Origin: a virus
Length of the DNA: 37,869 nucleotides
Strand: one strand, 5' to 3'
IMG/VR virus record: IMGVR_UViG_3300046367_000068
Location: 1-37,869 of that record
The notes below the pieces were generated by a model that worked only from the letters and a program-made list of their open reading frames with translations, was not told the DNA's origin and did no database searches. Below, one piece after another: positions 1 through 37,869 of the stretch (its first letter is position 1; the number at the start of each line of letters is the position of its first letter). The position numbers and the translations under genes were made by a program.

Positions 1-131
1 AGCACGACGACTACGTGGACACGACATCCCAAGCATTGCTGCGTTTCAGGCAGGGTGGTTTCATTCCGTTGGACTCCGACGAGCGTGACGAACCGACATT
101 CTTCAAACGCAAAACTCACGCGTACTATTAG
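1..131 (+). CDS. terL: Terminase large subunit, C-terminal end (partial)
   Basis: Only the last 42 codons are present, read from base 3 to the TAG at 129-131; the gene begins left of the window. The tail contains HDDYVDTTSQALLRF, the usual C-terminal signature of phage large terminases just after the nuclease domain, where the DD pair belongs to the acidic metal-binding cluster. The full protein is the ATPase/nuclease motor that packages DNA through the portal. The portal gene starts 14 bases downstream, which is the usual terminase-portal order. Seen: motif and stop codon. Known: the family role. The identification rests on a short fragment but context supports it strongly. Confidence 0.85.
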   Translation, partial: HDDYVDTTSQALLRFRQGGFIPLDSDERDEPTFFKRKTHAYY

Positions 132-145
132 GAAAGATTTAACAC

Positions 146-2584
146 ATGGCCACCAACATCGACAAGGCGCTGTTCCAACAGCCTCAAGGTCTCGAAGAAC
201 TCGCTCAAGATGAAGAGCCGATTGAGATCGAGATCATTGACCCAGAGGAAGTGAAGATCGGCATCGACGGTATGGAGATCGACCTCATCCCCGGTGAAGA
301 GACCGACGAAGACTTCGATGCCAACCTCGCCGAGCACGTAGACCCTAGTGCCTTAGCGACACTGTCTGGTGAGCTGATCTCGGACATCGACAACGACCTC
401 GCCTCGCGCAAGGACTGGGAGAAAGCCTACGTGGAGGGCATCAAGCTCTTGGGTTTGCAATACGAGGAGCGCACCGAGCCTTGGAACGGCGCCTGCGGCG
501 TCTTCCACCCGATGATTACCGAGGCTGTGGTCAGGTTCCAGTCAGAAACGATCACCGAGACGTTCCCCGCCCAAGGGCCCGTGCGCACCAAGATTCTTGG
601 CAAAGAGACGCCACAGAAGCAAGAAGCCGCCGTCCGCGTGCAGGACGACATGAACTACCAGTTGACTGAGACCATGGTCGAGTTCCGGCCTGAGCATGAG
701 CGCATGCTGTGGTCACTGCCCGCCACGGGCTCTGCGTTCAAGAAGGTCTACTTCGACCCAAGCCTTGACCGTCAGGTGTCGATCTTCTTGCCGGCCGAGG
801 ACATGATCTTGCCCTATGGCACCGCAGACATCCAGTCGTGCTACCGCGTCACGCACCGCATGCGCAAGACCGAGAACGAGCTCATCAAGCTGCAAAAGGC
901 GGGTTTCTACCTAGAAGTTGAGCTGTCAGAGCCAACCAAAGAGACCAACGACATTAAGAAGGCCAAGGACAAAGAGACCGGCTTCAACGACATCAACGAC
1001 GAGCGCTACGAGATTTACGAGTGCCACGTGGACTTGGACTTGCCCGGCTACGAGGATAAAGACGCGGACGGTGAGCCAACGGGCATCGCACTGCCGTACG
1101 TCGTGACTCTGCTCAAAGGCGATGGCACCATCTTGTCGATTCGACGCAACTGGAAGGAAGAGGATGAGCTCCGACTCAAGCGCCAACACTTCGTGCACTA
1201 CCAGTACATACCGGGTTTTGGTGCCTATGGCTTCGGTCTGTTCCATCTCATCGGAGGCTACGCCAAGTCAGCGACGTCGATCATGCGTCAACTGGTGGAC
1301 GCTGGAACGCTGTCTAACTTGCCCGGCGGTCTCAAGTCACGGGGACTTCGCATCAAGGGTGATGACACTCCAATTGCACCGGGCGAGTGGCGCGACGTAG
1401 ACGTCGGCTCAGGCGCGATGCGCGACAACATCTTGCCGCTGCCTTACAAGGAGCCATCTGGCGTCTTGGCAGCATTGATGGACAAGATCGTTGAGGAAGG
1501 TCGTCGCTTCGCGTCCACCGCGGACATGAAGACCTCGGACATGAGCGCGCAGGCCCCAGTGGGCACAACCCTTGCGTTGCTTGAGCGTCAGCTGAAAGTG
1601 ATGACGGCCGTGCAAGCGCGCGTGCACTTTGCCTTGAAGCAAGAGTTGAAGTTGTTGGCTGAGATCATCCGTGACTACAGCGACGACGAGTACAGCTACG
1701 AGCCAGAGAGTGGCAGCCCGCGCGCGAAGAAGTCGGACTATAACCACGTCGACATCATCCCCGTGAGCGACCCCAATGCTGCGACCATGTCTCAGCGCGT
1801 CATCCAGTACCAAGCCGTCATCCAGATGGCCCAGATGGCGCCGGACATTTACGACCTGCCTCAGTTGCACCGCAAGATGCTCGAGGTGCTGGGCATCAAG
1901 AACGCAGACAAGCTCGTGCCTTTGGCAGAAGACCAGAAGCCGAAAGACCCTGTGGCCGAGAACATGGCCATCCTCAAAGGCGAGCCGGTCAAGGCGTTCA
2001 TGTACCAAGACCACGAGTCGCACATCAAGGTGCACATGTCGGCCATGCAGGACCCAACCATTCAGCAACTCATTGGCCAGAGCCCCAAGGCTGCCCAGAT
2101 TCAAGGCGCCGCCATGGCACACATTGCCGAGCACGTTGGTTTTGCCTACCGCCAGAAGATCGAGCAGCAGATGGGTGTGGCGTTGCCACCCGAGGACGCA
2201 AAGCTGCCACCAGAAGTCGAGTTGGCTTTGTCGAGCATGATGGCCCAAGCCGCGCAGCAGGTGTTGCAGCAGAACCAAGCACAGGCTGCACAGCAACAAG
2301 CACAGCAACAACAGCAAGACCCTGTTGTACAAATGCAACAGCAAGATTTGGCGATCAAGGAACGCGAGGTGGCCGTCAAGGAGCAAAAGCTCAAGATCGA
2401 CGCCGCTGCGCAGGCAGACAAATTGCAGTTGGAGGAGAAGAAGCTCGCTGTCATGGCCGCCGGCCAAGCAGACAAACTCCAAGCTGAACAAGAACGAGAC
2501 GGTGTTCGCATGGGCATCGAGATCGCACGGAGCCGCCACGAGAAGGCGCAACCACAACAACCACAGGAGAAGCAAACTAAATGA
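146..2584 (+). CDS. Portal protein
   Basis: An 812-residue protein starting at ATG 146 behind AGGAAAG (130-136). It follows terminase and precedes scaffold and capsid, the position of portals. Residues about 110-150 include EPWNGACGVFHPMITEAVV and a T/E-TFPAQGPVR stretch, which I recognise from podovirus-type portals. The ring-forming portal docks terminase and forms the DNA channel at one capsid vertex. The N-terminal 70 residues are strongly acidic. The C-terminus (about 640-812) is Gln/Ala-rich, with a glutamine run near residues 705-735 followed by a long Lys/Glu coiled coil; such helical extensions form the internal barrel in P22-like portals. The stop overlaps the next ATG (ATGA), implying translational coupling. 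Product confident; exact subfamily uncertain. Confidence 0.9.
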   Translation: MATNIDKALFQQPQGLEELAQDEEPIEIEIIDPEEVKIGIDGMEIDLIPGEETDEDFDANLAEHVDPSALATLSGELISDIDNDLASRKDWEKAYVEGIKLLGLQYEERTEPWNGACGVFHPMITEAVVRFQSETITETFPAQGPVRTKILGKETPQKQEAAVRVQDDMNYQLTETMVEFRPEHERMLWSLPATGSAFKKVYFDPSLDRQVSIFLPAEDMILPYGTADIQSCYRVTHRMRKTENELIKLQKAGFYLEVELSEPTKETNDIKKAKDKETGFNDINDERYEIYECHVDLDLPGYEDKDADGEPTGIALPYVVTLLKGDGTILSIRRNWKEEDELRLKRQHFVHYQYIPGFGAYGFGLFHLIGGYAKSATSIMRQLVDAGTLSNLPGGLKSRGLRIKGDDTPIAPGEWRDVDVGSGAMRDNILPLPYKEPSGVLAALMDKIVEEGRRFASTADMKTSDMSAQAPVGTTLALLERQLKVMTAVQARVHFALKQELKLLAEIIRDYSDDEYSYEPESGSPRAKKSDYNHVDIIPVSDPNAATMSQRVIQYQAVIQMAQMAPDIYDLPQLHRKMLEVLGIKNADKLVPLAEDQKPKDPVAENMAILKGEPVKAFMYQDHESHIKVHMSAMQDPTIQQLIGQSPKAAQIQGAAMAHIAEHVGFAYRQKIEQQMGVALPPEDAKLPPEVELALSSMMAQAAQQVLQQNQAQAAQQQAQQQQQDPVVQMQQQDLAIKEREVAVKEQKLKIDAAAQADKLQLEEKKLAVMAAGQADKLQAEQERDGVRMGIEIARSRHEKAQPQQPQEKQTK

Positions 2585-2778
2585 TTCAAGACTTCGCACG
2601 CGTATTGCGCGAACAAATACGTAAGGACATGAACGATTACTGTGACGACCTCGCCAACGGGGTCTGTCAGGATTTCGGTCAGTATCAAAAACTCTGCGGG
2701 ATGATTCAAGGTCTTGGTCGCGCAGAGGAGTATTTAATCGACCTTGCAAAGAAAGTGGAGAAAGCAAATGACGAATGA
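2581..2778 (+). CDS. Small conserved head-module protein, unknown function
   Basis: A 65-residue protein whose ATG overlaps the portal stop (ATGA at 2581-2584), so translation is probably coupled to the portal. It is predicted largely helical, with two Cys (CDDLANGVC) and a charged C-terminus. No known domain, signal peptide or membrane segment is visible. Its last 11 bases overlap the ATG of the following GroES-like gene (2768). Small helical proteins of this size often sit between portal and scaffold in podovirus-like genomes, and I infer a role in head assembly only from position. Clean reading frame and tight overlaps on both sides support a real gene. Confidence 0.7.
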   Translation: MIQDFARVLREQIRKDMNDYCDDLANGVCQDFGQYQKLCGMIQGLGRAEEYLIDLAKKVEKANDE

Positions 2779-3211
2779 AGCAGGATTGATCTTGCCACCG
2801 GGCATCGCCCTACCAGAACACATTCAACCGGTCGACGCACCGGATGAGGGTGCAAACGAAGAAACCAAAGCAGGTGCACTGCCGACGCCAACAGGTTGGA
2901 AGCTGCTCTGCATAGTCCCAGAAGTGGACGAGAAGATTGCGGGCACGTCCCTCGATCTGGTTCGTGATGCTGCAAGCATGCGTAGCGAAGAACACGGCAC
3001 CACCGTGCTGTTCGTGATGCGTGTGGGGCCAGACGCGTACAAAGACACAACCAAGTTCCCCGCAGGCGCGTGGTGCAAGGCCGGTGACTTCGTGCTCGTA
3101 CGTACATATTCCGGTACGCGTTTCAAAATTTTCGGAAAAGAATTTCGCCTGCTCAATGACGATCAGGTAGAAGCTGTTGTGCAAGACCCCCGCGGTATCA
3201 CCCGCGCTTAA
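2768..3211 (+). CDS. GroES-like co-chaperonin domain protein
   Basis: A 147-residue protein. I chose ATG 2768 over the in-frame ATG 2744 because it has GGAG at 2757-2760 with good spacing and avoids a longer overlap. After a Pro/Glu-rich 40-residue N-terminus, residues 43-143 follow the cpn10 pattern: WKLLCIVPEVDEK (first strand), IAGTSLDLV where the mobile loop lies, VMRVGPDAYKD, then GDFVLVRTYSGTRFKIFGKEF and LLNDDQVEAVV (last strands). Bacterial GroES caps GroEL during folding, and T4 gp31 and RB49 CocO replace it for capsid folding. Its place between portal and scaffold suggests help in capsid folding, or use of the fold as a structural module. Remote similarity judged by eye; function inferred. 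Confidence 0.65.
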   Translation: MTNEAGLILPPGIALPEHIQPVDAPDEGANEETKAGALPTPTGWKLLCIVPEVDEKIAGTSLDLVRDAASMRSEEHGTTVLFVMRVGPDAYKDTTKFPAGAWCKAGDFVLVRTYSGTRFKIFGKEFRLLNDDQVEAVVQDPRGITRA

Positions 3212-3220
3212 GGAGAACCT

Positions 3221-4189
3221 ATGAGCCTGAACGACGAGTTCGAGTTCCCGGACGAGATCGAAGAGAAGAAAGCCGCTGCTGGCGGCGAGATCAAATCGAC
3301 TGAATCCGACGACTTCGAGATTGAAATTGTTGACGACACGCCCCCGCAAGACCGTGGCCGCAAGCCGCTGGAGCGCGAGGTAGCCGACCCATCGGAAGAT
3401 GAGATCGAGTCGTATTCCGACGGTGTGAAGAAACGCATCAAGGAACTTACACATGCGCGCCACGACGAGCGTCGCGCTAAAGAGGCGGTTCTCCGAGAGA
3501 AGGAAGAGCTGGAGCGGGTCACACAGCAGCTGATTGACGACAACAAGCGTCTGAAGCAAAACCTGCACAGTGGCACCGAGCAGTACATGTCGCAAGCCAA
3601 GACTTTGGCTGAGACGGAGCTGGAGTCGGCCAAGCGCAAATACAAGGAAGCGCACGAAGCCTTTGATGCTGATGCCATGGTTGAGGCTCAAGCGGCCATG
3701 ATGGCAGCCCAGATGAAGATGGCTGATGCAAATAAATTTCGTCCAACCCCTTTACAAGAGCGTGAAGATGAGGTACAAACTGCATACCGCGAACCCCAAC
3801 GCGTGCAACCGGACGAAAAGACCTTGCGCTGGCAAGCCAAAAACCAGTGGTTCGGAGCAAACGGGTTCGAAGAAGTTACCAGCTACGCGCTAGGGCTGCA
3901 CCAGAAGCTAGTGAACTCAGGCATTACTCCCGCGAGTGAGGCCTATTTCGAGCAAATTGATGCTCGCATGAAGTCAAAGTTCCCTGAGATTCTCGGGGCC
4001 GACGAAGACAAGCCACGTACAAGTGATGTCTCCAAGAAACCAGCGACGGTTGTTGCAGGTGCTACGCGCTCTACGGGCGCGAAAAAAATCCAATTGACCC
4101 AAACGCAAGTAGCACTTGCGAAGAAGTTTGGACTTACCCCTCAACAATATGCCGCCGAATTGGCAAAAATGGAGAAATCAAATGGCTGA
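3221..4189 (+). CDS. Probable capsid scaffolding protein
   Basis: A 322-residue protein with AAGGAG at 3210-3215 before ATG 3221. The first 75 residues are very acidic; residues about 80-180 form a long Lys/Glu/Arg coiled coil; the C-terminal part is basic and ends in a small helical segment. Acidic plus coiled-coil plus basic C-terminus, placed between portal and major capsid genes, is the usual profile of P22/T7-type scaffolds, where the basic C-terminal helices bind coat protein. Scaffolds guide procapsid assembly and leave on maturation. No protease motif is seen, so it does not look like a protease-scaffold fusion. Sequence identity across scaffolds is poor, so the call rests on composition and position. 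Confidence 0.75.
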   Translation: MSLNDEFEFPDEIEEKKAAAGGEIKSTESDDFEIEIVDDTPPQDRGRKPLEREVADPSEDEIESYSDGVKKRIKELTHARHDERRAKEAVLREKEELERVTQQLIDDNKRLKQNLHSGTEQYMSQAKTLAETELESAKRKYKEAHEAFDADAMVEAQAAMMAAQMKMADANKFRPTPLQEREDEVQTAYREPQRVQPDEKTLRWQAKNQWFGANGFEEVTSYALGLHQKLVNSGITPASEAYFEQIDARMKSKFPEILGADEDKPRTSDVSKKPATVVAGATRSTGAKKIQLTQTQVALAKKFGLTPQQYAAELAKMEKSNG

Positions 4190-4634
4190 AAACCGTACAC
4201 CTCGTGATCTCGCATCACGCGAAAAAAATGCTCGTGCTGTATACGTACCGCCGACATCTCTGCCCGACCCAACACCTGAGCCCGGTTATGTGTATCGCTG
4301 GATTGCGACTCACGTTCTTGGACAGGCTGACCCATCTAACGTGTCTCGCAAGATGCGCGAAGGCTGGGTGCCGGTGAAGGCAGAGGACCATCCAGAACTG
4401 CAATTGTTCGGTAACGAAAAGAACGGAAACGTGGAAATTGGTGGCCTCATGCTCTGCAAGATGCTCACTGAACAAGCCCGTGCTCGTGATGAGTACTACA
4501 ACCAGCAAGCGCAGAACCAGATGGAATCAGTGGACAACCACTTCATGCGAAACAACGACCCTCGTATGCCTTTGTTTGCGGACCGCAAGTCCACAACAAG
4601 TCGCGGCGGAGGTTTTGGTTCAGGTTCTAAGTAA
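4182..4634 (+). CDS. Conserved head-module protein, unknown function
   Basis: A 150-residue protein. ATG 4182 is preferred over the upstream in-frame ATG 4116 because GGAG at 4171-4174 sits 7 bases before it and the overlap with the scaffold gene is then only 8 bases. Recognisable features are YRWIATHVLGQADPSNVS, a REGWVPVKAEDHPELQ segment and an NDPRMPLF motif before a Gly/Ser-rich tail. I recognise this arrangement from proteins next to capsid genes in aquatic podo- and siphoviruses, where they remain uncharacterised. No enzyme motif, signal peptide or membrane segment is seen. Position suggests a minor head or assembly component. Confidence 0.75.
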   Translation: MAENRTPRDLASREKNARAVYVPPTSLPDPTPEPGYVYRWIATHVLGQADPSNVSRKMREGWVPVKAEDHPELQLFGNEKNGNVEIGGLMLCKMLTEQARARDEYYNQQAQNQMESVDNHFMRNNDPRMPLFADRKSTTSRGGGFGSGSK

Positions 4635-4650
4635 ATCAAGGAGTCCTTAA

Positions 4651-5277
4651 ATGGCATCTATCGCTTCTCCCTACGGCTTGAAACCCGTAAACGAGCTGGG
4701 CGGTCTTCCTTATGCTGGCAGCACACGCCAGTATGTGATTGACCCAGCAGGTACAGCCGCCAACATTTACAACGGTTCGCCCGTGTACGTGAACGCGTCT
4801 GGTTATTTGGCCGTGGCTACTGCCACTGGCGCTGACGCAACTACAAACGGTCTCCCTGTTGGTACAGCCAACACCGGTATCGTGGGTGTGTTCGTGGGCT
4901 GCCAATACATCAACGCGCAAGGTCAAGTGATCTACTCTCAGTACTACCCAACAGGTACGACTGGTGTGGTGAACGCCTACGTCGTGGATGACCCTGATGT
5001 CATTTTCCAAGTCCAGTCTGCTGGTCAAGTGACACAAGCCGCCGTCGGCGCAAACTTGTTCTTCTCAACTGGCGCTGTGGCCACTGGTAGCACCACTACT
5101 GGTAACTCCACTGCTTCTGTGGTTGCTGGCTCTTCGGCCGTGACAACTACTGCTGCTTTCCGCGTTGTGGGCTTCCCCAACATGGTTGGCTTCTCAGTTG
5201 TTGGCGACGCATACACAGACGTGTTTGTGAAGATCAACCCCGGCTACCACAGCTATACCAACGCCGTTGGTCTGTAA
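4651..5277 (+). CDS. Probable head decoration/structural protein
   Basis: A 208-residue protein with AAGGAG at 4638-4643 before ATG 4651. It opens with SPYGLKPV and is otherwise rich in Gly, Val, Thr and Ala, with the low charge and alternating beta pattern of a secreted-like or virion shell protein. It directly precedes the major capsid gene and both have strong Shine-Dalgarno sites and preferred codons, implying high expression. I recognise the N-terminal xPYGLxPV pattern from uncharacterised capsid-adjacent proteins that are often found in virions. A capsid decoration (cement) role is inferred from size, composition and position. No catalytic motif is visible. Confidence 0.65.
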   Translation: MASIASPYGLKPVNELGGLPYAGSTRQYVIDPAGTAANIYNGSPVYVNASGYLAVATATGADATTNGLPVGTANTGIVGVFVGCQYINAQGQVIYSQYYPTGTTGVVNAYVVDDPDVIFQVQSAGQVTQAAVGANLFFSTGAVATGSTTTGNSTASVVAGSSAVTTTAAFRVVGFPNMVGFSVVGDAYTDVFVKINPGYHSYTNAVGL

Positions 5278-5288
5278 GGAGTAAATAA

Positions 5289-6218
5289 ATGGCTATTTCA
5301 CGCGCACAACTGCTCAAAGAATTGCTGCCCGGCCTGAACGCTTTGTTCGGCATGGAGTACGCACGCTACGGCGAAGAGCACAAAGAAATCTACGAAACAG
5401 AGAAATCTGAGCGTAGCTTCGAAGAAGAAACCAAGCTGGCTGGCTTTGGTGCAGCACCTGTTAAGAACGAAGGCTCCGCCATCGCTTTTGACAATGCCCA
5501 AGAAGCGTTCACAGCTCGTTACAACCACGAGACCATCGCTCTCGGCTTCTCCATCACGGAAGAAGCAGTTGAAGACAACTTGTACGACAGCCTGTCTGCT
5601 CGTTACACCAAGTCTTTGGCTCGCGCCATGGCCTATACCAAGCAAGTGAAAGCTGCATCCGTCATCAACAACGGTTTCAGCGGCAGCTACTTGGGTGGTG
5701 ACGGTGTGTCATTGTTCGGTGTTAGCTCTGGCGGCTCACGCGTTGGTCACCCGTTGATTAACGGTTCTGTGAACTACAACAGCCCAACCACCGGTGTTGA
5801 CTTGAACGAAACCTCGTTGGAAAACGCTGTGATTCAGATCGCTGCGTGGACTGACGAACGTGGTCTGTTGATCGCCGCCAAGCCCGTCAAGATGGTCATC
5901 CCACCAGCTTTGATGTTCGTTGCTAAGCGTTTGTTGGACACCGAACTCCGCGTCGGTACTGCTGACAACGACATCAACGCGTTGAAGCAAATGGGCGCTA
6001 TCCCCGGCGGCTACACCGTCAACCACTTCTTGACCGACAGCAATGCTTGGTTCTTGACGACTGACGTGCCAAACGGCTTGAAGCACTTCGAGCGTTCCGC
6101 TTTGACCAACAGCATGGACGGTGACTTTGACACCGGCAACGTGCGCTACAAGGCCCGCGAGCGTTACAGCTTCGGCTGGTCTGACCCCCTCGGTATGTGG
6201 GGCTCTGCTGGCGCCTAA
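5289..6218 (+). CDS. Major capsid protein
   Basis: A 309-residue protein, ATG 5289 behind AAGGAG (5277-5282). It starts MAISRAQLLKELLPGLNALF and contains EEAVEDNLYDSLSARYTKSLA, which is split here as ITEEAVEDNLYD and SARYTKSLARAMAYTK. It ends with ERYSFGWSDPLGMWGSAGA. These segments match HK97-fold major capsid proteins of tailed phages as I know them: helical N-arm, E-loop region and a C-terminal strand with RYxxGWxDPxG. It forms the icosahedral shell. The gene is followed at once by a strong terminator, as expected for the most abundant product. No delta-domain precursor segment is evident, consistent with a separate scaffold gene. Confidence 0.9.
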   Translation: MAISRAQLLKELLPGLNALFGMEYARYGEEHKEIYETEKSERSFEEETKLAGFGAAPVKNEGSAIAFDNAQEAFTARYNHETIALGFSITEEAVEDNLYDSLSARYTKSLARAMAYTKQVKAASVINNGFSGSYLGGDGVSLFGVSSGGSRVGHPLINGSVNYNSPTTGVDLNETSLENAVIQIAAWTDERGLLIAAKPVKMVIPPALMFVAKRLLDTELRVGTADNDINALKQMGAIPGGYTVNHFLTDSNAWFLTTDVPNGLKHFERSALTNSMDGDFDTGNVRYKARERYSFGWSDPLGMWGSAGA

Positions 6219-6230
6219 TCGGCGACACGA

Positions 6231-6259
6231 GAAAAGGGGCTTCGGCCCCTTTTCTTTTA
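6231..6259 (+). terminator. Rho-independent terminator after the capsid gene
   Basis: A perfect 10-bp stem (6231-6240 with 6245-6254) closed by a UUCG tetraloop, followed by TTTTA at 6255-6259. It begins 12 bases after the capsid stop. It should end or reduce transcription from the head genes, giving capsid-heavy transcript ends. Its 14-base core GGGGCTTCGGCCCC is repeated exactly in the terminator at 6776. Confidence 0.9.
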
Positions 6260-6268
6260 TTTAAAACA

Positions 6269-6360
6269 GGTGTATATTCACCACATCCCGGGAACACCGG
6301 TGTATCTGACGGTCCCGGCCGACGACATGCAGACAGATACGCCCCACTTGCATGTAAGGA
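6269..6360 (+). promoter_or_regulatory. Structured leader with chained pseudoknots before the 6367 gene
   Basis: Three helices interleave. S1 pairs CCGGGA 6288-6293 with TCCCGG 6313-6318. S2 pairs GGTGTATCTG 6299-6308 with CAGATACGCC 6334-6343 (10 bp, one G-U). S3 pairs ACATGCA 6325-6331 with TGCATGT 6349-6355 (7 bp, perfect). The strand order S1, S2, S1', S3, S2', S3' makes two overlapping H-type pseudoknots. S3 ends at the base before the Shine-Dalgarno AAGGA (6356-6360), with ATG at 6367. A small hairpin GGTG/CACC (6269-6282) precedes them. Its loop TATATT could also be a -10 box, without a good -35. I infer a cis-acting translational or RNA-stability element. The pairings are seen; the function is not known. 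Confidence 0.6.
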
Positions 6361-6366
6361 AACATC

Positions 6367-6768
6367 ATGGCAAATACCACATTCAACGGCCCAGTACGGT
6401 CGCAAAATGGCTTCCAATCAATCACTGTGAACAGCACCACTGGTGCGGTCACCGTCAACTCCGCTTTTGATACCGGCGTTGTGTTGGGTACACAGGCTTT
6501 GTCCGGCGCTGGCGCTGTTGACATTACCAATGCTTTCACCGCACTTACAACCACTGGCTCAGCCCAAGCGTTGACTTTGGCCAACGGTTCTGCCGGCGAA
6601 GTCAAGATCATCACCCACGTGGTTGATGGCGGCTCGGCTGTGTTGACCCCCACCACAAAAATCGGTTTTTCGACCATCACGTTCACTGGCGTTGGCGAGT
6701 CTGCCATGTTGGTGTACACCGCTGCCGGTTGGGCAATCGTTGCATTGAACGGCGCTGTCGCAGCCTAA
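6367..6768 (+). CDS. Small beta-rich structural protein, likely virion surface
   Basis: A 133-residue Thr/Val/Ala/Gly-rich protein with very few charged residues, starting at ATG 6367 behind AAGGA. It begins MANTTFNGPVRSQNGF, an N-terminus I recognise from uncharacterised structural proteins next to phage capsid genes. The rest alternates short beta strands and ends TAAGWAIVALNG. It stands alone between two UUCG terminators and behind a structured leader, so its dose seems to be tuned separately from the capsid gene. A decoration or small fibre-like protein fits the composition. No enzymatic motif is visible and the function is inferred. Confidence 0.65.
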   Translation: MANTTFNGPVRSQNGFQSITVNSTTGAVTVNSAFDTGVVLGTQALSGAGAVDITNAFTALTTTGSAQALTLANGSAGEVKIITHVVDGGSAVLTPTTKIGFSTITFTGVGESAMLVYTAAGWAIVALNGAVAA

Positions 6769-6775
6769 TCAATCT

Positions 6776-6797
6776 CAGGGGCTTCGGCCCCAGTTTT
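6776..6797 (+). terminator. Rho-independent terminator, UUCG loop
   Basis: GGGGC 6778-6782 pairs with GCCCC 6787-6791 around a TTCG loop; TTTT follows at 6794-6797. It lies 8 bases after the 6367 gene stop and shortly before the Shine-Dalgarno AAAGGAG (6798-6804) of the next gene. The stem is shorter than the one at 6231 and probably gives only partial termination, since downstream genes have no obvious promoter. Confidence 0.75.
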
Positions 6798-6811
6798 AAA
6801 GGAGAATTGAT

Positions 6812-7321
6812 ATGACAATGCAAACGGACGTCCTATCGGTACACCAGCACATTTCTGGTTTCGCCGTTCAGGGCCGAACACGCCTTAAAGCGTTATCGGT
6901 TCGTGGTGCAGCGGCGGCAGCTTCGCGGTTGGATTTGTTTGACACCTCCACACCCCCAGTAACGGCTTCGTACGCACAAACGGGTTACACGATCACGGTC
7001 ACCAGCAGCAACCACGGTTTGACAAACGGTCAACAGGTTGGGATTGCTTTTGATGATGGTACTGGCGGTACCCCAAACTCAGGTAACTTCCCCATCACCG
7101 TTGTGAACGCCAACTCGTTTACTGTGACGACCATCAACTCTGACACGATCACAGCAGGCGCTGTGTGTCGCTATGCTCAGGCTTGGATGCTCACAATCGA
7201 AGTGGCAAGTGGTGACGTATACAACAACTACCAGTTGTTGCCCGGCCAAGGTATCTTGGCTCGCAACGGTATTTACGCTGATCTTGACGCCGTGGTTTCT
7301 TTCAGTATTTATCACGGATAA
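6812..7321 (+). CDS. Structural protein with a beta-sandwich-like repeat domain
   Basis: A 169-residue protein with AAAGGAG 8 bases before ATG 6812. Residues about 58-118 hold a domain with the pattern YTITVTSSNHGLTNGQQV then FPITVVNANSFTVTT. The same HG-L-x-x-G pattern recurs in the tail-hub protein at 23507, residues about 112-185. This kind of module (FCCH-like by my recollection) is common in phage virion proteins and probably mediates contacts. The N-terminal 50 residues and the C-terminus (GIYADLDAVVSFSIYHG) are unrecognised. Virion protein near head completion is my inference from neighbours. Confidence 0.65.
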   Translation: MTMQTDVLSVHQHISGFAVQGRTRLKALSVRGAAAAASRLDLFDTSTPPVTASYAQTGYTITVTSSNHGLTNGQQVGIAFDDGTGGTPNSGNFPITVVNANSFTVTTINSDTITAGAVCRYAQAWMLTIEVASGDVYNNYQLLPGQGILARNGIYADLDAVVSFSIYHG

Positions 7322-7326
7322 CCACC

Positions 7327-7533
7327 ATGAAAGACCCGTTCTTGCACATGGATGAATCGGTGAAGCACATCGTGGATGTGGCTTCGGTCGTAGCAACTGT
7401 CGGAACACTGATTGAAATGCTCCCCTCAATCGCCGCACTTTTCACGATTGTCTGGACGGGCATCCGTATTTTTGAGACCAACACGGTCCAGCGTTTGCTG
7501 GGGCGCAAAGGGGGCGAAGATGGCGAGAGCTGA
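7327..7533 (+). CDS. Small membrane protein, holin-like
   Basis: A 68-residue protein: a short acidic N-terminus, one long hydrophobic segment (about residues 19-45, ASVVATVGTLIEMLPSIAAL and following), and a charged C-terminus. This size and single-helix layout resemble small phage holins of the T7 gp17.5 kind, and the WTGIRIFET stretch is familiar from such proteins. A second, better holin candidate lies at 22529 in a clear lysis cassette, so this one may be an accessory or antiholin-type protein, or a membrane protein of another role. The Shine-Dalgarno is weak. Its end overlaps the next gene start by 14 bases. Confidence 0.55.
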   Translation: MKDPFLHMDESVKHIVDVASVVATVGTLIEMLPSIAALFTIVWTGIRIFETNTVQRLLGRKGGEDGES

Positions 7534-7771
7534 TCTTCAGAAGGTGAACAAACTCAAGACCCGTCACGGGTCAACTCAACTTTTTAAAGAAGGAGGCCAA
7601 ATCATGGCTACAAAGAACAACGGCATCACTACTGCCAAAATGGGTAAAGTCAAGACTGCTGCTCCAAGCAAAGACGGCATCGCTACCAAGGGTAAAACCA
7701 AGGGCAAGCAAGTCGTCATGAAGGGTGGCAAGCCACTCGGCATGTGCGGTGGTGGCAAAGCCAAGATGTAA
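7520..7771 (+). CDS. Small basic Gly/Lys-rich protein 1
   Basis: An 83-residue protein if started at ATG 7520, which overlaps the membrane-protein gene and has GGGGG at 7510-7514. The N-terminal KTRHGSTQLFKEGGQIM looks conserved-protein-like. A second in-frame ATG at 7604 (55 residues) has a very strong GAAGGAGG upstream, but those bases also encode KEGG. The body is Lys/Gly-rich (KGKTKGKQVVMKGGKPLG) and ends CGGGKAKM. No fold is recognised; a DNA-binding or packaged virion role is an inference from its charge and location in a run of similar genes. Which start is used is unresolved; both products may be made. Confidence 0.55.
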   Translation: MARADLQKVNKLKTRHGSTQLFKEGGQIMATKNNGITTAKMGKVKTAAPSKDGIATKGKTKGKQVVMKGGKPLGMCGGGKAKM

Positions 7772-7776
7772 TTGAC

Positions 7777-8055
7777 ATGATGGCCAGCCGAGGGATGGGG
7801 GCCGTGGCTCCCTCCAAGATGCCAAAGGCCACAACCATCGAACGCAAGGACGACCCGAACAAGGTCAAAGTCTTTGCCGAAGGTGGTAAGGTCAATGCCG
7901 CGGGCAACTACACCAAGCCGTCGCTTCGTAAGAAGATCGTGTCTCAGGTGAAAGCCGCGGCAACCCAAGGTACGGGTGCCGGCCAGTGGTCAGCACGCAA
8001 GGCACAGTTGGTGGCCAAGAAGTACAAGGCCGCCGGCGGCGGGTACAAGGACTAA
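7777..8055 (+). CDS. Small basic protein 2 with AEGGKV motif
   Basis: A 92-residue protein starting MMASRGMGAVAPSKMPKATT at 7777, five bases after the previous stop; the start at 7744 would overlap more and has no ribosome site. Residues 32-39 are VFAEGGKV, followed by NAAGNYTKPSLRKKI and GAGQWSARKAQLVAKKYKA. I recognise this combination (GxWSARKAQ, GGGYKD at the end) from uncharacterised phage proteins. About a quarter of residues are Lys/Arg. It lies in a run of small basic genes between head and connector genes. Function unknown; packaged DNA-associated protein is a hypothesis. Confidence 0.7.
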   Translation: MMASRGMGAVAPSKMPKATTIERKDDPNKVKVFAEGGKVNAAGNYTKPSLRKKIVSQVKAAATQGTGAGQWSARKAQLVAKKYKAAGGGYKD

Positions 8056-8056
8056 G

Positions 8057-8290
8057 ATGAAAGCACCGCAGAAGTCCCTGAAGGATTGGGGCGACCAGAA
8101 ATGGCGCACCAAGTCCGGCAAACCGTCTTCCAAGACGGGGGAGCGGTACTTGCCTGAAAAGGCCATCAAGTCCTTGAGTGCTGCGGAATATGCAGCTACC
8201 ACCAAAGCAAAGCGTGCAGGCAAAGCGGCGGGTAAACAGTTTGTTGCCCAGCCAAAGACAGTTGCAAAGAAAACAGCGAGGTTTCGGTAA
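8057..8290 (+). CDS. Small basic protein 3 (WRTKSGKPS family)
   Basis: A 77-residue protein from ATG 8057, one base after the previous stop. It carries DWGDQKWRTKSGKPSSKTG and GERYLPEKAIKSLSAAEYA followed by a strongly basic tail. I know this motif set from uncharacterised phage proteins (a DUF, possibly DUF6321; I cannot confirm the number). The Trp/Arg/Lys motif could bind nucleic acid, but no characterised homologue comes to mind. TAATG overlap with the next gene suggests coupled, equal production with its neighbours. Confidence 0.7.
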   Translation: MKAPQKSLKDWGDQKWRTKSGKPSSKTGERYLPEKAIKSLSAAEYAATTKAKRAGKAAGKQFVAQPKTVAKKTARFR

Positions 8291-8550
8291 TGGCAACTAA
8301 AAAGAAGACCCCCTCTTTGGCCGTAGGTCGCGGTGAAAAGCTGCCAGCGTCTAAGGGTGCTGGCCTTACAGCCAAAGGCCGAGCTAAGTACAACGCCGCT
8401 ACAGGCAGCAACCTCAAGGCTCCACAGCCCCAAGGCGGCGCGCGCAAGAAGTCGTTCTGCGCACGTATGTCCGGTATGCCCGGGCCAATGAAAGACGAGA
8501 AGGGCAAGCCCACTCGTAAAGCCGCGTCTCTGGCGCGATGGAAGTGCTAA
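8290..8550 (+). CDS. Small basic protein 4 (SFCARMSG family)
   Basis: An 86-residue protein whose ATG overlaps the previous stop (TAATG at 8288-8292). It contains GLTAKGRAKYNAATGSNLKAP and the motif KKSFCARMSGMPGPMKDEKG followed by TRKAASLARWKC. The SFCARMxG motif with two or three Cys recurs in small uncharacterised phage proteins as I recall. Cys at the SFCA site and the C-terminal WKC could bind a metal or form a disulfide. It is strongly basic like its neighbours. The next gene starts on the base after its stop. Function unknown. Confidence 0.7.
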   Translation: MATKKKTPSLAVGRGEKLPASKGAGLTAKGRAKYNAATGSNLKAPQPQGGARKKSFCARMSGMPGPMKDEKGKPTRKAASLARWKC

Positions 8551-9483
8551 ATGGCAAACACCTCTGGACTCACCGGTTTTAACCTAGACCTCACCGAACT
8601 GGTTGAGGAGGCGTTTGAACGCGTCGGTTCAGAGCTGCGCACGGGTTACGACCTCAAGACCGCACGTCGGTCTTTGAATCTTTTGTTCGCTGACTGGGCG
8701 AACCGCGGCGTGAACATGTGGACGTTTGAGCAGGGCACGATCAATCTCGTGCAAGGCCAAAGCACATACGCCCTGCCCGGTGATACCGTGGACCTGCTCG
8801 AACACGTGATTCGCACGCAGGCCAACCAACAGTCGAATCAGGCAGACCTGACAATCACGCGTATCAGCGTGTCGACGTACGCGACGCTCCCAAACAAACT
8901 GCAACAAGCCCGTCCAATTCAGGTGTGGGTGCAGCGTTTGGACAACCAGCAGTCGGCTACGGGAGGCACTCTTGCATCAACAATCACATCGACAGACACC
9001 ACGCTTACTGTCACAGACGCATCTGGACTACCGTCTACCGGTTTCATCAAGATTGACTCCGAGTACATCCAGTATGGGTACATCACAGGCAACACCCTGT
9101 ATAACTGCTTCCGTGGTCAGAACAACACAACCGCAGCGGCCCACACTTCTGGTGCCACCATCTACTGGGCCAAACTCCCAGCAGTGACCGTGTGGCCAAC
9201 ACCTGATGGCGCCCAGCAATATCAGTTCGTTTACTGGCGCATGCGCCGCGTGCAAGACGCCGGCGGCGGTGTGAACGTGATGGATGTGCCCTTCCGCTTT
9301 GTGCCGTGCATGACGGCCGGTCTGGCGTACTACTTGGCCATGAAGGTGCCCGGTGGTTTGGAGCGCTTGCAGGTGCTCAAGCAGCAGTATGACGAGGCAT
9401 GGACCACCGCTGCTCAGGAAGACCAAGAGAAGGCCGCCGTGCGCTTTGTGCCGCGTCAGCAGTTCATTGGGGGCGGGTACTAA
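8551..9483 (+). CDS. Head-tail connector, P22 gp4 / tail-tube A-like
   Basis: A 310-residue protein. Residues 1-130 are helical then beta, with RSLNLLFADWANRGVNMWTF and GQSTYALPGDTVDLLEHVI, which I recognise from P22 gp4-like head-completion or tail-accessory proteins. Residues about 135-206 are an inserted beta domain (TLTVTDASGLPSTGFIKIDS, then CFRGQNNT and HTSGA), a module widespread in phage virion proteins. The C-terminal part (RFVPCMTAGLAYYLAMK) returns to the helical adaptor pattern. Such proteins bind the portal ring and extend the channel toward the tail hub; a gp10-like hub is present at 23507. The insertion makes it longer than P22 gp4 (about 166 residues). Confidence 0.75.
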   Translation: MANTSGLTGFNLDLTELVEEAFERVGSELRTGYDLKTARRSLNLLFADWANRGVNMWTFEQGTINLVQGQSTYALPGDTVDLLEHVIRTQANQQSNQADLTITRISVSTYATLPNKLQQARPIQVWVQRLDNQQSATGGTLASTITSTDTTLTVTDASGLPSTGFIKIDSEYIQYGYITGNTLYNCFRGQNNTTAAAHTSGATIYWAKLPAVTVWPTPDGAQQYQFVYWRMRRVQDAGGGVNVMDVPFRFVPCMTAGLAYYLAMKVPGGLERLQVLKQQYDEAWTTAAQEDQEKAAVRFVPRQQFIGGGY

Positions 9484-9912
9484 GTGGGCAATCGGTTCTC
9501 ATCCGGCAAGAACAGCATCGCCGAGTGCGATCGCTGTGGCTTCCGCTTCAAACTGCATGAGCTTCGTCGTGAGGTCGTCAAGACCAAGAACTACGAGCTG
9601 TTGGTTTGCGGGCCGTGTTGGGACCCCGATCACCCGCAGTTGCAGCTGGGCATGTACCCGGTCGATGACCCTCAAGGTGTGCGCAACCCGCGTCCCGATC
9701 GCAGCTACGTTTCGTCTGGCACGACAGGCTTGCAGATCATCGACGGCAGCAGCACCAGCATTGATGCCCAAGGGTTCCAAGGTGAAGGTAGCAGGAACTT
9801 ACAATGGGGCTGGAACCCTGTTGGCGGCTCCAGCTTTTTTGATGATGCACTCACGCCAAACAACTTGGCATTGAGCGTGGAAATTGGTACAGTCAGTATC
9901 GTAACGACGTAA
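9484..9912 (+). CDS. Zinc-ribbon structural protein
   Basis: A 142-residue protein beginning at GTG 9484, immediately after the connector stop; no ATG fits before the first Cys pair. CDRC (Cys15, Cys18) and CGPC (Cys42, Cys45) form a four-Cys zinc ribbon, followed by WDPDHPQLQLG and VRNPRPDRS. This CxxC-x23-CxxC-WDxxHPQ arrangement is common in uncharacterised phage genes near connectors. The remaining 75 residues are low-complexity Ser/Gly. It could stabilise the connector or bind DNA at the vertex; no characterised relative is known to me. Seen: the Cys pairs. Inferred: role. Confidence 0.75.
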   Translation: MGNRFSSGKNSIAECDRCGFRFKLHELRREVVKTKNYELLVCGPCWDPDHPQLQLGMYPVDDPQGVRNPRPDRSYVSSGTTGLQIIDGSSTSIDAQGFQGEGSRNLQWGWNPVGGSSFFDDALTPNNLALSVEIGTVSIVTT

Positions 9913-9922
9913 GGAGCCGATC

Positions 9923-10114
9923 ATGGCAAAAATGGAAAAGGCCGACTTGGCCCAAGACAAGAAAATGATTAAGGCTGCTGTGGGCAAGCATGAGAAAAAC
10001 ATGCACCCCGGTAAGACCCCAACCAAGCTGCGCGCGGGCGGCAAGACCAACAGCGACATGCTGAAAATGGGTCGTGGTTTGGCCAAGATTGCCAACCAAA
10101 AATCGAAAGGTTAA
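9923..10114 (+). CDS. Small basic protein 5
   Basis: A 63-residue protein with AAGGAG 6 bases before ATG 9923. About a third of residues are Lys/Arg, with DKKMIKAAVGKHEKNMHPGK and RAGGKTNSDMLKMGRGLAK. It is helical and highly charged at the N-terminus. It matches no characterised family I know, but the type (tiny, basic, GGKT/MGRGLAK) is frequent in phage structural regions. It belongs to the second run of small basic genes, separated from the first by the connector and zinc-ribbon genes. Confidence 0.7.
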   Translation: MAKMEKADLAQDKKMIKAAVGKHEKNMHPGKTPTKLRAGGKTNSDMLKMGRGLAKIANQKSKG

Positions 10115-10116
10115 TT

Positions 10117-10365
10117 ATGGCCAAGATCAACAACAAGCCTGCTTCTGCGTACGCCAAGCCCCACACCATGGGTGGCAAGACCGTGACGGTTAAAAGTGTC
10201 GCGGCTGGCGTTGAGAAGAACAACACCAAGGCCAACAAAGACATGAATGTGTCTTCAGCCAACCGCCACAGCAACGACTACAAAGGCACCAAGACTTCGG
10301 GCATCAAAATCCGTGGCACAGGTGCAGCAACCAAGGGTTTGCTCGCAAGAGGCCCCATGGCATAA
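10117..10365 (+). CDS. Small basic protein 6 (GAATKGLLARGPMA tail)
   Basis: An 82-residue protein from ATG 10117, two bases after the previous stop, with AAAGG at 10105-10109. It is rich in Lys, Asn, Thr and Gly and ends TSGIKIRGTGAATKGLLARG-PMA. That ending, KTxGIKxRGxGAATKG followed by ARGPMA, is a tail I recognise from small uncharacterised phage proteins. Little predicted secondary structure. As with the other small basic genes, a nucleic-acid-associated or packaged role is only a hypothesis. The homing endonuclease gene begins two bases after its stop. Confidence 0.7.
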   Translation: MAKINNKPASAYAKPHTMGGKTVTVKSVAAGVEKNNTKANKDMNVSSANRHSNDYKGTKTSGIKIRGTGAATKGLLARGPMA

Positions 10366-10367
10366 GC

Positions 10368-11039
10368 ATGAGCACTCCCGTTGCCATCTACAAAATTGTC
10401 AATGCCTTAAACGGCAGGATGTACATCGGGCAGTCGGTAAACCCATCTTACCGAGCCAAACGACATTTTTGGAAAAACAGCGGTTGTGTAAAACTCCGCC
10501 GCGCAGTTGAAAAGTATGGGCGGGATAGCTTTAGTTTTTCCGTGCTTTGTTGGTGCGCCGATAAAGCAGACGCTAACGAAATCGAAGAGCTGTTGATTAC
10601 ACTGGGCGATACGCGGGTTAGTGGCTACAACATCACGCCGGGCGGGTTTGGTACAGGCGCTGGGGAAGACAATCCTTTCTTCGGTAAGTCGCACACTGCC
10701 GAGCTTAAAGCCAAACTAGCAGCCAAAAAACTTGGCAAACCAATGGCAGCTACCACACGGGAAAAGATTGCAAACGCAAACCGCAACCGTACAATGTCGG
10801 AAGCCACGAAAGATAAGCTACGCGCAAGGGAAAAATCGGAGTTGTGCAGTGAACGTACAGCAGCCGCAAACAAAGCCCGTGTGTGGAGTGAAGAATCAAA
10901 AGCAAAGCTAGTTGCGTACAACACAGGACGAAAGATGTCGGAAGAAACGAAAGCCAAAATTGCAGCCGCAAACAAAGCGCGTGTCTGGACGTCGGAGTCT
11001 AGGGCAAAGCTTGCCTTGTCTAGAACTAAGGTGGCCTAA
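10368..11039 (+). CDS. GIY-YIG homing endonuclease with NUMOD3 repeats
   Basis: A 223-residue protein. The N-terminal nuclease domain has IYKI (residues 7-10) and YIG (19-21), then conserved Arg/His near 29-33, and NEIEEL at 70-75 supplying the metal-binding Glu (E73). From about residue 107 on, helical NUMOD3-type DNA-binding repeats recur: GKSHTAELKAKLAAKKLGK, MSEATKDKLRA, WSEESKAKLVA, MSEETKAKIAAANKARVW, TSESRAKLALS. Such free-standing endonucleases cut homologous genomes lacking them and spread by repair. It sits with only 2 and 1 bases to its neighbours, within the virion array. The N-terminal half looks more A/T-rich than the neighbours, consistent with recent arrival. Target site unknown. 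Confidence 0.93.
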   Translation: MSTPVAIYKIVNALNGRMYIGQSVNPSYRAKRHFWKNSGCVKLRRAVEKYGRDSFSFSVLCWCADKADANEIEELLITLGDTRVSGYNITPGGFGTGAGEDNPFFGKSHTAELKAKLAAKKLGKPMAATTREKIANANRNRTMSEATKDKLRAREKSELCSERTAAANKARVWSEESKAKLVAYNTGRKMSEETKAKIAAANKARVWTSESRAKLALSRTKVA

Positions 11040-11040
11040 C

Positions 11041-11745
11041 ATGACCTACGACGAACTTTACGCAAACATTCAGGCGTATTTAGAAAATACGTTCCCTGAT
11101 ACGTACCTTGCTGACGGAGGCACTGTTGATACTGAAACCCAGATCAACACCTTCATCAAGCAGGCGGAGCAGCGCATCTACAACACGGTGCAGTTTCCTT
11201 CGTTGCGTAAAAACGTCACAGGCGTGACCGCCCTGAACAACAAGTACCTGTCTTGCCCCGGCGACTTTTTGGCCACGTATTCGTTGGCTGTGATTGATGC
11301 CACGGGTGCGTATGAGTACTTGTTGAACAAGGATGTGAACTTCATCCGTCAGGCGTATCCGCAGCCGACCGACACGGCCATTCCAAAGTACTATGCATTG
11401 TTTGGCCCGACCACAACAAACGACCCAAACCCTACGATCACAAACGAGCTGTCGTTTATCCTTGGCCCAACGCCAGATGCAAACTACAACGTAGAGCTGC
11501 ACTATTACTACTACCCAGAGTCGATCGTGACCGCGGGTTCTACTTGGTTGGGCGACAACTTTGACAGCGTGTTGCTGTACGGTTCTCTGGTTGAGGGTTA
11601 CACCTTCATGAAGGGTGAGCCTGATTTGATCGCTGGGTACGACGCCAAGTACAAAGAAGCACTTGGTTTAGCCAAACGTCTGGGCGACGGCATGGAGCGT
11701 CAAGACGCTTACCGTTCTGGGCAATACAGACAGGCCGTTCAATGA
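11041..11745 (+). CDS. Connector/adaptor protein, tail-tube A-like
   Basis: A 234-residue protein from ATG 11041 (the longer frame from 10912 lies inside the endonuclease gene). It starts MTYDELYANIQAYLENTF, then FIKQAEQRIYNTVQFPSLRK, KYLSCPGDFLATYSLAVID, PKYYALFG, SFILGPTPDANYNVELHYYY and LLYGSLVEGYTFMKGE. I recognise this order from phage adaptor proteins related in fold to HK97 gp6 / T7 gp11: a helical bundle that fits under the portal plus a beta domain. With the gp4-like protein at 8551 there would be two connector layers. The gene stop overlaps the next ATG (ATGA). Confidence 0.75.
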   Translation: MTYDELYANIQAYLENTFPDTYLADGGTVDTETQINTFIKQAEQRIYNTVQFPSLRKNVTGVTALNNKYLSCPGDFLATYSLAVIDATGAYEYLLNKDVNFIRQAYPQPTDTAIPKYYALFGPTTTNDPNPTITNELSFILGPTPDANYNVELHYYYYPESIVTAGSTWLGDNFDSVLLYGSLVEGYTFMKGEPDLIAGYDAKYKEALGLAKRLGDGMERQDAYRSGQYRQAVQ

Positions 11746-12170
11746 CAATCGCACAAGGCGCAACAAACACATTCAAGGTTGGGCTGCCATCGGGCACGTT
11801 CAACTTTAACTCTGGCTCGTTCAAGATCGCGCTGTACACCGGCGCAGCTTCAATCAACCAAGACACACCCGCGTACACCACAACAGGTGAGGTTGTAGCT
11901 TCGGGCTACACCGCAGGCGGGGAAACGCTGACCGTTACGCAGGTGCCTACAATTGGCAGCCAGTCTGGTAACGCCACGGTGTATTTGTCTTTTGCCAACG
12001 TGACTTGGACTTCCTCGCTGACCGCTCGCGGCGCGTTGATTTATCAGGTTGGTGGCGGTAACCCATCTGTGTGCGTGCTGGACTTCGGTGCGGACAAGAC
12101 CTCGACCACAACTTTCACGGTGCAGTTCCCTGCTGCCACCAACACGGCGGCAATCATCCGCATTGCGTAA
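11742..12170 (+). CDS. Virion structural protein, beta-rich
   Basis: A 142-residue protein with ATG in the preceding stop (ATGA 11742-11745). It contains FKIALYTGAASINQDTPAYT and GEVVASGYTAGG, a pattern I recognise from a widespread uncharacterised phage structural family, then beta strands rich in Thr and Val. Few charged residues and no catalytic motif. Location between the adaptor and a larger beta-rich protein suggests a tail or head-completion component. Function inferred from context. Confidence 0.7.
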   Translation: MTIAQGATNTFKVGLPSGTFNFNSGSFKIALYTGAASINQDTPAYTTTGEVVASGYTAGGETLTVTQVPTIGSQSGNATVYLSFANVTWTSSLTARGALIYQVGGGNPSVCVLDFGADKTSTTTFTVQFPAATNTAAIIRIA

Positions 12171-12180
12171 GGAGCAACAA

Positions 12181-12759
12181 ATGTCTTTAGAAAAAGCAAA
12201 ATCCACAGACTTGGTTTCCGCCGGTCTCCAAGCCCGCACTGGCTCCAGCGAGCGTACAAAAGCTGGGGGTGTGTTCCACGTCCAATGCTTGGACAAAGAC
12301 GGTAACGTCAAGTGGGAAGAAACAACCCATAACCTCGTGGTGAACGAAGGTTTGCAGAGCATGAACACCCAGTATTTCAAGGGTAGCGCGTACACAGCTG
12401 CGTTCTACCTTGGATTGATTACCGGCCCGGGCTCAGGTACTTCTTACGCTGCTGGTGACACCTTGGCTTCACACGCTGGCTGGACTGAGTTCTCCAACTA
12501 CTCCGGCGCACGCAAGGCCGTGACTTTCGGTACGGCTACAACGGCTGACCCGTCGGTGATCGACAACTCTGCTTCGGTTTCTCAGTTCACCATTTCTGGT
12601 GGTGGGGGCACTGTGGCTGGCGCGTTCTTGTGTACGGTGTCTAGCGGCACTTCGGGCGTTTTGTTCTCCGAGGCCGACTTCCAGTCCCCCGGCGACCGCG
12701 TGGTTGTCGCTGGCGACACACTGAACGTCACTTACACATTCAGCTTAGACGCTGCCTAA
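12181..12759 (+). CDS. Virion structural protein, beta-rich
   Basis: A 192-residue protein from ATG 12181 behind AAGGAG (12169-12174); the upstream part of the frame is within the previous gene. It begins MSLEKAKSTDLVSAGLQART, then GGVFHVQCLDKDGNVKWEET, HNLVVNEGLQSM and YLGLITGPGSGTSYAAGD. The second half is Ser/Thr/Gly-rich beta structure ending DTLNVTYTFSLDAA. The NLVxNxGLxxM segment is familiar from uncharacterised tail-associated proteins. No enzyme motif. It closes the connector module before the fibre genes. Confidence 0.7.
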   Translation: MSLEKAKSTDLVSAGLQARTGSSERTKAGGVFHVQCLDKDGNVKWEETTHNLVVNEGLQSMNTQYFKGSAYTAAFYLGLITGPGSGTSYAAGDTLASHAGWTEFSNYSGARKAVTFGTATTADPSVIDNSASVSQFTISGGGGTVAGAFLCTVSSGTSGVLFSEADFQSPGDRVVVAGDTLNVTYTFSLDAA

Positions 12760-12762
12760 GCG

Positions 12763-12778
12763 CGGGGGGATGACCCCG
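12763..12778 (+). promoter_or_regulatory. Hairpin over the ribosome site of the 12778 gene
   Basis: CGGGG 12763-12767 pairs with CCCCG 12774-12778 around a 6-base loop. The 5' arm and the loop together contain the only Shine-Dalgarno-like stretch (GGGGGGA, to 12770) for the GTG start at 12778, whose first base closes the stem. No T-tract follows, so it is not a standard terminator. It could reduce translation of the repeat protein. Confidence 0.35.
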
Positions 12779-13698
12779 TGCTAGGGTATGTTCCACTCTC
12801 CGCAGCGCCGTTTGACGTATCAAGCCTAGGTGTACTGTACGACTCCGCTGTATCGGAGTCGGTGGTTGCTTCGGTCTTGGCGTCAGCACGTGCGGACTTT
12901 CTGGTATCTACCACAGACACGGCTACAGCAACAGACACCGCCAACGCGGCTGGTTCTGTCTTCAACCCCCCAATTAACGAGGCAGCCACAGGCACAGACA
13001 CCGTAGTTGTAGCGCCGTCCGATTTCAGTGCGACAGTATCCGACGCGGCCACAGGTTCAGAAACAGCGGTAGCACTTGTAGATTTCAACGCAGCTGTAGT
13101 GGACAGCGTTACAGGCGCGGACTTTGTTGCAACCCTTGTGACTTGGGCGACTGCCGTAGCAGAGACAGCCACAGCCAGTGAGACTTTCCAAGCCTTTGCT
13201 GCCTACCTTGCAGCCGTAACGGAAACTGCAACGGGCTCCGACACCAACGTCGCCGCCATCTCGTACCCAGTCAGTGTTTCTGAAAGCGCGGCAGCTTCTG
13301 AAGCTGTTGCAGCGCAGCTCGCATTTGCCGTTGCCTTGTCTGAGTTAGCCACAGCCTCCGACTCCACGACGGTGGCCCCGTCGATCTTTAACGCGGTGGT
13401 TACAGACACCGTTCAAGCCGTTGATTCGATCTTGGCATACGCAGTGTTTGTTGCTAACATACAGGCGGGGGCAACAGCCGCAGACAGCATTGTTGGCGCG
13501 TTTTTGTGGAATGTAATCAATGACGCCCAAGCCGCTGGGTGGGTCAATGGTGGCGATGCACAGGCGGCTGGCTGGGGTAGTTTGAACACGGCGCAAGCAC
13601 CCGGATGGGCGATAATCCAAGACAGTCAAACGGCATCGTGGGATGAAGTTAACAACGCTCAACCCCCTAGCTGGCAAGTTGCCAAGACACAGACGTAA
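12778..13698 (+). CDS. Two-tier repeat protein, probable fibre-associated
   Basis: A 306-residue protein starting at GTG 12778; no in-frame ATG lies nearby. Residues about 25-245 are degenerate repeats of roughly 21-30 residues built on a pattern like F-x-A-x-V-x-D/E-x-A-T-G/A-S/T-D/E, for example FSATVSDAATGSETAVALVD and FNAAVVDSVTGADFVATLV. From residue about 247 a different 11-12 residue repeat follows: DAQAAGWVNGG, DAQAAGWGSLN, TAQAPGWAIIQ, DSQTASWDEVN, NAQPPSWQV, each with a central Trp. The protein is acidic and Ala/Thr-rich. It opens the fibre module, and the Trp repeats may cap or join fibres. Function is not known. Confidence 0.65.
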   Translation: MLGYVPLSAAPFDVSSLGVLYDSAVSESVVASVLASARADFLVSTTDTATATDTANAAGSVFNPPINEAATGTDTVVVAPSDFSATVSDAATGSETAVALVDFNAAVVDSVTGADFVATLVTWATAVAETATASETFQAFAAYLAAVTETATGSDTNVAAISYPVSVSESAAASEAVAAQLAFAVALSELATASDSTTVAPSIFNAVVTDTVQAVDSILAYAVFVANIQAGATAADSIVGAFLWNVINDAQAAGWVNGGDAQAAGWGSLNTAQAPGWAIIQDSQTASWDEVNNAQPPSWQVAKTQT

Positions 13699-13707
13699 AG
13701 GTAGCCA

Positions 13708-16700
13708 ATGGCAATCGTTTTAAAAGACCGAGTAAAAGAAACCACGACGACCACAGGCACAGGTAGTTTTACGTTAGCCGGTGCAGTTGGCGGGTTTCAA
13801 TCGTTCGCTGCTGTCGGTAACGGCAACATCACATACTACGCCGCTGTTGACCCCACCACTGGCGACTGGGAAGTTGGTAAGGGTACGTACTCCACGACCG
13901 GCCCAACACTGACCCGCGACACAGTTTATGAGTCAAGCGCAGCAGGCGCGAAGATCGGTTTCGGTGCAGGCCCCAAGGATGTGTTTGTCACGTACCCTGC
14001 CGAGCGTGCAATCTATGAAGAGCCCAACGGCAACACACTGATTGATGGCGGTCCGTTGACCATAGTTGGAGCGGGCGTTACTGGGTACACAAGTTTTTCT
14101 GCCGTTCTCGCGGAAATGTACGCAGACGTAGATTCGTTTGCACAGGTGTACGCCCAAAACTTAAACGATGGGTCTAACGCTTCCGCCGACTTTGTTGCGT
14201 ACAACGATCTTGGGGACGGCGTAAATAACTTTGTGGACATGGGCATTAACAGCTCGAACTACACGTCGGTTGACTACCCGATCTTTACGCCCAACTCGGC
14301 TTACCTGTTCAATGATGGCGGCGAGTTGTTTATTGGTAGCGCCACGGACGACGTGGTGTTGTTCGCTGGCGGAACGGATGTGGCCGATGAGGCTGTTCGG
14401 ATTGACAAAACAACCAAAGCGCTTACTGCTGTTGGAGCTTTGAACCTTGGCGGCGCACTAGATGTCACCGGTGCAGCGGTGTTTGGCTCGACCGTGTTGT
14501 TGAACGCGGACCCAACGCTTGCTTTGCAAGCCGCCACCAAAGCGTATGTTGACAACGCGACTTCAAACGGTTTCCACGTCCACACGCCCGTGCTCGTGGC
14601 TACGACAGGCAACCTAACTGCAACGTATAACCAACCCGGCGGCGCTGGGGTAGGTGTTGGCGCTACGCTGACAAACTCGGGCACGCAGGTAGCGCTTTCA
14701 ATTGATGGCGTGGCTATGGCCACTAACAACCGTGTGTTGGTGTGGCAGCAAACTTCTGGTTTGCAAAACGGTATTTACGTTGTTACTACCGTAGGTTCAG
14801 GCTCAACAAACTGGGTGTTAACTCGCTCGGCAGATGCGGATACTTCTTCGGAAGGCGACCCCAATTCAATCGGTGGTGGTGACTATTTCTTCGTTGATAG
14901 CGGCGCAACGCTTGGGTACCACTCGTACATTTGCGTCAACACGTCAACAATTACGTTCGGTACAACTTCAATTGACTTTAACGAGTTTAGCTCTGTACCC
15001 GCATACACAGGCGGCACAAACATCACCGTTGACGGGCAGGTAATCAACGTATCCGGCACCATCGCGGCCACCTTGGGCGGTACAGGCACAAGCACAGTCA
15101 CAACCGGCGACCTGCTCTACGGCTCTGGAACCAACACATGGAGCAAGCTGGCTGCCGGGGCGGGGTACAAGTCTCTGGTGATGAACGCTGGTGGCACAAA
15201 CGTTGAGTGGAACGCTGTTGCCTTGAACCAATCGGGTGCGGTGTCGGGCGCTCTCCCCGCTACAAACGGGGGTACAGGCCAAGCTGCGTACGCAGTGGGC
15301 GACACGCTGTACTCCGGCGCAACCAACACTTTGGCCAAACTTGCCGGAAACATAACCACAACCAAGAAGTTCTTGGGCCAGACTGGTACTGGCTCGGCAT
15401 CGCAAGCGCCTGTGTGGGAGCAACCTGCGGCGTCTGACATCACGGGTTTGGCCCCTTCGGCCACAACGGACACGACCAATGCTGCAAACATCACATCGGG
15501 CACGCTCCCATCTGCGCGTCTTAATGGCGGCTACACGGGCATTACCGGAGTTGGTACTCTCACTGCTGGTACTTGGAACGGCAGCACTGTTGCTGTTGCT
15601 TATGGTGGCACTGGCCAAGCTTCTTACGCCGTTGGCGACTTGCTGTACGCGGACACGACAACTTCGTTGGCCAAGCTGGCCGACGTAGCCACAGGTAATG
15701 CACTGATTGCGGGTGGTGTTGGCGCAGCGCCTTCATGGGGCAAAATTGGTCTGGCCACTCATGTGTCCGGCACTCTCCCTATTGCCAACGGTGGCACAAA
15801 TGGTTCTGCTGTACCCACTGCTGGCGCGGTGGCTTTCGGTACAGGCACGGCTTACAACTTTAACTCTGCTGGTACATCCGGTCAGTTGCTGACCTCGGCG
15901 GGCGCGGGCACTCCCACATGGACTACCCCGTCTTCTCTATCCGTTGGTACAGCCACAAACGTAGCGGGCGGCGCAGCCAATCAGGTTCTGTACCAGTCAG
16001 GCTCAGGTGCTACAACTTTTGTCACAGCCCCAACAACCGCCGGTACATCGTTGACTTGGAACGGTTCTGCCTTTACATGGTCTACTGCGGGCTCGGCCAC
16101 ACTCCAGAACGACACCAGCACAAACTCGACGTTCTACCCAACGTTCGCAACGACCACCTCCGGCTCGTTCACTGACGCACGCGTGTCGAGCACCAAGCTA
16201 ACGTTCAACCCGAACACGGGCACGTTGGGCGCTACAGTATTTAGCGGCCCATTGACGGGTAACGCCTCCACTGCAAGCCGTGTTACAGGCGGTAATTTAA
16301 ACCCAGCCTCAACCGCTTTTAACAACGCTTTGATCGCAGCTTCTGGCTCGAACCGAGTTGTTACATTCGATGGGAATGGGAGCACGCCATCGGTGTGGTG
16401 GAGTAATGGCACCCGCGCTTATGGCGCTATTGACGCACAAGACCCCGGGCTAACTTTTTGGGCAAACAACGGCTCAAGCTGGCAGCAGCAGATGCAGTTA
16501 AATTATGGCAATGTCACAATCAATACTGACATTCGTTCGCCCATCTTCTACGACAGCAACAACACTGGGTACTACTTAGACCTTGCAAGCACGTCAAGAA
16601 CAAACTACATTTGGTCAGGCACGGGGACATTTGGCGCTAATTCAACAGGAACATTTGGCGGCAATACGTCAGGTTTATCTGGTGTTTCTCAAGTTTTGGA

Positions 16701-18195
16701 AGTTAGAGCCGCAGGCGCGATACCCTTAATGACATGGCACTACGAAAACATAGCAACGCGCCATATCGGTTTGGACTCCAATGGGTTTTTACAGTTATAT
16801 AACCCCAGTGAAGCTGGCGGCTCTGTTTTTCAAGCCAACAACAGCCTTCGCGCCCCCATCTTCTACGACAGCAACGACACTCAGTATTACGTTGACCCAA
16901 ACAGCACTTCTGTTTTAAGCGCGCTTAGGATTGTTAGCAACAACGGTCTTCAGATAGTGGCTTCAAACGGGGCGTTCCAACGGGCAGATAGCCGCAACGA
17001 GTCATCTGACTCTCGAACACATTGGTATGGTATAACCAACGGAGGTGGGACAAGTAATTTCCGCCATGCTTGGTACGATGGCGCGGCCTACTTTAACGTA
17101 ACTGCCAGTGGAAGCATCATAAGCTTTGACCGTAGTGGTAGTGGCGCAGTTCAGTCTGCTGGGGATTTCCGCGCCCCCATCTTCTACGACAGCAATGACA
17201 CCGGGTACTACTTAGACCCTAACTCTACAAGCCAGTCCGCGTTGCGTATCCGTGGCGGTGCTTTGCACGGGCCAAACCCAACATGGGGGGCGTACCTACT
17301 TGTTGGTGGTGATGGCAGACAGGGCTACGTAGACAACAGCAGCACAGCGTCTGTTTGCGCAACAAATGGCAACTTGCACATCGACGCCGCAAGTGGGTTT
17401 GGTACGTACATTAACTTTTATGACGGTAACATAGTTAGCTTTGGCAATGGTTCCGAGTCCACAGTTTCAACCATCAACCCTGACGGCAGCCACCGCGCTC
17501 AAATTTTTTATGACTACAACAACACGGGGTACTACGATGACCCAAGCGGCAGAGGCAGTTTTAACCAAGCCGTATTTGCAAACGGTTTAGCGTTTGGCGG
17601 CGCGTTTGTTTTGTCTGGGTCTGGCGCTACGCTAGATAACAGCACGGGCGCGCGTATGACTGAAAACTACGGCCCCCTTTGGAATTTTTCTAACGGTGCA
17701 ACTTGGCATCATCAAATTATTAACGGTTCTTCGTTGGTTGGGTTTCAGGCAAATGGCGGAAACTTTGGCAACGGCAACATCTTTGCTACAGGAAACATAA
17801 CCGCGTATTACTCTGATGAACGCTTAAAAACAAAAATTACGGCCATTGAAAATGCGCTCGCAAAAGTTAAATCATTGGAAGGCTTCATCTATGTCGAGAA
17901 CGATTTGGCAAGAAGTTTGGGGTACACCAACAATGTCGAACAGGCTGGTCTTTCAGCGCAGCGGGTAAAAGCCGTGTTACCGCAAGCGGTATCAATCGCC
18001 CCGTTTGACATGCAGGGTGTTTCAGAAACAGGTGACGTTATTTCCAAATCAGGAGAGAATTACCTGACTGTAGATTACTCAAGGGTTGTACCGCTTCTTA
18101 TTGAAGCAATCAAAGAACTGTCTGCGCAAGTGGATGATCTCCAAAAAGGATTTAAATTATGGCAATCACATACACATGGGCCGTCACAGGCATGA
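13708..18195 (+). CDS. Long tail fibre with C-terminal S74 self-cleaving chaperone
   Basis: A 1495-residue protein, ATG 13708 behind AAAGG. The N-terminal region is a probable attachment domain (VKETTTTTGTGSFTLAGAVG). Residues about 270-900 have shaft repeats such as LPATNGGTGQAAYAVGDTLY. Four IFYDSNxTGYYxDP motifs begin at residues 943, 1048, 1155 and 1263, a period of about 106. A peptidase S74 domain starts at Ser1369 in SDERLK. In this family the Ser/Lys dyad (here Ser1369, Lys1374) cleaves before the Ser, after the domain has trimerised the fibre. The mature fibre would be 1368 residues, releasing a 127-residue chaperone with a final coiled coil (LLIEAIKELSAQVDDLQKG). It binds host surface receptors. 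The last 37 bases overlap the next gene. Confidence 0.9.
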   Translation: MAIVLKDRVKETTTTTGTGSFTLAGAVGGFQSFAAVGNGNITYYAAVDPTTGDWEVGKGTYSTTGPTLTRDTVYESSAAGAKIGFGAGPKDVFVTYPAERAIYEEPNGNTLIDGGPLTIVGAGVTGYTSFSAVLAEMYADVDSFAQVYAQNLNDGSNASADFVAYNDLGDGVNNFVDMGINSSNYTSVDYPIFTPNSAYLFNDGGELFIGSATDDVVLFAGGTDVADEAVRIDKTTKALTAVGALNLGGALDVTGAAVFGSTVLLNADPTLALQAATKAYVDNATSNGFHVHTPVLVATTGNLTATYNQPGGAGVGVGATLTNSGTQVALSIDGVAMATNNRVLVWQQTSGLQNGIYVVTTVGSGSTNWVLTRSADADTSSEGDPNSIGGGDYFFVDSGATLGYHSYICVNTSTITFGTTSIDFNEFSSVPAYTGGTNITVDGQVINVSGTIAATLGGTGTSTVTTGDLLYGSGTNTWSKLAAGAGYKSLVMNAGGTNVEWNAVALNQSGAVSGALPATNGGTGQAAYAVGDTLYSGATNTLAKLAGNITTTKKFLGQTGTGSASQAPVWEQPAASDITGLAPSATTDTTNAANITSGTLPSARLNGGYTGITGVGTLTAGTWNGSTVAVAYGGTGQASYAVGDLLYADTTTSLAKLADVATGNALIAGGVGAAPSWGKIGLATHVSGTLPIANGGTNGSAVPTAGAVAFGTGTAYNFNSAGTSGQLLTSAGAGTPTWTTPSSLSVGTATNVAGGAANQVLYQSGSGATTFVTAPTTAGTSLTWNGSAFTWSTAGSATLQNDTSTNSTFYPTFATTTSGSFTDARVSSTKLTFNPNTGTLGATVFSGPLTGNASTASRVTGGNLNPASTAFNNALIAASGSNRVVTFDGNGSTPSVWWSNGTRAYGAIDAQDPGLTFWANNGSSWQQQMQLNYGNVTINTDIRSPIFYDSNNTGYYLDLASTSRTNYIWSGTGTFGANSTGTFGGNTSGLSGVSQVLEVRAAGAIPLMTWHYENIATRHIGLDSNGFLQLYNPSEAGGSVFQANNSLRAPIFYDSNDTQYYVDPNSTSVLSALRIVSNNGLQIVASNGAFQRADSRNESSDSRTHWYGITNGGGTSNFRHAWYDGAAYFNVTASGSIISFDRSGSGAVQSAGDFRAPIFYDSNDTGYYLDPNSTSQSALRIRGGALHGPNPTWGAYLLVGGDGRQGYVDNSSTASVCATNGNLHIDAASGFGTYINFYDGNIVSFGNGSESTVSTINPDGSHRAQIFYDYNNTGYYDDPSGRGSFNQAVFANGLAFGGAFVLSGSGATLDNSTGARMTENYGPLWNFSNGATWHHQIINGSSLVGFQANGGNFGNGNIFATGNITAYYSDERLKTKITAIENALAKVKSLEGFIYVENDLARSLGYTNNVEQAGLSAQRVKAVLPQAVSIAPFDMQGVSETGDVISKSGENYLTVDYSRVVPLLIEAIKELSAQVDDLQKGFKLWQSHTHGPSQA
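16534..17547 (+). repeat. Four interspersed FYDSN fibre repeats
   Basis: Near-identical segments encoding RxPIFYDSNxTGYYxDP lie at about 16534, 16849, 17170 and 17494. Copies two and three share the run CGCGCCCCCATCTTCTACGA. Spacing is 315, 321 and 324 bases, and the S74 cleavage codon at 17812 comes 318 bases after the last copy. The regular spacing marks protein modules of about 106 residues that can recombine. Confidence 0.85.
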
Positions 18196-18509
18196 AAGTC
18201 ACCACGGTTGGCAGCGAGGCCAACTACGTTGTTCAAACCTACTGGACCAAAACCGGTAGGGATGAGCACGGAAACACAGGCGTGTTCAGCGGCGCTACGC
18301 CTCTGGCCCCAAACCCAGAGCAGACAGACTTTGTGCCCTACGACCAACTGACGCAAGCCATCGTGCTTAGCTGGATTCAGCCTGCCGTGACCGGCAGCTA
18401 CGAAGAGCACGTCAACGCCGCGATTGCGAAACAAATTGCAGATAAGATCGACCCCGTAACGCAGCCTGATTTGCCTTGGGCAGAGCCTACGCCAACACCA
18501 ACCCCGTAA
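18159..18509 (+). CDS. Small conserved fibre-module protein
   Basis: A 116-residue protein whose ATG 18159 lies 37 bases inside the fibre gene, behind AAAAAGGA (18143-18150). It starts MAITYTWAVTGMKVTTVGSE and continues VVQTYWTKTGRDEHGN, LTQAIVLSWIQPAV and HVNAAIAKQIADK, ending in a PTPTPTP tail. I recognise the first 95 residues from small uncharacterised proteins in phage tail regions. An internal ATG at 18192 would remove the conserved beginning, so 18159 is preferred. Possibly a fibre-associated or chaperone subunit; function unknown. Confidence 0.75.
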   Translation: MAITYTWAVTGMKVTTVGSEANYVVQTYWTKTGRDEHGNTGVFSGATPLAPNPEQTDFVPYDQLTQAIVLSWIQPAVTGSYEEHVNAAIAKQIADKIDPVTQPDLPWAEPTPTPTP

Positions 18510-18518
18510 GGAAAACGC

Positions 18519-18707
18519 ATGGAACCGAAAATCAACATTGGCGAAATCACCATCGCTGAGTACAATATCATCATGAAGCAGCTGACCGTCGGCCAGCTCG
18601 GCGAGTGCATTGACCTGTTCATGAAGATGCGTGAAATCGGCGCAAAAGCCCAGCAAGCAATGCAAGCCCAGCAAGAAACAAGGGCAGTGCCACCACCTGC
18701 CGCGTAA
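18519..18707 (+). CDS. Small helical protein, unknown function
   Basis: A 62-residue protein with AAGGAAA 5-8 bases before ATG 18519. It is amphipathic and helical (LTVGQLGECIDLFMKMREIG) with a Gln/Ala-rich and then Pro/Ala-rich tail. It lies between two fibre-related genes with small gaps. No family is recognised. A clean frame, good ribosome site and tight spacing support translation. Confidence 0.6.
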   Translation: MEPKINIGEITIAEYNIIMKQLTVGQLGECIDLFMKMREIGAKAQQAMQAQQETRAVPPPAA

Positions 18708-18721
18708 GCCAAGGAATTTAA

Positions 18722-19888
18722 ATGTCTAGCACCTACTCACCCGACCTTCGCATTGAACTCATTGGCACCGGCGATCAAGCAGGTGTGTGGGGCGCTACGA
18801 CCAACAACAACCTAACATACGTTCTTGAGCAAGCGATTGCTGGGTATGTTTCGGTATCTGTTGTTTCAGCCAACCAAGCGCTTACGTACCTTAACGGGGC
18901 GTCCCCCGTTGCCGCAGACAACCAGTCTGTCCATGCTTTGCTTGCGCTCACGACAACAACCGGTGCAAACTTCGCTGTCTACGCACCCCCATCGCCCAAG
19001 CAATACACGATCTACAACGCCTCGGCGTACACAGCCACGATACTCAATTCAACCGTCATCGGCAACACCACTGCGGCGGGTACAGGCGTGGCCATCCCTG
19101 CTAGCAAAACAATGACGGTGTGGAGTGACGGTACAAACTTTACCCAGCAGAACACGCACCTGATTGCGCCAACAATTGCCAGCCCAACGCTGACTGCGCC
19201 GGTATTGGGTACGCCAGCCTCTGGGACGTTGACAAACTGTACGGATTTGCCTGTGGGCAGTGGTATTTCTGGTCTAGGTACCGGGGTAGCAGCATTTTTG
19301 GCGACGCCAACAAGCAACACTTTAGCGGCTATTATTTCTAACGAAACAGGTAGTGGGTCTCTTGTATTTAACACCAGCCCAACGTTGGTCACACCTATTT
19401 TGGGTACTCCTACATCGGGCACCTTGACGAACGCTACCGGGCTTCCACTTACAACCGGCGTTACTGGCACGCTTCCCGTAGCCAATGGTGGTACAGGCTC
19501 AACATCGGCTTCAACAGGTACAGGCGGCGTTGTTTTATCAAACAGCCCCACGCTGGTAACCCCAGCTTTGGGTACGCCTTCAGCTTTGGTAGGCACAAAT
19601 ATTACTGGCACTGCGGCGGGGTTGAGCATCGGGGGTAACGCTGCAACAGCGACAACGGCAACCAATGCCACGAACGCAACCAACGCTACGAACGCTACGA
19701 ACGCAACCAACGCTACGAACGCAACCAACGCTACGAACGCCACTCAAATTACAAACAGCGGCGGGTGGAGCGTTACGCCTAGTGGCACAAAGTTGTACTT
19801 TAACTACAACGGCACAAACGTTGCATCGTTAGATTCTTCAGGTAACCTAATTGCGTTGGCGAACATTACTGCCTACGGTACACCATAA
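18722..19888 (+). CDS. Second tail fibre protein with TNA tripeptide repeats
   Basis: A 388-residue protein with AAGGAATTTAA before ATG 18722. The N-terminus YSPDLRIELIGTGDQAGVWG is a module I know from many phage tail-fibre proteins, where it probably forms the attachment domain. The centre has shaft repeats (PTLVTPILGTPTSGTLTNAT, LPVANGGTGSTS). Residues 314-340 are nine Thr-Asn-Ala units, then a short C-terminal tip (GTNVASLDSSGNLIALANIT). There is no S74 or other chaperone domain. It likely forms part of the adsorption apparatus together with the Gly-rich tip protein that follows 9 bases later. Confidence 0.8.
   Translation: MSSTYSPDLRIELIGTGDQAGVWGATTNNNLTYVLEQAIAGYVSVSVVSANQALTYLNGASPVAADNQSVHALLALTTTTGANFAVYAPPSPKQYTIYNASAYTATILNSTVIGNTTAAGTGVAIPASKTMTVWSDGTNFTQQNTHLIAPTIASPTLTAPVLGTPASGTLTNCTDLPVGSGISGLGTGVAAFLATPTSNTLAAIISNETGSGSLVFNTSPTLVTPILGTPTSGTLTNATGLPLTTGVTGTLPVANGGTGSTSASTGTGGVVLSNSPTLVTPALGTPSALVGTNITGTAAGLSIGGNAATATTATNATNATNATNATNATNATNATNATNATQITNSGGWSVTPSGTKLYFNYNGTNVASLDSSGNLIALANITAYGTP
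19661..19741 (+). repeat. Nine 9-bp units coding Thr-Asn-Ala
   Basis: Nine in-frame units from ACC AAT GCC to ACG AAC GCC. Within them the 18-base unit ACGAACGCAACCAACGCT occurs exactly three times (19670, 19697, 19715). Units are multiples of three, so gain or loss changes fibre length without a frameshift. Confidence 0.9.
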
Positions 19889-19897
19889 GGGGCACAC

Positions 19898-20896
19898 ATG
19901 ACACTCCCTGCTTCTGGCGCTCTTTCTATGTCAGCGATTAACGCTGAGTTTGGTCGCGGCAATAATTTAAATTCATATCGCGGTACTGTGTGGTATACCG
20001 ACGCCGGTGCTTCAGGTACGTTTACAAACACTGACTTAGGGTTCAATCAGTTCTACAGTAAACGGCCAACATCGCCGGGTTTTAGTTTTACTATTTCCTC
20101 GCATCAAGTTAACGCAAACCTTCGCACCCTTGCCGTAAACGCAGGCTGGAACCAATCGTCGGCAGTTGTTGCTACGGTAGCTGGGGGAGTTTATATTTAC
20201 TCGTCAGACACAGGGACTCCCGGCTTAACAATCAACGGGTCATGGCCCGGTGGCGTCACGCTTGTTAACAATGGCTACATTATGGGTATGGGCGGCGCTG
20301 GTGGTTATTACTACTTCAGAGGTGGTCTATCCGGCGGCCCAGCGATTAGCCTAGGCGTTAGTTGCACAATCACAAACAACTCCTATATCGGGGGTGGCGG
20401 TGGCGGCGGCGTAGGTATCAACTATGACGATTGCCCCGGAGGTGGTGGCGGTGCTGGTGGCGGCGCTGGCGCTCCTTCTTATTTTGGTGGTTTCGCAGGG
20501 GGCGCGGGAGGTAGCATAGGCTACGCGGGTGACAACGGCGCCTCCATGCCCTACCCCAGCTATAAAGGGGCTTCGGGTGCTGGCGGCGGCGGCGGAAGAA
20601 TTTTCCCCGGTAGCGGGGGTTCTGGCGGCTCCGGAGGCGAAGGTGGATATGGTGGCGGTGCTGGTGGTGGTGGTGGTGGAGCCATCCACCTCGGTGCCGG
20701 TGGTAACGGCGGCTCTGGCGGTAGCGGGGGTGGGCAAGCCAACTCTGCTGGCGGTGGTGGTGGATGGGGCGCTTCTGGTGGTAGCTCCAACGTCAACCCT
20801 TATGGCGGTCCCGGCGCTGGTGGAAAAGCAATTGCTCTTAACGGATACAGCGCTACGCGAAACGGTGGCGGCACCACGTACGGCTCGGTTTCGTAA
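19898..20896 (+). CDS. Glycine-rich adhesin, probable fibre tip
   Basis: A 332-residue protein with AGGGG before ATG 19898. The N-terminus SGALSMSAINAEFGRGNNLN and TDLGFNQFYSKRP is a module recurrent in phage tail-tip proteins. Residues about 125-320 are dominated by Gly runs separated by short variable segments (GGGGGGGVGINYDDCPGGGG, FAGGAGGSIGYAGDN, GGAIHLGAGGNGGSGGSGG). This resembles the polyglycine-II core of T4-like gp38 adhesins, where Gly helices present variable loops to the host receptor. The variable segments here would be the specificity loops. Seen: composition. Inferred: adhesin role and fold. Confidence 0.75.
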   Translation: MTLPASGALSMSAINAEFGRGNNLNSYRGTVWYTDAGASGTFTNTDLGFNQFYSKRPTSPGFSFTISSHQVNANLRTLAVNAGWNQSSAVVATVAGGVYIYSSDTGTPGLTINGSWPGGVTLVNNGYIMGMGGAGGYYYFRGGLSGGPAISLGVSCTITNNSYIGGGGGGGVGINYDDCPGGGGGAGGGAGAPSYFGGFAGGAGGSIGYAGDNGASMPYPSYKGASGAGGGGGRIFPGSGGSGGSGGEGGYGGGAGGGGGGAIHLGAGGNGGSGGSGGGQANSAGGGGGWGASGGSSNVNPYGGPGAGGKAIALNGYSATRNGGGTTYGSVS

Positions 20897-20911
20897 TCAA
20901 CAAAGGCAAAC

Positions 20912-21211
20912 ATGCAAACTTATTACAACGTATTCAACCCCGCTGACGGAACATACCAGCGTGTAGACGACCAAAACCAACTCTTGGACGCTATTGCAGG
21001 CGTTGCGGTAGCTTTTTACGCGCTTCATACGCACAATAACGCTTACGCGGTTGTTGCAGTAGATGCTGACGGCAACGAGAGTTGGACAACCCCAACAGGT
21101 GAGGCTATGTACTCCCCTGCGCAGCTAGAAGAGGCTGCAAGGTCGCGCCTCGCGATGATGGATGCTTTAAAAAACCAAACAGAAATTGGCGTGACACGCT
21201 TAGGAGAGTAA
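20912..21211 (+). CDS. Small fibre-module protein, unknown function
   Basis: A 99-residue protein from ATG 20912, 15 bases after the adhesin stop, with AAAGG upstream. It starts MQTYYNVFNPADGTYQRVDD, has VAFYALHTHNNAYAVVAVD, and ends in a helix (LEEAARSRLAMMDALKNQ). Position directly after a fibre-tip gene is that of fibre-assembly chaperones in other phages, but I see no specific similarity to them. Soluble, no membrane segment or signal peptide. Confidence 0.6.
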   Translation: MQTYYNVFNPADGTYQRVDDQNQLLDAIAGVAVAFYALHTHNNAYAVVAVDADGNESWTTPTGEAMYSPAQLEEAARSRLAMMDALKNQTEIGVTRLGE

Positions 21212-21212
21212 T

Positions 21213-21566
21213 ATGGCGGCACCAACAGTTTCATTTTGCTGTGTATCAAACTTGTGGATTCGCATGATGCATTTTCAAAATGTAGGTGATTGCAACGAGG
21301 GCCATGAGCATAACTTTGACCACGTTACGTTATTGTCAAAAGGCAGTGTTGAGGTAGACGTAGAGGGTCAAAAAACTACGTTTAAAGCGCCACACATGAT
21401 ATATATCATCAAAGGCAAGCGCCATTTTTTAACCGCGCTAGAAGACGATACAGTCGCATCATGCGTCCACGCTGTGCGTAGCGGCGAGCGCGAAGAAGAT
21501 ATTATGGACCCCGAAATGGTGCCAGCAGGTGTCGACTACAACAAAGTCAAACCAGTGGCGTTATGA
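21213..21566 (+). CDS. Cupin-fold protein
   Basis: A 117-residue single-domain cupin beginning at ATG 21213, one base after the previous stop, with TAGGAGAG at 21201-21208. Motif 1 is GDCNEGHEHNFDHVTLLSKG: His31, His33 and, in the position usually taken by Glu, His37, with Gly44 closing the motif. Motif 2 is APHMIYIIKGKRH with His71. The set His31, His33, His37 and His71 could bind one metal ion. Cupins range from isomerases and dioxygenases to sugar-binding proteins, so the reaction cannot be named. It follows fibre genes and precedes the lysis cassette. A role in modifying surface sugars or fibres is only a guess. Confidence 0.75.
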   Translation: MAAPTVSFCCVSNLWIRMMHFQNVGDCNEGHEHNFDHVTLLSKGSVEVDVEGQKTTFKAPHMIYIIKGKRHFLTALEDDTVASCVHAVRSGEREEDIMDPEMVPAGVDYNKVKPVAL

Positions 21567-21598
21567 CATGCAGCTGGAAAAAGTAGAGCTGAATTAAT

Positions 21599-22372
21599 GT
21601 GCTCGACCCATTCAGCCTCCTCATGGTTGCGCAAGGTGCGGTCGCTGCTATCCGCACTGGCTGCCAAATGCTCAGCGAAGGCAAGGCTGATCTTGACAAG
21701 TTTAAAAAGACGGTTGAGAAAGGCGTAGGCGACGCCAAGGCGATCTACAAGGAAGTCACGGGGCTGTGGGGTTGGCTCCAAGGGTTGTTTAAGTTTACAA
21801 AGCCTGCGGATAAGTTTACAAAGCCTGCGGATAAGTTTACAAAGCCTGCGGATAAGTTTACAAAACAAGTCGACGACATCAATGTCGTCGACACACCAAA
21901 AAGTTCTAAGAAGCGCCAGCCAGAACCAGAGCTGACGTACGAGGAGTTCCAAGCGCAGTCGGTGCATGAGATTTGCGAGAACATGAAGGTCTACTTTGAG
22001 GCCATTCGCGCCTTGAAGCAGCACTGCCGGGAGCTTGAGCATGATTCGGCTACGACAGACAAGGTGGCATCAAGTGCGATTGATAGAATCGAGATTGAAT
22101 GGCAACTTAAACAGTTGTCCACACAGGTTCGGGAGGCGATGGTGTACACACCCGAGCATCTAGGGCTGCAAGACTTGTACTCTCGGTTTAACCGGATGTA
22201 TGAGCAGATTTTGGAAGAACAAGAGTTTGCCCGTGATGTTAAGGCCAAGAATGACAGGGATAACGCATGGCAACAAGAACACCGCAAAGAAATACACAAA
22301 GCCAAGCTGGTGTACGCAGTAGCGGTGACAATCGCCCTGTTGGAGATAATTGGACTGTATTTGACACTATGA
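21599..22372 (+). CDS. Membrane-anchored protein of the lysis cassette, with KFTKPAD repeats
   Basis: A 257-residue protein that must start at GTG 21599, because the nearby ATG 21597 is in another frame. The helical N-terminus (LDPFSLLMVAQGAVAAIRTG) resembles small phage proteins found near spanin or holin genes. Residues 65-85 are three exact KFTKPAD heptads plus part of a fourth. A long charged coiled coil follows, and the C-terminus is one membrane helix (residues about 236-256, AVAVTIALLEIIGLYL). The stop overlaps the next ATG. Tail-anchored topology plus position suggest a lysis accessory protein, but no spanin motif is evident. Confidence 0.6.
   Translation: MLDPFSLLMVAQGAVAAIRTGCQMLSEGKADLDKFKKTVEKGVGDAKAIYKEVTGLWGWLQGLFKFTKPADKFTKPADKFTKPADKFTKQVDDINVVDTPKSSKKRQPEPELTYEEFQAQSVHEICENMKVYFEAIRALKQHCRELEHDSATTDKVASSAIDRIEIEWQLKQLSTQVREAMVYTPEHLGLQDLYSRFNRMYEQILEEQEFARDVKAKNDRDNAWQQEHRKEIHKAKLVYAVAVTIALLEIIGLYLTL
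21791..21864 (+). repeat. Three exact 21-bp tandem repeats plus partial copy
   Basis: The unit AAGTTTACAAAGCCTGCGGAT occupies 21791-21811, 21812-21832 and 21833-21853 without a mismatch, then its first 11 bases at 21854-21864. It encodes KFTKPAD. Exact identity at third codon positions indicates recent expansion. Confidence 0.95.
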
Positions 22373-22536
22373 GAGAATTTTGGCTATGGGCTGTCATTGT
22401 TTCTTTGCTGATCCTGTGCATCATGGGGCTGTCATTCTTGGCCGTGCATCAAGCCAAACAACTGAAGAAAACCGAAGCTATTCTGCTGCGTGCCGAAGAA
22501 CGCGAACGTAAACTTGAAAGGAAGAAAGATGAATGA
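22369..22536 (+). CDS. Small single-helix membrane protein, spanin/holin-like
   Basis: A 55-residue protein with ATG 22369 in the previous stop (ATGA); the in-frame ATG 22267 lies inside that gene and is unlikely. Residues about 4-25 form a membrane helix (WLWAVIVSLLILCIMGLSFL), followed by a Lys/Glu/Arg helix (AILLRAEERERKLERKKDE). A short N-terminal anchor with a charged helix resembles a reduced inner-membrane spanin or an antiholin. It overlaps the holin gene by 8 bases. Which role applies cannot be decided from sequence alone. Confidence 0.65.
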   Translation: MREFWLWAVIVSLLILCIMGLSFLAVHQAKQLKKTEAILLRAEERERKLERKKDE

Positions 22537-23023
22537 TTTACTCAATCTACTCAGAGGCATCGCGCCGACACTGGCAACAGCCATCACAGGCCCGTTAGGG
22601 GGAGCCGCTGTCAAAGCAATCGCGGATAGATTTGGCGTAGAAGACAGCGTTGAGGCCGTGGCAAAAGCGATTGCCGGTGACCCCGCCGCCGCAGCCAAGC
22701 TACAGGAGCTAGAGCTGGAATACGCCAAGCTGGACAACGAAGACCGCGCCAGTGCTCGGGCTATGCAGATTGCGGCGCTCCAACAAGACAGCTGGTTTGC
22801 CAAGAACTTCCTCTACATCTTCACCTCGGTATGGTCCATCTTTGCGATGGTCTACTTTGCCTTCGTGACGTTTGGCACCGTGGCAGCTTCAGGCATCCGC
22901 ATGGCCGACACCATCCTTGGTGTGCTGATTGGCACTGTGCTCACAGGCTTTTTTAACTTCTTCTTTGGCTCAAGCAAGGGCTCCAAAGACAAGAGTGACG
23001 CCCTTATAAGGAACTCAAAATGA
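22529..23023 (+). CDS. Holin, 3TM (GTA-holin-like) type
   Basis: A 164-residue protein from ATG 22529 behind AAAGGAAG (22517-22524). The first 35 residues (LRGIAPTLATAITGPLGGAA) and the segment DNEDRASARAM before the membrane part match the three-TM phage holin family as I know it. Hydrophobic segments lie near residues 10-30, 94-118 and 126-146, and the C-terminus is basic. Holins open the inner membrane at a set time so the endolysin can reach the cell wall. The endolysin gene follows with an ATGA overlap, completing the cassette. Confidence 0.85.
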   Translation: MNDLLNLLRGIAPTLATAITGPLGGAAVKAIADRFGVEDSVEAVAKAIAGDPAAAAKLQELELEYAKLDNEDRASARAMQIAALQQDSWFAKNFLYIFTSVWSIFAMVYFAFVTFGTVAASGIRMADTILGVLIGTVLTGFFNFFFGSSKGSKDKSDALIRNSK

Positions 23024-23487
23024 ACTTGTCCGAACACTTTACCCTTGAAGAGCTAACCCACACCGACCACCGCACGTTGGATAACGAGCCGACCGTGAAT
23101 GAAAAATGTATCATAAATGGCAAGGAGGTCACCGTAAACGCCGTGGCAAATCTGCCCCGTTTGGCAGCGTTTCTAGAGCAGGTGAAGCAGATACTGGGTG
23201 GTAAACCCATCATGGTCAACAGCGGCTTCCGTTCTGAGGCAGTGAACAACGCTGTTGGGTCAAGCAACAAGAGCGACCACCGCCGTGGCTGCGCTGCTGA
23301 CATTCGTGTGCCGGGTATGACCCCCGATGAGGTGGTCCGTGCCATCATTGCCAGCGACCTAGGTTACGCACAGATCATCCGTGAGTTTGACCGTTGGACC
23401 CACATTGCCATCCCTACAAATGAAGGTGACGTGGCCCAGAAGTCCAAGCTAATCATTGACAAGCAAGGTACTCGACCATTCGCTTAA
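23020..23487 (+). CDS. Endolysin, peptidase M15 family
   Basis: A 155-residue protein whose ATG overlaps the holin stop (23020-23023). The start LSEHFTLEELTHTDHR is typical of phage M15 endopeptidases. The core has VNSGFRSEAVNNAVG and SDHRRGCAADIR: His87 and Asp94 are zinc ligands, and His128 in WTHIAI is the third, with an acidic residue just before (EFD, 122-124) as likely general base. It cleaves peptide cross-links of peptidoglycan. There is no signal peptide or SAR anchor, so it depends on the holin. Single catalytic domain without wall-binding module, as usual for phages of Gram-negative hosts. Confidence 0.92.
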   Translation: MNLSEHFTLEELTHTDHRTLDNEPTVNEKCIINGKEVTVNAVANLPRLAAFLEQVKQILGGKPIMVNSGFRSEAVNNAVGSSNKSDHRRGCAADIRVPGMTPDEVVRAIIASDLGYAQIIREFDRWTHIAIPTNEGDVAQKSKLIIDKQGTRPFA

Positions 23488-23506
23488 TACGTGGGAAAAT
23501 CCAGTC

Positions 23507-25480
23507 ATGCTCCAAAAACTTCAGATGCGCCCGGGAATCAACCGTGAAGGCACAACCCTAGCGAATGAGGGTGGCTGGTTCGAGTGCGACAACATCCGTT
23601 TTCGCTCAGGCTTTCCTGAAAAACTAGGTGGCTGGGTAAAAGACGGGGGTGCTGCGACAGCAACCCTCGCACCGCCTTCCGGCAGTTTCTGGGGTGTATG
23701 CCGTTCAATGTGGAATTGGAACTCATTGGCGGGCGCAAACTTGTTGGCCCTTGGCACCAACCTCAAGTACTACATCCAGAACGGTCCCGGTGGTAACTTC
23801 TACGACATCACGCCGCTTCGAGACACAGCCACAGGCGTAACAAGCGCCTTCACGGTCACCAACGGCTCGAACGTAGTAACTGTTACTGACGCAGGACACG
23901 GCGCACAGACGGGCGATTTTGTCACCATTACTTACGTAGGTGGCGCGATCGGCGGTATGCCTGCGGCGGCTATTGCTGGCGAGCACCAGATTACCTATAT
24001 CAGTTCAAGTCAGTACAGTTTCGTAGCCACGTCTGTTGCCACTAGCAACGCAGGACCCTCGGGCACTGCGGATTTTGCGTACCAGATCACTACCGGCTCG
24101 GCGACATACACCGTGGCTGCTGGCTGGGGTGCTGGTGGTTGGGGTGGTTCTAACACGGGTGGCACGAGTACAGGATGGGGCCAAGCGTCTTCCACCGGCG
24201 GCGTTGGTCAGCAGTTGCGTTTGTGGAGCGAGGCTAACTACGGTGAGAACCTGATCTTCAGCCCCCGTGGTGGCGCGCTGTACTACTGGGACGTGAACGC
24301 CAACCCGAACATCTTTGATCGTGGCGTTATCATGGCTGCTGGCACTACTGTTGGTGGGGTGCCACTTGACTCAACAACGCCCTCCATCGTCAACCACGTC
24401 ATGGTGTCAGACGCTTCACGTTTTGTTATCTGCTTTGGCACAAACGACCCATCTGGCGTGTACTTCCCTACCGCCCAAGACCCACTGCTGATTCGCTGGT
24501 CTAACCAAGAAGATTACGGCACATGGATTCCCGCCATCACCAACCAAGCTGGTGACTACCGCTTGTCTAGCGGCTCCGAGATCATCGCGACCCAACAAAC
24601 CCGCCAAGAAATTTTGGTGTTTACCGACGCGGCTATTTACTCTATGCAGTACCTTGGCCCACCCTATGTCTGGGGCTTCCAGATCATGGGAGAAAACATA
24701 TCTATTGCAGGCCCAAACGTTGTAACCACGTCCAATAACGTGACTTATTGGATGGGCGCGGACAAGTTCTACATGTACTCGGGCCGCGTGGAAACGCTCC
24801 CCTGCGCCTTGCGCCAGTACGTGTACGAAGACATCAACATGTTGCAATCGTTTCAGTTCTTTGCTGGCACCAACGAAGGCTACAACGAAATCTGGTGGTT
24901 CTACTGCTCGGCAAACTCTGATGTCATTGACAAGTACGTCATCTTTAACCACTTGGAACGCACTTGGTACTATGGCAACATGGAGCGCACTGCTTGGCTT
25001 GACAGCCCCTTGCGCGAACAGCCTATGGCCACGTTCATTACTTCCACTGGGGATGCTGGCGCACTGCTGTACCACGAGACGGGGAACGACGATGGAACTA
25101 CTAACCCTCCTAGCCCTATCGTGTCTTATTGCCAGTCTTCCGATTTTGATATTGGGGATGGCCATAACTTTGGTTTGGTGTCACGAATTATTCCCGACGT
25201 GACCTTTGACGGTTCGGATGTGGCTGCTCCGACTGTTACGTTTGGTGTTCGCCCGCGCCAAAACCCCGGTGCAAACTACGGTAGGTCCAACAACCCAGAC
25301 GTGGTGAGCGTGGATAACTACTTAAACCAACGCTATTACAACGTGCAGCAGTTTACGCAGTATGTCTATGTCCGAGTGCGTGGTCGCCAGATGGCGTTCC
25401 GTATTGGCTCGGACGATCTTGGTGTGGCGTGGCAGCTTGGTGCTCCTCGAATCGAAATTCGTCCTGATGGACGCAGGTAA
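23507..25480 (+). CDS. Tail hub protein, P22 gp10 / tail-tube B-like
   Basis: A 657-residue protein; ATG 23507 begins the conserved start (MLQKLQMRPGINREGTTL), and the TTG at 23456 would extend it into the endolysin gene. An early segment (FRSGFPEKLGGWVKDGG) and later QEILVFTDAAIYSMQYLGPP and GADKFYMYSGRVETLPCALR are hallmarks of the gp10-like hub family, a beta-propeller-like structure closing the tail and binding fibres. Residues about 112-185 are an inserted FCCH-like module (VVTVTDAGHGAQTGDFVTIT) shared with the protein at 6812, followed by a Gly/Trp linker. It completes the short tail together with the two connector proteins. Confidence 0.8.
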   Translation: MLQKLQMRPGINREGTTLANEGGWFECDNIRFRSGFPEKLGGWVKDGGAATATLAPPSGSFWGVCRSMWNWNSLAGANLLALGTNLKYYIQNGPGGNFYDITPLRDTATGVTSAFTVTNGSNVVTVTDAGHGAQTGDFVTITYVGGAIGGMPAAAIAGEHQITYISSSQYSFVATSVATSNAGPSGTADFAYQITTGSATYTVAAGWGAGGWGGSNTGGTSTGWGQASSTGGVGQQLRLWSEANYGENLIFSPRGGALYYWDVNANPNIFDRGVIMAAGTTVGGVPLDSTTPSIVNHVMVSDASRFVICFGTNDPSGVYFPTAQDPLLIRWSNQEDYGTWIPAITNQAGDYRLSSGSEIIATQQTRQEILVFTDAAIYSMQYLGPPYVWGFQIMGENISIAGPNVVTTSNNVTYWMGADKFYMYSGRVETLPCALRQYVYEDINMLQSFQFFAGTNEGYNEIWWFYCSANSDVIDKYVIFNHLERTWYYGNMERTAWLDSPLREQPMATFITSTGDAGALLYHETGNDDGTTNPPSPIVSYCQSSDFDIGDGHNFGLVSRIIPDVTFDGSDVAAPTVTFGVRPRQNPGANYGRSNNPDVVSVDNYLNQRYYNVQQFTQYVYVRVRGRQMAFRIGSDDLGVAWQLGAPRIEIRPDGRR

Positions 25481-25494
25481 ATAGAAGGTGCTAC

Positions 25495-25821
25495 ATGGCA
25501 AGTAAAACGTTCACCGCCCCGCGCCTACCCGCTGCGCCTGTAGAGTACAGCCAGCAGTTCATGGACCAGCTTACAAACATCTTGCGTTTGTACTTCACCC
25601 AACTGGACAACCCGTCGCCTATGCTGGCAGCGTCCCAGAACGTCGGTGGGGCAAACGTAATTTCTGGGCTGACTTTTGCTGAACCAAACCCGGCAGTCAG
25701 AGGTGCTTTCAAGATCAGTCTTCCAACGCAAGCTGACTTCGCCAACCTTCGTTCCGGTGACGTGTACTACGACACTTCGGGGGGCACGGCCACTAGCTAT
25801 CCCCTACGCATCAAGGCATAA
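25495..25821 (+). CDS. Small tail-module protein, unknown function
   Basis: A 108-residue protein with AAGGTG before ATG 25495. The N-terminus (APRLPAAPVEYSQQFMDQLT then NILRLYFTQLDNPS) is a helix I recognise from small proteins following phage tail-hub genes. The C-terminal half (FKISLPTQADFANLRSGDVY) is beta and occurs in many tail-associated proteins as a GDVYxD segment. No catalytic residues. Probably a structural or assembly protein working with the hub; the function is inferred from position. Confidence 0.65.
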   Translation: MASKTFTAPRLPAAPVEYSQQFMDQLTNILRLYFTQLDNPSPMLAASQNVGGANVISGLTFAEPNPAVRGAFKISLPTQADFANLRSGDVYYDTSGGTATSYPLRIKA

Positions 25822-25848
25822 TATGCCCAACCTATCTAAGAGGCAAAC

Positions 25849-27207
25849 ATGAGCCTTCAACACGCTGCACAACATCTTGCCTCAAAAGGCCGAGGCCCAG
25901 ACCGCACCTTGGTGCACATGGCGCCCCGTGAAGTTCAAGGCTTGCAAGCCTTGGCTAAAGCCCATGGTGGCTCGCTGACGATCAACCCCGAGACAGGTCT
26001 GGCCGAGGCCGGCTTCCTGTCGAACATTTTGCCTACGCTGATTGGTGTGGGTTTGACTGCTGCCACTGGTGGCGCTGCGGCCCCTTGGATGATTGGTGCT
26101 GGTGTTGGCGGCCTTCAAGCAATGCGTACGGGCAGTTTGGGTCAAGGCCTCATGGCCGGCTTGGGTGCGTACGGTGGCGCTGGTTTGGCAAGTGGTCTGA
26201 CTTCCATGGGCGCGCAAGCCGCAGGCGAGCAGGCGGGCGCAAGTGCGCTGAACACAACACCTGAGCTCATGGCTACCGAGAGCGGTGCGCAGGCAGCCCT
26301 GACGACCAACCCAGCGGCCAACCCCATGGGACTAGACGCTATGGGCAACACTCCCGGTGCGGCCGGCTACGACTTAAACACATCGGGCTCCTTTATCGAC
26401 CCCGCGAAAGGCCAGCAATACAGCCAAGCCTATGCAGAAGCCGCCAAGCCTAACTCAGCGAACTTTGGCCGAGGCTTTGACATAGCCCGAGCCGACGGCG
26501 GCGGGGGCAAATACCTGAACGCCATGGGCGGCGCAGGCGACACATTCAAGGCGGGCCTCGCAGCATTGTCCCCAGCAATGATGCCAACAGCCACGCCCAT
26601 GCCCGGCGAAACACCATACACCGGCCCGTTGAGCAAGTTCAAGTACGACCCAAGTCGCTACACACCTTACGAAGCTAAGCAGCCTGACCCGTACTACCAA
26701 GCGCAGTACACGGACTACCGGTATGCCGGTGGCGGGCCCGTCGAGCAGATGTCGAACGCCAACGCAATCGGAGCCAACACAGGTTTCCCTATGGCGGACA
26801 TCAACAAGGCCGCGTACGCTACGCCGTACCAAACCCCTATTAGCCAGAACGTGGTGCAGGGCACCGCGGATACGGGCGTCAACAGCATGACCGGCACGGA
26901 GAACAACTTTGCGGGCGGTGGCGGCATCTCCGATTTGGGGGGTTACTCAGACGGCGGCCGCATGCTCAAGGGCCCCGGCGACGGCATGTCCGATTCAATC
27001 CCCGCCCAGATCGGCGGCAAGCAGCCCGCTCGTTTGGCCGACGGTGAGTTTGTGGTGCCCGCAGATGTTGTGTCTCATTTAGGCAACGGTTCCACTGACG
27101 CTGGTGCCAAGCAGTTGTACAAGATGATGGACCGCATCCGCACGCAGCGTACAGGCAAAAAGAAGCAAGCGCCCGAAGTCAACCCCGGTAAGGCCATGCC
27201 CGCATGA
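25849..27207 (+). CDS. Internal virion protein with GGG-V and LADGEFVVPADVV motifs
   Basis: A 452-residue protein with AAGAGG before ATG 25849. Residues about 55-125 are a long Gly/Ala hydrophobic stretch (LIGVGLTAATGGAAAPWMIG), apt to insert in membranes. The C-terminal part has YAGGGPVEQM (from Tyr292), FAGGGGISDLGGYSDGG (from Phe354), PARLADGEFVVPADVVSHLG and a basic tail. The DGEFVxPADVV motif is one I recognise from proteins before phage ejection or internal genes. Together with the next large genes it likely forms the set of internal proteins that leave the virion with DNA. It overlaps the acetyltransferase gene by ATGA. Confidence 0.65.
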   Translation: MSLQHAAQHLASKGRGPDRTLVHMAPREVQGLQALAKAHGGSLTINPETGLAEAGFLSNILPTLIGVGLTAATGGAAAPWMIGAGVGGLQAMRTGSLGQGLMAGLGAYGGAGLASGLTSMGAQAAGEQAGASALNTTPELMATESGAQAALTTNPAANPMGLDAMGNTPGAAGYDLNTSGSFIDPAKGQQYSQAYAEAAKPNSANFGRGFDIARADGGGGKYLNAMGGAGDTFKAGLAALSPAMMPTATPMPGETPYTGPLSKFKYDPSRYTPYEAKQPDPYYQAQYTDYRYAGGGPVEQMSNANAIGANTGFPMADINKAAYATPYQTPISQNVVQGTADTGVNSMTGTENNFAGGGGISDLGGYSDGGRMLKGPGDGMSDSIPAQIGGKQPARLADGEFVVPADVVSHLGNGSTDAGAKQLYKMMDRIRTQRTGKKKQAPEVNPGKAMPA

Positions 27208-27665
27208 GCTACACCATCACGCTAGAAAAGTTCACTCAGAACTACAGGGAGCTCGAGCCCTTGTACCGTCAGCACTACGCTGAGATGACTGAACGCCTAG
27301 CTGGTGAGGGTGTGTTCTACAGCCCGTACAACCCCCGTTTGGACAAGTACGGTGAGGCCTGTGAGGGTGGTTGGTTATTGAATTTTGTGGTCCGTTATGA
27401 CGGCGCTGCGGTGGGGTACAGCAACGTGTATGTGACAAACGACATGCACAACAACGACCTGATCTGCCAAGAAGACACGGTGTTCGTCCTGAAAGAGCAC
27501 CGCAACGGAATCGGCAAGAAGCTGGTTCAATGTGTAGTTGAAGAGCTGCGCTCACGTGGTGTGAAGCGGCTTATGGTGTCGGCGATGACCGACTTACGTG
27601 TGGCCAAACTCTGGAAGCGAATGGGTTTCAAAGAGATGGCTACGCAAATGATTTACGAATTTTGA
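27204..27665 (+). CDS. GNAT-family N-acetyltransferase
   Basis: A 153-residue protein with ATG 27204 in the previous stop. It shows the GNAT order: N-terminal helices (NYRELEPLYRQHYAEMTERL), strands with VRYDGAAVGYSNVYV, motif A EDTVFVLKEHRNGIGKKLVQ and C-terminal RVAKLWKRMGFKEMATQMIY. In the acetyl-CoA loop the pattern is His99-x-x-Gly102-x-Gly104, with His in place of the usual Arg/Gln. GNATs move an acetyl group from acetyl-CoA to amines, including protein Lys/N-termini and small molecules; the substrate here is unknown. The gene sits between internal virion proteins and is translationally coupled to one, so a virion-protein or host target is possible. Confidence 0.85.
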   Translation: MSYTITLEKFTQNYRELEPLYRQHYAEMTERLAGEGVFYSPYNPRLDKYGEACEGGWLLNFVVRYDGAAVGYSNVYVTNDMHNNDLICQEDTVFVLKEHRNGIGKKLVQCVVEELRSRGVKRLMVSAMTDLRVAKLWKRMGFKEMATQMIYEF

Positions 27666-27673
27666 GGTGACCT

Positions 27674-29080
27674 ATGTGCGGTTCTAGCGCTCCATCCGGA
27701 CCATCGTCGTCGACAACCAACACGTCGAACATCCCTGAATACGCACGTCCCTACGTAGAGACGATGTTGGGCACCGCCCAGCAGCAGTTGTTCAACTACG
27801 ACAAAGACGCCGAAGGCAACATGGTGCCTACGACGATGAAGGGCTACACGCCCTACAGCAAGGACATGAACCAGTATTTCGCTGGTGCCAGCCCTATGCA
27901 GCAGCAGGCGTACACCGGCGCGGCAAACCTCGGCCCAGCCCAGCAGACAACCGACGCATCCAACCTTGCCGCGCAGTCAGGCCTTGGCGCGCTGAACACC
28001 CAGTATCAAGGCGGCCAGTTCGGTAACGCCTACCAAGGCTTGCGCCCATACAACCCCGGCCAGTACAACCAGCAGTCGGTGTCGGCTCCCAGCCTACAGA
28101 ACTATCAGATGGGTCCAGCTGAGCGCGTGGCCGCCCAGAACTTTGGTGGTCAATCCGCCCAAGACTACATGTCGCCGTACATGCAGAACGTGGTAGACAT
28201 CCAGCAGCGCGAAGCACAGCGTAACGCCGATATTGCTGGCACGTCTCGTGGCGCACAGGCCGTACGTTCTGGCGCCTTTGGTGGTTCTCGTCAGGCCGTG
28301 ATGGATGCTGAAGCCGCGCGCAACTTGGCCACTCAGAAGGGTGACATCCAAGCACAAGGCTTGCAGTCCGCTTACAACCAAGCGCAGTCGCAGTTCAACG
28401 CGGACCAAGCGCGCCAGATGACGGCCCAACAAGCCAACCAAGGCGCCGGTCTCACTGTGGGCCAACAAAACCTCAACGCAAACCTTGGCGTGCAAAGCCT
28501 TGGTGCTGGCCAGAACATGCAAGGGCAACTGGCCAACCAATCGACAAACTTGGCTACACAGCAAGCGCAGCAGGCCGCCAACCAGTATGGCTACGGTCAG
28601 GCCATGGCCAACCAACAGAACAAGGCGCAGTACCAACAGGCGGCTAACCAGCTCAACGAGCAATCGAACCAGTTTGGCGCCAACCTCGGTCTGCAAGGGT
28701 TGCAAGCAGCGAACCAAGCAGCCAGCACCTTGGGCCAGTTGGGCCAGAATCAGTTCGGCCAAGAACAAGCGGCGATTGGCTTGCAGAACCAGTTGGGCAC
28801 ACAGCAGCAACAGCTGGAGCAGAACAAGATCAACCAGTCAATCCAGAACTACGCCACTGACCAACAGTGGGCCATGCAGCAGTTGGGCAACATGAACAAC
28901 CTGCTCCGCGGTCTGCCAATGCAGTCGACCACAACGCAGACGTATCAAGCACAGCCGTCCGCTGTGTCTCAGTTGGCCGGTCTGGGTACTGCTGCCTACG
29001 GCGTAAGCAAAATGGCTGGTGGCGGCTCCGTGCGCACACCGTCCGGCTTGGCCGACTTGGCAATCTACAACATGGCTTAA
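27674..29080 (+). CDS. Gln/Ala-rich internal virion protein
   Basis: A 468-residue protein, GAGGTGA before ATG 27674. It is dominated by Gln, Ala, Asn and Gly in helical repeats (residues about 170-400, such as QSQFNADQARQMTAQQANQG). The N-terminus has IPEYARPYVETMLGTAQQQL and the middle SAQDYMSPYMQNVVDIQQRE, segments I recognise from uncharacterised phage internal proteins. The C-terminus is KMAGGGSVRTPSGLADLAIY-NMA. Long Gln/Ala helices suit a tube-forming ejection protein like P22 gp16/gp20 or T7 gp15, though no sequence match to those is claimed. MCG at the start has no signal peptide and is not a lipobox. Confidence 0.65.
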   Translation: MCGSSAPSGPSSSTTNTSNIPEYARPYVETMLGTAQQQLFNYDKDAEGNMVPTTMKGYTPYSKDMNQYFAGASPMQQQAYTGAANLGPAQQTTDASNLAAQSGLGALNTQYQGGQFGNAYQGLRPYNPGQYNQQSVSAPSLQNYQMGPAERVAAQNFGGQSAQDYMSPYMQNVVDIQQREAQRNADIAGTSRGAQAVRSGAFGGSRQAVMDAEAARNLATQKGDIQAQGLQSAYNQAQSQFNADQARQMTAQQANQGAGLTVGQQNLNANLGVQSLGAGQNMQGQLANQSTNLATQQAQQAANQYGYGQAMANQQNKAQYQQAANQLNEQSNQFGANLGLQGLQAANQAASTLGQLGQNQFGQEQAAIGLQNQLGTQQQQLEQNKINQSIQNYATDQQWAMQQLGNMNNLLRGLPMQSTTTQTYQAQPSAVSQLAGLGTAAYGVSKMAGGGSVRTPSGLADLAIYNMA

Positions 29081-29089
29081 GGAAGCGAC

Positions 29090-30466
29090 ATGCTCAACGT
29101 CAACCAGATCACCTCGCAGCTGGCCAAGATGCCAGACAACGCGTTGCAGCAGTACGCAACGATGCACAAAGCCGACCCTTACATGTTGGCCCTTACGATT
29201 GCCGAGTCCAATCGCCGCAAGCAAATGCGCAGTGCCGCGCAGGGTGCGCAAGGCGCGATGCCTCAACCCAAGGTGGCCGACCAAGCCATTGCGGGCATGT
29301 CTCCACAACAGCTCCCTGAGAACGTGGGCATTGGCGCCTTGCCTGCTGACAACATCAAGGGTATGGCTACAGGCGGCATCGTGGCGTTTGAAGAAGGTGG
29401 CCACGTACCCCGCTTCTCAGGTGACACAGACGGTAGCGTGGTGTACGACCCTGTGACGGGCATGCCTTTGTTTAACCCCAGTGCCAAGACTACTGGGCCA
29501 GAAGTTGAGGGCGGAGCGAGCCTGTGGGAGCGTATGGGCTTGGGTAATGCAGCCAACCGCAAAACACTTGAGAAGCTGGACCGCGACCTCAAAGACCGCA
29601 AAGCCTACGACCCAAAACTGGCTACGCGACGTGAAAACTTCGCCGGTTACACGCCGGTTAAAGACGAGGAGGCGCTCAAAAAAGGTCTGGGCTCGACGGC
29701 TGTCGCAGCAAAAACAGCAAGCTCGGCACCTGCGGCTGCTCCCGGTGCAGGCGCGTACACACCAAGCTCGTTGGCGGACATGATGAAGGAAGTGAATCCT
29801 GAAATCGAGAAGATGAACGCCGAAGACCGCAAGGCTATGGACCCATTCCGCACGCAGTTTGAGACCGAGCGCAGCGACTTGGCCAAGCGCAAAGAGTCCA
29901 ACAAAGCGGAAGCCCTTTTGGCTGCCGGCCTCGGAATGATGTCGGGTACTTCCCGCAACGCGTTGCAGAACATTGGTGCCGGTGCCTCTCAGGGACTGGC
30001 CAGTTTGAAGGAAGCCAACCGCTCAGACGACGCGGCCAAGCGTGCGCTCATGCAGTCCGAAATGCACTTGGCCCAAGCTGAAATGCAAGGCCGCAAGGGC
30101 AACTTCCAGAACATGAACGCTTTGGCCAACCAAGCGCGCCAAGAGAAACAGTTCGCCACCAGCTCCGAGTTGCAGCGCCAGCAGATCACTCAGCAAGGCG
30201 AGTACCAGCGCGGTATGGTTGGCGCAGCAAATGCGCGCAACAGCGCCGAGAATAAGCTCAATGCGGAGATCACCAAGCTGTCAAATCAGGCTAAGGATTT
30301 AGCCAAAGCGGATATGCGCTTTCTAACAGCGACCCCAGCAATGCAGCGGCAGATCATCAAAGAGCATTTCGACTCGTTGGCACAAAACAACCCGTTCATC
30401 ATGCGTGCGCTCATGGCCCAAGGTGCGCCGCAGGCTGCGGACCCACTCATCCGCACACTTGATTGA
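29090..30466 (+). CDS. Internal virion protein with FEEGG motif and coiled coil
   Basis: A 458-residue protein with AAGGAAG before ATG 29090. It begins with a helical segment (ITSQLAKMPDNALQQYATMH), then MATGGIVAFEEGGHVPRFSG from Met92, a disordered Ala/Pro/Gly linker near 205-225, and helices rich in Lys, Glu, Ala and Gln to the end. AEALLAAGLGMMSGTSRNAL is a hydrophobic stretch near residue 280. The GGIVAFxEGGxVPxFxG segment is familiar from uncharacterised phage proteins close to internal virion genes. Likely one of the ejected proteins; function inferred from neighbours and composition. Confidence 0.65.
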   Translation: MLNVNQITSQLAKMPDNALQQYATMHKADPYMLALTIAESNRRKQMRSAAQGAQGAMPQPKVADQAIAGMSPQQLPENVGIGALPADNIKGMATGGIVAFEEGGHVPRFSGDTDGSVVYDPVTGMPLFNPSAKTTGPEVEGGASLWERMGLGNAANRKTLEKLDRDLKDRKAYDPKLATRRENFAGYTPVKDEEALKKGLGSTAVAAKTASSAPAAAPGAGAYTPSSLADMMKEVNPEIEKMNAEDRKAMDPFRTQFETERSDLAKRKESNKAEALLAAGLGMMSGTSRNALQNIGAGASQGLASLKEANRSDDAAKRALMQSEMHLAQAEMQGRKGNFQNMNALANQARQEKQFATSSELQRQQITQQGEYQRGMVGAANARNSAENKLNAEITKLSNQAKDLAKADMRFLTATPAMQRQIIKEHFDSLAQNNPFIMRALMAQGAPQAADPLIRTLD

Positions 30467-30560
30467 TTACTCGCTTCTGTGCGAGAATCCTTACACAGCG
30501 CCTCAGTCTTACCCGCTGGGGCGTTTGCACATTTATTGGGTTACTCACTGCTGATTGACT
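30459..30560 (+). promoter_or_regulatory. Leader of the giant gene: weak promoter candidate and two hairpins
   Basis: The 94-base gap (30467-30560) holds CTCGC/GCGAG (30470-30474, 30481-30485) and an 8-bp stem CGCCTCAG/CTGGGGCG (30499-30506, 30516-30523, one G-U) followed by TTT. A possible sigma70-type pair is TTGATT 30459-30464 and GAGAAT 30483-30488 (18-base spacer, poor -10). The second hairpin could be a weak terminator. No clear Shine-Dalgarno precedes ATG 30561, unlike most genes here. Confidence 0.35.
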
Positions 30561-33500
30561 ATGGCCAACTACCTGCCCCTCCCTGACGGTTCACGTTTAC
30601 GTATTCCAGACGGCATGTCCGAAAACGAAGCGATGCAGAAAGCACGTGTTAAGTTTCCTGACCTGTTCCCCAAACAAGGCGGCATGGCAGGGGCCTTCGG
30701 CAAAGGACTCGAGTCAACGCTCTCAGGCATGCAGACGGGCCTCGGCGCCCTCATGAACCCAGAAGAAGCGGCCCGTGCCGGCCAGCAGCGCGGCCAAGAC
30801 ATCAACAGTCGCTACGCCGAAGAAGTCAGCTTCGACAAAGTCCGTGAAGCCTACGACAAGAACGGCATCCTCTCCGCAGCAAAAGAAGCGCTAAGTCAAG
30901 TCCCCAAAGCAATCGCTGAGCAAGCACCCGGTATGGCCGCCACACTCGGCGGCGCGCGCCTTGGCGCCATGGCCGGTTCACTTGCAGGCCCCGCAGGCAC
31001 AGTCGTTGGTGGTGTGGCTGGTGCGTTGGCCCCGTCCCTCTTGCAGCAGTTCGGTGGCAACATTGAGCGCCAGCAAGCCGAAGGCGCCCCAATCAATCGT
31101 GGTAACGCGCTTGGTGCAGCAATCCCCCAAGCCGCGCTAGATGCCGCTGGTACCTTTATTCCTCTGGGTGGCAAGTTGGTGAGTCAGCTCACAGGCATCC
31201 CCATCAAGGGTCTGGCCAACAAGGGTGCGGCCAAGCTGGCCGAAGAATCTCTCCTCAAGACGTTGGCAAAAGGTACGGCCGTCGGCGCCTTGGCCGAAGT
31301 CCCCACTGAGATTGCCCAGCAGATGCTGGAGCGCGCGCAAGCCGGCCTGTCCTTAACCAGCCCAGACGCTCTGAAAGAGTACGGCGAGACCGCATACCAA
31401 GTTGGTTTGTTGGCGCCCATCGGCGCCGTCGGGCGCTTCTCGGAAAAGGGCGCAGCCCGTCAGCAAGTTGCGCAAGAGCAGGACGCCAAGGACTTGGCCG
31501 CCGCGCAGGCGGAGGAAGATCGCAAGAACCAGCCTGAGTATTTGCAGAAGCTGTCCGCTGACTTCACCGCTGCACGTTCACAGATGCAGGACCTCAACGA
31601 CCGCATTGACGCTGCCGCACCACCCAAGAAGCCCGGCAAGAACGCTAAGCCAGAAGCCATTCAGAAGTACAAAGCCGCGCGCGCAGCGTACACCCCTGCT
31701 CAGGAAGCTGAGTACAACGAAGCCAAGATGGCTAAGAACGACTTTCTCCAGAACACGTTCTCACCACTGCGTGAAGAATACAAACAGCGTCAGGCCCAGA
31801 TCAGCCAGATGGAGCAAGAGCGCATGGGCACCATGGAGCAGGAAGCTGCCCAGACCCAAGAGACGGCCGCAGCCCCAATCCCCAACGCTGACCCACAACA
31901 CAATGTCGTCACCCTCATGCAGCGTCACGACGCCATGGGCATCCAGCTGGACGAGCTGCAAACACAAGCCGCAGAAGCAGCGAAGGCAGGCGACACGGCC
32001 ACCATCTTGGCTTTGACTCCGCAGATCAACGCGCTCAAACAGCAGCAAGCCAGCGCGGCCGAGATCATCACACAGATGGGCGGCTCTACTGCCCCGACAA
32101 AAGAACTGGCCGCCGTTGCCGAGAAGCAGCTGGCCGATGCCCAAGCCAAGATGGCCGCGACACAGAAGGCGCTCATCACCGCCGCTGAGCAAGGCGATAC
32201 CGCCGCAACCGAGAAGTTGGCCAAGCAGTTGGACGCAGAGAAGCTGAACATCCAGCAGCTGCAAGAGAAGACAGCCAAGCAGATGCAGTTGCGCACAGTT
32301 GCTGAGACACCCGCCGGCGAGACCCCCGGCATGTTTGGCACCCAAGATAAACAAGACGACACCAAGGCCGCAGAAGTCTTGAAGGACGAAGCCGAGCGCG
32401 GTCTTTATGGTCCAGAAAGCAAGGCTGAGTCCGCCAAGCAAACGTTTGCCGAATCGGAAATTGGGCCGCGCGGTCTAGCCGAAACCACCACAAAAACAGC
32501 GGACGTTGACGCAGTCAACCAACCAAAGCTCAAAGAGCGTCTTGCCACGGCCAACACAGAACTTGCCGCCCTCGTGAAAGCGAAGGCCCCGCAGGAAGAA
32601 ATCTACGCCAAGACTGAGGAAGTTGCCAAGCTGGAGTCTCAGCTGCAACGTGCAACGGTTGAAGAAAAGACCAAAAAGGACAAGGACACGCTTGCCTTGT
32701 TCGGCAAAGAAAACCTCGTCAATGTGGCGTTGGGCAATCGCGATTTTGAGAACGGCCCCTACGTGCCACGGGACTTGGATGAGCAAGGCAAGGAGCGCGC
32801 GGAGCGTGAACGCGTCCTGCGTTTGTTGGAAGACCGCTTTGGTTTGGGTGGCGAAGACAAGATCACCAAAGGCCCGTTCAAAGGTGAGACCACGCGCAGC
32901 GTGCAGTCCACCCGCATGTATGAGCACCCCATGTTCAACGCGATCATGGCGAAGATTCAGCAGCACAAGGACAAGGTCGAGAAGAAGCAGCGCAACGCCA
33001 AGCAATCCTTGCTGGACGAGCTGTACGAGCAAGCCAACATCTACAACTACATCCACGAGCTGCAAGGCGGCAACAAGAAGTCCGGCCCGGCCGAGTCCCC
33101 GATCGCTGCCGTTGCTGACCAACTGGTGAACTTGGCGCCCCCTGCACAAATTGTGGCTGGCTTGGATAAAAAGACACCGCGCAATCTGCAACGCACCAAA
33201 GATGCAGCACTGGCCAAGTACGAAAAGGCGTTGGCCAAGATCGAGATGGAGCGCAATGCCATCGAGAAGTTGTACAAACAGTTGTACCAGACTGTTGTGA
33301 AAATCACCCCGCTTGAGAAGGTGGAGTCCGTACGCCAGACCAAACAAGACTTGTTGGATGCGCAGCCAAAGCCTGTCGTATCAAAGGCCGCCAAGGAAGT
33401 TAAGCGCATCAACGAAGGCAACGTGGCCAAAGAAGCGTCCGAGACGCAGACCATGCGTGACTTGGCCTACATGCTCGGCATGGACACAGATGTGTACGAA

Positions 33501-36500
33501 CGCGCCAAGAAGCAGCTGGTACAACGCGGCAAGAAGATTGCCGACCAGTACACCAAGGACTCCAACGAGTACCGCGAGTTCATGGACTTGGCCAAGCCTG
33601 ACCTGCGCAATATTGCTGAGCGCGAGGGTGCCAAGACTGAGGAGTACAAGGAAGCGCTGGTTGAGCAGACCGAGTCGCTGAAGAAGTCTTACCAGTCTGC
33701 TGGCAAACAGGAGATGAAGTCCAAGCGCGACAAGTCGCCTGTGATGCGCAAGCAGTCCGCAGCGCCCGATCGTTTTGTGACCGGCTCACCTGAGAGCAAG
33801 GCTCGCGCAGCAGAAAAGCAAGAACGCTACGTGCAGTCGCTGAACGACGCATACGAAGCCATCCAGTCCGAGAACGACGGCACCTACGGCGAAGGTATGT
33901 GGCGTACAGCGCCACGCACGCAGGGCATCAACTTGGTAGAAGCCAAGAAGACCATTGACGGTTTGAAGCTACCCAAAGGCATCAAGTTCGTCTACGCCGA
34001 GTCGCTGGACGATGCCCCGAAAGAGTTTTTCATGGAAGCTGCGGCCCAAGGCTTGAAGCACATGGACTTGCTCAACAAGAAGGGCGTGGTCTTGAAGGAC
34101 GGCACCGTGATCGTCATCGGCGCGCACCACGCCAACATCAAAGACCTCGAAGCTACGATCGCTCACGAGTTGATTGGCCATTACAGCGTTCAGGGTTTGA
34201 TTGGTCGCAAGGGCCTGATCGACATGTTGAAGACCATCGACGGCCAGCTAGGGGGTTTGCTCAAGCTCGCCGATGACCTAGGCGTTGGTATCCAAGTTCG
34301 CAACGCAATCGAAGAAGCCAAGGCTGGTGGTGCTGACGACCTCAACGCTCGCTTTGTGGGCCTGAACGAGATGCTCGCCTACACCGAAGAACAGCGTGTC
34401 ACCGAGGACTTCTTGGCCAAAGCCAAGCGCTTCATGAAAGAGATTGTCGGCGCCGTGCGCAAGGCGTTCCGTGACATGGGCCTCATCAACACGGCTGAGC
34501 TCAGCACGAGCGACATATACAAGCTGCTGCGCGACGCGCGCAAGCAATTCAACGAAGGCAGCACCGGCGCATACCGTGACCCCAACGGTGGCTTGATGTT
34601 CCGCAGCGGCGCCAAGAGCACGGCCAAGCACAGCATCACAGCCAAGCCCTCCACGCTGACCGACAAGATCAAGGCCAACTTTTTTGGTCTGGGTGCACGC
34701 CAGCAATTTGTTGATAGTTACGCGTCGATCGACGCAGCCATCCGTGCGGGCATGGACAAGAAGATGCTCACCTCCATGGAGGGCGAGCAGGCCATGTACT
34801 ACCTGCGCTTCACCGAGCAGCGTAGCCAATACGTCGGTCAGTTCGTGACGAACGGCCCCGTGTCGCTTGAGTCCCAGAAGACACCGCGCGGCACCGAGTA
34901 CGTGTTCAAGTCCAAGAAGGGCCCGACCTTGATGAAGGTCGCCGAGCTTGCCGGTAAGTCTGGTCTCGGCAACGAAGCCACCGTCGAGGACTACCTGACC
35001 TCATACCTTGTTGGCCAACGCGCCAACGCTGTGGGTTGGAGCAAGCTCGGCAAGAGCGAGAAGGAAGCTCGCGCTGCTTACAAAGAAGTTATGGATAAGC
35101 TGGCCGCCAGCCCCAAGGCCAAGGCCGCGTTCGAGGCCGCCGCCAAGGAATACAAGGCATACAACGATGGCCTCATCGACTTCTTGGCGCAGTCCGGCGC
35201 GATCAGCCGTGGCAAAGCCGCTGAGCTGAAGTCCAAGCCCTACGTGCCTTTCTACCGCGAGAAAGACGGCAACGTCGAGCTCGTAGTCGATGGTGAGTCC
35301 ATCCTGCGCATCGGCAACATCAAGAACCAACCACAGCTCAAGGAGTTGCTGGGTGGCGATGAGAAGGTCATGCCGCTCTACGAGAGCGCTATGCAGAACA
35401 CCGCCATGATTACCGACATGGCCTTGCGCAACATCAAGACCAAGAACACCGCGTATGCGTTGAAGAAGGTTGGCATCGTGAGCCGCGTCGGTGACGGCAA
35501 AGGCCCGGCTGACTCCAGCATCGTGCGCTTCTTCGAGCACGGCGAACCCAAGTATGCGGTCGTCGACAAAGACGCCTTCGGCATCCCCGCTGAGCTCGTT
35601 GTCAAGTCCATGGAGGGTATTGCCACCACCATCCCCGCCGTCGTGCGCTTGATGGGCTACCCAGCTGATTGGCTGCGCCAGTTCGTGACACGCAACCCAG
35701 CGTACGCTGTGCGTCAGACCATTCGTGACCCGTTGTCTGCATGGCTCACCACCGGTACAGACTCAATGCCTGTGCTCAGCTCGCTGAAAGAACTCAGCAA
35801 AATGGTGGGCGGCCGCAGCGCAGCGGAGACAAAGCTCATGGAGTCTGGTGCAATTAGCAGCAACGTGTTTACAGGAGATTCCAAAGACCTGAAGACCTTC
35901 CTGCGCGACATCTCTGCCGGCAAGTCTGGCTGGGAGAAAGCCATGGCCAAGCTCGATGCCTTCGCTTTGCAGGGCGACTCATCTACCCGCGCCGTGATCT
36001 ACAACGAAGCGATCAAGCAAGGCATGACCGAGATGCAGGCCCTGACACGCACTTTGGAGTCCATGAACTTCTCACGTCGCGGCTTGTCACCAAGCATGCA
36101 GGTGCTGTCTACGCTCATCCCTTTTTTCAACGCACAGATTCAAGGTCTGGACGTGCTGTACCGTGCGTTTACTGGCCAGATGCCGTTCGAGAAGCAGCTC
36201 CAAGTGCGCGAGAAGATGTTGAAGCGCGGCACCATGCTGGCCGTGGCCGCCGTTGCCTACGCCGCGCTCATGCAGGACGACGAAGCGTACAAGAACGCCA
36301 AGCCCGAGGAACGTTACGGCAACTTCTTCCTGAGCATCCCGGGCATCGACGAACCAATGCGTGTGCCCCTGCCGTTCGAATTGGGCTACATCTTCAAGGC
36401 GTTGCCCGAGGCCATCTACAACATGGCAGTCGGCGACGAGAAGGCCAGCAACGCCATGGCCGGTATCGGCAAACTGTTCGCTCAGTCCAACCCGTTCGGC

Positions 36501-37172
36501 CTGCCGCAAGCCATCAAGCCAGCGACCGAAGTCATCCTCGGCAAGTCGTTCTACTCAGGCGACATCGAGTCGGCCCGTGACAAGCAAGTGCTCCCAACCG
36601 AGCGCTACCGCGACAACACATCCGAGCTGAGCAAGATGATCGGCAGCGTCACAGGCGAAGTGGGCCTGAGCCCCGTCAAGCTGGACTACCTGATTCGCGG
36701 CTACTTCGGCAGCTTGGGCGTTGCGCTGGCTCAGATCGGCAACCCTGTTCTGGCCAAGACACCCGAGAAAGAAGCGGCCAAGCCAACTACCAAGGTCAGC
36801 CAGATGCCGATCATCGGTTCGCTGTTCCAACCCATCGAAGGCCGTGGCCCCGGGGACGAAGCGTACGAGCGAATGGAGGAGATCAAACAAGCCAAAGGCA
36901 CCTTCACACGCTTGGTCGAGCAAGGCAAAGGCGCAGAGGCCCGTGCGTTCGCTCAACAGTATTCGACAGAACTGGCCATGGCCAGCACATCAGGCGCCGT
37001 GTACAAGCGACTCGGCGAGCTGGCGAAGCAAGAGCGTGCGATCAAGGCCAGCGCCAACATGGACACACCGCAGAAAGACGAAGCACTCAAGCGCATCGCT
37101 GACGCGAAGATCAAGTTGGCTCGGATGTTGACTCAGGCTTCCGACCGCGCCGCTGAAACAAAACCCCAATGA
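30561..37172 (+). CDS. Giant polyvalent internal virion protein with HELIGH metallopeptidase motif
   Basis: A 2203-residue protein. ATG 30561 fits MANYLPLPDGSRLRIPDGMS, a common start of phage polyvalent proteins; TTG 30555 adds only two residues. Residues about 100-260 are Gly/Ala-rich and hydrophobic (ARLGAMAGSLAGPAGTVVGG), a possible membrane-penetrating part. About 300-720 is coiled coil. A metallopeptidase-like module has HELIGH (His1202, Glu1203, His1206) with Glu1270 in NEMLAYTEE as likely third ligand. Residues about 1690-1960 (YPADWLRQFVTRNPAYAVRQ, IPFFNAQIQGLDVLYRAF) match what I know as a large polyvalent protein-associated domain (LPD38-type). Such proteins are packaged and injected. 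Protease substrate unknown; peptidoglycan or host proteins are possible. Confidence 0.8.
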   Translation: MANYLPLPDGSRLRIPDGMSENEAMQKARVKFPDLFPKQGGMAGAFGKGLESTLSGMQTGLGALMNPEEAARAGQQRGQDINSRYAEEVSFDKVREAYDKNGILSAAKEALSQVPKAIAEQAPGMAATLGGARLGAMAGSLAGPAGTVVGGVAGALAPSLLQQFGGNIERQQAEGAPINRGNALGAAIPQAALDAAGTFIPLGGKLVSQLTGIPIKGLANKGAAKLAEESLLKTLAKGTAVGALAEVPTEIAQQMLERAQAGLSLTSPDALKEYGETAYQVGLLAPIGAVGRFSEKGAARQQVAQEQDAKDLAAAQAEEDRKNQPEYLQKLSADFTAARSQMQDLNDRIDAAAPPKKPGKNAKPEAIQKYKAARAAYTPAQEAEYNEAKMAKNDFLQNTFSPLREEYKQRQAQISQMEQERMGTMEQEAAQTQETAAAPIPNADPQHNVVTLMQRHDAMGIQLDELQTQAAEAAKAGDTATILALTPQINALKQQQASAAEIITQMGGSTAPTKELAAVAEKQLADAQAKMAATQKALITAAEQGDTAATEKLAKQLDAEKLNIQQLQEKTAKQMQLRTVAETPAGETPGMFGTQDKQDDTKAAEVLKDEAERGLYGPESKAESAKQTFAESEIGPRGLAETTTKTADVDAVNQPKLKERLATANTELAALVKAKAPQEEIYAKTEEVAKLESQLQRATVEEKTKKDKDTLALFGKENLVNVALGNRDFENGPYVPRDLDEQGKERAERERVLRLLEDRFGLGGEDKITKGPFKGETTRSVQSTRMYEHPMFNAIMAKIQQHKDKVEKKQRNAKQSLLDELYEQANIYNYIHELQGGNKKSGPAESPIAAVADQLVNLAPPAQIVAGLDKKTPRNLQRTKDAALAKYEKALAKIEMERNAIEKLYKQLYQTVVKITPLEKVESVRQTKQDLLDAQPKPVVSKAAKEVKRINEGNVAKEASETQTMRDLAYMLGMDTDVYERAKKQLVQRGKKIADQYTKDSNEYREFMDLAKPDLRNIAEREGAKTEEYKEALVEQTESLKKSYQSAGKQEMKSKRDKSPVMRKQSAAPDRFVTGSPESKARAAEKQERYVQSLNDAYEAIQSENDGTYGEGMWRTAPRTQGINLVEAKKTIDGLKLPKGIKFVYAESLDDAPKEFFMEAAAQGLKHMDLLNKKGVVLKDGTVIVIGAHHANIKDLEATIAHELIGHYSVQGLIGRKGLIDMLKTIDGQLGGLLKLADDLGVGIQVRNAIEEAKAGGADDLNARFVGLNEMLAYTEEQRVTEDFLAKAKRFMKEIVGAVRKAFRDMGLINTAELSTSDIYKLLRDARKQFNEGSTGAYRDPNGGLMFRSGAKSTAKHSITAKPSTLTDKIKANFFGLGARQQFVDSYASIDAAIRAGMDKKMLTSMEGEQAMYYLRFTEQRSQYVGQFVTNGPVSLESQKTPRGTEYVFKSKKGPTLMKVAELAGKSGLGNEATVEDYLTSYLVGQRANAVGWSKLGKSEKEARAAYKEVMDKLAASPKAKAAFEAAAKEYKAYNDGLIDFLAQSGAISRGKAAELKSKPYVPFYREKDGNVELVVDGESILRIGNIKNQPQLKELLGGDEKVMPLYESAMQNTAMITDMALRNIKTKNTAYALKKVGIVSRVGDGKGPADSSIVRFFEHGEPKYAVVDKDAFGIPAELVVKSMEGIATTIPAVVRLMGYPADWLRQFVTRNPAYAVRQTIRDPLSAWLTTGTDSMPVLSSLKELSKMVGGRSAAETKLMESGAISSNVFTGDSKDLKTFLRDISAGKSGWEKAMAKLDAFALQGDSSTRAVIYNEAIKQGMTEMQALTRTLESMNFSRRGLSPSMQVLSTLIPFFNAQIQGLDVLYRAFTGQMPFEKQLQVREKMLKRGTMLAVAAVAYAALMQDDEAYKNAKPEERYGNFFLSIPGIDEPMRVPLPFELGYIFKALPEAIYNMAVGDEKASNAMAGIGKLFAQSNPFGLPQAIKPATEVILGKSFYSGDIESARDKQVLPTERYRDNTSELSKMIGSVTGEVGLSPVKLDYLIRGYFGSLGVALAQIGNPVLAKTPEKEAAKPTTKVSQMPIIGSLFQPIEGRGPGDEAYERMEEIKQAKGTFTRLVEQGKGAEARAFAQQYSTELAMASTSGAVYKRLGELAKQERAIKASANMDTPQKDEALKRIADAKIKLARMLTQASDRAAETKPQ

Positions 37173-37215
37173 GGCCGTCCTTGACCCCGATGGTGGCGCG
37201 GGTGTGAATCCGCAA

Positions 37216-37245
37216 AGGGAGCGCAGCTTTTAGGCCGCGCTCCCT
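37216..37245. terminator. Stem-loop between convergent genes
   Basis: AGGGAGCGC 37216-37224 pairs perfectly with GCGCTCCCT 37237-37245 around a 12-base loop. It lies between the giant gene stop and the end of the leftward gene, where a bidirectional terminator is expected. There is no T-tract directly after the stem on either strand, so the terminator call is tentative. Confidence 0.5.
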
Positions 37246-37258
37246 GACTCCGTGAACA

Positions 37259-37869
37259 TCAAGCGTCGGGACGAAGAAGCTCTCCTGTGGCTGGAGCTTC
37301 TCCCATGGGAAGTGAATCTTCATCAATGGTGTCCTTTGGGCGGCTGAGGTGCATCACGTTGACCCGCATGTTGGGGCCGTTTGTGCGCGAGGTCATGTCT
37401 TTCTTGATGTAGGTGACGTGGTACTTCGCTTCGAGCTGCGACTTGAAGTCAGAATACCCGAAGCTCATGGCCACGCAGTGCTGCTTCAACAGTTGCTCCT
37501 CGATGTAGTACTCGATGAACCCATCCTTCAAGGTGTCGTGCTCAACGCGGCCGAGCACCTTGTTGCGTGTCATCGACTTGTCCACCTCACCGTTGTCACC
37601 GCGGAACGCTTGGAACCCGCCGTCGAGTTTCTTCACGACCACGAAGCTGCCGTAGTTGTCACGGGTGTAGGCGTTCAACACGTCCTCAGCGTTGCGCTGC
37701 GCACGGCCAATGATGCCCCGAGCATGCTCAACCAGTTCGCGCAGCGCTTCCACTATGGCCTCGGTGGGCAGCGTGATGATGTCCGCGTACTTACTGCCGA
37801 GAAGAATCGAAGCCGCCACCGTGGTGGTGCAGGCCGCATGCCAGTAACGCTCGTCGTCCGAGAAGTTCA
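37259..37869 (-). CDS. Leftward hypothetical protein, N-terminus outside window (partial)
   Basis: The frame is open from the right edge (37869) to the TGA at 37261-37259, so at least 203 residues, and the true start lies beyond the window; the GTG at 37819 is not needed. The part upstream of it reads FSDDERYWHAACTTTVAASI, continuing smoothly into LLGSKYADIITLPTEAIVEA. Later segments are RDNYGSFVVVKKLDGGFQAF and CVAMSFGYSDFKSQLEAKYH, with a Pro/Asp-rich C-terminus. I recognise the FSxDERYWHAA start from uncharacterised phage proteins only. It probably belongs to the early or middle gene block reading in the opposite direction. No catalytic motif or membrane segment is visible. Confidence 0.75.
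   Translation of the reverse strand, partial: NFSDDERYWHAACTTTVAASILLGSKYADIITLPTEAIVEALRELVEHARGIIGRAQRNAEDVLNAYTRDNYGSFVVVKKLDGGFQAFRGDNGEVDKSMTRNKVLGRVEHDTLKDGFIEYYIEEQLLKQHCVAMSFGYSDFKSQLEAKYHVTYIKKDMTSRTNGPNMRVNVMHLSRPKDTIDEDSLPMGEAPATGELLRPDA

Follow-up and report, generated by a model that had tools for sequence, protein, structure and literature searches.

Interlocked pseudoknots in an aquatic phage mRNA leader: a probable translational operator of a capsid-decoration gene

A leader of interlocked pseudoknots lies directly 5' of the gene that follows the major capsid gene in the window, by which we mean the whole 37,869-nucleotide stretch of viral DNA analyzed (IMG/VR record IMGVR_UViG_3300046367_000068). 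Covariation among related sequences has shown the fold to be real, and sequence comparison further indicates that the leader is quite probably a cis-acting translational operator of the downstream gene, whose product appears to be a capsid-decoration protein. The long form present in the window, or a related leader, was found in hundreds of related aquatic phages. The features of the window are, in base-pair order:

5289-6218 (+): major capsid protein gene, Mu gpT-like (PF25209, PF10124, phrog_371)
6229-6256 (+): intrinsic terminator of the capsid transcript (12-pair stem, 4-nt loop, T tail)
6273-6278 (+): -10-like hexamer TATATT of a presumed leader promoter, with a predicted start at about 6285
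6288-6293 (+): S1 5' arm, CCGGGA; arm sequence variable in relatives
6299-6308 (+): S2 5' arm, GGTGTATCTG; two-sided changes at all 7 inner pairs
6309 (+): unpaired A between S2 and S4, invariant in a MAFFT alignment of relatives and present in RF03012 too
6310-6312 (+): S4 5' arm, CGG; pair types in relatives
6313-6318 (+): 6-nt loop of S4, which is the S1 3' arm TCCCGG; S1 swap control
6319-6321 (+): S4 3' arm, CCG; covariation in relatives
6322-6333 (+): junction AC-G-ACATGCA-GA, with A6322, C6323, G6332, and nearly A6333 conserved in alignments; its middle is the S3 5' arm (6325-6330)
6334-6343 (+): S2 3' arm, CAGATACGCC; covariation in relatives
6347-6349 (+): S5 5' arm, CTT; pair types and swap control
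6350-6355 (+): 6-nt loop of S5, which is the S3 3' arm GCATGT; S3 swap control
6356-6360 (+): Shine-Dalgarno (SD) sequence AAGGA, of which AAG (6356-6358) is the S5 3' arm; sequence and S5 covariation
6367-6768 (+): gene for a 133-amino acid protein, probably a cement- or spike-like capsid decoration protein, judging from its position, the annotation in phage DSL-LC04, and a structure model

A sequence-only reading had proposed three interleaved helices, and checking the sequence located each of them where it had been placed and interleaved as claimed: S1 (CCGGGA, 6288-6293, with TCCCGG, 6313-6318), S2 (6299-6308 with 6334-6343, including one G-U pair), and S3 (ACATGCA, 6325-6331, with TGCATGT, 6349-6355), the last base of which (6355) does adjoin the SD. 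Two further helices had been overlooked, S4 (6310-6312/6319-6321) and S5 (6347-6349/6356-6358); the seventh pair of S3 (6331/6349) competes with S5, which is itself only 3 bp long. S4 and S5 are one repeated design, a 3-bp hairpin whose entire 6-nt loop is docked on an upstream strand. In a search by topology, with no constraint on sequence, the leader scored 67 and was the top-scoring site of the whole 37.9 kb window, while the maximum in 2000 dinucleotide shuffles was 53.5 (0/2000 reached the observed score). No excess stability of the leader was found in a minimum free energy fold (z = 0.05), because crossing helices are not modeled there and the calculation is blind to this structure.

Viral contigs supplied homologues of both the 6367 protein and the capsid protein, and the leaders upstream were compared. 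Homologous leaders lacking compensatory changes had been named beforehand as the result that would speak against the fold, but the structure survived this comparison and is kept in most of them. Among 142 distinct long-class leaders, 35 of which are less than 80% alike, the helices are maintained while entire arms are exchanged. S1, for example, occurs as CCGGG/CCCGG, CTAGG/CCTAG, CTGGG/CCCAG, CCTAG/CTAGG, CCAAG/CTTGG, and others; S4 is found as CTG/CAG (68 leaders), CAG/CTG (54), CGG/CCG (10), and CCG/CGG (5), and S5 as CTT/AAG (33), GTG/CAC (26), CTC/GAG (25), GCG/CGC (5), GAG/CTC (1), and TGT/ACA (1). For representatives less than 80% alike, the best match of an arm within its own leader was compared with matches to other sequences: at least five Watson-Crick pairs were formed by 92% of own versus 19% of swapped S1 arms and by 82% versus 22% of S3 arms. 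In a swap control of S5, the helix was complete in 68% of own versus 15% of swapped pairs. Two-sided changes were detected in 9 of the 10 columns of S2 and S4 pairs, with a covariation score of 0.954 versus 0.214 for shuffled rows; the rows had been pre-selected for S2/S4 pairing and the A/AC/GA core, making 100% pairing and base invariance true by construction, but the diversity of pair types is not a product of that selection. The A, AC, and GA bases likewise show no or almost no variation when leaders of homologous genes are aligned with MAFFT, although the rows there had been chosen by topology score. S1 was not a filter, and yet it was present at 145 of the 148 sites passing the core filters (S4 paired, at least seven S2 pairs, and the A/AC/GA bases).

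The sequence-only reading knew of no named RNA family with this topology. That is correct for the long topology, which no Rfam family recognizes (the window leader gave no RF03012 match at E values up to 10 and did not reach that family's gathering score of 49 bits), but its core is common to RF03012, Mu-gpT-DE, which occupies the same genomic place. RF03012 was the sole Rfam match among 16 diverse loci, at L069, where the alignment gives the same core; L167 and L413 match it as well. Both forms lie between the capsid and decoration genes, and both have the core S2-A-CNG hairpin CNG-AC...GA-S2, ending at the SD and start codon. The window leader likewise sits 3' of a Mu gpT-like capsid gene (PF10124), as RF03012 does, and has the RF03012-type core S2-A-S4...AC...GA-S2 directly 5' of the decoration gene. 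The long form is distinguished by S1, by S3/S5 lying at the SD, and by an S2 that is long and variable, whereas the short class is without S1, and RF03012 is typed in Rfam as "Gene; sRNA" and printed without a pseudoknot.

The RF03012 model ends at the start codon, and on extending it we found that the junction of short-class leaders pairs with the start codon and codon 2. A TRGCCA junction accompanies AUGGCU/G in 102/102 distinct sites, and CCC or ACCT variants accompany AUGGGU/A in 41/41. When the downstream proteins, trimmed of their first five residues, were arranged on a tree, the junction and codon 2 type switched nine times, at least four of the switches being forced by well-supported branches, although the tree was built by a quick method and gave long-branch warnings. 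An Ala codon 2 is never GCA in the short class; GCA is the commonest in the long class. Five leaders (L301, L307, L345, L363, and L383) combine S1, S2, and S4 of the long form with the GCCA/AUGGC pairing of the short form, and the two forms were thus treated as one superfamily; these intermediates gave no RF03012 match at E values up to 0.1. In the literature searched, this leader family figures only as RF03012, in a methods paper. For RF03012, additional covarying pairs are mentioned in a methods paper, with no description in the passage concerned (PMC7657543), and the start-codon pairing may already have been seen computationally. The short form was already catalogued, as RF03012; its start-codon pairing was found in this analysis, and the long form lies outside Rfam.

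In 142/142 long-class leaders, the 3' arm of S3 either ends 0-5 nt short of the SD or shares bases with the SD or the start codon, and the 3' strand of S5 is often part of the SD. Three arrangements, an S5/SD stem, S3 on the SD, and S3 on the start codon, thus put the ribosome-binding site at or in a pseudoknot. Together with the start-codon pairing of the short class, this means that every variant gates or abuts the ribosome-binding site, although occlusion is not uniform: in the GTG/CAC subclass of S5 the SD lies 3' of S5 and not within it. Selection for gating of the ribosome-binding site would predict such arrangements, which would not be expected from a pure 5' shield, small RNA, or ribozyme. 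Neither synonymous constraint nor an RNA signal was found inside the long-class coding sequence, and the element consequently ends at the ribosome-binding site. Operators that gate this site have a conserved pseudoknot 5' of the gene they control, abutting or including the SD or start codon, and the window leader shares both features. A translational operator is therefore the best supported of the three roles that the sequence-only reading had offered, with a pseudoknot at the SD or start codon in the long class and a covarying start codon in the short class.

As a mechanism, we propose that a separate decoration-protein mRNA would start just 3' of the capsid terminator and that its entire 5' untranslated region adopts the interlocked structure shown by covariation. 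In that structure, hairpin S4 sits within S2 and its loop pairs with the 5' end (S1), whereas hairpin S5 lies beyond S2 and its loop pairs with the S2 junction (S3). S3 and S5 abut or include the SD; in the variants, S3 pairs with the SD itself or with the start codon and codon 2. Ribosome access would be set by folding and unfolding of this last pseudoknot, most likely held or released by a factor recognizing the shared S2/S4 core (A, AC, and GA), and such regulation would provide decoration protein at the right level for capsid assembly. Candidates for this putative factor are a virion protein and the 30S subunit itself.

Phage and bacterial precedents exist. The leader of T4 gene 32 contains one simple H-type pseudoknot, in a region 67 nt upstream of the start, with gp32 as effector. 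It is likewise a pseudoknot 5' of a ribosome-binding site in a phage mRNA leader, used in translational control (PMC3014915), but it is single and simple, whereas the window leader has interlocked pseudoknots reaching the SD or start codon. In the E. coli rpsO (S15) and alpha-operon (S4) leaders the pseudoknot includes the ribosome-binding site, as here, and 30S access is controlled by entrapment (PMC10931766); those genes, in contrast, encode ribosomal proteins with known effectors, and the RNAs have other sequences and topologies. By analogy, the leader may work like these three operators, a functional kind defined by a cognate effector; for the leader, no effector or second binding site was found. 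A 2010 review named just one viral pseudoknot for translational autoregulation (PMC3014915).

The 6367 gene sits after the capsid gene, and its counterpart in phage DSL-LC04, in the same position and likewise behind this leader, is annotated "cement protein". The model of the 6367 protein is beta-rich (pLDDT 87); its Foldseek matches were phage tailspike stems (E = 6e-4) and, weakly, the Pa223 capsid spike (E = 0.044), and no solved relative was found by sequence for either the capsid or the decoration protein. Decoration proteins behind the leader, which fall into three BLAST clusters, keep their N-terminus and swap their C-terminal domain; these sequences suggest a conserved capsid anchor with exchangeable heads. 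In the decoration genes of L388 and L071-L080, the first 16-36 residues match the window protein and the remainder is a different domain. The same leader thus precedes proteins with unrelated C-terminal domains, which counts against recognition by that domain. It is conceivable, though we consider it rather unlikely, that the leader is an assembly sensor, with the S2/S4 core as the binding site for free capsid protein or for the decoration protein's conserved N-terminal arm, and with binding opening or locking the pseudoknot at the SD. Were this true, a large share of aquatic phages would couple synthesis of decoration protein to the state of head assembly.

A version of translational control with no trigger has a slightly better, but still minor, chance of being correct: a ligand-free pseudoknot would fix the initiation rate or aid ribosome docking, matching decoration to capsid protein. 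The controlled genes differing in their C-terminal domain would accord with it, as would the small number of conserved unpaired core bases (about five, which is low for a ligand site) and the strength of S3 (-6.3 kcal/mol), which is near that of SD:anti-SD pairing (-5.9). However, a far simpler sequence can set a rate, and recognition is suggested by the fact that very different phages have kept four or five interlocked helices with an invariant core.

The leader appears from its flanking sequences to be the 5' end of a separate decoration-protein mRNA. A terminator similar to that at 6229-6256 lies 5' of the leader in most relatives. A -10-like hexamer was present in 86/139 long-class leaders, 7-9 nt 5' of S1 in 65 of these, and in the short class one lies 8-9 nt 5' of S2 in 64/96; no full promoter was called 5' of the window leader, where the -35 is weak. 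In both classes a terminator and then a -10-like hexamer commonly come first, the hexamer lying 7-9 nt from the first helix, and the element therefore resembles the complete 5' untranslated region of its own mRNA. The sequence-only reading had set the 6367 gene between two terminators, of which the upstream one stands, but the downstream hairpin (6778-6791) has only four T and was not called. An mRNA beginning at the structure in both classes would also suit a shield against 5'-sensing nucleases at its extreme 5' end. As the primary role this is improbable, since variation is most tightly constrained at the SD and start codon, where a shield needs no such constraint, and S1 is absent from the short class; an added role of this kind is possible for the proposed operator.

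Among the matches listed for loci retrieved by RNA pattern alone, a capsid gene lies upstream in 129/129 short and 45/48 long forms. In the three exceptions (L301, L307, and L345) the leader and gene directly follow the portal gene, and in the two with enough flank (L301 and L345) the order is portal, leader plus gene, scaffold-like gene, and capsid, which places leader and gene about 3.4 kb upstream of the capsid gene. The leader stays with the decoration gene when away from the capsid gene, and the RNA therefore belongs to the decoration gene. At 10 of 50 capsid loci, 730-1011 nt separate the capsid stop from the leader, and those inspected have inserted ORFs in this gap. By eye, ORFs with a GIY-YIG-like N-terminus follow the capsid gene in L090, L095, L100, L104, L136, L148, and others, lying before the leader where one follows, and a similar ORF is at 10368-11039 of the window.

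A self-cleaving ribozyme, the remaining suggestion of the sequence-only reading, or a metabolite riboswitch is very unlikely: some of these do contain multiple pseudoknots, but the leader matched no Rfam ribozyme or riboswitch at E values up to 10, its conserved core is very small, and its gene context is structural. A free small RNA from the capsid 3' untranslated region, as the Rfam type line and the location 3' of capsid genes would have it, is scarcely credible for an element whose model ends on the start codon, whose junction covaries with codon 2, and which moves with the decoration gene.

Pattern scans of viral contigs gave at least 120 matches for each of the long and short forms, and the family is larger than the number counted here. 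The long form was found in only one contig in a scan of genome contigs and thus appears to be phage-borne. Searching phage records at the DNA level, with either the window or a leader consensus, gave no match, and relatives had to be reached through protein searches. Cultured carriers of the long form are Pelagibacter phages HTVC023P and HTVC027P, with 023Pt_psg01 and DSL-LC04 carrying it also; the environmental genome ct7L0027 bears the leader as well, and the short form is carried by the cultured Roseobacter phages CRP-901 and CRP-902. Caulobacter phage RW, Alcaligenes phage QDWS535, and Planktothrix phage Pag-Yong1 have a related capsid and no clear leader of this type. With both forms in cultured phages, tuning of a decoration protein by an RNA fold is directly testable, and a catalogued "sRNA" becomes one end of a large family of interlocked leaders, probably for translation control, in aquatic phages. 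Two minor observations concern other loci. The phage contig L301, which carries the leader, also has a glutamine riboswitch (RF01739) at 12397-12446 (+), scoring 48.5 bits against a gathering score of 35. In the window, a single 2205-amino acid ORF (30555-37172) lies downstream of the structural genes and possibly encodes an internal or ejected virion protein.
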